Assembly: GCA_902728285.1 (NCBI GenBank)
Contig: CACVBU010001102.1
Span: 2,374,335-2,438,334 of the forward strand
Source of the DNA: Clytia hemisphaerica
Lineage: Eukaryota; Cnidaria; Hydrozoa; Leptothecata; Clytiidae
Direction of reading: 5' to 3'
DNA: 64,000 nucleotides
This document shows, piece after piece, positions 1 to 64,000 of this stretch. The notes under the pieces are model-generated. The model did not search any database, was not told the DNA's origin, and saw only the letters and a program-made list of their open reading frames with translations. The position numbers and the translations under genes are program-made. Every line of letters begins with the position of its first letter. Positions within the stretch are counted from its first letter, which is position 1.

Positions 1-424
1 TTTATGTTTTATTACATGTTTAACGACTAACAAAATCAAATAAGAGCTTGTAAAAACTCCAACCCGTCCCTAAAATTGGAGTAAAGCAAAATTTGAACAC
101 CTGAATTTCATCAAACCCTGCTGTAACTAAGCAGATATAATCCAGATCGACCCCTGTAAATTTGGGTCACTTTACCCTGAATTTTCGTAATTTAGGTTGA
201 TTAAAGCTAAAGCTACGTTTCTTGGTTCAATAGAGAGGAGAAGCTACAATCCCGACACCACTTTTAATTTTCTGATTAGAACTCTGATTACGGCGTACAC
301 TCAGCAGACAAAACGAGGTTGGAGTTTGGTTTTTACTCAAGCGAATTGTTGTTCTGTTATTTTAGTTACCATTAAAATATGTGATGAAAAATGGAAACAG
401 AATATACAGTAATCAGTAATAATA

Positions 425-575
425 CATGTTTTTTTTTATAAGCATATGTCTGCCCCTACATCAGGCTCGCATTATGCTTAGCATTCTATTGTTCTCAAAC
501 AATAGAGCCATTGTTTAGGTACCAAAAACTGAGCCTGCATATGCTTATAAACGTTATGCTTGTAAAAAAAACATG
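425..575. mobile_element. TA-flanked MITE, CATG family, uninterrupted copy
   Basis: The 151-bp element starts CATG plus a T-run plus ATAAGCA and ends TGCTTGT plus an A-run plus CATG, flanked by TA on both sides (423-424, 576-577). That is the target duplication of Tc1/mariner-type elements. The interior holds a hairpin (CTATTGTT/AACAATAG) and repeats of ATGCTTA. It lies in a Dispatched intron, ending 10 bp from the splice donor of exon 4. It serves as the empty-site reference for the interrupted copy at 20473-21180. Confidence 0.8.
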
Positions 576-585
576 TAAAACGAAC

Positions 586-3500
586 CTTTAAGTCAGAAGT
601 CTCATCGAAGATTGGATCGTGCATTGTAAACCAAGTCCGTCCCATCGTTTTCTCTTCAATATTGGAATAAAAACATTTCATGAAGACGTCACTTGCCACC
701 GGCAACGTCAAATTACAACACGTCGTTTGACCGATAGGGCAGGCTCCTTCCAGACTATCATAAAGCAATTGTAGATTAGCACAAGAAGGGCTGCGCTGAA
801 TGAATGGTGCTCTGATTAGGTTTTCACAAAAACCTTTTAACCAAGTTTGAACGTTGCCAAGGTCTAGAGGGCCGTCGTATAATTCAATAGTTCCGCGACT
901 GTCGGGATCAAAATGGTAGCCATTGTCGACGGCCTTTATACCGAACATGAACGACACGTGACGATCGTCTCCACCTGATCCCGAGCCTGATGCAAACAAC
1001 TTTTTGAGATTCAGATCATATTGCTCCAATGGGCTACCTGTTCAAATAGGAAAGAAAATATTGGTATTTAAAGTCATTCAATGCAAAATAGACTTCTTTC
1101 CAAGTCGAACCCAGGCCCTTAGCCCAATTTTTTATTGGTTCTTATAGCGCTCATGATTGTATATGATTTTATATACTGGATGGCGCTGATAAGTGGCCCA
1201 GTGTAATTTGGTAGACTTATTTTTTTGGCTTTGCTTGAGGTGTTAGCAAATACATGCCACTAGATCCAGTCCCTTTTTGGGGAAAAACAAATAGAAAACA
1301 ATGACCAAAGGATCGATTGTTTTCAATGTTAAGCAGAGCTAAGAGGTATTTTTTAGTTTTTATTATAGTCTCGTAAACTTTGATTGGATTTTAGAATATA
1401 TTTTAGTACTTTGATGTTTTCATATAATTTTTGAAAACGAAAGTGAAAAAATCCAATATGGCAATATCCTCTAGTCTATTCTAGTCTATTTCACTGGACT
1501 CGGCACTATCAAAATCATCAGGCAGCAAATTCAGTCAGAGGTAGACTCTAGTCTAGATTATAAAGCGTCCATTAGCACGTTGCTTTGGATACGAGATTGC
1601 TACGAATTTATTATATACCAAACACGTAACTTGTAACCAATCAACCACTTGTTGTAAAAGAAATGTGCTGACAGTCCTAGAACTGAACATGTCTTTTTTA
1701 TAAGACGTCAAAATTTTTTGAAGCCTTCAGATAGATGTTCTTAAATTTTTGACAGTTTTGAGCTTAAAAATGTTCTTATCATGTTCCTATTTTTATCCCT
1801 TTCTGAGTATTTTTGTTCATTTTCCTTAAGAAATTAGGTTTTAGAGTCTGCAAAGCCTTGAAAAAAGTCTTAACTTATCAATAGTAATTTGACCATCGAA
1901 ACCTTATGTTCTTATATAATTTGTTCTTATAAAAAACGTGTATTGTCTCTGCGATTATCAGCCATTGGTTCCACTAAAATAAGCTCGAAAATTATCAACT
2001 CATTTATAAGGATGGTGATATCAGGGGGAAAAACAGAACAAGGGAACAAAACTACACACCCCTGTCTCAATGACCCAGCGAAAACTTTCAGTACTATAAC
2101 AATGGAAAACCTCTTACCTTAAAATTACCCAATTTCCTTCTAACAGTGAAAAGTCAAGAGATAATCTAATCAGCTCACCTGACGTAAACATTTGAAATTC
2201 ACCAGTCGATGGTGGATTCAAACCAGGGCTTGAGAAAGTCACCACACAGCCACCGATACCCAGAGCTAACAAAAACACAATCCAAATCCAACGGAACTTG
2301 ATAATAGCTGTTGGTAAGTACTGACTGAAAATCGTGTTGGAGATATCATCTAAGTTCCTCTGCAATGCACTGACCCGTTGATGCTCCGCTGGTACCGCTG
2401 GATCTTTACAAGCTCCTGGGCACAATCTATTCATACATTTACCCAAATATTTTTCATGTAGAATCACCACAGCCGGGAATAACGTGATCATTAATAGATA
2501 ATTAATGATGATGGATGTACCAGCGAAAAGTCCAAAACATTTAACTGACGTCACCACACTGGAGACGTTAGCGTAAAAAGCGGAAGCCGTCGTTAGCGAC
2601 GTTACCAACATGGCGAGTAAGGCGTGTCGGATAGAATGAATTGTCCATTTTATCAAACACTCTTCATATATATACATGTTCAATGGATAGATTTGTCGCG
2701 CCTCGCCCCAGATCCCTGTATAAACAAACGCGTCATCAGCGCCAATTCCAACAATAAAGATAAGAGTGACCATGTTTAAGAATGGGAAAAAATTCATATC
2801 GAAGACACGCCCATAAACGAAATATGAAATAACCAAAGCGATGATGATACAAGCTAGTGTCATTAGCCCGATGAAAATAGAGCCGGAATAAAACCAGATA
2901 AATAAAATAACAAGCACGATAGCAGCAATGATATAGAGTGACTGTGTGATAATTTCCGTTTGGAAGAGATAAAATTTGAGATTCCACATATTGAAACCAG
3001 CTACTTGGACATCGCCAACTTTGACAGATTCGAGGTCTGTTAACCGGTCATTGTAAAGCGGTTCAAAAAAGCCAGAATCAGGATCCCGTAAATACCAAGT
3101 CAGCGAATCGATGCTTGCAGTATATTGAACATTGTCTAGATCGGAGTGTGATGCACTGTCGATTAAATAGTAGAAAGAGTTGTAAACGAGTCGTTTCATA
3201 CTGCTGGGTGTGTGGAGAGTTGTATTGTAGTGGCACATTTGTTTCACGTTTGTGCAGCCGAAAGCGTCGGTCGAATCAACACATGTTTTAAGTGTACCAT
3301 TCTTATAATACCCGTAACATTGCTTCAAAATGTTTTTGAAATGATCAACATGGTTTTCTTGTAGGGTATCACAATCCGGAAGATTGTTCAGAGCTGCAAT
3401 ATAGTTCGCCAAATGATGGGTCGAATCAGATTGTGTGTTAAAATATTCATCATATCGTGGATAGGATCTAAGGTATTTTTTATGTAATTTACATAGATTG

Positions 3501-5717
3501 TTTAGATTTTGCACAGTCAGTATATTTCCCGATGCTTTGTAAATGAAGTAAAAATCTGTATACAGTTTAGATGTTAAAGACAGACTGGTGCTACGTCGTT
3601 TCCGGGATGTTAAGCGCCCGGTATAATTGGTGCCCGGTACGTTAGTTAATTGGTAATCACCCCAACGGTTTTTATCGAGATTTGATAGTGCAGCAGCTCT
3701 TTTTGAGATATCGGTACCACGAGGTTCAAAACCCTGGAAAGAGCAAAAAAATAAACAACTTTGACGGCTTTCAATAACACTCAAAGTCGACTCTCTCGAG
3801 TTTGATTTAAGCGAGCGAAACAGAATTTCATTCGAACTACCTAGAGAAATATTCGAATGATGACTAGTGTTTGATGTACGGATTTCGAGCTAAGTGGACC
3901 AATGTTTTTGTTCGAATTACAGAAAAGTTCGAATTATATGAATACGATTCGATATACCTTTTAATAAAACCGTAGTTGCGCGGTCAGGCGCGTGCCACTT
4001 TATTATTTAATTTACCACCCTAAATCCTTTTTTTTACATATTTTTCTTTTGTCTATAGGTGTGAAAAAAGACTGGGACGGTTTGTTTAACTAATTATCTT
4101 TTAGTGCTACAATCGTGGTCAAAACTGGTGTCCACCAGTCCATCTTTTTCCATCGGCAAGTCGCCACTCTCCCCCCGAATCAATGTTAGAGATGAGACTC
4201 CCCCATCAACATTGATTTGGGGGAGGGGTAGACAAACATTTCTGTCCATGATTGCACTCTGTACCAGAGTGTATCTCATGTATAACTAGAATGAGTTTTG
4301 AAATTTTCATAGATATCGTGTCTTTTTACAGACAATCTTAGAATCTTAGTATGTACCTTGGTTGGTTCGGAGAAGTCTGGGAAATCTTTGGAACCGAGAG
4401 CTGGTATGACGGAAAGGATAATTGACCATGCAAAGACAAACAATACTGGTCCGATCACAAGTACGGGCCATCGCACCAAGAATCTGCAATACCTAGAATT
4501 TGAATAGATAGATTCGTGACATGTTCTTTCAACATCAATTGATGCAATCAAATTATAAGAATGACGTATTTCATTATGAATATTCATAACATTTTGGTAA
4601 AAATCATCCTGAAATATTCTTAAAGATATTCATTAGTTAGAATCCAAACCAAACCTAAATTTAACAAGGTACACTAAGCAAAAATATGGTGTTTTTGTGA
4701 ATGTTTTTAGCAAAAGGTGTGGATAATCACCCAATAAATGCTCCAAAACTGCACTAAAAATGACATTTGTTATGTTCAGTCGCCAAATTCCATGATGGTG
4801 TTATTCTAACCATATTCTAAATTTTGTAGCCAATTTCATCATGAATATTCGTATAGAGTAGATTCTTATGAAAAAAACCATATACGAAAACAAACTTGTT
4901 ATGACCGTCTTGCTAATTAATAAGTGTTAACCAAAATGCATTAGCAACATTTTGTAGCTTATTAAAAGAAACAGATTACTGAGCAACAAGACACAGGACA
5001 TAAGGTGTGAAGGGTAGAATCTAGAATTGGAAGCTTTTGGAGACCGTTACGATTTACCAAAACAAACTTTCTAATGCTCGTAGCACCCTAGAGGAAAGTC
5101 GTTAAGATTTCTATAATACATATAAGAGAAACTTTCTGCTATTAAGGAATTTCAAAGCCATCGAACCAAAGTATTTCTCTGGCATTACTTTAAGTATAAA
5201 GAGTAATATAAACCAATATGGTAGTAAAATTTGCTATCTTTGCACCCTTATGTCTTTAAGACGAATAATTTCAATTTTGAAAAGAGCGTAACCCCTTAGA
5301 AGCGCCGCACACAAAATCTTAAAAACTACAAGGCAACGCTGTCGTGCTCATCGGAGAAAATACGATAAAGGTAAAACGTAAAAAGATTTTAACAGCGGTC
5401 AGTATTAGTCACTGTAACTGGAAAACGCGCGGGGGATCGAAATTTGTTCGAGTTATGGAAATTTGGAGTTATTGAGACTGATATATAAGATATTGTTAGC
5501 TGAAGGGACCATATAGCTAGTTCGATTTACGGAGACATTTGAATCATAGAGGTTCAAGTTAAAGAAGCTCCATTGTACCGTCGTAGTACGTAATTAAAAA
5601 AATCATCTAGACTCACGGTCTTAATATACGTGCCACCGTGTCGTATTCTTCTTTACGCCGTATTTTCGCATGCGTATCTTCTTCCGTGTGTGGTGCTTGA
5701 GTTTTGTCTGCCATCAT
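586..5717 (-). CDS. disp: Dispatched homologue, 5' part (four exons; gene continues past the left edge)
   Basis: Exons on the minus strand: 5717-5617, 4492-4357, 3733-2179 and 1037-586. All introns are GT-AG, phases agree (2, 0, 1, 0), and 748 codons are visible. Dispatched is an RND-family membrane protein that exports lipid-modified Hedgehog from producing cells. Seen: two adjacent start codons (MMADK); first TM around residues 38-66; then GFEPRGT, a family hallmark; a large Cys-rich extracellular loop; and a sterol-sensing block of five TM segments with GIGADD in the fourth, the proton-relay motif of RND pumps. SPLEQYDL opens exon 4, the second extracellular loop. A dibasic RKRR lies near residue 123 in loop 1, where vertebrate DISP1 is cut by furin. 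The C-terminal half, including the second TM bundle, is outside the window. Introns hold repeats: 1688-1940 in the intron before exon 4, and TTCGA-rich sequence at 3780-4020. Confidence 0.93.
1688..1940. mobile_element. TA-flanked MITE, GTTCTTA family, decayed copy
   Basis: The right end is clear: GTTCTTATAAAAAACGTG followed by TA. The left end has decayed (CATGTCTTTTTTATAAGACG). The interior shares the repeated GTTCTTA words and AAGCCTT blocks of the copies at 17797 and 43772. It lies in the Dispatched intron before exon 4. Confidence 0.65.
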
Positions 5718-6082
5718 TAATGAAGAATCTAAATTATAAGATAATGAAAATATATTAAATAGATCAAATTTGCATTTCAACATCACTTACTAAAGCTAAC
5801 CAAGGGGTTTTATTTAGGTCCAATGAACGACGAATTTCATCGGTCCAAGGCACGAGAAAAATTACAATTGTCCGGTTTAAATATTCGGTTTGCCGTTTCA
5901 AGTACATATTCACGCTAATCAATACACTGGCCTTCCTAAGAATTCGCCGGCCTAGTAGAATTCACTGGAGTTAATGTTTCATTCGCCAACCTATCAAAAA
6001 CATAGAAACACTTTACATGATGTTCATAATTCATGGACGTCAGACTCATATGTCATATCAGAAATGTACCTAATCGGTGAAA
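5718..6082. other. Presumed 5' flank of Dispatched; no recognised element
   Basis: Non-coding AT-rich sequence upstream of the Dispatched start codon. I see no TATA box or conserved promoter element I can defend. A short palindromic stretch, GAATTCGCCGGCCTAGTAGAATTC-like, sits near 5940. Confidence 0.3.
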
Positions 6083-6330
6083 ACGTCGTCGGGGAAAAAT
6101 ATTCGTCACTTGCTGGTAGTTGGTAAACGCATTAAGGCCGGGGAAAGTTTTCGTCGAGGAAAGTTTTCGTCGGGGAAAAATATTCGTCACTTGCTGGTAG
6201 TAGGTAAACGCATTAAAACCGGGGAAAGTTTTCGTCGGGGAAAAATATTCGTCACTTGCTGGTAGTTGGTAAACGCATTAAGGCCAGGGAAAGTTTTCGT
6301 CGGGGAAAAATATTCGTCACTTGGCCAAAA
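6083..6330. repeat. Short tandem array, about 65-bp unit, four copies
   Basis: GGGGAAAAATATTCGTCACTTGC recurs at about 6091, 6172, 6237 and 6302. The spacing is 81, 65 and 65 bp; the first unit carries a 16-bp internal duplication. The array is followed at 6335-6362 by an inverted partial copy (CTTCCCCGACGAA), so it may be one end of a decayed inverted-repeat element. Confidence 0.75.
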
Positions 6331-6659
6331 CTTCGTCACTCTTCCCCGACGAATTTTTCCCTGATAAGGTAGCTTTGCAGAACCACGGCGGTTTTACAAA
6401 AGGTTTTGTGTTGTATGAAGAAGCACTAATCAATGAGATTTGCATAAGTTGACCATATCAAATACTACCATAGGTGTTATCTTTATATCTTTCAAACCTT
6501 ATCGATATAAAGAATCTGACTTATGAGATTTTAGAAACTTTTCATGTCTCGCTTATTCTACCTAGCCAGAGTGCCGCCAGAGTGTCAGACGTTTTGTCTA
6601 ACCTCCGTTCAAAAAGTTTTCACTACACTTATACAAACGTATGATTGCAAACAACTCTC

Positions 6660-6717
6660 GTTGCTAGAATCTGATTGGATGCAATCGTTTGATTGCATCC
6701 AATCAGATTCTAGTAAC
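6660..6717. repeat. Near-perfect hairpin
   Basis: Arms 6665-6686 and 6691-6712 (TAGAATCTGATTGGATGCAATC and its complement) are perfect over 22 bp, with a 4-nt loop. Pairing extends outward with one mismatch. No gene is adjacent. It is probably a snapback element remnant. Confidence 0.85.
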
Positions 6718-7619
6718 GTAAATGTTATTATTTTTGCCTTTGATAAAAAAATATTTTTATTGCCTATAGGGAATACGAAAAGTCTTCAGCAAAGGCGAGC
6801 ATGTTTTTACCGAGTTTGTTTGCAACTAAGCTAAATACATATTTTTAAAGTCAAAATTATATTATTAGCTTAGAACCTTGGCTGCACCTATTCCAGGGGT
6901 TGAAAATAAGGCACCTTTTCAGGTGGCAGGTTTTCGTACTTATTTTGGTCGGAGCCCCTGCCCAGAATCAAAATTACAATATTGATAAGTCAACCACTTC
7001 ACTGGTGAAAATACTTTTCTTAGTGGAGAAAGGTTTTCTTGTTTGAGATACCATTTCTCTCCTAAAGAAAAACATTCTTATTGATCTATGGGAAAAACTT
7101 TGTACGAGTTAATTAATCTTAGCATATTATTGAAATTTTTCAGATCAAAACTCAAAGAAAAGATTTCTTTATGAGAAGAAAACTTGAGTTCTCTAAAGAA
7201 ATTTTTTCTTGGAATTTTTCTCAAGAAAAAAGTTCTTCTGAAAAGTTATCGAAAGTAATTTTTTCTTCAGAATATTCCTGAGGCCTTCACAATGGAATTA
7301 AAACATTTTTTTATTTCTATTGTGGCTTTTGAACAAAAGCTCTATTTATCTGAATTGAATTAGCCAAGCATGGCTCCAGCAAATGTGAATTTACAAAAAG
7401 TGTAATACGAGCGTAATATCTCTCTCTTAAAAATTTATATGTGGTGTGATTGGAAGACTTTTGAAAATGGTAAGAATATTTTTTTTTGGTTTTCCTTTAT
7501 GATTTCAAAATTTGTATACATATTATACCAAATCTTAAATCTGTTCCCCTAGAGCCCTAGAGGTAATTCTAGTTAAGCAGTTTATTATTTTATTCTTGTT
7601 TAATAAGTGTTATTGATTG

Positions 7620-8530
7620 TTTGCCAACCTACTGGCGGGTGCTTATTTTGTTGTGCTTGTGTCTCATTGATTAACCTTTCATTCCAATGCCCCAAAATCT
7701 CTAAAACCTTTACCATTAAGATCGTGAAATTTTATCCATTTGAGTAAATCTAATTCAGTGCTTGCTAGCCTTATGGCGGGTGCTAATTTTGTTGTGCTTG
7801 TCAGCCTTCTGGCGGGTTAACCTTTTACTCGGATGACCTAAAACTTATACAAATAAAATCATCCAATTTTTTCCATTTGAGTAAATGTAATTCAGTGCTT
7901 GCTAGCCTTATGGCGGGTGCTAATTTTGTTGTGCTTGTCAGCCTTCTAGCGGGTTAACCTTTTACTCGGATGACCTAAAACTTATACAAATAAAATCATC
8001 CAATTTTTTCCATTTGAGTAAATGTAATTCAGTGCTTGCTAGCCTTATGGCGGGTGCTAATTTTGGTGCGCTTGTCAGCCTTCTGGCGGGTTAACCTTTT
8101 ACTCGAATGACCTAAAACTTATACAAATACAATCATCCAATTATTTCCATTTGAGTAAATGTAATTCAGTGCTTGCTAGCCTTATGGCGGGTGCTAATTT
8201 TGTTGTGCTTGTCAGCCTTCTGGTGGGTTAACCTTTTACTCGGATGACCTAAAACTTATACAAATAAAATCATCCAATTTTTTCCATTTGAGTAAATGTA
8301 ATTCAGTGCTTGCTAGCCTTATGGCGGGTGCTAATTTTGTTGTGCTTGTCAGCCTTCTGGCGGGTTAACCTTTTACTCGAATGACCTAAAACTTATACAA
8401 ATAAAATAATCATCAATTTTTTTTCTATTTGAGTAAACGTAATTCAGTGCTTGCTAGCCTTATGGCGGGAGCTAATTTTGTTGTGCTTGTCAGCCTTCTG
8501 GCGGGTTATCCTTTTACTCGAATGACTTAA
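7620..8530. repeat. 137-bp minisatellite, about six units plus one diverged unit
   Basis: CTTGCTAGCCTTATGGCGGG recurs at about 7761, 7898, 8035, 8172, 8309 and 8450, that is every 137 bp (141 for the last step). A diverged unit lies upstream, near 7625. Each unit contains two related half-motifs, TTATGGCGGG and TTCTGGCGGG. Units differ at only a few sites, so the array was homogenised recently. It is not CRISPR, because there are no unique spacers. Confidence 0.9.
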
Positions 8531-8669
8531 AACATCATGTTTCGTCAGATTTGTTTGTTGTTTGTAAAATACGTAAGACATATTTGTATATTTTTTGTCC
8601 TTGCTTCAATTAAGATCAGGGTTACAAAAATCGAAGTTTCTTTGTCGTTCTCTCTTTTCCTTTTTTCAG

Positions 8670-9035
8670 GACAACCGATGGTAACTGGACGCAGCTGACA
8701 GAAAACAACGTGACGATCATAGAACAGATAACGCCAAAAAAGCATCCAAGCTACCACAAGTTACCCACATTCAAAGTAGGTAAAAACTACTTTTGCCATG
8801 CACTTTCGAATCTTTGGTGTATTTTTATCTGATTAATTTTACTTTGTTTATAGAATTCCTGCTTATATCTATCGTATTAGCTTTAGTGGCTCTCGTTTCT
8901 ACTCATAGGTCAATCCAGGTTCCAAAACAAGTAAATTTTAATATGCTCATTTTGATTGTTTTTCAGATTGACGAGGCTAAAGAGATGAAAGCTTTTTGTA
9001 ACTATCAATTGACCGATTTTAACAATTACTGTTGA
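8670..9035 (+). CDS. C-terminal exons of an unidentified single-pass membrane protein
   Basis: Three exons join in phase: 8670-8779, 8854-8930 and 8967-9035. Acceptors follow pyrimidine tracts (TTTTTTCAG, GTTTATAG, TTTTTCAG), donors are G/GTAAAA and CAA/GTAAAT, and the stop is TGA. The first exon starts with one leftover base, so upstream exons exist but were not found. The 84 visible residues show an outer stretch with two N-glycosylation sequons (NWT, NVT), a hydrophobic segment (FLLISIVLALVALVS) and a short basic tail ending in Cys. I do not recognise the family. GC is higher than in the surroundings. The exons lie inside the terminal inverted repeats of the 7000-9573 element, so this may be a captured gene fragment. 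Confidence 0.5.
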
Positions 9036-9867
9036 TGACGTGGAGTAGAGCTGCCAAATATTAAATCAATTTATACTAAAATCATGTAGTATTTCAGTCA
9101 GTTACATTAAAATTAAAGTGAAAGATACAAATACAGAATACAACAGAAATTCATAATATTAATTGAATTGACCTGGAACTAAAATGAGCAGCTACCGTTG
9201 TTTCGACAACAATAAGACAAATAAGCATTGTAGAAAAGAATTTTTTACCGAAGAAAATTTCGAAAAGAAAAATGCACTAAATATTCAAGAAAAAATTACT
9301 CGCTTGAAGAAAAGCCTTCTTATATTCTTGCTGGGCAGAAGAGAAAAATTCTCTTGAGATAAGTATACAATTCTTCTTAGAAGAAAATTATTTTCACCAG
9401 TTAAGAAAATGATTCTTAATTTGAGTTTATTTTTCTTATGATTTAAGAGTTTTTTCTTAAGATTGTTTTTCTTGTTTTCTTGATCAATAATATTTTTCTT
9501 GCTCCGCGGAAGAGAAATATATTCTTCTCTGAGGTTTTTTTTACTTGATAGAAGAAAATTATTTTCACCAGTGTTCTAACAAAAAAGTTCTTTTCTGTAC
9601 ACCTTTGGCTACAAGTTAAAGAAGCTTCTTGGAACATTCAAAGCTTTCTATATTTACAGAAAACGCTTCCTTTGCAGATTATTTTCCTAGCAAAAGACCC
9701 ACCGCTAAAGATTGATTGAGAGATTGAAAGAAGGTTAAATAAAAAGGCTGAATGAAGAAAACCACATTCAAAAGCTGAGAAAGGGAAAAATTGGAATATG
9801 TTTTTTCTTTACCGAAAAATAATAATTTGAGAATGGCCAAAAACAACAAAAAACTATTTCAAATTAA

Positions 9868-10328
9868 CCCTATTCGGCCTAGGGGGGGGCTGTTTCTGTT
9901 CGGAGGTCAAATTATTTGTAAAAAGATCCTGAAATAATAGAGCTTTTTGCCATGAAATTTCTGTAAATTGCTTCAAAAAAAAAAATTGACACCTAAAAAT
10001 TTTCACACCTTGAGCATGATGACATTTCTGACAGTAAGATGTCACAAAAATTGACACTTTTCTAAGACAAATTTATTTTTAATGTCAAATATATCGTTTA
10101 AACCGTAATTTTGAATATTTAGGATAAATTACGCATTTTGAACTCACGCAACTTTTTTCTAAAGCCTTTGTTAGAATACAAAAAAATATTTTGTCAAAAG
10201 TTACCTTATGTGACAAGGATCTTGTGTGCCAAATTTCATCCAAAAAGACCCAATAGATCAAAAGTTAAGGGGTGGTACAGGAAAAGCCCCCCCCCTCTAG
10301 TTCTGAACCGCCCCTAGGTTGAATAGGG
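9868..10328. mobile_element. piggyBac-like MITE with TTAA flanks
   Basis: The ends are CCCTATTC...GAATAGGG, flanked on both sides by TTAA (9864-9867 and 10329-10332), the piggyBac target duplication. Inverted homology continues inward (CCTAGGGG). The 461-bp interior has no transposase. Confidence 0.8.
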
Positions 10329-10662
10329 TTAAGACATTTAGGCAAAGGTCTATTCTTTCATCTAAAAATTTTGATGTCAGTGAATAATGGATCTCAATCA
10401 CCCAAACTTAAGTCTTCATGACTGAAACTCTCTTAAATTCGAACAAATTTGTATTCAAAATATCGATACGCTACTGTGTATGCTAAATGAAGGGAAGTAC
10501 AAAAAGATACAAAAGTTTCAGATAATTTTGTACAAATTTGGCAAATCTTTACTACTGTTCTAAGGCTAGCTATGTTCTTACGATGTTCATATTTTTCCTC
10601 AAATTTCAGCTTACATGTTTTTATAAACTGGGCTTTAATAAAATAAAGACAAAGAGGGTACC

Positions 10663-10826
10663 TTTAGTGTCGGCCACCCTGTTTTCCATCATGACTTTTT
10701 ATAAACAAGCACTTTCCCACCAAAGAAAAAAATCTTCATATGAAATTTTTTGTAACGTTTCTTTTTCGACGTCAGTTCAATGCAGGAGTATCTTTTTTTT
10801 CAAACAAATAAATGGCCGACGCTAAA
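10663..10826. mobile_element. Small inverted-repeat element
   Basis: Ends TTTAGTGTCGGCCA and TGGCCGACGCTAAA are inverse to each other with one mismatch. No coding capacity is seen, and the target duplication is unclear. Confidence 0.5.
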
Positions 10827-10828
10827 AG

Positions 10829-11952
10829 TTTTCCAAGAGAGTATTGATCCATTTGAAGCATACAAAAACTAAAAAAGTTAACAACATCCTAAGGCTTTAA
10901 AAATTTGGGATGCTAAAAATTTTATATTACAAAAAACATGTAACAAAATATCTAGCTCCTGATCTGGGAAAAGTCCGACTACTGGGCGAGTCTTTACTGG
11001 GCGAGTCTTTACTGCCCATCTTTTCCAACCTCTTTAGCCACAAAACAAACTTTCCAAATCACACTAAAACATAAACTGAAAAGTTTCAAGTTTTAATATC
11101 AATATTCACACTCTAGCGTACATTTGAAACTGAGACAGTCATGGAGAAAAAGGGGAACCTTGATTTATCAAAAAACATCAAAAGTGCGAAAATTTATCAC
11201 TCGCTTACTATACTAAACTACCATCTGCATTATATTTTTCAAACATTATAAAACATGGTACCTTTAAAAGTTTCTCATACGAATTATAACATTGTTTTAT
11301 ACTTTTGATGTGTTGTACATACCACGAGAAAATAAATGATGAAATAAAGACACAATCAGCTTATAATGTTTAAAAGCCTCAAAATTCATTGATAAGATTT
11401 TTGTAAGTCAAGAGAAAAAGATTAATAAGATATATCGTTCACTTTCGATTTCTCCTTAAATATGTAAACGTTATACCACAAGATAACATAACGTACGTAA
11501 GTGGTCTCCTTCCCAGAGTATATTAAAGTAATATAAAAATAATTTCATAATACACAGTAATAACAAATGTTTTATAACACAGTCGTAAAACTAAAGGCCG
11601 GTCTCCACTTTCGCGCGACATGAGCGAAATCTTTTTGGCGTTTTTGTAAATTCATTGTCGGTTGGAAAATGAAGTAATTCCATTGGTCGATATTGACGTA
11701 ACGGATGAAAAAAGTGGAACTTCCTTCAACTTTTTTTTGTTCGCGCCAAACTTTTTTATGACGTTATCTTTTATTCAGACAAAAAAAGTTAGAAAAAAAA
11801 ACTGTCGCCCATTATAAGAATACGGCAAAATACTAAGAACAAGTTAAGAACATTTTAAGACTTGCATACTTTGCATACATAATTTTGTACGTTCTAATAA
11901 AAAGCGTGTAACTTAGCAAATGATAAGACATACTCTTACATCACAAGGCAAT
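10829..11952. other. Non-coding stretch, nothing recognised
   Basis: AT-rich sequence with no convincing exon on either strand. A short direct repeat (CTGGGCGAGTCTTTA) lies near 10985. Around 11800-11920 is a decayed piece resembling the GTTCTTA MITE family. Confidence 0.3.
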
Positions 11953-12203
11953 GGGCTATTCCAGAAATAGTCTGTACCCCCTATGTTGGGTGTGGGTGGT
12001 CTGGAAAATAAAAAAATCCAGAGTGGTCTGGTTTTTTGAATGATAAAATCAGGTCAGTATAACGAGGTCGAAAATCCAGGGTGGTCCAAAGAAATGGGGA
12101 AAAAATCGAAGGGGGTCCTGAAGAATTGAAAAAAAATCCAGGGGTCACCTTTAAAAAAAAATCTCCTCAACATAGGGGGTACAAATTTTTTCTGGAATAT
12201 CCC
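11953..12203. mobile_element. MITE with AAT flanks, Harbinger-like
   Basis: The ends (GGGCTATTCCAGAAATAG... inverse to ...TTCTGGAATATCCC) continue into inverse TACCCCCTATGTTG blocks. Flanking AAT trinucleotides (11950-11952, 12204-12206) fit the 3-bp duplication of Harbinger elements. Length 251 bp, non-coding. Confidence 0.65.
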
Positions 12204-12288
12204 AATTATAGGCATAACACAACAGTAGCTGTAATTACTAAACGCCAAAAAAAATAAGAATGCTCTCAGATTACGCTACAGGGTATTA

Positions 12289-12615
12289 CACGCTTTTTTA
12301 TAAGAATACACTTTATAAGAATGTCCATGATGAAAATGGCCAAAAAATTTAAGAATATGGTAAGAATATCACCATCATGGAATTTAGCAACTGAACCTAA
12401 GAAGGCATTTTTAATGCATAACCTGTAAATAACAATTTCGATCTTTTGGATTTTGGATTTACATAGCTGCTAAGTTCGGATTTGCAAAAATTGGACTCCT
12501 TAAAACTTGTTTTCTTTTTCTCAGCCTGAGCAGTTCCTTAACAATTCCTTTTTTTTTGGACCATTTTCAGCCTCGAGTTCCTTATAAACGTGTTCCTTAT
12601 TAAAAAAACAACGTG
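12289..12615. mobile_element. Chimeric TA-flanked MITE
   Basis: TA flanks are at 12287-12288 and 12616-12617. The left half (CACGCTTTTTTATAAGAATAC, with TAAGAAT words) belongs to the family at 18990-19331. The right half (GTTCCTTA words, ending CAACGTG) belongs to the family at 17699-18195. The right half includes the TTTACATAGCTGCTAAG site that is interrupted in the 17.7-kb copy. Confidence 0.7.
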
Positions 12616-12832
12616 TAATAAGAAACATTATATAAATATGTAGCCAACAATTTAATTTGATTTGACAATATATTTCGAAAACTGTGTTTCATTTTCAAGT
12701 CTAAGAAAGAAGAAAAACAAAATATGTAAAAATATATAGAAATCTATATAATATTTGTTGTAACAAACACATCATATCAAACATACATCTTACCCTTACA
12801 ATTACAAAGCATAACTGAAAAAAAATTCTATT

Positions 12833-15244
12833 TCACGTCAAATCAATCACAAGCGCCTTGCTCTTGTATTCGTTTTTAGTGTTTAACGACGGTTTAATTT
12901 CTTTTATCTTGATAGCCTCTAGGGTCATTAACTCAGCCTCTACGGAACGCATAGATGAATCTACAATGGAAACGTCATCTATTGTTAGAGTTTTATTGCA
13001 TCTACTAAAATGTGATCCTAAGATAATATAATAAGAAACACTCTCGTATTACAAGGTTATAACACACAAACATATAACATCATAAAACAAGAAAGGAGGA
13101 GAAACTGTATATCTATATAACATGAAAGAGAAAGATGGTAGATAAGAATCAAAACAAACATTAAAAAGTTGTTAAAACTCTTGTTCCTATAGCAACCCAG
13201 CAGAAGCTTTTAGAAAAAAGGATAGAATAAAAAGTAGAGCGTATATGCTTAAAAACAAACGTGTTTATGATTGTTTCGGCTGAACAACCAGGTCAGATCT
13301 TCACATTCGCCATATCCCTTTAGAGCATGTACACGTTTTTTTATAAGAACATCCAAAATTTTTGAAGCTTTCGGATGTTCTTAACTTTTTTATATTGAAG
13401 CCTAAAAATGTTCTTAACATGTTCTTATTTTCACCATCTTTTGAGTATTTTTGTTCATTTTCCTATGAAATTCAGTGTTTTGAGTCCGCAAAGCCTTATG
13501 TTCTTATTTAGTTTGCTCTTATAAGAAAATAAACATAAAATGAATTAGAAGTTGAAAATAATTATCAGTTTCAGTTTCTGTGAAAAAGTTCCTTTTTCTA
13601 AACGGGCTTTTTAAAGGAACATCATATTATGGCGTTTAGCGTTTACAACTGGTCACAATATTCAGATGTACATAATGAGAGTCATGAATTCTCTTAATGA
13701 TATCTAGTTTAATCCTCTTTTTGGAAGGTGTGATTTTTTTTCCCTCATTCATTCAAAAATTAACAATATCAGGCTGAGCGCTTACGTTATCAAAACTTTC
13801 TTGGCATTTTTTAGAACTCTGAGACGTCTTTTTATACATTTGTCTAAGGAGTCTTATCGGCAGCCAGTAGCATCGTAGCAGTGGGGGAGGCAGATTCCCC
13901 CAGCGGACGATTTTTTCGGGGGGAGGGGAGACTAAACAAGGCGCCTCCGATTGCTAAAGTCTCCACAATGATGCACCTTTGCTTTTTTAATCAGAAAAAA
14001 GGAAGAGGGGCGCCGGAATACCAATTTTGGAAATTTGCCTCACCAAGTTACCCCATTTCGGTCGGCCCATCACATTAACTTTAGTTAGGTCTGTGCTTCG
14101 AAGCCTATGAAAGTGAGTGAAGCTATTTTACCTGCAACAGTGTTCATAGTCTTCTCTACCACGACCATATTAAAACAACAAGAAACATTTGGTTTGACAT
14201 CATCGGATATAAACTAAGGCATTATTCTAATCAGAAATTTTGGATGAATCAAGATGAACCAGTTTATATATTGTATTTAACTTTCGAAAGAGTATTCAAA
14301 ACAAAATTATAAAACAACAAAATTTTGATCAATTTCTCAGAAACGATTTTTTTCAATTTTTCCGCTTTAAACAAGACGAGGGGATACGGAACAAATACAA
14401 CACATGGAACAAGAATTAGAAAAGTTCTTCTCAAAAACCTTACTTACTAACAAACACAAACACTCGTATGTAACTTTCAAACTTCAGAAAGAAATCCCAA
14501 AAATATATATCCTTCATCACACATAACATTTAAATGGGAAAATGATTCATTAAAAAAATTTTTTTTTTCCAAGTTTTTCTCGCATATCCATGTAAAAAAT
14601 ACAAAGCAAGAGGGGAAAACTAAGATTAAAAAAATCTGATACGCAATACAAAAAAGTCAAGAAATCCAAAGCCAAAAAAATGACCGATCATTTTCTTTGT
14701 AAGTAATAACAAACTATCTTGCATATATATTAGCTTTCTAACGTATTACTTTTTTTCTCGCGGTTTCTTTCTATTCGACAAGCGACAATATAACTCGGCC
14801 AACTGAAAATATGTTGAGACAAACTTAAATATATAGAAAAGATAAATTATTTACGATGAAAGTTCTTCATTTAGAATTAATGATATTGACACCATCAGTA
14901 GTAACAGTTAAGAAGAACTGAAATGTTTTTTTAGTCTAAAATATTTTATTTTTGCGGCAATTTTTTCAAATAAGAAAATGCAAATCGAAATTTTATTTCA
15001 ACGGCTGGTCCGACATAAATTAAAAACTACCAACAGTCGAAAGTACTAGGCAGTTAGTCACACTAGCGTCCCAACAAAGTGTGTATCAAAGATTAATGCT
15101 GCGAAAGTGCTATATCGTTTACTTGTTTTGCAAGCAAAAGAAAAAATGCGCCGCAAAACTTCACTTTTTAATGAAAATGACATTTTCAAAAACAATGAGA
15201 AATTACCTAAAATTTGGGCTATAGATGAAAAAACTTGACCCAAC
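12833..15244 (-). CDS. 3' end of an unidentified multi-exon gene
   Basis: Candidate exons on the minus strand: 15244-15207, 14481-14448, 14213-14132 and 13017-12833 (stop TGA at 12835-12833). All have AG/GT borders and phases agree, giving about 112 codons. The last exon is the most convincing: 61 codons with ordinary codon usage, beginning TCTTAG/GATCAC. The 14213-14132 exon ends TTGCAG/GTAAAA. The two upstream exons are short and could be coincidental. The protein has a Cys-containing stretch (YECLCLLF, VSCCFN), then a charged C-terminus ending VIDLT. No family is recognised. The intron 13018-14131 holds a GTTCTTA-family MITE and, at 13860-14080, a GC-rich repeat. Confidence 0.45.
13332..13535. 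mobile_element. TA-flanked MITE, GTTCTTA family
   Basis: Left end CACGTTTTTTTATAAGAAC follows TA. Interior words GTTCTTA and AAGCCTT match the family. The right end has decayed (CTCTTATAAGAAAATAAACAT). Slightly deleted relative to the 251-253-bp copies. Confidence 0.7.
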
Positions 15245-15993
15245 CTTGAAAATTAATTAGAAGAAAGACTTCCAAAGAAAAAGATCTACGGGGGAGAAGA
15301 CACCAAACTAGATCCATGCATCGCCGGATAGGCTATTTCCCAGAAATTTTTCCGGGCCTCAAACACCGACCCATTTACATGTGCAGAATTATTCTTACTT
15401 TACGGTATAATCAAGGCCTTAACTAGTCATAGCTTTCACTAAATGCCCCACAGAAAGGTCATGTCATGCAGTTATAAAGCTTTTAATGCTTTAAAAATTA
15501 AAGCATAAAGAATAATCAGGAATAATTGATTGATTTAATTATTTATTGATTGATTGAAAAAAAATCATATTCCATTAACAAAATCCTTGAAGAATTCATG
15601 CAGCTTGACAATTTAATAAAATTCAAGGAAAAGCTGGAAAAGCTTCTCAAAAACATATTTCGAAAATCATGGTATCATTATCTTACTGACTTTCACATCT
15701 CCTTGTTTGTTTGTTTTTTCTTACAAAAATATGTCATGATCATTCACTAAATAGACCTTTTCCGATAATGCTGCAGACATCTTAGATTGTAGGCAAAATA
15801 TGTAGCGGTGCGGTGAATAAATCAACAAAGTAACCAATCAGAAATAGCTTGTTTATTTTTCATTGGCTGCTATATATTTCAACAACTCTCTATTGCTACT
15901 TTGCCTAATAAACAATAGTAAGATGATAAGATGATACTGCGTATAAAATTTATCAAAAAGTTCTGCGCCATCTGAAATAGACCAATCCTAGTT
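15245..15993. other. Non-coding stretch, nothing recognised
   Basis: AT-rich sequence with short direct repeats (TTGATTGATT around 15530-15560). No exon with defensible splice sites was found. Confidence 0.3.
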
Positions 15994-16211
15994 AAGGCCC
16001 GGGTTCCACTTGCGTACGCTGTGATTGCAGTCAAAAGAAAAATAAAGGAATGTCATTGTGGTCCATTCAGGCGTACAGTCGAAAAGTTGAAATGTGCCTA
16101 ATTTTTTTTCAAGTGCATAGTACTTTTTCATGATGCAATCTTTTCTCCAAGCTGAAAGGATTGAAGCCATTAAGATATGATTGCAGCGCAGACAATGAAG
16201 AGACGGGCCTT
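15994..16211. mobile_element. Imperfect palindromic MITE (AAGGCCCG ends)
   Basis: AAGGCCCGGGTTCCACTTGCG at the left is inverse to CGCAGACAATGAAGAGACGGGCCTT at the right with several mismatches. Non-coding, about 218 bp. Confidence 0.5.
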
Positions 16212-16375
16212 CAGGAAACTAGACTTTTTGAGTTTTTAGCTATATACTCTCACTTTATGGTGTTCCTGTATGACTGTTTGTGTGCCTACTCTAACCACCA
16301 TTAAATGCCTTAACTTGGAAAGCTAGAATTGGAGCTATTTCAACAAACCCCTAGAGCGTAAGTTATTTAGGCTAT

Positions 16376-16554
16376 GGGGCCATCCATACACATACAGTAC
16401 GTACGCAATGAAGGGGGAGAGGGGGTTTAGCAAAAGCGTACATCTATTGTTTAAATGACATCATTTCTATTGTTCTCTGCGTACAAGGGGGGAGGGGTAT
16501 CAAATTTTTGGAAAATCTTTGCGTACGTACTATATGGACTATATGGACGGCCCC
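16376..16554. mobile_element. MITE with GGGGCC(A/G)TCCATA ends and TAT flanks
   Basis: Ends GGGGCCATCCATA and TATGGACGGCCCC are inverse. Inner TACGTACGCAA blocks also pair. TAT is duplicated at 16373-16375 and 16555-16557. Length 179 bp, no coding capacity. Confidence 0.75.
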
Positions 16555-16630
16555 TATCACAACTGCATGAAAAAGTGGAACGTGCGCATGCAAAGTTAGA
16601 CGAATGTAAACAAACTTTTTTCAGGCTTTT

Positions 16631-16688
16631 GAAATAGATTTACCACACAAACAGTGAAAACACTCTAAGTGAGGTAAATCTATTTTGA
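16631..16688. repeat. Hairpin
   Basis: GAAATAGATTTACC pairs with GGTAAATCTATTTT across a loop of about 30 nt. Confidence 0.6.
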
Positions 16689-16696
16689 AGACCAAA

Positions 16697-17698
16697 AAAA
16701 AAATATTGATTGACATTCAAACACATTCAACCACTTTTGGATTCAACTTTACTCATGTGCACATTCAACTTTTTTTGTACTTTGCCGGTATCTTGTTTTA
16801 CCAACTTTCTCGAGTTACGACCATATGATGGTCTTTAAAGCTCAAGAAGCTCTATAAACAATAAAGCTAGTTATTAATATATCTAATAACAGACATAAAG
16901 ATAAATTACAGTTTGAACAAAAATATCAAATGTACATTTGAAAACTTGGGCAAACTTCTTTAAAGATTCCAGAAAAAGCATTGAAATCATTGCTGAAATG
17001 AACTTCTGACTAAATTACAGTATTTAGTATTCAGTTTGAAAGACAAGAAACAAAATTTGACATACAAAACACTTTTTCCAGTCAATGAATCAGCTCATCA
17101 TCATAACCAGTCTGCCATTTTGTTTGTTTTGATTTGCACAAGTAATATTGTAATTCGTGTTATGGTGTAATCACTATACTTTTTCTATATTTGCATTTAT
17201 AACACTCGCTTCAGCTTTTCAATGCTAAATCGAAACTAATAAAATGTAATACGCAATAATGGTAATAGCATATAACGTAATATGAAAATATGTATAACAT
17301 TTACCGCTGTATAATTTACCGCCATATTTTTGCGGAACACTTAATTGGCCGGAAAGCCGATTACGACGCAAACACAAAAACAAAAACAATTCGCAAAAAA
17401 TCGAGATTCCAGTCCAATATATTGCGTGAAGCTATGAGTGCCTCCTCAGTCGCTGCGCTCCTTGCGGGGGCAATAATTGAGGCGGGAATTAAGTGACAAA
17501 ATTTGGTTGGTTGATTAGCTGGCTGCTGCACGCTAGCAATTGGTCTTTTTAGTTTTCAAGTTTTAATTAATTGTCTTAAGATCTCCACTGAGGCCTAAAA
17601 TTTCTTTACAAGACACGTTCCTCGTGTGGTTTTCACTAAACATCGTAACTAAGATATGCAAGCTTACTGTATTTCGAAAAATATACTACACGTTTTTC
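16697..17698. other. Non-coding stretch
   Basis: Mostly AT-rich sequence. At 17370-17496 a GC-richer piece (GCCTCCTCAGTCGCTGCGCTCC) is open in one frame but has no splice context and no recognised family. I regard it as repeat-derived. Confidence 0.3.
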
Positions 17699-18195
17699 TT
17701 TTATAAGGAACCTTAACTTTGCTCTGAGCCTGGAGTTCCTTATTTTTACAGAGAATTTCAGCCTCAAAGTTCCTTATCGAGTTCCTTATTTACATACAGG
17801 TATTTTTTTTATAAGAACGTCAAAAATTTTCGAAGCCTTCGGATGTTCTTAGTTTTTTGGATTTGAAACCTAAAAATGTTCTTAAAATGTTCTTATTTTC
17901 AGCATTTTTTGAGCATTTTGATGTAATTTCTTAAGAAAATGCATGTTTTTAAGTCTCCAAAGCCTTAGAATGTTCTTAGAATGTTCTTAAATTTTTGGGC
18001 CTCGAAGCCTTGTGTTCTTATATAGTTTGTTCTTATAAAAAAAAACGTGTAGCTGCTAAGTTTGGATAACCATCTCTTACTGTTCCTTAAAACTTGTTTT
18101 CTTATTCTCAGCAGCAGTTCCTTAACAATTCCTTTTTTTTTGGACCACTTTCAGCCTCGAGTTCCTTATAAACGTGTTCCTTATAAAAAAACGTG
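17699..18195. mobile_element. TA-flanked MITE, GTTCCTTA family, interrupted by another MITE
   Basis: The element begins CACGTTTTTCTTTTATAAGGAAC and ends GTTCCTTATAAAAAAACGTG, with TA on both sides. Without the insertion at 17797-18049 it is about 242 bp. GTTCCTTA occurs about seven times inside, in one orientation. Confidence 0.8.
17797..18049. mobile_element. TA-flanked MITE, GTTCTTA family, inserted in the GTTCCTTA element
   Basis: The 253-bp copy is nearly identical to the one at 43772-44022. Its insertion duplicated a TA in the host element. The unoccupied sequence TTTACATAGCTGCTAAG is preserved at about 12457-12475. Confidence 0.88.
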
Positions 18196-18989
18196 TACTC
18201 AAAAAGTCATTGCAATCATAGACTAGAGTCAACTTCTGGCTGAACTTTGCTTTTTGATGATTTTTGATGACGCTGAGTCCAGTGAAGTAGACTAGGAGCA
18301 TTTGGCGAGGTCGCCATTTTGAAAAAGAATGTTTAAAATCCAAGTAACAAAAAGACTACTTGGAGTTGAAAGATATAATCAAAAAAGAGAAACAAACATC
18401 AATAACAGATTTGCAATCCCTTATTCTCAAATAAAAACATTGCTTCATACTGTTTTTATCTTCCAAAAACAACTAAAATCTGGCGGCGCCTAAGCAAAAG
18501 CATATTACCATATACTACCGGGCCACTTAATCGCGCCATCCAGTCTATCAAAAAGCTTTAAGTGGACCCCGGGCTATTGCAATCACAGAATGATTCACTC
18601 CAGAAAACTACCTAAATAATAATAAGACACTCAAAGAATCAAGAAGATCAAAAGAGAGACTTAAAACTAACTTAAAATCACCTGTATCCTAAGAAACTTC
18701 TGTAGAAAAATCAAAAAATCAATCTAAAGTTTGTACAGTACCATTAAGGAAACCACAGTAACAAATTAAAGATTTCCAAATGACTCCACTCAAGTCTAAA
18801 GTGTTTCAGAGTGTTTCAAGTGCACTTAAACTATGAGATTTCTCGATTTCTCTTTTACAAGAAACGATTATTCACGGATAATTAATTCTCCCCTTAGAGA
18901 CATCGTTAATATTATTGGCTATTAAAGATTTTAAAATTAATTACTGATTGTAATTTAATGAAAGAATGACGTCGACGATCATGACTGTA

Positions 18990-19331
18990 CACGCTTTTTT
19001 TATAAGAATACACTTTATAAGAATGTCCATGAAAATGGCCAAAAAATTAAGAATAATGCTAAGAATATCACCATCATGGAATTTTGCTACTTAAGCTAAG
19101 AATGCCATTTTTAGAGCATTTTCAATTATAAATTGTCAATTACCCCCAAGTAAGTCTCACTTTTTTCACGAAAATGCCATTTTAGGCTTGAGACGTATGT
19201 ACTAAATATTAAATCTAGTCTGAATTAGGATCCTAACCTAAGAATGCTGTAAGAATATTTTAGGATGATATTCCCAAAACAGTTAAGATTATCCAAGATG
19301 AAATAGATTTACACCATATAAAAAAGGCGTG
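18990..19331. mobile_element. TA-flanked MITE, TAAGAAT family
   Basis: Left end CACGCTTTTTTTATAAGAATAC after TA; right end ATATAAAAAAGGCGTG before TA. TAAGAAT occurs seven times, all in the same orientation. Length 342 bp, non-coding. Related pieces lie at 12289-12420 and, inverted, at about 4740-4830 in a Dispatched intron. Confidence 0.78.
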
Positions 19332-19392
19332 TATTCGAAGCCTGCTTTATTTTTCAAAACTATATTTTGAACTAGCAGTTAAAGAACGCATA

Positions 19393-19648
19393 CACGTTTT
19401 CACTTTATAAGAACATCCAAGGTTTTGAAGCCTTTGAGTGTTCTTAACTTTTTGGGTTTTGAGCCTAAAAATGTTCTTAACATGTTCTTATTTTCACCAA
19501 TTTTTGACCATTTTTACCCATTTTCTTAAGAAATCGAGTGTTTTTGAGTCTATAAAGCCTTAAAATGTTCTTAACTTGTTTGTTCTTAACATTTTGGCCG
19601 TCGAAGCCTTTTATGTTCTTATATAGTTTGTTCTTATAAAAAAACACA
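19393..19648. mobile_element. TA-flanked MITE, GTTCTTA family
   Basis: Starts CACGTTTTCACTTTATAAGAACATCC after TA. Ends GTTCTTATAAAAAAACACACA (decayed CGTG). Same interior blocks as the other copies of the family. Confidence 0.75.
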
Positions 19649-20283
19649 CATCTTGAAGGCTGATTGATGGAAGTTCAGCGTTTTTTTACTCTTATAATTC
19701 TGTGACACGGGTATTTTATCTGTGTATGAAAAGGTTGAATTGTCAGACCCTAATTCTTCCTAAAGTGTCACGCAATCCGAGTTCAAACAGGTAGCTTTCG
19801 CACAATCTATATATGAAGATATAGACAGACCAAGACACGAGAAACTGACAAGATTGATCTCCACTTCGAGATATAAAATAAAAGGTATTTCGCATTAGAA
19901 ATTTTTACAAAAATGACGATTATAAAATCAAATAAAACCTACTTAGTATATTAGTCTCTATCTTCTAGATACGTGGTATATATGATAGCGTAATTCCTTT
20001 CAAACATAAGTCATTCGATGTGAACTGTAGTTGCAAGATCTTGTTGCGTTCTACTTCACGACCTTTCTCCTTTTTCTCCGATCTTCTTCTTTTCTTCTTT
20101 TTCCGTCCCCTTCCGTCATATTTTTGGGTCCTTTTATATCATTTGTCTGATATGAAATTTCGTAATGGATTGTCGTTAGGACCCGGACGGAAGTCGTTTC
20201 GTGTATTATATCATTGAAAAATCACTTCCAAAACCACTCAAATCTGACCATATAACAACCACAATATCGATCAAAACAAGAAA

Positions 20284-20470
20284 ATGACATCAACAAATCA
20301 AAAGAACACTCCCAATCCACTCTGCACGCCAACATCATGTGCTGACGATCAGAACAAAGAGAACCTGGCTTGTTCCAAATGCAACCGACTCGTTCACTAC
20401 ATCTGTACAAGGTTACCGCTCCTTATATGATATCGGTATGTAAAGATGGCAGAAGAAATGGCTGCAATTA
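20284..20470 (+). pseudogene. LINE A ORF1, N-terminal part with PHD-like zinc finger
   Basis: From ATG at 20284 the protein has a polar leader, then CxxC ... HYxCTRLP, the treble-clef finger found near the N-terminus of many CR1-like ORF1 proteins. A 1-base frameshift near 20430 is needed to continue. The reading then passes through GCNY into the MITE at 20473 and resumes as ICPNC at 21183, completing the finger. T-rich sequence from about 20020 is probably the 5' UTR. Confidence 0.7.
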
Positions 20471-20472
20471 TA

Positions 20473-21180
20473 CATGTTTTTTTTTATAAGCAAGTGTCGG
20501 CCCCTACATCAGGCTCGCATTATGCTTAGCATTCTATTGTTCTCAAACAATAGAGCCTATTTGTTACTGCCGTTAGACAGTAGTTTTTGTTATATTAGTT
20601 TTATGTTTCCTTTGTATCATAGCATTTGAATTATGTATAGGTATAATTGGTTTGTAATCATATTTTGATGTCCCTTATGTATTAATTATATGATAATTAT
20701 GTATTATCATTAGGAATGTTTTGTCCTTTGTGTATTGTTAACGTTTCGTAAGTCTCATGGGAGTCTTGTCTACCGTTCTGTATGTTATAAATGTTTGTGT
20801 GTAATGTTGGATCACTTATTGTAAGCTGTGTTTATGTACGTTATGGTGTGAGGTGACAGTGTTTTTAGTAAGTGATATAATTTTGATTTTCTTGTACATA
20901 TTCTCTGTTACCTTTTTCTGTACCAAGGCTTAGATTTATACCATTTCTTGTGTTATCTAATTTGCGATGAGCTTTTTCTTGACATTGAATTTGTGTTTAT
21001 TTTATAGCCGTTACTTATCAGAAGAACGCGTCGAAAACCTACTCACCTAAATGTCTCTGTCCATGAGTTTGGCCTACGGCATTTACACTATTGTTCTCAA
21101 ACAATAGAGCCATTGTTTAGGTATAAAAAACTGAGCCTGCATATGCTTATAAACGTTATGCTTATAAAAGAAAAAACATG
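20473..21180. mobile_element. TA-flanked MITE, CATG family, itself interrupted
   Basis: Same ends as the copy at 425-575, with TA at 20471-20472 and 21181-21182. It is inserted in the zinc finger of LINE A ORF1. Its middle is split by 530 bp bounded by a 24-bp direct repeat. Confidence 0.85.
20558..21087. mobile_element. 530-bp insertion within the CATG-family MITE
   Basis: It is bounded by two copies of a 24-bp sequence (20534-20557 and 21088-21111) that is single in the 425-575 copy. That 24-mer contains the CTATTGTT/AACAATAG hairpin. The insert is T/G-rich on the plus strand, lacks inverted ends and has no clear poly-A tail. A long target duplication fits a retroposed or 5'-truncated LINE-like insert, but the identity is unknown. 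Confidence 0.7.
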
Positions 21181-21182
21181 TA

Positions 21183-22075
21183 TTTGCCCAAATTGTGTGG
21201 TTGTATCAAAAGATCCGATGGCTATCAATCCTGGACCGAGACAATCAATAAAAACGGCTGCCGAGCTTGCTAAACTAAAGGAGACGATAAAAGAGAATGA
21301 GAAAACAATCAAAAAGTTGAAAAACACAGAACACTACCTTCTGGAGATAGTAGAGTCTCAAAAAGAAGAAATGTCAGACTTAAAGAAACAGCTGTCTAAC
21401 GATCCAGCATTCCATACCGTGGAATACGTAGAAAATAAGCTGGAGAAAAAAACTGGAGGATTTTCGTACACAGATTCTTTCCACCATCAAAGAGGAGTGT
21501 ATGAAATCGTACGCAGCTGCAGTAACTGCCGATAGAGAGACTGCCGATAGAGAGACTGTCTCATCCAACGAATGTATTAAGACTACCGTTAAAGAAGAAC
21601 ATGAAGAAGAAGAGGCAGAACAAAGAGAAAAAGTAAAAAGATGGAAAAAACATCATAATCCACGGGGCTGAAGAACCAGATGAAGATGCACCCAAGTATG
21701 ATGAAGAGTATGTAATGATGCTCATTCAAAACCCCCGGGCAAAAAGTGAGCATCAAACAATTGCTTAGACTTGGTTCGAAATCTGCAGGAAAGACTCGTC
21801 CAATACTGGTCACATTGGGTAGAAAGAAAGAAAAAGAAATCATCTTTGGGAACCTCGCCGCTCTCAAGGATAACGACACGTACAAAGGGATGAGTGTATA
21901 TGAAGACCTGACTCCAGATCAGTGGAAAAAGTATAAAGACCTGGTTGCACAAGCAAAAGACTTTAACGAAAAGAACAAAGGGAAAACAGATGTGATATTT
22001 AGAGTCCGTGGGTCTTCAAAAAACGGGTTCGGTATCAGGAAGGTAAAGGCCACCAACCTTCAACAACACCAGTAA
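21183..22075 (+). pseudogene. LINE A ORF1, remaining part (coiled coil and RRM-like domain)
   Basis: In order: the end of the zinc finger (ICPNC), an NPGP motif near 21225, a Lys/Glu-rich coiled coil (21265-21400), then, after frameshifts near 21530, 21645 and 21765, an RRM-like nucleic-acid-binding domain (NIIIHG near 21645; RPILVTLG near 21797; DVIFRVRG near 21991). It ends at TAA 22073-22075. This order is typical of CR1/L2-type ORF1 proteins, which coat the RNA and act as chaperones. Frameshifts make it non-functional. Confidence 0.75.
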
Positions 22076-22225
22076 ATGCAACTGGTGAAAAAAAAACGAA
22101 AAAAGAAGAAAAATAAGAAAAAATCGAAAACAACGAAATACAACAAAAGCGAAAAAAGAAAAAAACCGACAACATTCCACTGAATCGTCCGGTGTCCTAC
22201 AATTCCAAAGAGAAAAACAAACTTG

Positions 22226-22381
22226 TAAAGGACGCATAAAAATTATGTACGCCAACGCAGACCAACTTACACCTGAGAAGATAAACGAACTACAAATCCA
22301 CGCGCAGAAAGAGACGCCGCATATCATTGCAATCTGTGAAGTCAAAACAAAGGTAGGTGGGCTAAAACGCATACACGAGTA
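22226..22381 (+). pseudogene. LINE A ORF2, first part of AP endonuclease
   Basis: KIMYANADQL opens the apurinic-like endonuclease. PHIIAICEVK holds the catalytic Glu found in LINE endonucleases. The frame stays open to GLKRIHE, where the 22382-23452 element interrupts it. Confidence 0.75.
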
Positions 22382-23452
22382 GAACACAGTCAAAAATAAA
22401 GGGGGGTTTTGTGACATTTCTACCTCCTGTCATATCTGATACCATATCTGGTGGAATTTTGAGGTTACCATATCAAAACTTCGAAGAACTCAAGTATAGA
22501 AATTTCTCGTTGTTTTAGAAGAAACACAAATTTAAGAGGTTACTTCAATCCTGAGTAATACTTAGAAATATGATGTGGTTAAAGTGAGGTTACCCAAATG
22601 AGGTTACCTCATTCTAAAGCTTATAAATCAATACCTACTGAAGCAAAATTGCTCAAAATTTAAATATGCCTCAAGTAGGCCTCATTCTAAGCAAAAACTA
22701 ATTTGGATTTCTTATAAGCTGTATTTTTGGGGCTAAATTGAGGTTACCAATTCACCATTTTCATAAACCCCTTTATCATCTAATTGGCTTCAAAAAAAGT
22801 GGATATTTTGTTGGCAATTGGTTTGATAAAGGTAATAGAAGCTAAATTCATCATGAAAATTATGACTGATAAACAAAAAGGTTGTATATTTAAGGTTACT
22901 CTTGTAGAAAAGCACCATTTTCACTGTAATCCTGTGTTAAGCTAAAGCTAATAAGGCTATTAATCAAAGATCAATATTATTTGTTTTGCATGACTATAAC
23001 ATCAAATTATAAACTAAATCACATCTCAAGACGGATTATTAGAAGTAGAAGAAATCAGAATCTTTAAAATTCAAATTTTGATGGGTTTTTGAGGTTACTA
23101 AAATCCACCGAAAAGTAACCTCAAAAATAACACCAAATCTTCAATATTTTTCGCACTTTTTTTGACCAAGTGTTGCCATGTCAGTATAGAGTATGCTCTC
23201 AAGTTTTTAGAGGTTAAAATAGTTTTTACTAAAAGATGTGGTGTTTCAAAGGTTACCCTATAAAAATGATGGTAACCTCAAAAATACCCCATAAAATCTT
23301 CCGAAAAATTTATGACAATACCGTGCTAAGACATCGACCCTGGGTGTTAAATTTCAAAGCCTAAAAATGATTATTTATGATTTTATTCTAAATTTACCAA
23401 AAAGAGCAATTTTTTGACTTTCCAAAAATGTCACACAATTTTACAAATTCTG
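22382..23452. mobile_element. 1.07-kb element iterating GAGGTTAC
   Basis: It is flanked by a 6-bp direct repeat, CGAGTA (22376-22381 and 23453-23458), and removing it plus one repeat restores an open endonuclease frame. The interior holds about ten copies of GAGGTTAC or GGTTAC, the last few as inverted GTAACCTC. Subterminal TTTTGTGACATTT and AAATGTCACACAA are near-inverse. No coding capacity. The superfamily is not identified. Confidence 0.7.
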
Positions 23453-23620
23453 CGAGTACATACTAGTCAACCATGCAAATGCAAATACGTACATAGGACG
23501 CGGTATTATAACTATCAAGCATCTGATTGTTAAAATCTCACCGGTGCAGTTTGAGGAGGCCTGTGCGATCGAAGTTCGTCTTGCCGACAGAGATTTGTTA
23601 GCTTTTGCATGTCTCTTTCG
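23453..23620 (+). pseudogene. LINE A endonuclease, middle part
   Basis: Open in the frame that continues from 22381: YILVNHANANT..GRGIITIKHL, then LLAFACLFR. This matches the strand and loop order of LINE endonucleases (RGGGVAI..., then CIYRSP). LINE B interrupts it at about 23620. Confidence 0.75.
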
Positions 23621-26600
23621 TTTATGTTTATGTTTATGTTTATGTTTCTTTTCTTTAAAGTTGATGCAAAGTAGTACAATGTGTACTTAGCTCGAGGCTA
23701 ATCAATATCAACTATTAATTACAAATCTATCTAGAAGGTTGATACTCAAGATCAACTATTATTTACAAATTAATTTAAATTCAATCAATGAAACCAACGC
23801 CATGGATAAAAGTGCGACAGTTTCGGCAAGGACAAGTAGTGGGCCTCCATTGCTTGATTTCTTTTTTAAATTCATCTAGGTTTTTAAGTTTTTTAAAGTC
23901 ATCGGGAAGGGTAGCCCAGATTTTAGGTCCCAGGAAAGCTAAAGACGATTTTCCATTCATTTCACTTTCAACTACTCTACTACGAAAGGAATTCCTTTTT
24001 CTCGTGTTGATCTTACATTGGTTTTTGAGAAATATTTTACTTTCTGATTCATTGAGTTTTGATTTAAATAGCTCTGTGGATAAGGATTGAATTGCTCGTT
24101 GATGGAAGGTGGAACCGTTGTCAAGTTTCAACAGATCATCGAATGATGAGTTGTAGTCTGAGTAAACGATTCTCGAGCATCTTTTATGAAGATTGTTGAT
24201 TTTATCCTCTAGAGCTCTGCTATGAAACATCCATATGAGAGGACAGTAATTGAAGTGGCATTTAATGAAAGCATTCATCAAGCGTTTCTTTTTTTCTAAA
24301 GTGAGATATGTGCTCATTCTGGCTAAGGCGGTTATTTTCAAACTAGCTTTCTTGCAAAGATTTTCTACATGCGATTCAAACGTCAAAAGATTATCGAAGG
24401 TTACTCCAAGAATCTTTGACGTTTTGGTATTGAAAACAGTTTCTTCTCTAATATTTAGATAGAGCGAGTCGTCAATGATGTTAACTATTAGCTGACATTT
24501 GTCAGCATTACCAACCATTTGATTAATCGAAAGCCATGTGAAGATTTTTTCTGCTACAGAGCTTAGTTTACCACTTACTTCAATCCAGGTAGGAGCACTA
24601 ACATAGGGTGTCGTATCGTCCGCATAATTCGCAACCTTAGTATCCTCAATGATGAAAAAGAGGTCACAGATATAAATATTGAAAAACAGAGGGCCAAGGA
24701 TTGATCCCTGGGGAACACCATCCTTGATCTTGATCCAGTTACTCAGTTCGTTGCCTACTTTTGTCCTTTGTTGCCTATTTTCTAGATAACTCTTGACTAA
24801 CCCAGTGGAAAGGTCATCGAACCCGTATGCACTGATCTTTGCTACAAGTAATTTGTGGCACATGCAGTCAAAGGCCTTAGAAAGGTCGATGAGCAGTGCC
24901 CCAAAAACATCTTTTTTGTCATTGGCTAGCTTCCAGAGCTCTTCCATTGGGAGAAGAGAGGTTTGAGTGGAATATCCTTTCCTGAAACCACATTGTTGTT
25001 CATCAAAGTAGTGCTCAAAGTATTCTGATATTTGATTGTGATATACTCTTTCGTAAATTTTGGATATTACCGGCAGTATACTTATTGGTCTATAGTTACT
25101 TTTATCGTTTTTAGAATTTTTCTTGTAGACTGGGGTGACTGTCGCGAACTTGGAAATGTTGGGAAAAATACCTGAGCTGAAGGAGTCATTTATGCTTATA
25201 GAGAAGCAGCTTGCAAATAAGTGAGAGTATTTTTTAATTATTTTCGCTGGTATATCATTTTCCGCTTGAGACTTATTTGTCTTAAGGTTACTAATTATCT
25301 TCTCTACTTCGTCTTCGGTGGTGTTTCTAAACTTGAAGGAGTTTTCATTGTTTGATACCTTTTCTTTTATTTTGAGTATACTAGGGTGGTTTCTAAAAAG
25401 CATTATTTCATTTTGAAGAATATTATCAGAAAGTTCATTGAGAGGCACTGGTTCTGTTGGTGGTTGATTGAGATCTAATTTTTCAGTGATGTTTATGAAG
25501 AACTCATTAAACATTTTCCAATTCTTTATCATCTTTAATCAGTTCATCATTTTCGACTAAGGTTATTTTCTCACTATTGGTCCTTTATTAGAGAAAAAAG
25601 GGCGCACAGTTTTCCAAAATCTTTTATTGTCAGTGATTTGCTTTTCATCCAGAGATTCATAAAACCTTCTTTTAGTGTTTCTCAGGAGATATAAGCATCG
25701 GTTTCGCTGTTGGTTGTAATTATATTTGTTGATGTTAGAGGGGTCTTTTCGTTTGATGTTATTAAGTCGAGATCAATGCATCATGGCCTTTCGTAGTGAT
25801 TTTGTCATGAAAGGTTTATCATTACCTCTTAGTATTTTAGTTTTTATCGGTGCTTCAGCGTTTAGAAGATTTACTACACTTTTCATTTTATGTTCAAAGT
25901 TGCGATTCGACTCTAGTACTTGTGTTAAATGATTTTTGAAAAGATCTTCGTTAAGATTTTTGTAGCATCTATATTTAATGGCTTTAGGTGGACACTTTTC
26001 AAAAGTGGTTTTTAAGACGCTTATTGTGATGTTGTGAAAGTCCGATAGGCTATTAGATACAGAGGAAGAGCCCTGAAAACTTCTTTGGTAATTTGTTAGC
26101 ATCAGATCAATGCATTTCGGATTTTCTGCGTTTTTGAAGCACGTAGGTTCCTTTATCAAGCTAGAAAGCTCCCTGCTAGCAAGAAACTCAGGCATTTTAT
26201 GTTTGTCGATTTCACAATTGAAATCCCCCAGTAGTAAAAGTCGGTCATGATCTCCTATAGAATCAAGGCTATTTTGTAAAAGCTCTAAATGTGAATTATA
26301 TTGTCTACATGCGGATTATAAGAGCAACCCAGTAGCCATTTTTGCTTCTTCAGATTGACCTCGATGAATATAGCTTCATAATTCTTGTCTTTTAATACGA
26401 GTTTAGAAGGAATGCCCTGACGTACGTAGAGTAGAAGACCTCCTCCCTGTTTGTCCCTGTCCAAGCGATATGGCAAGAGTAGTTTTCAATAATGAAATGA
26501 TTTTCAGGGAATGATTCGTCAATCTTAGTTTCAGATACCAAAAAAATGTCTACGTTATCTTTGATAACTAATTTGAGACCTTCAAATTTGTATCTTATCG

Positions 26601-26908
26601 AGTTGATATTAAGATGTCCTATGATGACGTTTGCGACGTTATTAATACGGATTTTTCTCAGAGCCTTTTCTTCGAATTCATAAGACTTTTCCGTTTGTTT
26701 GTCAAGCAATGGGGGACCATCTACATACCTTTCACTGTCACCTTTTTCTTTGTTGTTGGATTCATCGTTGTCTGTACTGTTTTTGTCGTTTTCATTGGTT
26801 TTGCTGGTGATTTTTATGTTTGTGTTTTTTCTTGGTATTTCTTTAAGATTCGTTGTGTAGGGTGTTAATGTTGGTTTTCTCTTCGACGAAACTTCCTGAG
26901 GCCGTAAC
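23621..26908 (-). mobile_element. LINE B: CR1/Jockey-like non-LTR retrotransposon, nearly full ORF2
   Basis: On the minus strand, 5' to 3': an endonuclease (26890-26210) broken by frameshifts near 26470 and 26280, with HLNINSIR, SETKID and LLGDFN; a linker; then reverse transcriptase and C-terminal tail (25532-23781). The 3' end is a (CATAAA)n microsatellite at 23621-23647, the usual tail of CR1-like elements. The 5' end is truncated. It lies inside LINE A in the opposite orientation. Confidence 0.9.
23781..25532 (-). CDS. LINE B reverse transcriptase with C-terminal CPCR tail
   Basis: An open frame of 583 codons. Motifs: NYRPISILPV (residues about 146-155), QCGFRKGYST (180-189), LIDLSKAFD (214-222, first catalytic Asp), DGVPQGSILGP (about 271-281), YADD (303-306, catalytic centre) and ILGVTFD (about 370). 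It ends with a thumb-like region, then CPCRNC and a GVGFID terminus. It copies LINE RNA at a nicked target by target-primed reverse transcription. The RT is intact, but the endonuclease of the same element is frameshifted, so this copy is probably dead, though young. Confidence 0.93.
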   Translation of the reverse strand: MIKNWKMFNEFFINITEKLDLNQPPTEPVPLNELSDNILQNEIMLFRNHPSILKIKEKVSNNENSFKFRNTTEDEVEKIISNLKTNKSQAENDIPAKIIKKYSHLFASCFSISINDSFSSGIFPNISKFATVTPVYKKNSKNDKSNYRPISILPVISKIYERVYHNQISEYFEHYFDEQQCGFRKGYSTQTSLLPMEELWKLANDKKDVFGALLIDLSKAFDCMCHKLLVAKISAYGFDDLSTGLVKSYLENRQQRTKVGNELSNWIKIKDGVPQGSILGPLFFNIYICDLFFIIEDTKVANYADDTTPYVSAPTWIEVSGKLSSVAEKIFTWLSINQMVGNADKCQLIVNIIDDSLYLNIREETVFNTKTSKILGVTFDNLLTFESHVENLCKKASLKITALARMSTYLTLEKKKRLMNAFIKCHFNYCPLIWMFHSRALEDKINNLHKRCSRIVYSDYNSSFDDLLKLDNGSTFHQRAIQSLSTELFKSKLNESESKIFLKNQCKINTRKRNSFRSRVVESEMNGKSSLAFLGPKIWATLPDDFKKLKNLDEFKKEIKQWRPTTCPCRNCRTFIHGVGFID

Positions 26909-27121
26909 CGAACGAAAACAGATTCATCTGAAGAAAACAATGCAAAGCATAACTCGTTCATGAAGACTATTGCCGCAGACAAGAAATACTCTCACAAATG
27001 TTTGATTGGTGATTTCAATTTCCCAAAAATTAACTGGAAAAATTGGACCACACCGCACATCAAGCAGACTAAGGAAGAGCAGTTTCTGGATGCAATTCTA
27101 ATAGAGTTAATATCTTTGTAA
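26909..27121 (+). pseudogene. LINE A endonuclease, C-terminal part
   Basis: Continues the frame from 23620 with TDSSEENNAK, then CLIGDFNFP, the GDFN motif with catalytic Asp/Asn, then INWKNW and EEQFLDAIL, ending at TAA 27119-27121. The reverse transcriptase of LINE A is missing. The element is cut off here. Confidence 0.78.
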
Positions 27122-27276
27122 GTATTACGCACGCGAAGCGAGAACGAAAATTTTGAGGTATTTTCTCTATTTTTGGGCGAAAACTGCCAATTCTGAGGCG
27201 TCTTTTTGCGCCCTTTGTATTTCGCCACCACGCTACTGGTTACGTAAAAATAGAGTAATAATCGACCATTTCATTA

Positions 27277-27528
27277 CACGTTTTTTAATAAGAACAAACT
27301 ATATAAGAACATAAGGCTTCGATGGCCAAATTGTTACGAATAAGTTAAGAACATTTTAAGGCTTTGGGAACTCTAAAACACCCTATTTCTTAGGAAAATG
27401 AACAACATTGCTCAAAAAATGGTGAAAATAAAAACATAGTAAGAACATTTTTTAGGCTTAAAACTTAAAACGTTAAGAACATTTGAAGGCTTCAAAAACT
27501 TTGGATGTTCTTATGAAAAAAAACGTTG
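27277..27528. mobile_element. TA-flanked MITE, GTTCTTA family, inverted copy
   Basis: TACACGTTTTTTAATAAGAACAAAC at the left and GTTCTTATGAAAAAAAACGTTG at the right. The interior reads as the reverse complement of the other copies (TAAGAAC words). Confidence 0.75.
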
Positions 27529-27906
27529 AAAGCGTCGAAGCTTTGATTGTATGAAAGCCCCAAAGCGCGCTTAAGGTGTCCAGTTTTTAATTTTTTTTTG
27601 CACACAAAAAAACAACAAAAGAAATGTTTTGATCACCTTCTTCATCATGTTGTGCACCATGTTGGTAATTCAACGGTGTTTTAACACCAACCTCCATGAT
27701 GATGTACTTTCCAACTTAACACGGACTGATTAAAATGATGACACCGGGGGACCTCTGTTATTTGACCTGAAAGCAAACAAAAAAAACATTTAGTCGGGGA
27801 AAACTTTGGCCGTAAATCACCACCCGCTCAAACTTTTAGGGCTTTTAGAGATGTTTAGGTGTAGCTGAAAACATTTTTTAGTACTTTACCGCATTTAAGA
27901 ACATTA

Positions 27907-28110
27907 CCGTAAATTGGTCTAATGTCGACATCCCTCTTCTAATTTCTTCACCCTGAAGGGATAGGAATAATAGGAGGGTTGGAATCGCTGAAACTAATTT
28001 TCTTTGCTTAGAAATCAGTTTAAGGAGTCCATCAGTGATTCATACATTCCTATCTCTAAAGAAGGGAGATGAAATTAGAAGAGGGATGTCGACATTAGAC
28101 CAACGTACGG
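27907..28110. repeat. Inverted-repeat element, about 45-bp arms
   Basis: GGTCTAATGTCGACATCCCT at 27916 pairs with AGGGATGTCGACATTAGACC ending near 28102; weaker pairing extends outward (CCGTA/TACGG). The loop of about 120 bp is non-coding. Confidence 0.75.
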
Positions 28111-28299
28111 TACTCCAGAGTTCTTACGGACAAAAGACTTTAACAATGACAAAATCTACCGAGAGCAACCTTTTTAAGAGTGCAGAGAATTCACCCATCA
28201 ACTCGAAAACGCAACGAGATGTATGTATTCGAATTTACAAGGCTCCAGCAACATCTACCAATACTTTGTGATTACTATAGACATTCAACGTCATTTTAC

Positions 28300-29345
28300 C
28301 AGTGGCGGCCTGCCAGGGGGTGCAGGGTGTGCAGTGCACCACCCAGAAAGATCTGAAAGGGGCGCCAAAAGAGCTTTTCAAGGGGGGGGCGCCAAAATTT
28401 TGTTGCTGTTTAACTGGGCGATTTGGCGCCCTTCAACAAGTTTTTCAATAAGTGCAATGTTTTTTCTTTTTTCGCCTGCGGCGCTTTGTTTTATTTTTCT
28501 CTTGCATTCTTTCTCTCAAATTTTTTCAAAACTACTATCAACATTGTGTCCACCAGGGGTTAAAGAGGATGATCACCCCCAAAATGAGAAATTGCCAAAA
28601 AGATCGAAACTTGTCGATGCCCACTGTGGTTTTTGTGGTCTTATGCTGTCTAACTTTTTTTCTTTTTAGAAGATCTTTTAAGCTGTTTGACGTTTCTTAC
28701 ACCAAATTTTTTTGCCTGCGGTGCCTAAATTTTATATACCCTTATTCTTGCAAACTTTCGACCTTTTGCTTCCTCTTTCAGCCATTCGTCTTTAAAGTAA
28801 AGTAAGACCAGCGGCGCACAAAAGTTTTAAAGATTATCAGGATCAGGTCGCAATTTGCTGATAAAGTTTTAGAAAACAAAAATATAAACCAAATCGACTT
28901 GCTAGGTATAAAATTTCCATTTCAAGTATCAACAGTTCATGTTTTCTATTTCAGGAGCTTTATTTTTGGTGCTAAATCGGGATAAATTGGGGCATTTTTA
29001 GACATTTTTAAAGTTGAAAATTGAAAAAAGTTCAAATAATAACTAGGAAGGAGGAGGAGGAGGTGAACCTTCCCTTAGCACAGGGAATAGACCCTAACTT
29101 AACTTAGGGTTCACAGCGCTATGACAAATAAAAAAAGTATAGTAAAAACGAAAACATTATTACCACCACCTTCGTATAAATAAAAGTTTTTTAACTCAAA
29201 GATTCCGGGCGTTACTTTCAATCAGTCACTGCTTTTACAGTTTAATATTTTAACTTAATATGGAGGGCGCAAGTAAGGACAAAAATATCAGGGGCGCCAA
29301 TTTCATAGTTTGCACCACCATGAAAATTAAGCCAGGCCGCTACTG
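28300..29345. mobile_element. Non-autonomous hAT element
   Basis: Ends CAGTGGCGGCCTGCCAGG and CCAGGCCGCTACTG are inverse. An exact 8-bp duplication, CATTTTAC, flanks it (28292-28299, 29346-29353), the hAT signature. The 1046-bp interior has no intact transposase. Confidence 0.9.
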
Positions 29346-29393
29346 CATTTTACCGTGTTAAACTCGAACCAAAGACACTTTCATGCAGCCTAA

Positions 29394-29664
29394 GACCATG
29401 TTCAGACATTACGGTTCCGTTCCGTTCCGAAACAAAACGAAACGAAACAGTTCCGAAACAAGTTTGAACGTCAAAATTCGAAACGTCAAAAAAGAAGACG
29501 CTACGAAGCAAAATAGATCAAAACGGTTTCGCTCCACTTTTTTCATCGGAACGGAACTGCTCCGTTTTCTTGCTCCGAAACGTTCCGAAACCAATATGAA
29601 CACACTCGACCCGTAACGAGAATTATACCAGAGCGAAACGGAACAGTAACGTGTGAACATGGTC
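29394..29664. mobile_element. Harbinger-like MITE with TAA flanks
   Basis: Ends GACCATGTTCAGAC and GTGTGAACATGGTC are inverse with one mismatch. TAA is duplicated on both sides. The interior is rich in (G/C)TTCCG and CGAAAC words of opposite orientation. Length 271 bp. Confidence 0.8.
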
Positions 29665-30392
29665 TAAAGCACAAGGGTTGAAAGTTGATATATGTCTGAA
29701 AATAACATACTAAAAACACCTCCTATTCCATATTAAAGGTATTTCCCCAATTTGTTTCTTCGAGTTGGTCCTCAACTACTTTTAGTTCGTTTTAAGATTG
29801 AAAAATGAAAATATGGAAGAATATTTAAAAAGTGAGATTGAATAAAATTAAATATTGATATCAGTTTTGTGATAGTATTCAAATGTACCCCGGGAATGCT
29901 TTATCAACTTTTATGTCAGATTAATATTCAATAAATAGAATTCATTTTTCAGCTAATTAGTAGTTTAACTACTCGGGGTAAAATGAAGAAGAAAAAATAC
30001 AGTTCTGTATGTTGCACCTTAAACACCCTGAAAGCTGAAAAGGTTATCTTAACACTCACTAGGAAATAACATCGAAAAATAATTCCCCAGATCAAGGGAA
30101 TCCTTAATGAGACAATGTCTGATTAATTAATGAAGAAGAAAAAAATCAGCATGTTACTTAAGAATAAGCTGTGTCAGTTTTAACAAGAATTGGAATAGGT
30201 TTTCTTCGTTCCATGTAGAGTTTGTGTATGAAATATCATGCTATGCTCAATAGCATTTAACAAACAAGCTGTGGAAGTCCTTTTTGAGGCCATGAATTTT
30301 TTGTGCAAGAGCTGTCATGTTATCGTGTTATAATTTCAAAATATGTAATATCCCTAGGAACGAAAATCTAGTTTTTGACATCACTAATTATT

Positions 30393-30600
30393 CACCGTAG
30401 TGCAGTGGTAGAGCACCCGGCTGTGGTTCACAAGATTGTGGTGGGTTCAACCCCCAGCCGGGTCATACCAAAAATTCTCAAAATGGTACTTGATGCTCAG
30501 CAATTAAGAGAAGGATCAAGGGTAAGTGGAGCAATCCGGGGAGAAAGAATGGCACCCTCCCCTACCTTCGGGTAGCTATCGTGACTCTTGGCCTATTTTT
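30393..30600 (+). mobile_element. tRNA-derived SINE, copy 1
   Basis: The head has a pol III A box (TAGTGCAGTGGTAGAG) and B box (GGTTCAACCCC) in tRNA-like spacing. The body reads ATACCAAA..., then GGTACTTGATGC, then CCCTCCCCTACCTTCGGGTAG, shared with the copies at 32906 and 51405. Not a working tRNA, because the arms do not pair. Confidence 0.8.
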
Positions 30601-30960
30601 TATGAAAAAAAGAAAATAGATTTGATGATTGCTATGGACATAAAACTAATACCCATCAATACCCTGAATGATGTAAAACTTTATAGAAACCTAAGATTAA
30701 CTTGAAATTGAAAATGATTAAAATCAATTATTTTGTTATGGAAATACCTCGAAAGAATGGCACCCTCCCCTACCTTCGGGTAGCTATCGTGACTCTTGGC
30801 CTATTTTTTATGAAAAAAAGAAAATAGATTTGATGATTGCTATGGACATAAAACTAATACCCATCAATACCCTGAATGATGTAAAACTTTATAGAAACCT
30901 AAGATTAACTTGAAATTGAAAATAGATTAAAATCAATTATTTTGTTATGGAAATACCTCG
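30543..30960. repeat. 208-bp tandem duplication
   Basis: 30543-30750 and 30751-30960 are almost identical. The unit starts within the SINE tail (GAAAGAATGGCACCCTCCCC) and carries flanking AT-rich DNA, so the duplication happened after the SINE landed. Confidence 0.9.
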
Positions 30961-31012
30961 AAAAAATCAGAAATGCCCAACATTTATAGAACGTCTACCT
31001 CATTTTCTACAG

Positions 31013-31184
31013 TGAAGATTTATATTCTTTGCACTCATTGCTTAATTGTCCAGTACTCATAAAAATACCTGTTAGTCCAAGCCTCGTTGCAGATAAACCC
31101 TTGGGATTAGAAAAACATATGTCTGATAATATCATTCCCTTGAGAACGGACCGAGTCCAAAACATGTCGGAAAAAATTCAATAA
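31013..31184 (+). CDS. Possible terminal coding exon, unidentified protein
   Basis: After CATTTTCTACAG at 31001-31012, 56 codons stay open to TAA (31182-31184), with ordinary amino-acid content (EDLYSLHSLL..., then ADKPLGLEKHM). One leftover base at the 5' border means an upstream exon. A possible one is 30253-30329 (FNKQAVEVLFEAMNFLCKSC, after CTCAATAG), which could splice at a weak GTTATA donor. No family is recognised. Confidence 0.4.
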
Positions 31185-31311
31185 TCCAAGATTTTTCTTC
31201 ACTGTACAACATTGTATCTGACAATTAATATTTTTAAATGGATTAGAAATTACCTTTAAAAAACTCATCCAAAGTTCATCCTTCTGCAGAAAAGAAGATT
31301 CACCTATCATA

Positions 31312-31697
31312 TCGTCGCATCAAAATAAAAAAGCTTTAAGTCCATTTTTGTTGTTTTGAGAAAATCGACTTTAAATCATTTCTCCTTACATCCTAAAAAA
31401 CCATTAACATTTGAAATATTTTTGTGTTAAAAAAGACTTTAGTCCAAAATTGTTTCCACTCTGGACTTAAGCCTTTTTGCCCTAAACTGATGTAACTGAG
31501 GCTTTTTTACTCTGAAAATAAAGTTAAAAGTAAAATACTTATTTTTCTAAAAGCTTAAAATAAGGTTACTTTAGGTTGGTTTTTGATGGATTTAAGCCAA
31601 AAAAATCGATAAAAAATGGGGTGTAAAGCATCAGTATGGTCATATGTCAATTTTCCAAAAAAATGGACTTTAAAGCTTTTTTATTTTGATGCGACGA
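31312..31697. mobile_element. TA-flanked MITE with 38-bp inverted ends
   Basis: TCGTCGCATCAAAATAAAAA at the left and its inverse at the right, continuing through AGCTTTAAGTCC. TA flanks at 31310-31311 and 31698-31699. Length 386 bp, non-coding. Confidence 0.8.
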
Positions 31698-32229
31698 TAT
31701 GTAATCAAAATAAAGGAAATCATAAGAAATGCTCCATCATACATAAACATTCCTGAAATGAGAATGAAAAGAGCGAAAGAGCAATACAGTGATAACTATC
31801 ATGTCATTAATTTTAAATTAGCATTTTTATTGCAAGAAAATTACTTTTTAAAGCATTAGATAGATGCAGAAAAAAGTAATACATATTTATTAACATTAAC
31901 TCATACTTGTCGACAGAAGATTTTCTAAATCACTGTCATATTATATTAGATTTCCTTGCTTAATTGCTCTTATTGAATTATTCTTATAAAAAGCATTTTA
32001 CCTTAAAAATTACTTTATTGACAGTTTGAGGTAGGTGTATAATTAAGTTGTAATTATTAATCTTTTTTTACTAAATTAATTATTAATCACATTCATCCTC
32101 AAATATCCTAGGGGTGATTCGAGCAGGCCTGCTACATGAATTTTGAAACTTTCACAAAATAGCTTTTTGCTGGGGTTCCAAATTTAATAACGGTATGTGA
32201 CACTTTTTTTTCTTTGTCTTTAATTGCAG

Positions 32230-35127
32230 TGATGAGTACTTAGTTTTTGATTATTTGTATCCGAATTATCCATCTATTTCCAAAAATGATGGTAAGCATT
32301 TAAATTTTAGCCACCGAATACAAGTTAGGCTTTCTATTGTACAAACAAAAAGAATCAATAAAATATTCTTATCTTTAAGCTCACAATAGCTTGACAAAAA
32401 TGGTCAGATCTTGCTGAAATTTTGTAAACTTGTTTCTTGGGTGAATATCTATGGGCCCTATTTTTATTTCTAAAAACTTTTAAAGCCCTGAGGTCAAGTC
32501 TTTTTTACAAAGAAAAACCAAGTTAAAATATTCTACCTGATTAGCCTCTGGATTTAGAAGTTATAAAAGAAGATATAAAAAGAAATCAAAAACACTTCTT
32601 TTTCTTACATGTTTTTTATAACGAACACGTTTGTAAGCAACTTGAAAAAAACATAAACAAAAAGATGACAAAATATTGACAAACAACATTCAATAAACGT
32701 CTTTTTTGTACTGTACTCCTATATTATACCTATACATAAGTTACAAAATTAGGAAATCCAATCTTACCAGCTAAGTGAATAAGAAACTTTTGATAAAGAA
32801 TTTCAAGGCCGAAATTCTCTAAAAACATGAGGAATTCCAGGCTTTGAGCCGAAGTTAAGCCTGGTTAAGCTTCTTAAAAAGAAACCCTATGTAACCCTAA
32901 CAGAGCGACCGTAGTGCAGTGGTAGAGCATCCGGCTACGGTTCGCAAGGTTGTGGGTTCAACCCCCCATACCAAAGATTTCCAAAATGGTACTTGATGCC
33001 TTTCTGCTTGATGCTCAGCAATTATAAGAAGGATCAAGGGTAAGTGGAGCAATCCAGGGAGAAAGAGTGGCGCCCTCCCCTACCTTCGGGTAGATAGCTA
33101 TCGAAAGAGGAGCCTTCGGGTCGCCTCCGACTGTGGTCGCAGACTTACTAACTTACTTAAAAAGAAAACGTGTATATGTATACTGGAGAGAAACTTCTCT
33201 AAACACAAAAGAATACTTCCCTTTGAAAATACAGCTGTATATATGTAGAGTAATTTTGGATGGAAATTAGGTCTCTAAACAGGGAAAGTGGAAAATAGAT
33301 AGGAAAACAAATTTGGTCAAAAACTGCTTGAATTGGTTTCATGTGTGGAAATACCAAGTTCCTTCAAAAATTAAAAGTAATTTTAAAAATGCAGGAATGG
33401 ATAGTTTCTGTTATATAAATAATAACTGAAATTTTCCTTTGAAAATACGGATGAATTGAGATATTCCTATATAGATTGACACAAAAAATATGACATATTA
33501 TAAAAAATGTGCACATAAAAAGGTATCATCATTCGAAAAGAAAAACAGGAGGAGCAGCTGATTCGATCTACAGCACGCAACCTAATTTTTCATGGGATTG
33601 ATGAATCGACAGATGAAACTGAAGAAGAAACAAAAATCGAGGACGAAGAATTTATCCATGATAAAATTATTGGTCAGCGGCTCCATCTGAGGAATATAAA
33701 GATTACCTTTACTTTTTCGAAAACAGCGGTATACTTGGAACACCACGTAATTACGAGTTACCTCGTCATCAGTATTTTTGGCACTGAACGTTATGACAAT
33801 TTATCGGCGATCCAAAAAATATCTGCAATCTGATTGGTTAAAAAGAGTACAATATATCTTGTATTTTACATGTACAAAATATAAATTGACGAAAAGATGT
33901 TGTTGCATTGTAGCGGTAGCAGCAATCTAACGTCACTTTGCTACAAAATTGCCCTGTGCTTTTTTCCAACACAAAAAGTGTATTTTTTGGGTCACCGATA
34001 AACCAGTTATCAGACATTTGCTCGTACAATATGGAAATATTTCACTCATTCCGGATTTTTCGTAGTACGGAAAAATCTTGAAACTCGTAAAATATTTTTC
34101 ATATTGTACTCGCAACTTTCCGATAACTATTACATATCTCGGCATCAGTATTTTTGGCACGGAATGCAAGACGAGATATTTTGTCATCGGTCATTAAAGG
34201 GTTAACAGCACTTTCTTTTGTTTGAGAAGTCAAGTCAACAAAGCTCTTTCACGGCATGAATCTTTAAAATATACATTTGCAAGGGATGTCATCCAAACCC
34301 TATTGAACCGATTTTCTTAATCGAACCATTGAACTCGATCAATTAATTTGATTAGTTTGATTAAAAATACAGTTCAATGTTTGAGTAAAGTCTGTCTCAA
34401 AATAATTTTCAGCTGAGACAAAAATGGCTGTAACTTTTCATAGAATTCGAATTAAGTTGTGATTTTGTGCTTGTTAAAAAGATATTTGTGAGTGGAATAT
34501 TATCAAGCAAAAAAAAATTGAAAAGAGAAGAACCAATGAAAATAAAAAATGAAAAAGAAAATAATCAACTTCTTGTAGAAATGTCGTACAGTTGCCTTTT
34601 TCACAGGAGCTATTCTTCAATCTTAGATCATCATAACAGTGGATAAATTTTTCAAAAATATTCAGTCAATCAAAAGATATCAAACAAAGTTTATTGCTGG
34701 TTGACTCTATAAAGTAGTAAAAAACAACAAAAAAAAAACAGCCTATTGTCAATCAACCAATAACAAACTTGGTACCGCATTTCTACAAGCTAATTATTTT
34801 GAGACAGATTTTAGTATCTTGGTTCTTTCTGTGAATCATTCTGCTTTTTTTCTCAGATATACTAGCAAAGATGTTGCGAAAATGGCCCAGAAAAAAGTGA
34901 GACATTTATTGAATGAATGTGTAGCTATGATCAAACCTATCGAACTATATAATTGAATCGCTATCAAACATTAAATTAAGATTGTTCTGACTTTTCCGGG
35001 ATTTTTTCACTATTTTTCCTGAGCTGGCATGATATTGGAAAGGGTTTTTATCAATAGGTATGGAAAATCTTGTGCTTCAAAAAATTGTCTCTACAAAGGG
35101 CAGGCACCTTTTTGGGTTTCTGACTAG
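32230..35127 (+). CDS. C-terminal exons of an unidentified protein
   Basis: Three exons join in phase: 32230-32291 (after TTAATTGCAG, donor GATG/GTAAGC), 34857-34896 (after TTTTTTTCTCAG, donor AA/GTGAGA) and 35058-35127 (after TATCAATAG, stop TAG). The visible 56 residues read DEYLVFDYLYPNYPSISKND, then a Lys/Arg-rich stretch, then a Cys-containing tail ending PFWVSD. Each exon is short, but the splice sites are good and the only open frames agree. The second intron carries a SINE and a LINE ORF1 scrap. The family is unknown, and upstream exons are not located. Confidence 0.45.
32906..33158 (+). mobile_element. tRNA-derived SINE, copy 2
   Basis: A box TAGTGCAGTGGTAGAG and B box GGTTCAACCCC, the same body as copy 1, and a longer 3' part (GGTCGCCTCCGACTGTGGTCGC, then CTTACTAACTTACTT). 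Confidence 0.82.
33537..33722 (+). pseudogene. LINE ORF1 fragment (RRM-like)
   Basis: An open stretch reads EEQLIRSTARNLIFHGIDES, then an acidic run, then DEEFIHDKIIG. LIFHGI is the RNP-like strand of LINE ORF1 RRM domains, comparable with NIIIHG in LINE A. No other part of this LINE is visible nearby. Confidence 0.65.
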
Positions 35128-35993
35128 ATTATGAGGTTGAAGTCTTTTCTCTGGACATCTGGATACAATTTCAACTTTTTGATAAATAACGAGATTGGTC
35201 ACGGGAATTTTTTGACCCGCATTCCGCGCGATCGTGACTAATCGCCCGCGCGTGTACGCTCTGTGAATTCTGTCTGCTGTTGGCTGTATATGGTGGGTAC
35301 TGTATGCAAGAAAAAGCTCCTCTCCTCACTCTTTTGAGACTTACAAATTTTGCATCCTGAGTGGACGAGTGGATAAGGCGAATGAGCTGGTAAGCTTGTG
35401 AAAGTCATTTTCGAGAGTTATTTTGTCAGCATTGACCAAACTTTTTCTGGTTTTATGAGCTCTTATTGATAATTTTGAAAATTCCCGTTATTTTTTTAAG
35501 AAACAAAAATTTTCTAAGTGGTGTCACCTCAGTTCAGTTTGACTCAAATACTGTACTATTTCAAAATAGATCAGGTTGGTTTTAGCGGGTGGAGAGTCAA
35601 GAGTCAAGAGTCAAGAGTCGTGACTTCCCCTTCTCTTGAAAATCCAGTATTCCAAAACTTTCAACTAAAAAAAAATGCATAAAAATCGACTTTTGTCTTT
35701 TTTAATTATTATCACTTTTTTTCAAAACCACAAGTGAAAAGAAAAGCAGCTGAAAAATGATTGACAGGTCTAAAAAATGATTGACAGGTGCGGGTTTGCT
35801 CATGCGGGTTAAAAATTCTTGTGAGCAATCTCGTTATTTATCAGAATGTACTCTTCAGCCATAATCCCCATGATCCCTATTATATTCAGCATGAATACAA
35901 TAAGTGAAAAATGAAAATCTTCACAAGATGTTTTTATTTACCTGCCTTCTTTTTACAGCACAACATGTATATAGCTACCCAACAAGGTTGCAG

Positions 35994-36093
35994 GTGATGA
36001 TTCTGATATACTGAAAACTTTTGAAAGGAAATTTGCAGAGCCCATCTTCAGGAAGATGAGCCTTCATTATTCCTTGGGTGAAAGACCAGACTA
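35994..36093 (+). CDS. Possible small terminal exon
   Basis: After GGTTGCAG, about 32 codons stay open to TAG (36091-36093): DDSDILKTFERKF, then PIFRKMSLHYSLGERPD. The composition is coding-like, but the acceptor lacks a pyrimidine tract. It would end a few bases from the stop of a minus-strand exon (36099). Confidence 0.28.
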
Positions 36094-36171
36094 GAAGTCT
36101 AGACCCACGATGATAGCGCCTGCTTCCTGCCGTCTGGTGGTGTCTGTGTGTAGTCTGGTATGGTTGACGCC

Positions 36172-36957
36172 ACCAAAGTCAAGTTAGCGACACATTCAGC
36201 GACACATTCAGCGACACTTTCGCTTTCAGCGACACTTTCAGCGACACATTCGAATACTTTTGTATTTTTCATGCTGAAGGAGAGGATTCCTATTCTGGAA
36301 ATTGGTATTCCTATCAAGCCTCATTTGTTAGCTATAAATTACACCAAAAATGAAGTTCTAAAAGCGTTTCCTCTTTTCAGAACACGTTCGAATAAATGCC
36401 TCATTGGAAATCTCGGAATACTCATTTTGGGCATTATGGCCTGAATTCGCACCAAAACAATGAATTCCTATCCCGGAAACTTGTATTCCTATCAAGCCTC
36501 ATCTCTTAACTATAAATTACACCAAAAATGAAGTTCTAAAAGTGTTTCTTCTTTTCAGGACACGTTCGAAAAGATGCCTCATTGGAAATCTCGGAATACT
36601 CATTTTGGGCATTATGGCCTGATTTCGCACCAAAACAATGGATTCCTATCCTGGAAACTTCTATTCCTATCAATTCATATTTATTAGCTACAAATTACAT
36701 CAAAAATGAAGTTCTAAAAGCGTTTTCTCTTTTCAGGACACGTTCGAATAGATGCCTCATTGGAAATCTCGGAATACTCATTTTGGGCATTATGTCCTAA
36801 TTTGGCACCAAAACAATGGATTCCTATCCTGGAAACTTCTATTCCTATCAAGCTGTATTTATTAGCTACAAATTACACCAAAAATGAAGTTCTAAAACCG
36901 TTTCCTCTTTTCAGAACACGTTTGGATAGATGTCGCGTTGAAAAAATCGAAATACTT
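36172..36957. repeat. Left arm of foldback: 12-bp array plus about four 178-bp units
   Basis: The 12-bp units occupy 36186-36252. The 178-bp units recur near 36285, 36462, 36641 and 36819 (ATTCCTATC(C/T)(C/T)GGAAAC..., then TCTTTTCAG(A/G)ACACGTT). The last unit is partial. Confidence 0.9.
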
Positions 36958-37948
36958 TAAAGGAAGAAATTTTTGCGGGAATTTAATTTGGCGGATCGCC
37001 AGAAAATTAATTTTAATTTAATTTTTTGATTAATTTAATTTTGTGGATGGTGGGAAAAATTAATTTGAAAATGTTTAAAATACCCCTTTTTTATGACCTA
37101 ACTAGTGGAAAATCAAGCAAAATTGGAGAAAATTTAAATTTGGTGAGAATTAAAATTGTTAGGGATGGCGGAAAAATTTCAATTTGACGGGTTTTTGCCA
37201 ATAAATCCGCCCAATCTTGTGAAGTTTCTTTGCGCCGAAAATTCTTCATTTTTGCTATAAATTCTAAATTACACCAAAAATGAAATTTTAAAAACTTGTT
37301 CTTTTTTAAGTTGGCGGTACGGTACTTTTCCTATATGACATTTGTTGATGTTCGGCCGATGTCTTATGCTCTTTCCATCGGCAATAGCAATACAGAGTTC
37401 TTGAAAGTGAGTAGTTTCAGTTGGACAGTTGAAGGTGATACCAACTTTTAGCACTTAAAACGGGAAAAGAGAGCGTTCATACTAATTTTGACTTCATTGG
37501 TAGGACTATATTTATTTTATATATATTGACTTCATTTTTATAGACCGACAGCACATGGATGCGGCATGAAGTGATCCTATATGTTTAAAATTATCTAGAT
37601 CCATATTTAAGGATTTGATTTATATGGATACTTGCTAGGCAACGGGATTTCCTTGTAGACTAATGTTAAGTTACCTTTTGAGGAGATTCGGGTTCAATCC
37701 CCGACCAGGAAAAAAATCTTATCACAGAATCGATCAGGTACTCAGTACCCACTGGAAAATCAGCTAGAAACTTATATTTGACTTTTTTCTAGATGTTATA
37801 AAAGTTCTCTAAAGTTTGCTTAGATTTTGCTTAGATTTTGATGTACCACAACCAAGTAAAATCAAAAAGTGGTGCAAGTTGCTCTTGATACGAGATTGCA
37901 TTAGAAATTCTCCTATTTTCTCATTGCAAATAGGAGAACTTTTTGTCA

Positions 37949-39181
37949 TTGAATGAACAAACAATTTTTTTCAGAGATTAAAGTTTTGCAAACACAACTC
38001 TTCAAAAATGTCTTCCTCAATTAGCCCAAACTTGGATATCATGTTTACCCGGGACGCCCGGGACGGATGAGTAAGTAATTTATTTATTTTTTTACTTAGC
38101 AGATGATGAATTGAGCTGGTTTATCTCTTGACTAGGGCGGGGGGGGTTCACTTTTACGGTATGACGGTATTGGGCATTTTTACCCCCGGTAAATCGGTAT
38201 TCCGAGAAAAAAACGACGGGATTACGGTATTTCTACCGGTATCGGTAAATTGCCTGTTTTTTTTGTCGGTATTTTGATTTTTTATCAATAAAAAAACGGT
38301 ATTTCGGTATAAAATTATTTACCTTTTTTAGTTTCTTCATGAGTTTCACGCAGAAAAGTCTATCCCGCTATTTTAACCAGTAAAATCTTAACTCGCACAA
38401 TTTTGGATGTCCTATTGACTTATTGTCATGGTGAGGTTATTCAAAATAAGCAAAACTTTACGATATCTAAACAAATATTTTCATTATTTTTCTGCGGGCG
38501 CATTTTTTTAATGACAACTTTTGTGATGCAAATACTGCATCCAACGAATGAGTCTAGCTAAAATTTTCTCCGTCAGCACTAAATGATATGGTCGTCTCTC
38601 CGTATTCACTTATATTGCTACTACAATACAATACACTGATACTGTAGTAACTTAGAGACAGTAAAGGTGGTATTTACTCTTTCAATAATTAGTAAGAGTA
38701 CGTAGTTCTAAAAACATCTTGTGCAGCATCGAACGATTAAAAAATAATTCAAATCATGATGCACATGATGCCTTTTCAGTCAATCTAGGCATTCTAAATT
38801 TTAATTTTTTTCTTGGGCGAAACTCTTGGAACGCTGCACCGGGTATTGCAGGTACGTCGATCACCGTACCATATTTTTCTTTTTGCCAGCAAATGGTCAC
38901 TGTTAAATAAAATCAAAAATTGTGTGACCAAACAAGGCATACTTGGCTAAAAATAGTATATTAAGGCGTTTTTCAATAACAACGGAGAGCGAAAATTGTC
39001 GAAAAATGTTTGCGCTCACTTCGCTCACGTTCTCATTTTCCAGTTATTTTCTTTGCTCCAATAGCGGGGGGGTTAGACTTTAGAATTTGTGTCCTTTACT
39101 TGTGCCACAGCACTACCTCTATGAAGCCTGTGTTGAAGTCTACGGCTTCCCAGACCATGATTGGCCCAAACCTCGATTTTA
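37949..39181 (+). other. Coding-like pieces inside the foldback element
   Basis: Three short plus-strand pieces have splice-like borders. At 37977-38070, after ATTTTTTTCAG, there is an ATG with 18 codons (MSSSISPNLD..., ARDG). Near 38815-38851, LGRNSWNAAPGIA ends at CAG/GTACGT. At 39107-39181, after TGTGCCACAG, HYLYEACVEVYGFPDHDWPKPRF ends with TAA. They could be an intron-bearing element gene or captured host exons. I recognise no transposase motif. Around them lie GGTATT-rich low-complexity blocks (38140-38310, 39730-39810). Confidence 0.3.
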
Positions 39182-40814
39182 AATTAATTCTCAATATAAA
39201 AGACATCTTACGGCTCTGCGAGGAAGAAATTATTGGGGGAAAGGCTTAATTTTCCATTTGCCTCCCGTAACAAGTAAGTAACTTTAGTGCGGCAGACCTA
39301 AAATATTGCTTCATGAAAGCTCAAATAGCTGTAAAAGAGGCCTTAAAAAGTCGACGATATCGAGAATAAGGTCACAAAACTAGCAAAAAACTTTATATAT
39401 TGGCGAAAATGTTTGGTATAAGAATAGGTCAATCTGTTTAAAAGAGACCATAAAAAGGTTAAATTTAGCCCAATAAGGTCACAATTGTTTAACCAAAGAT
39501 GTAAAAGCAAAATTGGTGTGACTGCGTGAGCGTGAAAATAGTTTTTTTTCGCGCATGAATACGTGGATTGGCAAAATTTGTGCGTGAATACCTGAATTGA
39601 GGGTTGACTGGGGGGCCTCATAAAGTACAAGCCCAGTACAAGACTTGTTTGTACAGTTTCTAATTTGTTACTACACAATAAATTTGATAACTGAAAATTG
39701 ATTATTTTCGAAAAAACATAAATATAATATTGGTACCGGTATTAGGCTTCCTTCACCGACGGTATTACGGTATTTCACCCGAAATTTTGTCGGTATGACG
39801 GTATTTAAGACCCCTGAATGTGTATTTTGACAAAAGAGGCTACGGGGATTGCCAGGGTGCCTTTTTCAGGAGTCCCAGGTAGGGTCGCAAAAACATCAAA
39901 ATAGAAAAATTGGTATTTTTTGGAAAATTTAGGGAAAAACTTTTGTAATTTCAGTTTTATTCAGGGTCACTTTTCTCACAAATTTTGGAATAAATTTCAA
40001 AAACATCTCCCACGTAGGATCCATTTTTCTACCCTCAGTGGAGCACACTCGTCGATCGGCAAAAGGGGGCACCCATATCCCCCATATCTTCAGCAGTCTA
40101 GTTTAAAGAAATGTGATGTGATGATTGCTTCAGCAAAACATTACACAACCATTTTAGAAAATCTTAACAGCTTGAGAAGAAGCTAGAACAATTCTAGGTC
40201 TAGATGGGGGGCGTACGGTCCGGTAATCTGGAATCCCGCCATCCCGCTATCCCGTAAATTTTTCGAGGAGATCTTGTCATCCCGTGATCTTTTTCGAAAA
40301 CACCGATATTGTGACTAATATTATCGCAACTTGAAAATGCAAAGTCCAAGTTTCTTTTCGTAGCTCTTTCTTTGGTTTAAAGCATCTTTCACGCGCTTAT
40401 CTTGCATTTTTTGTTTAACTTTTCCAACCTTGTATTGTGGCTAGCTTTGTCTTTTTCATGGCCTCTAGCATTTTGAACAAAAATATCCTATCCCAGGCCC
40501 GAAACAAAAATCTGACATTAACCGTCACCGTGAGTCATCTGAAATCTCATCATCGCGTAATTTTTTCCCGCGAATACCGTCATCCCGTGTTTAAAAAAGA
40601 TACCGTGAAACCTGCGCTGGGGCCTATTACTACCGTCAATAAGAAATTAGAAAGTGATTTGACATAGGTACGACGCTTCAAAACCCCCGGCAAATCCCTA
40701 AGAAAATAAAAGAAAATGAGAAAAATTATCAAAAAATTAGAAAATCAACGATTACCCGCAAACTACCCAGATTGTTGCCTAATAAAGAACAGGATAAGAA
40801 CATTTTGAGATTCT

Positions 40815-42134
40815 CAAATACCCAAAATGAGTATTCCGAGTTTTCAAACGCGACATCTATCCAAACGTGTTCTGAAAAGAGGAAACGCTTTTAGAACTTC
40901 ATTTTTGATGTAATTTGTAGCTACAATCAAGGTCATAATATTTGAGAAAAAAGGGAAATACACCGGGAAGTTTTTGAACCACAAGCGATTTGTAAGTGCT
41001 CTAAAGTTGGTTGGAAGGGTAGAGTTTTAACTCTGAGTTTTAACATGAGACTTAAGACTTAGTACCTTAGGATCTTAGCATTCAAAAGTTCAAAAATAGT
41101 CCAATAAGGCTCAGAATATAGCCTGTAAGTCTGCCAACCCCTCCCGAATTGAAATGTTCGATGAAATTAAAGAGATAGCCCAAAATCGACTTTCTCGCCT
41201 GAACTTTAAATCTTGAAAAACGTTAAAATAACCAAAATTATCAAAATATTATGACCTTGATTGTAATAAATAAAACTTGATAGGAATAGGTGTTTCCAGG
41301 ATAGGAATCCATTGTTTTGGTGCGAAATCAGGCCATAATGCCCAAAATGAGTATTCCGAGATTTCCAATGAGGCATCTATTTGAACGTGTCCTGAAAAGA
41401 GGAAACGCTTTTAGAACTTCATTTTTGGTGTAATTTATAGCTAACAGATGAGGCTTGATAGGAATACAAGTTTCCAGGATAGGAATCCATTGTTTTGGTG
41501 CGAAATCAGGCCATAATGGCCAAAATGAGTATTCCGAGATTTCCAATGAGGCATCTATTCGAACGTGTCCTGAAAAGAGGAAACGCTTTTAGAACTTTAT
41601 TTTTAGTGTAATTTATAGCTAACAGATGAGGCTTGATAGGAATACAAGTTTCCAGGATAGGAATCCATTGTTTTGGTGCGAAATCAGGCCATAATGGCCA
41701 AAATGAGTATTCCGAGATTTCCAATGAGGCATCTATTCGAACGTGTCCTGAAAAGAGGAAACGCTTTTAGAACTTCATTTTTAGTGTAATTTATAGCTAA
41801 CAGATGAGGCTTGATAGGAATACAAGTTTCCAGGATAGGAATCCATTGTTTTGGTGCGAAATCAGGCCATAATGCTCAAAATGAGTATTCCGAGATTTCC
41901 AATGAGGCATCTATTCGAACGTGTCCTGAAAAGAGGAAACGCTTTTAGAACTTCATTTTTGGTGTAATTTATAGCTAACAGATGAGGCTTGATAGGAATA
42001 CCAATTTCCAGAATAGGAATCCTCTCCTTCAGCATGAAAAATACAAAAGAATTCGAATGTGTCGCTGAAAGTGTCGCTGAAAGCGAAAGTGTCGCTGAAT
42101 GTGTCGCTGAATGTGTCGCTAACTTGACTTTGGT
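40815..42134. repeat. Right arm of foldback: about six inverse 178-bp units plus 12-bp array
   Basis: Units recur near 41296, 41474, 41652, 41830 and 42009, with a partial inner unit at 40818-40923 that pairs with the inner end of the left arm. The 12-bp array (GTGTCGCTGAA) runs 42054-42120. The innermost unit is split by the 40924-41263 element. Confidence 0.9.
40924..41263. mobile_element. TA-flanked element inside the foldback arm
   Basis: Ends CAATCAAGGTCATAATATTT and AATATTATGACCTTGATTG are inverse. TA is duplicated (40922-40923, 41264-41265). Sister repeat units carry the empty site (GTAGCTAATAAA-like). Length 340 bp, non-coding. Confidence 0.82.
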
Positions 42135-42453
42135 GTTGACGCCTCCTCTCCGGTTTCCGCTACTTTTAAACGGCTTTCGCTTTCGATTTCTAAGAAAAAC
42201 GTTAGAAGCTTAATTCGCGGACCCATAAAACGATTGAATTTTTTTAGTTTTATGTATTTTAAACAAACAAACTTTACTTTTTTCAATTTGAATTAATTTC
42301 TAAAATATTCATTTATATCTATGAAAAGAATTTATTTCTGAAACATTTAATCAGCTATTGTAGATTAATGTTTTTGTGGTCTGGAGATTGTTTTTAATAA
42401 AAAGTCAATCTACTCCCGTTTGAATTTGTTTTGCTTTTCCTTGCGCTTCGCCC

Positions 42454-42728
42454 GGGAGAGGATAATTACAAGGTCTCAAAAGAAGGTTGTCTATCGCTCA
42501 TTCCGACATCGACTTATAACCTGACTGAAATTCGAGCCGTTACTAGCAACCCTGCGGGGCCCAAGGCGCCGAGTATGCACCCGGCACAGTGACAAGCCGT
42601 TACTAGCAACCCTGACCCTACCTAACTGTTAGTTAATCAATTCCAAACAACTAAACCCCTGGAAAATTTAAAATGTCGGAATGAGCAATAGACAACCTTC
42701 TTTTGAGACCTTGTAATTATCCTTTTCC
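42454..42728. mobile_element. Inverted-repeat element with 9-bp target duplication
   Basis: GCTTCGCCC is duplicated at 42445-42453 and 42729-42737. Inverse arms of about 56 bp start GG(G/A)A(G/A)AGGATAATTAC and run to TTCCGACAT. The loop contains the direct repeat GCCGTTACTAGCAACCCTG. Confidence 0.85.
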
Positions 42729-42854
42729 GCTTCGCCCTGCAGTGGCATTCTGGAAATGTAAACGACAACTAAACTTTTTTTTACACCTTAGCTTTAGTAG
42801 AGGATACCAGCACTTCAACAAAAGACTATTTGATTACTCTATACTTCAATAAAT

Positions 42855-43451
42855 ATGAGTGGTGATAATAAAAGCTTTTCGGAAGGGGCAGCAGGAAGCA
42901 GCCCTACTGATACTGGACGAAGACCAAGACGAGGCAGTTTTATGGCTTCTCTTTTGGGTAGAAGTTTGAGTTTATCAGATGATTATTATCAAATCCAGGA
43001 TCCATCAAGTGAACCAAAATCAGAGACTGAGATAATGCAGTCCAGGATACGCTCACTGAGTGTTGGATCTGATACAATTGACGGAGATACATCAGATGAA
43101 AATGGTACCTCATCAAATCAAACAAAACGTCGGTCAGCAACTATTTCTTCTGTGCTTTTTGGTGGAAATCAGTTTGGAGATAATAATGATGTTTTTAGCT
43201 CAAACGAGCCACCACTTCCCTCTGATATTCCAGGTCCAGCTAGAGAAACATCACAAACTGATCATATAAACAAAAGACTTTTGAGCTCATTTTTGACAAG
43301 AATTAACTCTATGGCCACTAATATTATGGACCCTAATGGTACAGGAGACACCGTTGGTCAAGTTTATACTGATGATGTAATGATGGATAGAATCTTGAGA
43401 CGTGTAGACAGCAATTCACAACAAGGAGGAAACCTGACCAAAAACGATTGA
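42855..43451 (+). CDS. Uncharacterised Ser-rich 198-residue protein
   Basis: ATG in AATAAATATGAG, stop TGA, no intron within. The 5' leader may begin at an acceptor-like TTTTTTACACCTTAG (about 42790), so a 5' UTR exon or a trans-spliced leader is possible. The protein is hydrophilic, without signal peptide or TM segment. It has three basic-directed phosphorylation-type sites (RRPRRGSF near residue 26, TKRRSATIS near 93, LRRVDSNS near 185), Ser-Leu repeats (RSLSLSDD, IRSLSVGSD) and a short amphipathic segment (RLLSSFLTRINSMATNI, about 143-159). I know no family for it. Codon use is normal and repeats are absent, which favours a real gene over chance. ATTAAA at 43527 could be a polyadenylation signal. 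It sits between two 9-bp-TSD elements. Confidence 0.68.
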   Translation: MSGDNKSFSEGAAGSSPTDTGRRPRRGSFMASLLGRSLSLSDDYYQIQDPSSEPKSETEIMQSRIRSLSVGSDTIDGDTSDENGTSSNQTKRRSATISSVLFGGNQFGDNNDVFSSNEPPLPSDIPGPARETSQTDHINKRLLSSFLTRINSMATNIMDPNGTGDTVGQVYTDDVMMDRILRRVDSNSQQGGNLTKND

Positions 43452-43771
43452 GTTATATTCATGCAATAAGAAAGCCTACAATTTAACTAAGAAATTTTAT
43501 AGAAAAACAAATCACAAAAGCCTCCAATTAAAAAAGGGATATTTAATCAAATTTCTTTTGTTAGCATTGTATTGCAACATATTGCAGTTTTACACAGTAG
43601 AGCTAAGTAGGGGATTTGGGATACATGATCCTGTATATAACTCTGCAAATATTTTATAGATAACTAAAAGAAATCTACTTTTAAAAGATTTTAAAAGTGC
43701 AAAACTTCTGGGTACTGTAAACCTCAAAATCCAGCAGATATTTTACCCTCAGGTTTTTGTTAAGATGATTA

Positions 43772-44022
43772 CACGTTTTTTTTTATAAGAACGTCAAACA
43801 TTTTCAAAGCCTTCGGATGTTCTTAGTTTTTTGGATTTGAAGCCTAAAAATGTTCTTAAAATGTTCTTATTTTCAGCATTTTTTGAGCATTTTGATGTAA
43901 TTTCTTAAGAAAATGCATGTTTTTAAGTCTCCAAAGCCTTAGAATGTTCTTAGAATGTTCTTAAATTTTTGGGCCTCGAAGCCTTATGTTCTTATATAGT
44001 TTGTTCTTATAAAAAAAACGTG
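43772..44022. mobile_element. TA-flanked MITE, GTTCTTA family, well-preserved copy
   Basis: CACG plus nine T plus ATAAGAAC at the left, GTTCTTATAAAAAAAACGTG at the right, TA on both sides. GTTCTTA occurs seven times in one orientation within 251 bp. It differs from the 17797 copy at only a few positions. It lies downstream of the 198-residue gene. Confidence 0.9.
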
Positions 44023-44421
44023 TATTTATCTATAAAATTGATAATAATGATAACAATATATCCATTATTTAAGTCCATTAGCTTCAATTGGGCTCTCTTT
44101 TAAGCTACCCTGAAAACCACTCTCAAAATGGACTTTAAAAATATACATGTATGCAGGTGTATGTGCTTGTTTTTCATCATTCATTAGTAATGTTTATTTT
44201 TGTAAACAAATTTGTTTAGAATGATCAGATATATTATAAAGATGTATATATTTTACAGAAACTTTAATTAGTGTTTCACAATGATATTTTTATGACTCCT
44301 GACATTTTTTTGTCATATAAACCTTTCTGAAAAGAATTTTGGAAACCAGATAACTGGCGAAAATTCTTTTTGAATATATAGAATTTCTGATGAAGATAAA
44401 ATCCATAGTCTCATTATTTCG

Positions 44422-46003
44422 GAGGCCCGGAAAACCCGAGTTACAAAAACTCGAGTTACAAAAACCCGAGTTACAAAAACCCGAGTTACGACGAATATGA
44501 CGTCACAAGTCTCAAATTATGAAGTCATAAGTGGGCTTTTTAACTCGAAAAAGTTTTTTACTGTTGTTTTGTAACTCGAAATTTTTTTTTTTTAATATGT
44601 TTTAGAGTTACGTAACTCGAAAATAAATTTTAAATTTCATTTTTCGAGTTACGTAACTTGAAATTGTAGTACATTATTTGAACTTTCGAGTTATCTTCAG
44701 GTGAAACCAAGTCGGCCAAAAATTCTAGAATTCATATTATTAATAAATATACACCATTTCTTTCGAGAGAAGAATCAATAGATCTGATTAGAATAGAAAC
44801 TTGTCAAAAGATTTAATTTACAATAGAATAAAAGAGCAGGCGTCATAAACATGATTTTGAACAATCAGAAAATATTTCAAGCAACCTTCTAAACATTTAT
44901 TTTAAAACGATTACAATTCATTATATTACTTTTGTACATTGCGCAATCGAGAATCTTTTCAACGAAATATGTATTGTGTTTTTTATAAGAACATCTAAAA
45001 ATTCAAAGCCTTCGGATCTTTAGCTTTTTTAGTTGAGCCTTAAAATTTTCTTAAAATGTTTCTATTTCACTAGGTGAGTATTTTCTGCAATTTTATAAGA
45101 AATTAGGTGTTTTTGAGTCGATAAGAGGAATGTTAAGAAATGATCTTAACTTATTGTTACTATTTTAGCCCTCGAAACCTTCTGTTCTCGTATGGTTTAT
45201 TCTTAAAAAATGTGTGAAAAACCTAAAGAAACTACAAGTTCTATCGAAGTTTTTAGTTTTTAGCGAAAGGACAATGAATTTGAATTTAACAAATATAGAT
45301 TGTGGAATACAAAATTTTAGTCTACTTCACCCAACAAAACCTTCAGAAATTCCCATCAAAATTAGACTAGCAAGCGTCTGTCTTTCCTTGGACACAGGAA
45401 CGCGGGAATAGTGCTTATATAATAAAGAGTTCTTATAAAATATAGAAATTGCCGCGGGAGAGTGGATTGGAAAGACAGAAAACATATAAAAAAATAGATC
45501 CCATTGAAAGTTTAATCTGCAGCGAAATACAACGACGTGGTTTACTAGTCTACATCAAAATAGACGTATATAAGTCTCAAGAAAATAACAGAAAATTAAA
45601 TTGTTTACTGTCCCTTTCAATTTTATTCCCTTCCTCTCTACTTTTAGTTTTATAGATCAAAATCCCCATTCGTAAACAAAAAGAAAAAAAGCGCTTTTTA
45701 GAATTTTTGGCCAACTTGGTTGCGCTTTAACATAACTCGAAATATTTTTTAAAAATTTCGTTTTAGAGTTACGTAACTCGAAAAATAAAATTTAAAAGTT
45801 ATTTTCGAGTTACGTAACTCTAAAACAAAATTTTAAAAAAATATTTCGAGTTACAAAACATTAGTAAATAACTTTTTCGAGTTAAGAAGTCCCCTTATGA
45901 CGTCATAATTTGAAACTTATGACGTCACATTCGTCGTAACTCGGGTTTTTGTAACTCGGGTTTTTGTAACTCGAGTTTTTGTAACTCGGGTTTTCCGGGC
46001 CTC
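44422..46003. mobile_element. Second foldback-type element, 9-bp target duplication
   Basis: ATTATTTCG is duplicated at 44413-44421 and 46004-46012. The ends start GAGGCCCGGAAAACCCGAGT, then tandem 15-bp GAGTTACAAAAACCC units (four on each side), then TGACGTCA-containing and AGTTACGTAACT palindromes, all mirrored at the other end over about 280 bp. The interior holds a GTTCTTA-family MITE. No transposase is seen. Confidence 0.87.
44973..45215. mobile_element. TA-flanked MITE, GTTCTTA family, decayed
   Basis: TATTGTGTTTTTTATAAGAACATC at the left and TTTATTCTTAAAAAATGTGTG at the right. Diverged interior with AAGCCTTCGG. Nested in the 44422-46003 element. Confidence 0.6.
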
Positions 46004-46052
46004 ATTATTTCGTTAGTTCTTGACAATCTGTCTGAAAAATCAAATTGAGGTA

Positions 46053-46324
46053 CACGCTTTTTTTTTATAAGAATAGTTTACTTTGGATGGGGACAAGCTG
46101 GAGGTTTTACAAGCTCTTATTTGATTTGGTTGGTCGTTAAGATGTAATAAAAAGAATCCTATTACTTTTTCTAAAGAACGCGTCATCTCTATCACTTTAA
46201 ATGACCAATTAGTGAAGTATCTTGTAAAAACTCCAAGGCATCTCTTTGGATGAGGGTCAAGTTTTCTTGACTAATTTTCACCCTGATATTCTTATATAGA
46301 AGATATTCTTAGAAAAAAAGCGTG
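46053..46324. mobile_element. TA-flanked MITE, third type of interior
   Basis: CACGC plus a T-run plus ATAAGAATAG at the left, ATTCTTAGAAAAAAAGCGTG at the right, TA on both sides. The interior (CAAGCTCTTATTTGATTTGG) is shared, inverted, with the first 60 bases of the window. Confidence 0.8.
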
Positions 46325-46621
46325 TAGTTTCAGTTGAGATAAGCTATCATAATTAGACTGATTACCAGCGTTACCAGTAATAACCTGCTAATTATTTAAG
46401 TGAATTAAAACCTGCTATTGTTGTTACCAAAATTAAAGTTGAGGGTATCAAAACAGGACGGGATGGAAATTCATTAGCACCCAATTAATACCCTGAGTAT
46501 CAGAGGTTGAGTTTTCAAAGACCATATCAACCTCTGAGGACAGAAAAGAAAGTTTATCGCGCATGTGTCAATCTAATCACTGTTTTTTGTTTGTTTTTTT
46601 GAACCTACCTCCGGGTATTAA

Positions 46622-46978
46622 TGGGATAAATTTTCGCGGGGATTAAATTTCGCGGTTGAGCTCATCCGCGAAATTTTAAGATTTCGCGGGGATTAATTTT
46701 CGCGGATGGCACTATTGGGGGGGGGCTTTATTTTCTCGATTTTGTGACTTTTACTGTCAAATCATGCATATTGGTTGTTGAAATACACATTATTTCATTA
46801 TTTGCGCCTCTTTGATGCAAGTAACCATTCGAATAGTATTTATTTGACATATTTTGAGTTTTGTTTAGAAATATTTCGCGGACGGGCCTTTTTCAAATTT
46901 CCAACGGGACTTACTTTCGCGGATGATACCCAAATCCGCCAAATCCGCGAAAATTAATCCCCGCGAAAATTTATCCCA
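46622..46978. mobile_element. Inverted-repeat element rich in TTTTCGCGG
   Basis: TGGGATAAATTTTCGCGGGG and its inverse close the element. TTAA lies immediately outside both (46618-46621, 46979-46982), but inverse homology continues further out (ACCTCC...GGAGGT), so TTAA may not be the duplication. Related partial copies lie at 36958-37210 and 57778-58046. Confidence 0.65.
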
Positions 46979-47017
46979 TTAAAGTACCCCGGTGGAGGTC
47001 CTAAGAATTAACCGTTG

Positions 47018-47640
47018 TCTGTTCGTTCGTTCGTCCGTCCGTTCGTCTGTTACCAGCTTTTCTCGAGATTGGCTCATTAGTTTTTTCTGATTTTTGGCAC
47101 AAAGATGCAAAATGGCAATGGCCAAAATGTGACGGAGCCCGATTTTCGAAAAAAGCCGGAAAAACTGGTTTTTTGGTATTTTCTCGAGATTTTATCATTA
47201 CCATTAGTTTTTTCTGATTTTTTGCTCAAAGATGCGTATTAACAATGCCCAATAGCAATACATGGGCGCGTCCGATTTTTGAGAAAATTTTTTTTCCGCC
47301 GGAAAATGCCTGAAATATGCCGGAAATGGCCGTTTTTCTGGGTTTCATTGGACTCTTTCTTTATAATTGGTTGTTTTTTCATTCAAAAACATCATTATTA
47401 GCAATGCCCACCATCTAGCATGTTTCAATTTTCAATAAAATTGATTTTTGAAGCCGGAACTATTTAAAAATCGCCGGAAAGACAGTATTTCTTGAATTTC
47501 TCGAGCTGTACCTTTTATTTTTTATGAAATTTTGCACATTGATGCAAAATGACAATACCTAAAATGCTAAAATGTGACGGAGCCCGATTTTCGTTCATTT
47601 TCTCCTCGCATTGCTATCTAACTTTCATCATCAGGTAGGT
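47018..47640. repeat. GTTC/GTCC microsatellite and diverged tandem repeat
   Basis: A (GTTC/GTCC)n run at 47018-47050 is followed by three or four diverged units of about 130-180 bp, each with TCTCGAGATT, AGTTTTTTCTGATTTTT, (G/C)(C/T)ACAAAGATGC and GACGGAGCCCGATTTTCG. Confidence 0.65.
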
Positions 47641-48237
47641 CCATTCAGCATTTAGCTTGTTGTTTTTTTTTGGTTCTCCTTACAAGAAATTGAAATATTT
47701 TATGTATATGTAATGTATATAAAATTCTACGATTCAAACTGATACGAAGGGGACAGCTAAGTCAGTAATGGAAGCTTAGTGGGTTGGTCGGGAGTCTGTT
47801 AAATGACGCGCCTTACGCGCCCACGCGCCTTCCATTTAATGACACGCCCACGCGCCTGAATTTTGACGCGCTTTCCAGGCACACACCATCATGATTAAGC
47901 TAAAAATCGACCTTGTAAATTTCATGTAGTAAATATTAAATATTAGGGAGAAAAACTACTAATATAATAATATTTCAATATATTCATAGGAGATCAAACT
48001 GAGAAGAAAAATCGAATGTAGAATAGACTAGACGTAACATCGCAACATCGAATTAACATCAAAACTAAAACCATTCGGTTAATTTTCAATTTTTAATTTA
48101 AGTTATTTGTAGATATTGTGATGGCAAAATTGTGGAATGGCTGCGGTAAAGTAGAATGTAGGTTTGGTCTCATTTAGGAATATAAAATGCTAGAACAATG
48201 TTTTAGATAAAATAAAATAAATCTTAACAATAATTAA
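47641..48237. other. Non-coding stretch with a CACGCGCC cluster
   Basis: At 47805-47880 the words ACGCGCC, CACGCGCC and GACGCGC recur five or six times, strikingly GC-rich against the background. The rest is AT-rich and unrecognised. Confidence 0.4.
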
Positions 48238-48948
48238 GGGCTCTGACCATAGTCAGAAAATTGATTTTAGTATCTGAACATAAAAGTTATGTTTTAGATT
48301 CTTTAACACTTTTAACAAAGAATTGCCTTTATAAATTGCTTTTTAATCAAACCCCTTAAGAGTAATTACGAACTTAATTGCAAAAATGACGTTATGAACT
48401 TTAAAAAGACGTTAATAATATGTTGCATCACCTTCTTTTATAAAAAGTGCTAAGTTTTAATGGGTAATTAATCTTTTTGTTTCGAACTTTTTTCAAACTT
48501 TCTGCAAAGAATTGAACTATTTCAAATTTTGCGGAAAATTTTTGTAAACAGATGTGTCAAAAGTTATGAATGTTTTTTTAAACAAAATCCAGATGAAAAA
48601 TTGATGAAAAACCACTATTTTGAAGATTTCGAGACAAAGAAGTATTTACAAAAATTTTCCGCAAAAATTTTTATTGTTCGGTAAAAGATACACCGTCTAC
48701 TGCAAAAACTTTTTCAAAATGTTTTTTCTTCGCCGAAACTAAGCTCTTCAAAGTTGAAATACTCTTCCTCGCAAAAGTCTTCATTTTCTTCTTCATCGAA
48801 TTTTTTCAATGCAATTTTTGAATTTTCAGATTCGAGAATAGTTTGTCTAACAGAAAATGTATAACGTGCCATAGTTTTGTTGGTTACATCAGTCAGAAAA
48901 CACATTTTAAACACGGCAATTATGAAAAATTCACTATGGTCAGAGCCC
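48238..48948. mobile_element. piggyBac-like element with TTAA flanks and an acidic ORF
   Basis: Ends GGGCTCTGACCATAGT and ACTATGGTCAGAGCCC are perfect inverses flanked by TTAA (48234-48237, 48949-48952). The 711-bp interior has no transposase but contains the short ORF 48714-48872. Confidence 0.8.
48714..48872 (-). CDS. Acidic 52-residue ORF inside the piggyBac-like element
   Basis: ATG to TGA: MARYTFSVRQTI, then a Glu/Asp-dense stretch (KKFDEEENEDFCEEEYF), then FGEEKTF. The composition is far from the AT-rich background. It could be a remnant of the N-terminal region of a transposase, or chance. Confidence 0.3.
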   Translation of the reverse strand: MARYTFSVRQTILESENSKIALKKFDEEENEDFCEEEYFNFEELSFGEEKTF

Positions 48949-49162
48949 TTAAATATATCAAAAGGGGGTTGGTAGAATCGCTGGTGGGCTAGAAAACACA
49001 GGAAGAGTAAGTTCAAATATATAGCAAGTGATTGAAAATAAATGACCTTAGAAAATAGACTAGGCTGCAAATGCTACACGTGATACTATAAGTTAGAGAT
49101 TTGGCTAACGCCCTATCAAAATAAAAATTCCAGCATTTATCATCAAAGCTTTCCTTTTTGTC

Positions 49163-49309
49163 AATAGACGATATCGGCTTTACCGAATTCTCCCCGAATG
49201 ATTACCCATGATGCATTGTGCAAAAAAATTCACGGATGATATTGACGACGATACCAATGCATCATGGGTAATCATTCGGGGAGAATTCGGAAAGCCGATA
49301 TCGTCTATT
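49163..49309. repeat. Long near-perfect hairpin element
   Basis: AATAGACGATATCGGCTTTA... pairs with ...AAAGCCGATATCGTCTATT over about 56 bp with one mismatch or gap; the loop is about 36 bp. No clear target duplication. The arm includes CCGAATTCTCCCCGAATGAT. Confidence 0.85.
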
Positions 49310-49437
49310 CGAAATTTTGGGAGCAGTGGAATGTAGCTAGCCGTGGAATGTCTTTTTTTTTTACTTGACCTCTACCAAACCTTTTTAAACAGATAAAAAT
49401 GACAACTTGAAAAATATTTTAGGCTGACATGTATGCT

Positions 49438-49511
49438 CACGTTATGCTTAGGAATTCTGCAAATCTGAGCCTTCATAAGCTTATAAGCGTTATGCTTATA
49501 AAAAAAACATG
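49438..49511. mobile_element. CATG-family MITE, partial copy
   Basis: Ends GTTATGCTTATAAAAAAAACATG followed by TA. The interior has TTATGCTTAGG and GAGCCT(G/T)CAT as in the copies at 425 and 20473. The central hairpin is deleted. Confidence 0.7.
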
Positions 49512-49641
49512 TATGCACCAATGATATCTTAATGGACCACTTCAAAATGACTGAAGCATTGTAACATTTTTGCAAGTCCATGGTTCTTCAGTACTCATTT
49601 TTTAGAAAATGTAGAAAATATGAAATATAATTATTATCCTA

Positions 49642-50641
49642 AAGTCTGTCCAGATATAATTGGCAGTGGAAACAAGAATGCCTGTAACTTTTGATAGTCA
49701 GATGTAATTATGGAAATTTTTTTTGCTTGTTTTAGAAAATCAAAAGTGCTATATTTCAATGTATTTTTGGTTGAAAAATTCGCGATTTTTAGCGGTTAAA
49801 TTTGCGATTGCAAAAATTGAGCTTTTTTTTCTACTTATGCTATAACGTTCATTTTTACACCAGTGGTAGTTCAACCTTAGGTTAAGAAGTTTATCAAATT
49901 TCAAGGCAAACTGAAAAGTCCTTCGGAAGATATGGGACCCGAAATACCCCTTGGTAGCACTTTTCTGTGAAATATCAAATCTCCAACTTATTACTAAAAA
50001 CGGGGGTAGTGATATGATTGATAAAACAGTTTTTTGATCATAACACATTTTACGATCTCTTTAATGACCTCCTAGCCAAACTGTGTGTAGTGTTTTGGGA
50101 ATTAGCAAAGTTCTTTAATGACTTGAAAATAAAAAAGGCAATATAAGTTCATGCTTATCTTTTCAATAAAAACAATTATAATGTGTCTTCGTTTCGAAAT
50201 AATCAATGATACCAATAATACCAATGCACTTAACATTTTCCAACTTTTAATTGCACTGTTAAAAAAAGATAACATAACCCCCGTTTTTAGTAATAAGTTA
50301 GAGATTTGATATTTCACAGAAAAGTGCTACCAAGGGGTATTTCGGGTCCCATATCTTCCGAAGGACTTTTCAGTTTGCCTTGAAATTTTGCAAACTTCTT
50401 AACCTAAGGTTGAACTACCACTGGTGTAAAAATGAACGTTATAGCATAAGTAGAAAAAAAGCTCAATTTTTGCAATCGGAAATTTAACCGCTAAAAATCG
50501 CGAATTTTTCAACAAAAAATACATTGAAATATAGCGCTCTTGATTCTCTTAACCAAGCAAAAAAAATTTCCATAATTATATTTGACTGTCAAAAGTTACA
50601 GGCATTCTTGTTTCCACTGCCAATTATATCTGGACAGACTT
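49642..50641. mobile_element. TA-flanked snapback element, 365-bp arms
   Basis: AAGTCTGTCCAGATATAATT at the left is inverse to the right end, with TA on both sides (49640-49641, 50642-50643). The arms (49642-50005 and 50278-50641) are about 95 per cent identical by eye. The loop is about 270 bp. No ORF fits a transposase. Confidence 0.85.
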
Positions 50642-50754
50642 TAATCAGGATGTGGATTTCACTTTACCTTCCATTTTATGAAAACAAATACCCTTACTGT
50701 GTTCATATTACCATACATGCCACAGAAGCTTGAACAGCTCTATTCTGAACCTAA

Positions 50755-50910
50755 TCGGTTCAACCCTTGATCAGAAAAAGGCAAGCTACTGAAGCGGAAC
50801 AACAGTTCTACGTTTTCATCGAAGATGATTTTGTAGGCTGCATCCCCTTTAACCCGCTAAATATCACTTTTATTTATACGCCTTCTAGCAACTATTTATC
50901 AATTACTTGA
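50755..50910 (+). CDS. Possible coding exon, unidentified
   Basis: 52 codons open to TGA with coding-like content: LIRKRQATEAEQQFYVFIED, then FVGCIPFNPLNITFIYTPSS. There is no clear acceptor. CCAG/GTAATA follows at 50914-50923 in another phase. Confidence 0.28.
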   Translation, partial: SVQPLIRKRQATEAEQQFYVFIEDDFVGCIPFNPLNITFIYTPSSNYLSIT

Positions 50911-52834
50911 CTCCAGGTAATAACTGTACTTAAAACACTGCTAGAGGAGACCATTTCGGGAGGTCCTGAGAAGCAATACAAAAAATTTAAGAGCAAAAGC
51001 TAACAAAGTTACACTAAGTCACTGTAAATATGCAACCATAACTTCAGTTAAAAGCATCGAATTATTGCGTAGCTGTCATCAAAAGGACTAAGAAATGATT
51101 GACTGGTAATTTACAGTTTGTTAGAGCTGGTTTCCATCCTAAAAATTTAGGTTTTTGAGACAACTTCTCAAGAAATACATCCAAACTCAGGCAACTGTAA
51201 ACTAGAAATGGCATATTTACCCCCTGATTTGTCACCTGTATCCCTGATGAGACAGTGAAAACAACAAATATCCATGTTTCCAGTAGTCAAAAATTAAAAT
51301 TTGTAAACCTTAATAATGTTTTGTGAGTCCAATGGGCCCAAAAATCGTTTAAAATTGGTCAATTTTACCCCCTGGTTTGTCTAGTTGTTCCCTGTATTTG
51401 ATAAACCAAAGATTCCCAAAATGGTACTTGATGCCTCTCTGCCTGCTTGATGCTCAGCAACTACAGAGACGGATCAAGGGTAAGTGGAGAAATCCAGGGA
51501 AAGGAGTGGCGCCCTCCCCTACCTTCGGGTAGACAGCTATACGAAAAAGGGATAGTTTCAAGTCAGCATTGTAATGTTCTAGTGTATATTACACAAAAAT
51601 TAAGTTAAAACTATTTTCGAAGACGCAATTTAGGCGAGATAAGGAGTGAATTATTCAAATTAGGAAAACATTCATTAAAATGGGCAATCTTACCCCCTGA
51701 TAAGCGCCGAAAATGATATCAAATACCGTTGACTGGAAATTTTTCTGGTTTATCGCATCAAATTTTATCTTGTGTCTCGTTAAACCCATTAAAAGTTGTT
51801 TTGGTAGGTCCCAGTCCTATAAATGATAAAGGGGGCCTATAAAGTGTCAAAATTCAGTGAAAATACCCGAATTTTCCCTTTTTTCCCCCAGGTAATCCTC
51901 CTAAAATAATTTTTCGCAAAAATCTTTTGCCAATGGTAATCGCCAATCTATCTTGAAACTTTTCGTTTCAAAGCAATTGGTCAATTTATTCATGAGATAT
52001 TGCAAATTATATCATCGCCATACATGGAAAGATATTTTCCTTAACAACTCTTTACAAAGAGTAAAAGTACCCCCTAAACTCGGGCCCAATACTAAAAATT
52101 GACCAGAATTCAGCTTTGGGGACCGAACATTCCTTAAACTACGATAGTTAAGGATTCCAAAAATGTATCGTTTATCCTGTAGAATCTTGGGTTAAGCAAA
52201 ATGCTATTTTCAGGTTTGGCTCCCGGACTATCAATTGTTGTTTTAGGATTTGTTTAGCATCACGTAGTCTAGTGGCAGATTTCTACAAAATCGCAGGTTG
52301 TATTAGCCTGGATATCCAGGCTGTAAACTATTTCACAGTCTAGTTTTTGATATGTTATGTTTTGGTTTACAGCCTGGTCTCCCTAGAGCGATTTGCATTC
52401 TCCATATGAGAATGCAGTCCGCTAGCTTGCGCTCACTTCGCTAAAGCCGTAAGGACAAATCTACACGGCGCGGAGCAATTCTGAAGCAAAAATAGGACAG
52501 TCCTCCATTTGCTAGTGAAGATAGAGCTTTCTGTTACACGAAAACATGAAAAAGAAGAAAACAGAGGCAAATTCATTTTCCAAGAAAACATGGTCTGTCA
52601 TGATAATGCATGCAAACTTGTTCATGGACTCTGGTGTAATCTTTGGATGTTTTAAATGGTTTTAGATCTTGTAAGGCTGCTTTTTTCTAATTTATGTTTT
52701 GCTGCCCAGGGTTGGCTAGGAAAGTTTTGGAAACATGGGTTTGCAATTTCATTCTCTAGTAGGAGACCAAGCACTATAATTTTAAAACTTTGTATGTTGA
52801 GATAAATTTTGTTTTTTCTAAAATTTTGAGCTAA
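50911..52834. other. Non-coding stretch with recurring TACCCCCTGAT
   Basis: TTACCCCCTG(A/G)T recurs near 51219, 51368, 51692 and, altered, 52066, at irregular spacing among AT-rich sequence. It holds SINE copy 3. A possible terminal exon (APGLSIVVLGFV, after TATTTTCAG) lies at 52215-52256. GCTAGCTTGCGCTCACTTCGCT near 52420 resembles repeats elsewhere in the window. Confidence 0.35.
51405..51545 (+). mobile_element. tRNA-derived SINE, 5'-truncated copy 3
   Basis: Begins at ACCAAAGATTCCCAAAATGG, lacking the pol III boxes. Same body and CCCTCCCCTACCTTCGGGTAG tail motif as the other copies. Confidence 0.75.
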
Positions 52835-53107
52835 GGTTGTATATTAAGTGAGTTAGTGAACACCAGCAGCCTAAAACGACTCGCTTCATCTTTTACTGGT
52901 CAAAAAGCCGTCAAAGTAAAATACAAAATTGAAAAATCACTAAAAATTCAAATGATATCTATAACTGTCTATAAAGTGAATCCAGCAGCAAATGATACCA
53001 TATCTAGCGAATATGACTACCATAAGAAAACTCACAAGAAGCTACAAGATCGAGTTAAGAAAAGACAAATGTTTAAAAGCCCCCCCCCCCAATATAAATA
53101 CACATAA
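52835..53107 (+). CDS. Possible coding exon, basic protein
   Basis: 91 codons open to TAA, beginning after TTTTGAGCTAAG. Content is Lys-rich but varied: LKRLASSFTGQKAVKVKYKI, then ISITVYKVNPAAND, then HKKTHKKLQDRVKKRQM. The last residues run through a C-homopolymer, which argues against the extreme 3' end being coding. No family. Confidence 0.3.
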   Translation, partial: GCILSELVNTSSLKRLASSFTGQKAVKVKYKIEKSLKIQMISITVYKVNPAANDTISSEYDYHKKTHKKLQDRVKKRQMFKSPPPQYKYT

Positions 53108-53628
53108 AATAGAAAACTCAGTGCATCAGAAGAATGAAAAATTAATTTTTACTTACTAGAGAGCAATTCCAGCGTGTGTAGGATAGAGCTCAAAGTCTAA
53201 AACATTCCAATACAAAACCACTTTTATTCCACACTTTTTACTTTTTTCCTTCAACTAATAAAAGTTAATTCTCCAAAAATATTTGCTTTTGGGAATAATA
53301 AAAATACGAAAATTAATTTGTCTTTTTACTAACACAACTTTTATTGCCTTGGGAATTAGAAACGAAAGAAAGTTTTTTAAGCCTTGCATTTAACAATGAT
53401 CAGCTCTCATTACTAATATTCCAATTGGTGTTTTCGTCACCTGGGCAGGTTTCTAGAATGGAAAAATGTATATTTGAACCAAGTAAACTTGACAAAAAAT
53501 CATTTTATTATCTCCCGGAAATATAGAAATTATAAAAATAACAAAGAGTATACTGTAGCGATTTACAAAATTATCAATTATCATAATTTTAAAATTGTCC
53601 AAAAAGAAACATTTTGAAAACAGAAATT

Positions 53629-53795
53629 TTTTTATTTGCTTACGTCAACACTTTAGTTAGCACAGGACAATGTCGTGTGTTGACATAAGCAACAAAATTG
53701 TTTTTCCTTTCCTCTTTCTGACCAATCTTGCTCCACACCCGTGTCAATCCAATGTGAAAAAGCTTGAGAATTAAAATTAATGAGTAAGCAAACGT
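53629..53795 (-). repeat. Exon-like duplicate, copy 1
   Basis: The minus strand reads ATTGACACGGGTGTGGAGCA... with EQDWSERGKEK in one frame, about 80 per cent identical to the plus-strand copy at 61003-61150. The frame is broken here after about 20 residues. The two copies flank the vWA-ZP gene in inverse orientation. The minus-strand AATAAA at 53636-53631 might serve the vWA-ZP gene as a polyadenylation signal. Confidence 0.6.
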
Positions 53796-53973
53796 TACTA
53801 CCCTAATTAAAAAAAAACCTTTAATTTACCCGAGGAGCTTAAATAAACCCTGGAGAGGAAGTCAAACTCTTTGAGCGAAGGCTTTGCTACATGCCTACCT
53901 GTAATCACACTGTTCAAATTTTTGATGAGACAAATTCTAAACCGTTATTTGTTATTCATAGTCTAATCCTCAT

Positions 53974-56900
53974 CTATTCCATAGCCATGTTGTCAACTCC
54001 TTTTTCAACATTTCCTTCAACTTGCAAAGTTTTCTTCATCAAATGTGAGGATGTTGCAACCATCTTTTTCATCAAAATGAAAGCACCTAAGCCGAGAATG
54101 ACAATCACCAAAACAGCAATGACTGAGATTCCTTCTGCTTTTGCCAAAAATCCTTCATCCTTTTGTGCTGATGATTGTTCTAAAATATGAAAAGTATAAA
54201 GGTTTATCTCGCTTATTGCTGCTAAGAGAAGAACACAACGTTGTTTCAACGTTTATCTAATGTTCATAACGTCCATTTAACGTTAGATGAACGTTGAAAC
54301 AACGTTGTGTGTCAGCTGGGTAGCAAATATCAGCCAGTCATGAAATTCGTGTACGATTTGCGATAAGTGAAAATCTACATTATTCTTATTTGTTTATCAA
54401 GGGTTCATCAAAATTGTGAACACGCCATCACGCCATAATGTAATCACGCCTTGACACAGAAAAAAGCCTCAAATCACACCATTACGAACAGCTACTGGGG
54501 ACGACTTTGGAGTAGATTCTGTTGCAAGGTTGACAGTCGAAGACAGTTCTTTTACTAGATAACTCCAGAGCCTTGACTCTAAATTGGGAGAAAAATCATA
54601 ATCGATTCAGTAAGACAAGGACCTAAACCAAAAATTCTGACCTGGATTGTTTGGAAGGTCGATGATAAAAATAGGTTGACTAGAGATTGTTGTTTTCTCA
54701 AGAACCAATGAATCACTGACAGCTCTTCTTTTTCTGTTTGAAGTCTGACCACATCTTTTGCATTCTCCGCTTAAATCGGCAAAATCATCATTTTTACAAA
54801 TCAAAACTTCACATACGATAATGACTGCATTAGAGTTCCCAAAATATCTGAAAGCTAACATTTCCCATGAGAACCGATGGATTGCAGTTTTTGAGGAGGT
54901 GATGGCTGTTGTCTCGTCATCCTCACATCTGAAAGAGACAAGAAATTATTTTGAATGTTGAATGTAAAGTCCATCCGATTGGGTGAGGGCATGACGCTCT
55001 AAATCTACAGGCCTAGCAAGCGTGCAGTGACGCCAATTTTGAGAAGGGTCGAATTTCGAAGTCGTTACATTGAATCGGAGTGAGAAAGTGAAAAAAATAG
55101 CGCAGCGGGAAGTTTTGGCTTCAACATTCTTTAAGAAAGATAATCCCTTCTCTAGAATTTCGGATATGCAGACCAGACCTCTGAAAACCGATTTTCAGGG
55201 AGACTAAAGATATCGACACAAAGTGACTCTATAAGGAAGACCTCTGGAGGAATATTTCTTTTGAATTGACTTATTTTCTACAGACTTTTGAATTAATCAT
55301 TCAAAGGTTACCTTCGTCAATGTAAAAAAGATTCAAACTGTTTTTCATTGCCAGACATTGTATACTATTCAGTACTTTGGAGTTATGCAGAATAACTGCT
55401 CATGTGAAATATCCTTTTGAAATTTCTAACCTGTCTGTAATCAAGTTATATCTTCCAGAACCATCAGCTCTGGTTGCATAACAATCTTGTGGAGAAGTTT
55501 TAACAGCATTTGGAGCATCTACAATATCTAATTGGAATTCCAATGGTTCATTAATTGTCACCATTTGTATTTCTTTGTCATCGCCTGGCTTTGTCACTTT
55601 CATTTTTAACGAAAATTCAGATGTACCGTCTATGAAAAGATAAAGGTTAAATAAAGTAAAAGTAGGGAAAAAAATTCGAAAAATTTACTAAAATAAGAAA
55701 ATTCAAAAGCAATTCTGGATGTAATGTAAAAATTTCTTTCTATTTTAAAAGTATTTTCAAAGTTTTAAGCATGTTTTCCAAGACACTTTTGAAAAGATTA
55801 GTCTTCTTCTTTGAACAGGAATGGTGAAAGCTGTTAAAATCTTCTGTTACGGCAAAGCCTTTAAATGTTCTTATTCTCTTAATATTTTGGCCGTCCAAGC
55901 CATATGTTCTTACATAATGTCCTTCAGGGTCTGTTTCCCCTATACCTAAAGTGAAAATTTTCCATTCTCCCCTTCAGTTTTCCCCACACTGGCTCCCAAA
56001 ATTTTCGAGTCCCCCCCCTCAGATCAACTTCCGGTCAAAACTTTAGTGCCAAAAAGATGTCTAAAAAAATAGCAATGGGCTCAAAATGCGTTCAATTTTG
56101 GATTTCTACTTAAAAATTGCTCAAATTTGATACTTTTTATCACTAATTTTCATATCTGAAAATAGGAAAAAAGTCTTTACTAGAAATCTGCCTCACAGCT
56201 CGTACCCGTCCTGTATATATCAGATTATAAAAAAACAGGATGGGTCTCTAGTAGAAGAGGTAAACTCTAGTGTATAGCATCAATCATTGGGTCCATGGCC
56301 ACCCCCCACTTTTTGGTAGACCATGTCATACGTTTTTAAGAGTTACTATTTTAAGCTGGTTTGAGACCAAATCAAACCACAAAAACTGTTATTCTCCCCA
56401 AATAGATATCGTTTAAGGTGTTTTGAGGGTGTAAAAAGTGAATTCCAAAATGTTGGCCCCCTCACTCAAAATGGCTCGCCGGGGCCCATGTTCTCATCAC
56501 AAGCGACCTGTAAATACAAACAAAATTGAACGTTCAAGTAAAAAGAACGATTCAGTTCTAAGAGTATTGGAATAGACTAGCTCAAGATTGTTCCGGAGCG
56601 TTCACCAGGAGCGCTATGAATATTCAGGAACATATTAAGATTGTTCGCGCATTTCATCTTGCTTGTGATGACACATCTTCAGCTGAAAGTGTTCAGATTT
56701 TAATAGAAGACATGACAATGTATTGCTTACTCAAATACGGGTTTGTTCCAATGTCTTTAACATTAATATTCAATTTTTCGGTGAGTCGTCGATCAAGGGT
56801 GCATTGTACAGAGTATGTTTCCGCAGAATGTCGATAGATTAAATTCGATTCATTCTTTCCATATAAAACGATGATTTGCTTCTCGAAGACAATCTGATCA

Positions 56901-59900
56901 CCCGAATGGTATGCCTCGACGCCACAATCCGTATAATTTGACGTCATCCAAAGACGGCCTGTAAAAAGAGGAAACTTTACAGTGTGTTTGGTAAAATAGT
57001 ATAAGACAAGAGCTATGGGGATTATTATTACAAGCCTTTAAAAATTTCCTTTTGGGTAGTTTTAAAACAAAGTGCATGATTATTCTCAATAATTTTAGAA
57101 GATATTTGATTTTAAAATACCGTAAAGTAGGTTGAGGGCGGAAAGCAATCGGTAGATTTCTTTGTGACGATTCAAAGCTCAGAGAATTTAATCTTATCTT
57201 ATGATTGATAATTTGATAGTAATATCAAGTTAATGCTTTTTTATTTTCAGACATTACATCTATTTAAATCATAAGATTTATAAATCTAAGCTTCTTGTTA
57301 TTTAAAAAGATGTATCCTCGAGATTTAACAAAAGCAAATGCTGTTGTCTAGACAGTGTGCTTTAACACAAATATGATAAACATAGAGGTTACCTCATATA
57401 CCTTTCCTACCCTATTTGAAGCTTTCAACAGTGAAAACCCAAGGTTTCTACTGCCACCTACTTTTAACAAAGATGGCAGATTATTTTGCTTTGCCTGCCA
57501 TTGCATATCTGTGGTCACAATCAATTAATAAAAAATAACAAATACCTCCATAGATATTGTCACTGGAGTTTGCATTAAATGTCCCACACTCGCCAGAGCC
57601 TGCAAATCGTATAGTGTAAGGCTGAGGTTTGACGCTCAAACCCACCAAACTGAATCCAGCGGCAAAGCCATAAGACTCACACTGAAGGTCCATGAATATG
57701 TCTGTAAAAAAATATGGAAATATTGGAAAGTGAGAGTTTTTGGGATTTCCAAAGTCTAATATTATGAAGCAAGTACCTTAAGGGAAGAAATTTTCGCGGG
57801 AATTTAATTTCGCGGTTGGTCAAATTATTTTTTTTCGCAATTTCGCTTCATCAAATTTCGTTCGAATTTAATTAGCCAAGTATTTTTGACCAAAAAGTAT
57901 TATACGAAAAAACCTGTTTTAGGAATGACGAATTTGGGGGAGCAAAAAATAGTTTTCCGGACGATTTTGTTAAATTTCGCGGGCAACTTAATTTCGCGGT
58001 TTAGTCAAAATCCGCGAAACCGCGAAATATTTCGAAAATGGTGAGGAGAAACTATCGAAAATGGTGAGGAGAGCCAAAGACCAGGTGGATAAAGGGGGCG
58101 CTTAACTTACTGGTAAAAATATCGTCGGCAAAAAACTCATGTAAAAATCTCTTGGTAAATAAATCTTTTCCCGCAAATTTCTGTAGGCGACTTAACTTAT
58201 ATTCATATCTTTCTATGGATGAAAATTTTTGTATTTTGCTTCTATAACATCTTTTTCGTTTAAAACTGGATGCTGAAAACTGATGCTTGTTAAATTTCGG
58301 ATTTAAATACCAGCTTCGACAAAAAAAACAGCATAAGTAAAGAATACGACTCTTACCTTTGCAAATAGGTGGCAATATAGCTTCCACAAGAGAATTTAAT
58401 TGATCATTGCCAGATACACTGAAAATATTGAACTTGTCTCCGGCAATCGCTTCTAGCTCTGCTTGAACGACGCCACTTCCTACACCAACCACTAACACTT
58501 TAACAGCTGAATTGAGCAGTTTGCTTGAAGCTTCCTCGACAAAGCTTATATCAGAAGAACTCTTACCATCCGTGAGGACCACAGCAACCTAAAAGGGATA
58601 ATCAGATGGACCCTGAGATATTTGGTATGTTGGTTCCTTCTGTAGTCTTAAGCAAAACTTGTAAATACTTTTCCTAAGACTGCTTGGTCAAAAGATCGGG
58701 ATATTCAAATTGCAAGTTTTTCTTTTGACGTTTAATAAGTAAACAGTGTAGAAATTCAATTATCCTTACACTCCTATAGTCTGGTCGATCGCCATTGAAT
58801 TTATTGAAGACTGTAGTACGTGCTAAATCCAATGCCTGGTTTGTATAGGTGAATCCCTCTAATTTAACAAAAATAATAATCATATACAGTCATGTAGGCA
58901 GTAGCTAGCCAAGGTTCTAAGCTAATACACTAATAGTATGATTTTGACTGAAGATGTAGTTGCAAACAAACTTGGTAATAACATGATCGCCTTTAAAGGG
59001 ACATAACAGTACTTGCGAAATTTGTAAACAAACAAAACAAAAATTAATAAGCGGGTGGGGACGTCTATTCGGGAGCTAAGAGTAGAATCAGTTATTTTAT
59101 CAAAACAATCAGAAACGACAAATTGTCGTTTTGATTGCGAGGGAAAATACAAGAATCTGAATAATATCATCCCGATTTTGCTAGAGCGGAGGAGGTCAAA
59201 AAGTGTGTTTCAGGCGGGGCGATATGGGTCGGGCGGGCGATATGAATCGGGCGGTAGGTTTAGGTTTTAGATAGGTTTTTGGATTTTCAAAATTAAAGAC
59301 TCTAAAAGGCGAAAGATTCACTCGCAAAATATTGAGGAGGTAAAACTACGGAGTTAAATGTTAATCTAAGTTTTAACTACCGCACGCATAAAATTGATAA
59401 AGTTGATAAAGCACATGAGATCCGATGGAAACTGTGTATCATATCAGGAATACGCCTGCTTCACAATCTTTCATATTTATTATTTTTCAATTTAACATAC
59501 TCTAAATACGCCTCTGGACTGTGATTAAAAGATAAAAAAATCATTTAACAAATTAATTTTCTCTTACCTAGATATGGGATAGTTGCTAAATAATTCTTGA
59601 AGCTGGTGAAATCTGTGGACTGGACATCATTGAAGCCGAAATGTGGGAAAGGGAATGTTGAAAATGTCATCAACGAGACTCTTGTATGGTTAGGTCCAAG
59701 TGTGAAATTACTGACTATTTTTTCGACAAAGGCGATTGCTTGTCGATAGCCTGATTCAGTCATTGAAGCCGATTCATCGATGATAAATCCGAGATCGACG
59801 TTACAAGCGGACAGATCTTCAACATCTTGATTGTACACGATTGGCGTGATAGCTATAAGAAGAAAGGATTCAAAAGTTTTAGCTGTTTACGAGAAACCTA

Positions 59901-62439
59901 TTTCATATCAGGTACATATTTTATTTCGGGCCACATGCTTCCTTTTGGTGACTCGAAACGTTTACTTATACAGTGTATCCGAAAAAAACGGACACATTGT
60001 TATATAAAATAAAATACTCAAAACTCACAATCTTAACTGTGCTTAGAATGATTGAAATAATATTAAAATTCTCCGGGACACACTGTATACAAGAATTCCT
60101 GTTTCATATCAGATACATATTATCTCCTCAGGTCATATGTGCAGTAGCGTGGAGATCCATGCTATGATCTCTTATTTTATATACTGATGACGAAATATAT
60201 AGCATGGTTTGGGCTGATAGTTTGAATTTCCCAGATCCTAAAAACATAAACAATCAAATTTTGTTATTTCTTTACTGGTCACACTTTCTTAGAAAAAGCG
60301 CAAGTTCCAAAATTTGGTTTTTATTTTAGTAAGTGAGAACAGCGCTAAATTCGAATTTCCCAATGTAAACTCTTGAGGCAGAACTGCCTCACAGCTTGTA
60401 CCCGTCCTGTATATATCAGATTATAAAAATACAGGACGGCTCTCCTGTCTATATGTGTAGTGACCGAAAATCACTGGAAAAATATAAAGTATGAGTATAT
60501 ATTTTCTTCTGCATCATATCAGTTTGGATCAAGCTGTTTCGCAAAAATAGTGATAAGAATCTGGTCCCAAAAAGCCTGGGAGGCGAGGCAAAATAAAAAC
60601 ATAAGTGTCATAAAAAAGATTTCAAAATACAAGAAAAATTCATTTTTCGTCTAGTTTTGTTTGAGATTTTCCAACTTTACTCTCGTTAATTTGAAACTAT
60701 ATCATTTGAATATTCTTGTACTTCGAACCTCCAGTCTACCCGTGTCCCACTGTAACGTTTTACCCTCGTTTTAGCGCCAAAATTCGTCCCCAGGCCCTAA
60801 AAATGTAGATTACAAATATATCATAATAAAAAAGCCCAAAGGATTCGCCCAAGGACCCAGTGCGCAAATTTCAGTCAAAATTTCAGTCAAATCAGACCAA
60901 TTTTTGAATTCTCCAGCCTGTCCAAAAGTTTTACAATAAAATGCATCTAGAACCCTAAAATTAAAATCTAAAGGTTTTCTTTTCAAATAAGAGTGATATC
61001 GTTTGCTTACTCGTCAATTTTGATTCGCAAGCTTTTTTACATAGAATTGACACGGATGCAGAGCAAGATTGGTCAGAACGAGGAAAAGAAAAACATTGTT
61101 TTGCATATTATCAGCATAATGTAACTATAGCAAGACACTGTCCTGATATGAAATATGTGTCTGATTTATATGAAGCGGAAACACTTATGTTAGAATTACA
61201 ATCTTACAAAATCACTGACTGATGACACACATTCGAAAGATTCGAGTTCGACTGACAGCTGAGAACTAATCTATCACATATCAGAAGTGGGGGCGTACGG
61301 TATTTCGGAAATCAAGGAAAAATTCCTTCGGTATTTCGGAATTCTGAAATTGTTTCGGTATCAGAAATCCATGAATTTTTGCTTCGAAATTTCGGTAGTA
61401 TAAAGTTTTTATCCCCTTTTTTTCGGAATTCATACATGAACAATTAAATTTGATGAAAAATTAGTCAAAACAAGGAAAAATACCCCAAAAAATCGGTATC
61501 GGAATTGCAAGTATTTTTTTACGGAATTTCGGAAAATTGCAAACCCCGTACGCCCCCCTTAGAATAGTTTTATAGCCCTACTCAAGTTTGAACCCAAAAT
61601 TTAGTAAACTCTTCATCTAAGCTATATTCCAATGCCCACCCACTATTTTTATCATAATTCATTAGTGAGGTATAGAATTAGGTCATAAACCGCCAAAACC
61701 GGGACAAAAATGGTGTAGAGATGAAATTTTGCACAGAGGTCCAGGAACATGTCAGGAATCACCAAAAAAAGTACCATCCCCTGGAGGATGGGAACACCCT
61801 CAAATCCATAATGGCGGACATGGTACTTTTTTCTACAACCAACCGTTGGCGAGATTTTAAAATCGAAAAAAAGTGCTGACTCAGCAAAAATAAGCGTTTT
61901 AAACCATTTTAAAATCGTTATATCTCGCCAACGGCTGATCTAAACATATTAGACCATATATTTTTCTGAAAGCCCATGATCAGGGCTACATTATTAGTTC
62001 ATCAACGTTCCAATTTATCCATCTCAGTAAAAATGCTGACGTCATCAAAATCGTCAATTTTTGGACTTTAAAGGTTATATCTCGGGACCACATGGACTAA
62101 ATTTCAAAAGTGACCCCATTTTCTTTATCTACTCATCGAGAGGAATCTTCCTGTCTAGATATTTTTGACATTTGAAAACTATTGAAAATCAGTTATCAAG
62201 GGTTTATTAATTATAGAAAAAAGTACCATGTCCGCTATTATGGATTTAAGCGTGCTCCCATCTTCCTGGGGGTGGGGCTTTTTTTTGGTGATTCCTGACA
62301 TGTTCCTGGACCTCTGTGCAAAATTTCATCTCTACATCATTTTTGTCTGGGTAGTTATGCAATTCTACCTGACTACATAACAAAAAGTAAAAAACAACTT
62401 ACCTAACACAAAGCATAAAGATATAAAAAATACCCCCAT
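53974..62439 (-). CDS. vWA-ZP domain transmembrane glycoprotein, complete
   Basis: Nine exons: 62439-62403, 59852-59568, 58858-58770, 58588-58357, 57701-57546, 56958-56731, 55629-55431, 54928-54642 and 54179-53974. All borders are GT-AG, phases agree, and the total is 1719 nt (572 residues). Layout: signal peptide (MGVFFISLCFVL); vWA domain from about residue 30, with MIDAS DESAS (38-42), GFTYT and LTDGKSSSD; then a ZP domain (about 219-480) with the expected Cys pattern (LQCESYGF, YTDCGVEA, FEKQIIV, VQCTLD, DCYAT, IIVCEVLIC, CKRC). A furin-type RKRR follows, as in ZP precursors, then a TM helix (about 521-541) and a short cytoplasmic tail. ZP proteins polymerise into extracellular matrices after furin release; vWA binds partners through a metal. 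Cnidarian matrix proteins of this layout are known. Introns hold several repeats, including palindromes at 54235-54311, 61286 and 61703. Confidence 0.93.
54235..54311. repeat. Hairpin in the last intron of the vWA-ZP gene
   Basis: CACAACGTTGTTTCAACGTT pairs with AACGTTGAAACAACGTTGTG; the inner ATCTAA/TTAGAT also pairs. Confidence 0.75.
57778..58046. mobile_element. TTTCGCGG-rich repeat, partial
   Basis: TTAAGGGAAGAAATTTTCGC and TTTAATTTCGCGGTT at the left, GCGGGCAACTTAATTTCGCG near the right. Related to 36958-37210 and 46622-46978. Intronic in the vWA-ZP gene. Confidence 0.55.
61003..61231 (+). pseudogene. Exon-like duplicate, copy 2, open frame
   Basis: After TTTTTTACATAG one frame is open for about 62 codons to TGA: IDTDAEQDWSERGKEKHCFA, then HNVTIARHCPDMKYVSDLY. 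It contains two Cys and an N-glycosylation sequon. The inverse partial copy lies at 53629-53795. It sits in intron 1 of the vWA-ZP gene on the opposite strand. No family is recognised. Confidence 0.4.
61286..61561. mobile_element. MITE with GGGGGCGTACGG ends
   Basis: GTGGGGGCGTACGG and CCCCGTACGCCCCCCTT are inverse. The interior is dense in TTTCGGAA words. A lone left-end match lies at 40205 (GGGGGGCGTACGGTCCGG). AGAA may be the flanking duplication. Confidence 0.65.
61703..62347. mobile_element. Snapback element, about 135-bp arms
   Basis: GACAAAAATGGTGTAGAGATG... through CATAATGGCGGACATGGTAC is mirrored at 62213-62347. The loop is non-coding (TATATCTCGCCAACGGCTGA). It ends 56 bp from the first coding exon of the vWA-ZP gene. 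Confidence 0.82.
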
Positions 62440-64000
62440 TTTCTTCTTTCTGTTACTTGGTAAGAAGAGAAACAGAATACTGTACACAAACTTTAAAGTT
62501 TGAGGTTATATATACAAATAACACAACAAAGTCATAGTTATCAAAAATTGTAGTCAAAACAATGGACAGCTCCAGGCTTTTAGGCCTTACTCTTGGTCTA
62601 TAGGCACTGCTATAGGCGGCCACTAGTAACCCCGACCGGGAATTGCTTATTAATAGGTTTAAACATGATAGACAACTTTCACAAAAGATGTTTATCAATA
62701 GAGATTTCAAATTAAAAATGTTTAAAACACAGCTGATTGGCTTAGGTTTCGAAACTCTCTATTGTTTCATTAAAACCTCAGTGCGCATGCGATTTATCCA
62801 AAGAATTTCAATATCTAAAACAAGAGCAGTGCTCGTATCCCAAAGAGTAGGAGTTTTACGCTCGAAACGAAGGAAGATATGACGTAGCCTACAAAAATTG
62901 CAATTGAATATTAAAATAGCATTATTTTTCAGAATACAATAGAAATAGCATCTTAAATAAGATTATATCTTTTAGTATGTCATGTATAAAAGTTGAAATT
63001 GAAAAACATTTTTATTGGAATTTACTTACAGTTGGCACAAAATTTCGGTTTTTACATTTGGAAAAATTGTAGAACAAAAAGATTAATTTAAGAAATGCTC
63101 AAGAAATAAACAACCAAAGTACAAGACCAAGTTTGGAAATGGCTGAAAATGGTATATTTATGGTCAAGTCCATATGACTTGAATATGGACTGCTGGACAA
63201 AGTGTTAATATCTGTCGAAATATAAAACAGCTTACACATATAAGAAGAAACAAATCTCTTGGCTTAAAAATGCAACTTAAATATAAAACTTTTTTGATTT
63301 TTTTAAGATTACAAAAGGTCTCCAAAATAAAGTTGTTTTATGCAAAATATAAAATTAGGAAAATCTCTGTAAATTTGTTGTCGATTTTCTTATAGGTATA
63401 ATGAGATTACTTAAATAGTTCTGCGAGAGAAAACATCCGAATCTTTTTGTCTAACTCATCTCCTCGAGATAACAAAATTGTTGATTGTGGACAAAATTTA
63501 TTGACAAAATGGGCCTAGCCTTGACGCTTATTTAGTAAATTCCCCTTTTTAAGATTCAAAACACTAAAATTGCACACTTTGACTAGTTCTCAGTCCCCTC
63601 GTTGTATTTGGATCAATTTCTAAACATCGGATCTTAAGAGCTGACATCTCAAGGGCGTGGCCTTGATGCTAAATTAGGGAAATTCCCCATTTTTAAGTTT
63701 CAAAGCACTCACTCCTGAACAAACAGATATATTAAATAAATGCCAACGTTTAAGGTCCCCTTTAAGCTAAGGCTACACAACGTAGAGTGTCTCTCCTTAG
63801 CATTTGAATATATCATATTGAAGAGTAAACTCACCCCTGTCTCGTCTATTTAGAGCCACATGCCCTATGCATAAAATAACCATTTCGACGCTCTTGGAGC
63901 TTGGTTATTGTTTCAATCCTTTTGTATTATCAGCATCGAAATAATTAGCAGAGTAAAATATTTTGAAATTGGTTTGAAAAGGCTTTGTATTTCATCATTA
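62440..64000. other. 5' flank of the vWA-ZP gene, nothing recognised
   Basis: AT-rich sequence without convincing exons. A GGCGTGGCCTTGA-like motif recurs (near 63510 and 63655, each followed by TAAATTAGGGAAATTCCCC-like text), suggesting a diverged local duplication of about 140 bp. Confidence 0.3.

Follow-up and report, generated by a model that had tools for sequence, protein, structure and literature searches.

The window, a stretch of 64,000 nucleotides from Clytia hemisphaerica (contig CACVBU010001102.1, positions 2,374,335 to 2,438,334), contains Patched/sterol-sensing, von Willebrand A, and reverse transcriptase domains. It also carries 15 copies or large remnants of short, gene-less elements, which are distributed over 14 places (two of them are fused) and fall into four tag families, and five further, decayed fragments were recognised by a profile search at 4747, 10865, 11824, 32612, and 55850 (E 5e-18 to 3e-5). 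About a dozen short TA-flanked elements with family tags had been announced in a sequence-only reading of this DNA, and the inventory bears this out; the family names AAC, AAT, GAAC, and CA follow the tags given there. Fuller insert-free copies measure 155-346 bp and have the ends TACAYG...CRTGTA, one of which is worn or lost in several copies. From the outer end inward, CAYG is followed by a T-run and ATAAG and then by an array of words in one orientation. The termini are CACG in the AAC, AAT, and GAAC families and CATG at the recognisable ends of the CA copies; CACTC termini occur in further genome copies. Short length, terminal inverted repeats, and lack of coding capacity are shared with MITEs.

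The two ends of an element are not the mirror images that had been described: in one of them the outermost word is followed, 15 bp further inward, by another. This double-word end was defined as the right end. In the resulting orientation the interior word reads GTTCTTA (AAC), ATTCTTA (AAT), GTTCCTTA (GAAC), or ATGCTTA (CA), and the left end, where it is kept, bears an inverted copy of the family's own word. The right end was also described independently of the tag (CTTATA-N9-CTTATAAA-N(0-14)-CRTGTA); this pattern was matched eight times in the window and not once in 100 shuffles.

The region 17699-19648 holds four of the elements. GAAC_1 (17687..18197, plus strand, TA...TA) carries seven sense words GTTCCTTA and one inverted word at its left end, the nested insert being excluded from the count. 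This insert is AAC_3 (17795..18051, plus strand, 257 bp), which begins with TACAGG, was inserted at a TA of GAAC_1, and has seven sense words GTTCTTA and one inverted terminal word. AAT_2 (18988..19333, minus strand), the element with the longest central region, has seven sense words ATTCTTA and no antisense word. AAC_4 (19391..19648, plus strand) has seven sense words GTTCTTA and one inverted word, and its right terminus is altered (..CACA).

The other AAC copies, listed with their sense + antisense words, are AAC_6 (43770..44024, plus strand, intact, 7+1), AAC_5 (27275..27532, minus strand, 5+1), AAC_2 (13330..13530, plus strand, with an internal deletion and the right terminus lost, 4+1), the older AAC_1 (1686..1942, plus strand, with a diverged left terminus, 4+0), and the decayed AAC_7 (44968..45217, plus strand, 0+1), which lies between the arms of another element at 44422-46003. 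The fused pair (12287..12617, no strand assigned) consists of two double-word ends joined to each other, namely the half elements AAT_1 (about 12287-12466, minus strand, 4+0) and GAAC_2 (about 12454-12617, plus strand, 3+0). AAT_3 (46051..46326, no strand assigned, 1+2) consists of AAT-type ends flanking an unrelated high-copy repeat of about 155 bp. The CA family is represented by CA_1 (423..577, plus strand, tag ATGCTTA, termini TACATG...CATGTA, 2+1), CA_2 (20471..21182, plus strand, 3+0), whose interruption lies between a 24-bp sequence at 20534 and a second copy of it at 21088, and CA_3 (49380..49513, plus strand, 2+0), the right part of an element whose left end was not recognised.

Transposition could be followed directly in one case. 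The filled site TTTACA-TA-CAGG...CGTG-TA-GCTGCTAAG at 17795-18051 (GAAC_1 with AAC_3) was compared with the empty site TTTACA-TA-GCTGCTAAG of the paralogue GAAC_2, in which the uninterrupted sequence at 12458 reads TTTACATAGCTGCTAAG; the comparison proves that insertion of AAC_3 duplicated its TA target. For the remaining copies, a terminal TA agrees with such a duplication but could not be distinguished from a terminal base. The one empty site thus upholds the assignment to a TA-targeting transposon group. Duplication of TA is a property of the Tc1/mariner group including pogo, and is not exclusive to that group; the AT within AATT of ISL2EU (excerpts of PMC4482050) and the TTAA of the piggyBac MITEs (CMITE) are different duplications. 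AAC_3 and AAC_6, which had been placed at 17797 and 43772 and called nearly identical, start at 17795 and 43770 and agree at 250 of 255 positions (98.0%). With this pair, and with 13,913 matches of the AAC end TTTTTATAAGAAC in the 417-Mb assembly against 260 for the reversed control, the proposed recent activity of the AAC family is supported. The same matches, like the counts of the double word given below, amount to a high copy number.

To compare word repetition with chance, each element was stripped of its leftmost 25 bp and its rightmost 40 bp, and the count in the remaining interior was set against 2000 dinucleotide shuffles. The interior count was reached in no shuffle for AAC_2 to AAC_6, AAT_2, and GAAC_1, and in few shuffles for AAC_1 (6/2000), AAT_1 (2/2000), and GAAC_2 (1/2000). 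The excess was not significant in the decayed AAC_7 (2000/2000), in AAT_3 (230/2000), or in the three CA elements (CA_1 103, CA_2 314, and CA_3 79 of 2000). AAT_3 has no excess because its interior is a different repeat, for which, beyond the copy in the window, 39 places scored out of 2,596 candidates have 93-98% identity; its treatment as an element lacking interior words was therefore dropped. A chance origin of the words was rejected on the basis of these shuffles for AAC, AAT, and GAAC, and not for the interior words of CA. Within the window, GTTCTTA has a density of 11.7 per kb inside the elements versus 0.17 per kb outside, and GTTCCTTA occurs 11 times inside and never outside.

These counts agree with the sequence-only reading in that the words of AAC, AAT, and GAAC stand mostly in one orientation and that, in the better copies of these families, the tag is far commoner than in shuffled sequence (0-6/2000 shuffles). 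Six or seven words per family had been claimed as well; AAC, AAT, and GAAC each have such copies, but only five of 12 elements reach that number. For the CATG (CA) family, a weaker repetition had been described, and two or three sense words are indeed present, but the interior excess is not significant. Degenerate ORFs, which had been named as a possible source of the words, were ruled out, as the words lie in all three frames and stops occur in all six (five of five elements tested). A foldback or hairpin reading was set aside on the letters of the DNA, because the words share one orientation.

The positions of the words were measured in 12 of the 15 elements (without AAC_7, AAT_3, and CA_2), an exact CTTA core being demanded and one tag mismatch allowed. 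Words of the AAC, GAAC, and AAT families were found near +49, +83, and +94 from the left end and at about -110, -73, -62, -30, and -15 from the right end, some sites being absent from individual copies. The distances are 49, 82, and 93 (left) and 117, 72, 61, 30, and 15 (right) in AAC_6, where 117 is a one-mismatch match; 49, 83, and 95 (left) and 108, 93, 73, 29, and 14 (right) in GAAC_1; 42, 76, and 87 (left) and 109, 72, 60, 30, and 15 (right) in AAT_2; and 111, 74, 63, 29, and 14 (right) in AAT_1. GAAC_1 has no word near -62, and its word at -93 is missing from the other members of the AAC, AAT, and GAAC families. The CA family follows part of the grid: CA_1 has words at 51 (left) and at 97 and 30 (right), and CA_3 has words at -63, -30, and -15 and a one-mismatch word 11 bp further inward.

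Coincidence of positions between families was evaluated for words within 130 bp of the right end, with a tolerance of 2 bp and 3000 random placements. Coincidences across families were obtained for 103 of 197 words (random mean 29.2, maximum 51), for 70 of 150 when the outermost word was left out (random mean 19.6, maximum 35), and for 28 of 102 when all words within 45 bp of the right end were excluded (random mean 11.6, maximum 26); these figures are descriptive, since related copies within a family were treated as independent. Whole-element alignment gave 157 for GAAC_1 with AAC_6, 147.5 for AAT_2 with AAC_6, and 120.5 for GAAC_1 with AAT_2, against 59.3 (sd 7.6), 74.7 (sd 8.3), and 60.0 (sd 7.4), respectively, for 60 letter-shuffled versions each. 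The simplest reading of grid and alignments is that the families represent one ancestral scaffold on which the tag would have been exchanged at most sites.

In the alignment of the seven AAC copies, conservation reaches 93.7% in the columns of the sites (326/348 letters) and 85.2% in the remaining columns (977/1147). When seven 7-bp blocks were placed at random, 114 of 20,000 placements were as conserved; one of the aligned copies had served to define the sites, which introduces a small bias in their favour. This conservation bears on the idea that the words are passive, the end having been duplicated locally and the families homogenised by slippage, gene conversion among copies, or recurrent rebuilding of MITEs out of their ends, so that only the terminal word is used. 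The sites are often paired 11-12 or 15 bp apart, as duplicated units would be, several of them are preceded by a similar AGCCT-containing stretch (judged by eye), and the CA elements are poor in interior words. Passive words would not be expected, however, to be more conserved than their surroundings in AAC, to recur at the same positions across tag families although the spacers have diverged, or to keep a single orientation although either end could serve as the source, and we consider this explanation unlikely.

Ends and interior had been said to change their tag together. The shared grid supports this claim, and so does the genome-wide count of the right-end double word by exact patterns: the matched pairs GTT-GTT and ATT-ATT were found 2,584 times (control 0) and 1,657 times (control 53), respectively, versus 142 for the mixed pair GTT-ATT (control 3), a test that covers one direction and one pair of tags differing by a single base. 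The exact AAC spacer TATAGTTT is present in 53 of the 100 mixed matches listed, so a large share of this class would seem to consist of AAC copies altered by point mutation at a single base. The joint change also weighs on the suggestion that the array is bound by a host protein (a transcription or chromatin factor) through which the elements are driven or silenced. Short, AT-rich words such as these would suit a factor of this kind, and sequence cannot tell a host protein from a transposon protein. Binding by a host factor leaves unexplained, though, that the same word stands in the terminal repeats and changes there too, and that several tags occur on one scaffold within one genome; we regard it as very improbable.

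We favour, with some reserve, the reading that the elements are non-autonomous DNA transposons and that a family-specific transposase, or another DNA-binding protein encoded by the elements, recognises the word array. MITE-like elements, all derived from one scaffold with a fixed layout of sites, would insert at TA. The transposase or an element-encoded partner protein would bind each word and load cooperatively along the array in one orientation, so that the asymmetric ends could be paired, and the conserved outer end CAYG-T-run-ATAAG would be the site of cleavage. A new family might arise when the specificity of the protein shifts and the sites of its elements follow, and the families within one genome would thus be mobilised largely separately. 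The mechanism is modelled on the way in which such arrays are held to work in other transposons. Counting against this reading are that a transposase gene between matching ends was not found at the loci examined, that common descent alone accounts for the shared grid, that CA has no significant interior excess, and that GAAC_1 departs from the grid at -62/-93.

A more far-reaching proposal can be put forward only tentatively: one transposon lineage of this genome may have given rise to several mutually separate families by exchange of a tag of three to four bases, in concert, at nearly all of seven to nine sites and with their positions kept. Nature would then have supplied, on one scaffold, a set of transposase-end pairs that are orthogonal to each other. 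To our knowledge, the concerted change of a transposase and its many binding sites is an open problem. With tag variants at the same scaffold positions in thousands of copies, the order in which sites switched could be read from the copies, as could whether mixed elements move. Naming the transposase would place a high-copy group that is unclassifiable by its ends alone.

At none of the DDE_3, Transposase_21, and DDE_1 loci examined was a transposase gene seen to lie between matching ends, and 'mariner' as a name for the elements is not established. Matching ends were absent from 30 of 30 DDE_3 loci (115 matches; 10 of the loci in one array) and 30 of 30 Transposase_21 loci (106 matches), both inspected with 1.5-kb flanks, and from all five DDE_1 stretches inspected (77 matches). 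Larger source elements would be missed, because most loci were covered with 1.5-kb flanks; seven larger Transposase_21 stretches (L120-L126) were examined as well. At L100/L101, an AAC-like element lies near the gene. Three stretches (L127-L129), chosen for two AAC-type ends 0.7-3.1 kb apart, contain no ORF of more than 110 aa. In viral contigs, the 27-bp AAC end had no match, and the left-end pattern had 24 matches, none of them with a partner end within 700 bp; five viral matches of the general double-word pattern were read as chance by eye. The same double-word pattern had 22 matches in genome_contigs; chance would seem to account for 21 of them, and at the remaining one (L012) the fit extends past the pattern itself. 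A blastn search with AAC_6 against phages returned one match (E 0.8), and one with the L012 end against plasmids returned 12 matches (E 0.8 to 10).

The Transposase_21 loci bear on an EnSpm/CACTA-type origin, in which the elements would derive from a Transposase_21 element with a TNPA-like second protein binding the words. That three of the four families end in CACG, and further genome copies in CACTC, points in this direction, as do the 2-4-bp duplications of CMC elements (excerpts of PMC4482050) and the CTTA core of the words, which can be set beside an En-1 motif reported to share TCTTA with soybean motifs (excerpts of PMC2613891). Two of the 106 Transposase_21 matches (L091 and L097) have arrays of another word upstream of the gene, with five to six GTTCGAAAAA/GCTCGAAAAA units of which GTTCGAAAAA is never inverted. 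The L123 stretch holds a CA-type end, composed of TACATG, ATAAGCAT, and another word in altered form, which lies about 2.8 kb upstream of the Transposase_21 domain and is oriented towards it. This end decides nothing, because it falls outside the block common to L123 and its sister copy L124 and an opposite end was not seen in the stretch examined; L124 itself showed no CA-type or matching end in the larger stretch. Three loci with CA-type words beside a Transposase_21 gene (L108/L120, L114/L121, and L115/L122) were rejected as the source: comparison of copies placed their own end, TA-CACTGTG, some 400 bp outside these words, which are thus an insertion. In the near-identical L125/L126, the Transposase_21 gene lies between a CA-type end and an ATT double word, both of which face away from it. 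The CATG terminus of the CA family and the CCC termini (with 2-bp duplications) reported for animal CACTA relatives (excerpts of PMC1636069) also tell against this origin, which we treat as possible, short of probable.

The DDE_1 and DDE_3 loci bear in the same way on a pogo/Tc1-like origin from a DDE_1 element or another member of the Tc1/mariner group with the present ends. It would account for the TA duplication, and the 77 DDE_1 matches include a young family, represented by L130 and L131, which share 99.96% of their letters over 2,371 bp. The right end of this family stops at TA and has TTAGAGGA at 162, 130, and 34 bp from it, none inverted, a fourth copy being coding (in the ORF). A further stretch with a DDE_1 gene (L133) has TCGCTAA five times in 200 bp, again never inverted. 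The excess of repeated 8-mers is modest, however, with 35 (L130) and 24 (L133) of 1000 shuffles as high, and the present ends were found neither in the five DDE_1 stretches nor within 1.5 kb of the 30 DDE_3 loci. In a search of the available text of a pogo survey for the term 'subterminal', no occurrence was obtained (PMC7325037). This origin, too, we treat as possible, short of probable.

Repeated words near the ends occur in several transposon groups of this genome, on account of the Transposase_21 and DDE_1 cases and of two more elements in the window: GAGTTAC recurs throughout the ends of the element at 44422-46003, which has a 9-bp duplication (ATTATTTCG), and GGGATTAA/TTTCGCG words recur in that at 46618-46982. 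The statement that ordinary mariner MITEs do not behave in this way was therefore too strong. What sets the present elements, with their length of about 250 bp, apart is the exchange of tags while the grid stays fixed.

Subterminal word arrays in other transposons are already known. Several transposon systems need arrays of transposase sites for end pairing, and an extra subterminal site in piggyBat lowers activity, so an array need not help transposition (excerpts of PMC11707139). In the CC-licensed PMC papers searched, as far as their available text goes, nothing was found on the present group, the precedents concerned subterminal arrays only, and the terminus sequence was absent in several spellings. 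Short animal elements in which several tag families share a positional scaffold were not encountered in this literature.

The MITEs of the Tc1/mariner group (Stowaway and pogo-derived) resemble the present elements in being short and gene-less, in their TA duplication, and in their high copy number. We know of none with an array of the terminal word along the element or with tag families on one scaffold. The piggyBac target is TTAA, and the termini of piggyBac/piggyBat differ from those described here. With piggyBac/piggyBat ends the present elements have in common that a motif for recognition is repeated at set distances from the tip (for piggyBat, excerpts of PMC11707139). The coral CMITE group is likewise an animal MITE group with a conserved interior and with families that differ in their terminal repeats; it has a TTAA duplication and CCC termini, unlike the present elements, and an interior built of the terminal tag is not described in the available text (PMC2872659).

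The plant CACTA elements (En/Spm and Tgm) and their deletion derivatives likewise combine short terminal repeats with many copies of one subterminal motif (excerpts of PMC2613891). A subterminal array of one motif, typical of EnSpm/CACTA (CMC) elements, is present here, and other superfamilies show it too. TNPA of Spm/En recognises the subterminal repeats, which differ between CACTA families as the words do between the present ones, and the CAC terminus is found in three of the four families described here; the soybean motifs have GC-rich and AT-rich halves (excerpts of PMC2613891). Among the loci examined, a Transposase_21 gene enclosed by the present ends was not found, in distinction from the plant elements. 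The duplication here comprises 2 bp (TA), whereas it comprises 3 bp (ATA) in Tgmt* (excerpts of PMC2613891), and, unlike the plant motifs, the words stand on a fixed grid through an element of 250 bp and the terminal repeat includes the tag as well.

Composite and interrupted copies of the TA-flanked elements were found in the window. At positions 12287–12617, a hybrid carries double-word ends of the AAT and GAAC types, which point outwards, and both of its termini bear TA. CA_2, a CA-family copy at 20471–21182, is interrupted by approximately 530 bp flanked by a 24-bp sequence that occurs twice (at 20534 and 21088) and is present as one copy in a further member of the family, CA_1 (at 486); the interrupting stretch has the appearance of an insertion accompanied by a long duplication. 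Within AAT_3, which has AAT-type ends, the interior (46090–46246) is a repeat of approximately 155 bp, for which 39 more places were scored, at 93–98% identity, among 2,596 candidates in the genome.

An apparent right end of the superfamily, with a fifth tag (TACACGTTTTTTTTATAAGAAAGTGGTTTATAAGAAAGTAG), was found outside the Clytia genome at 4370–4418 of contig L012, which stops 49 bp into the end. This contig was assigned by binning to a Desulfobacteraceae MAG (Bpl_22), and by our reading of its open reading frames its genes are bacterial. The 143 bp before the end (4226–4368) are AT-rich (GC 0.27 versus 0.45), and because of this a chimeric contig is considered as likely as a true insertion into a bacterium.

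Repeated words and element ends were also seen in stretches of the Clytia genome that hold Transposase_21 genes. Upstream of the gene in stretches L091 and L097, five to six GTTCGAAAAA/GCTCGAAAAA units lie inside a repeat of approximately 30 bp. A short element that bears a further tag (TTAAGAAAC) and a TACACG terminus is shared by two other such stretches: it lies near 7525 in L121, where it is curtailed, and near 6708 in L122 (reverse complement). A CA-type end, TACATGTTTTTTTATAAGCATCGCACTTAGAAGCAT, is oriented in L123 (reverse complement, near 227) towards the Transposase_21 gene approximately 2.8 kb off; no partner for this end was seen in the L123 stretch.

DDE_3 transposase genes occur as evenly spaced copies at intervals of approximately 4 kb on contigs C625, C353, C254, C248, C61, C491, and C924 of the Clytia assembly (G000), a spacing that resembles tandem arrays of whole units. 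The young DDE_1 transposon of stretches L130 and L131, the two copies that were read, gave ten matches of equal score, with an open frame of 509–511 aa in nine and of 470 aa in the other; L130 and L131 are 99.96% identical across 2,371 bp.

Tandem repeats in the window comprise a 137-bp repeat (7728–8533) and a 178-bp repeat in two arrays (36284–36932 and 41276–42022), the consensus units of which appear to read as opposite strands. Words are repeated in the ends of an inverted-repeat element at 46618–46982 (GGGATTAATTTTCGCG-type) and, as GAGTTAC, throughout both long inverted ends (GAGGCCCGGAAAACCCGAGTTAC...) of an element at 44422–46003, which is flanked by a 9-bp duplication (ATTATTTCG) and, by the length of this duplication only, may be regarded as Mutator-like.
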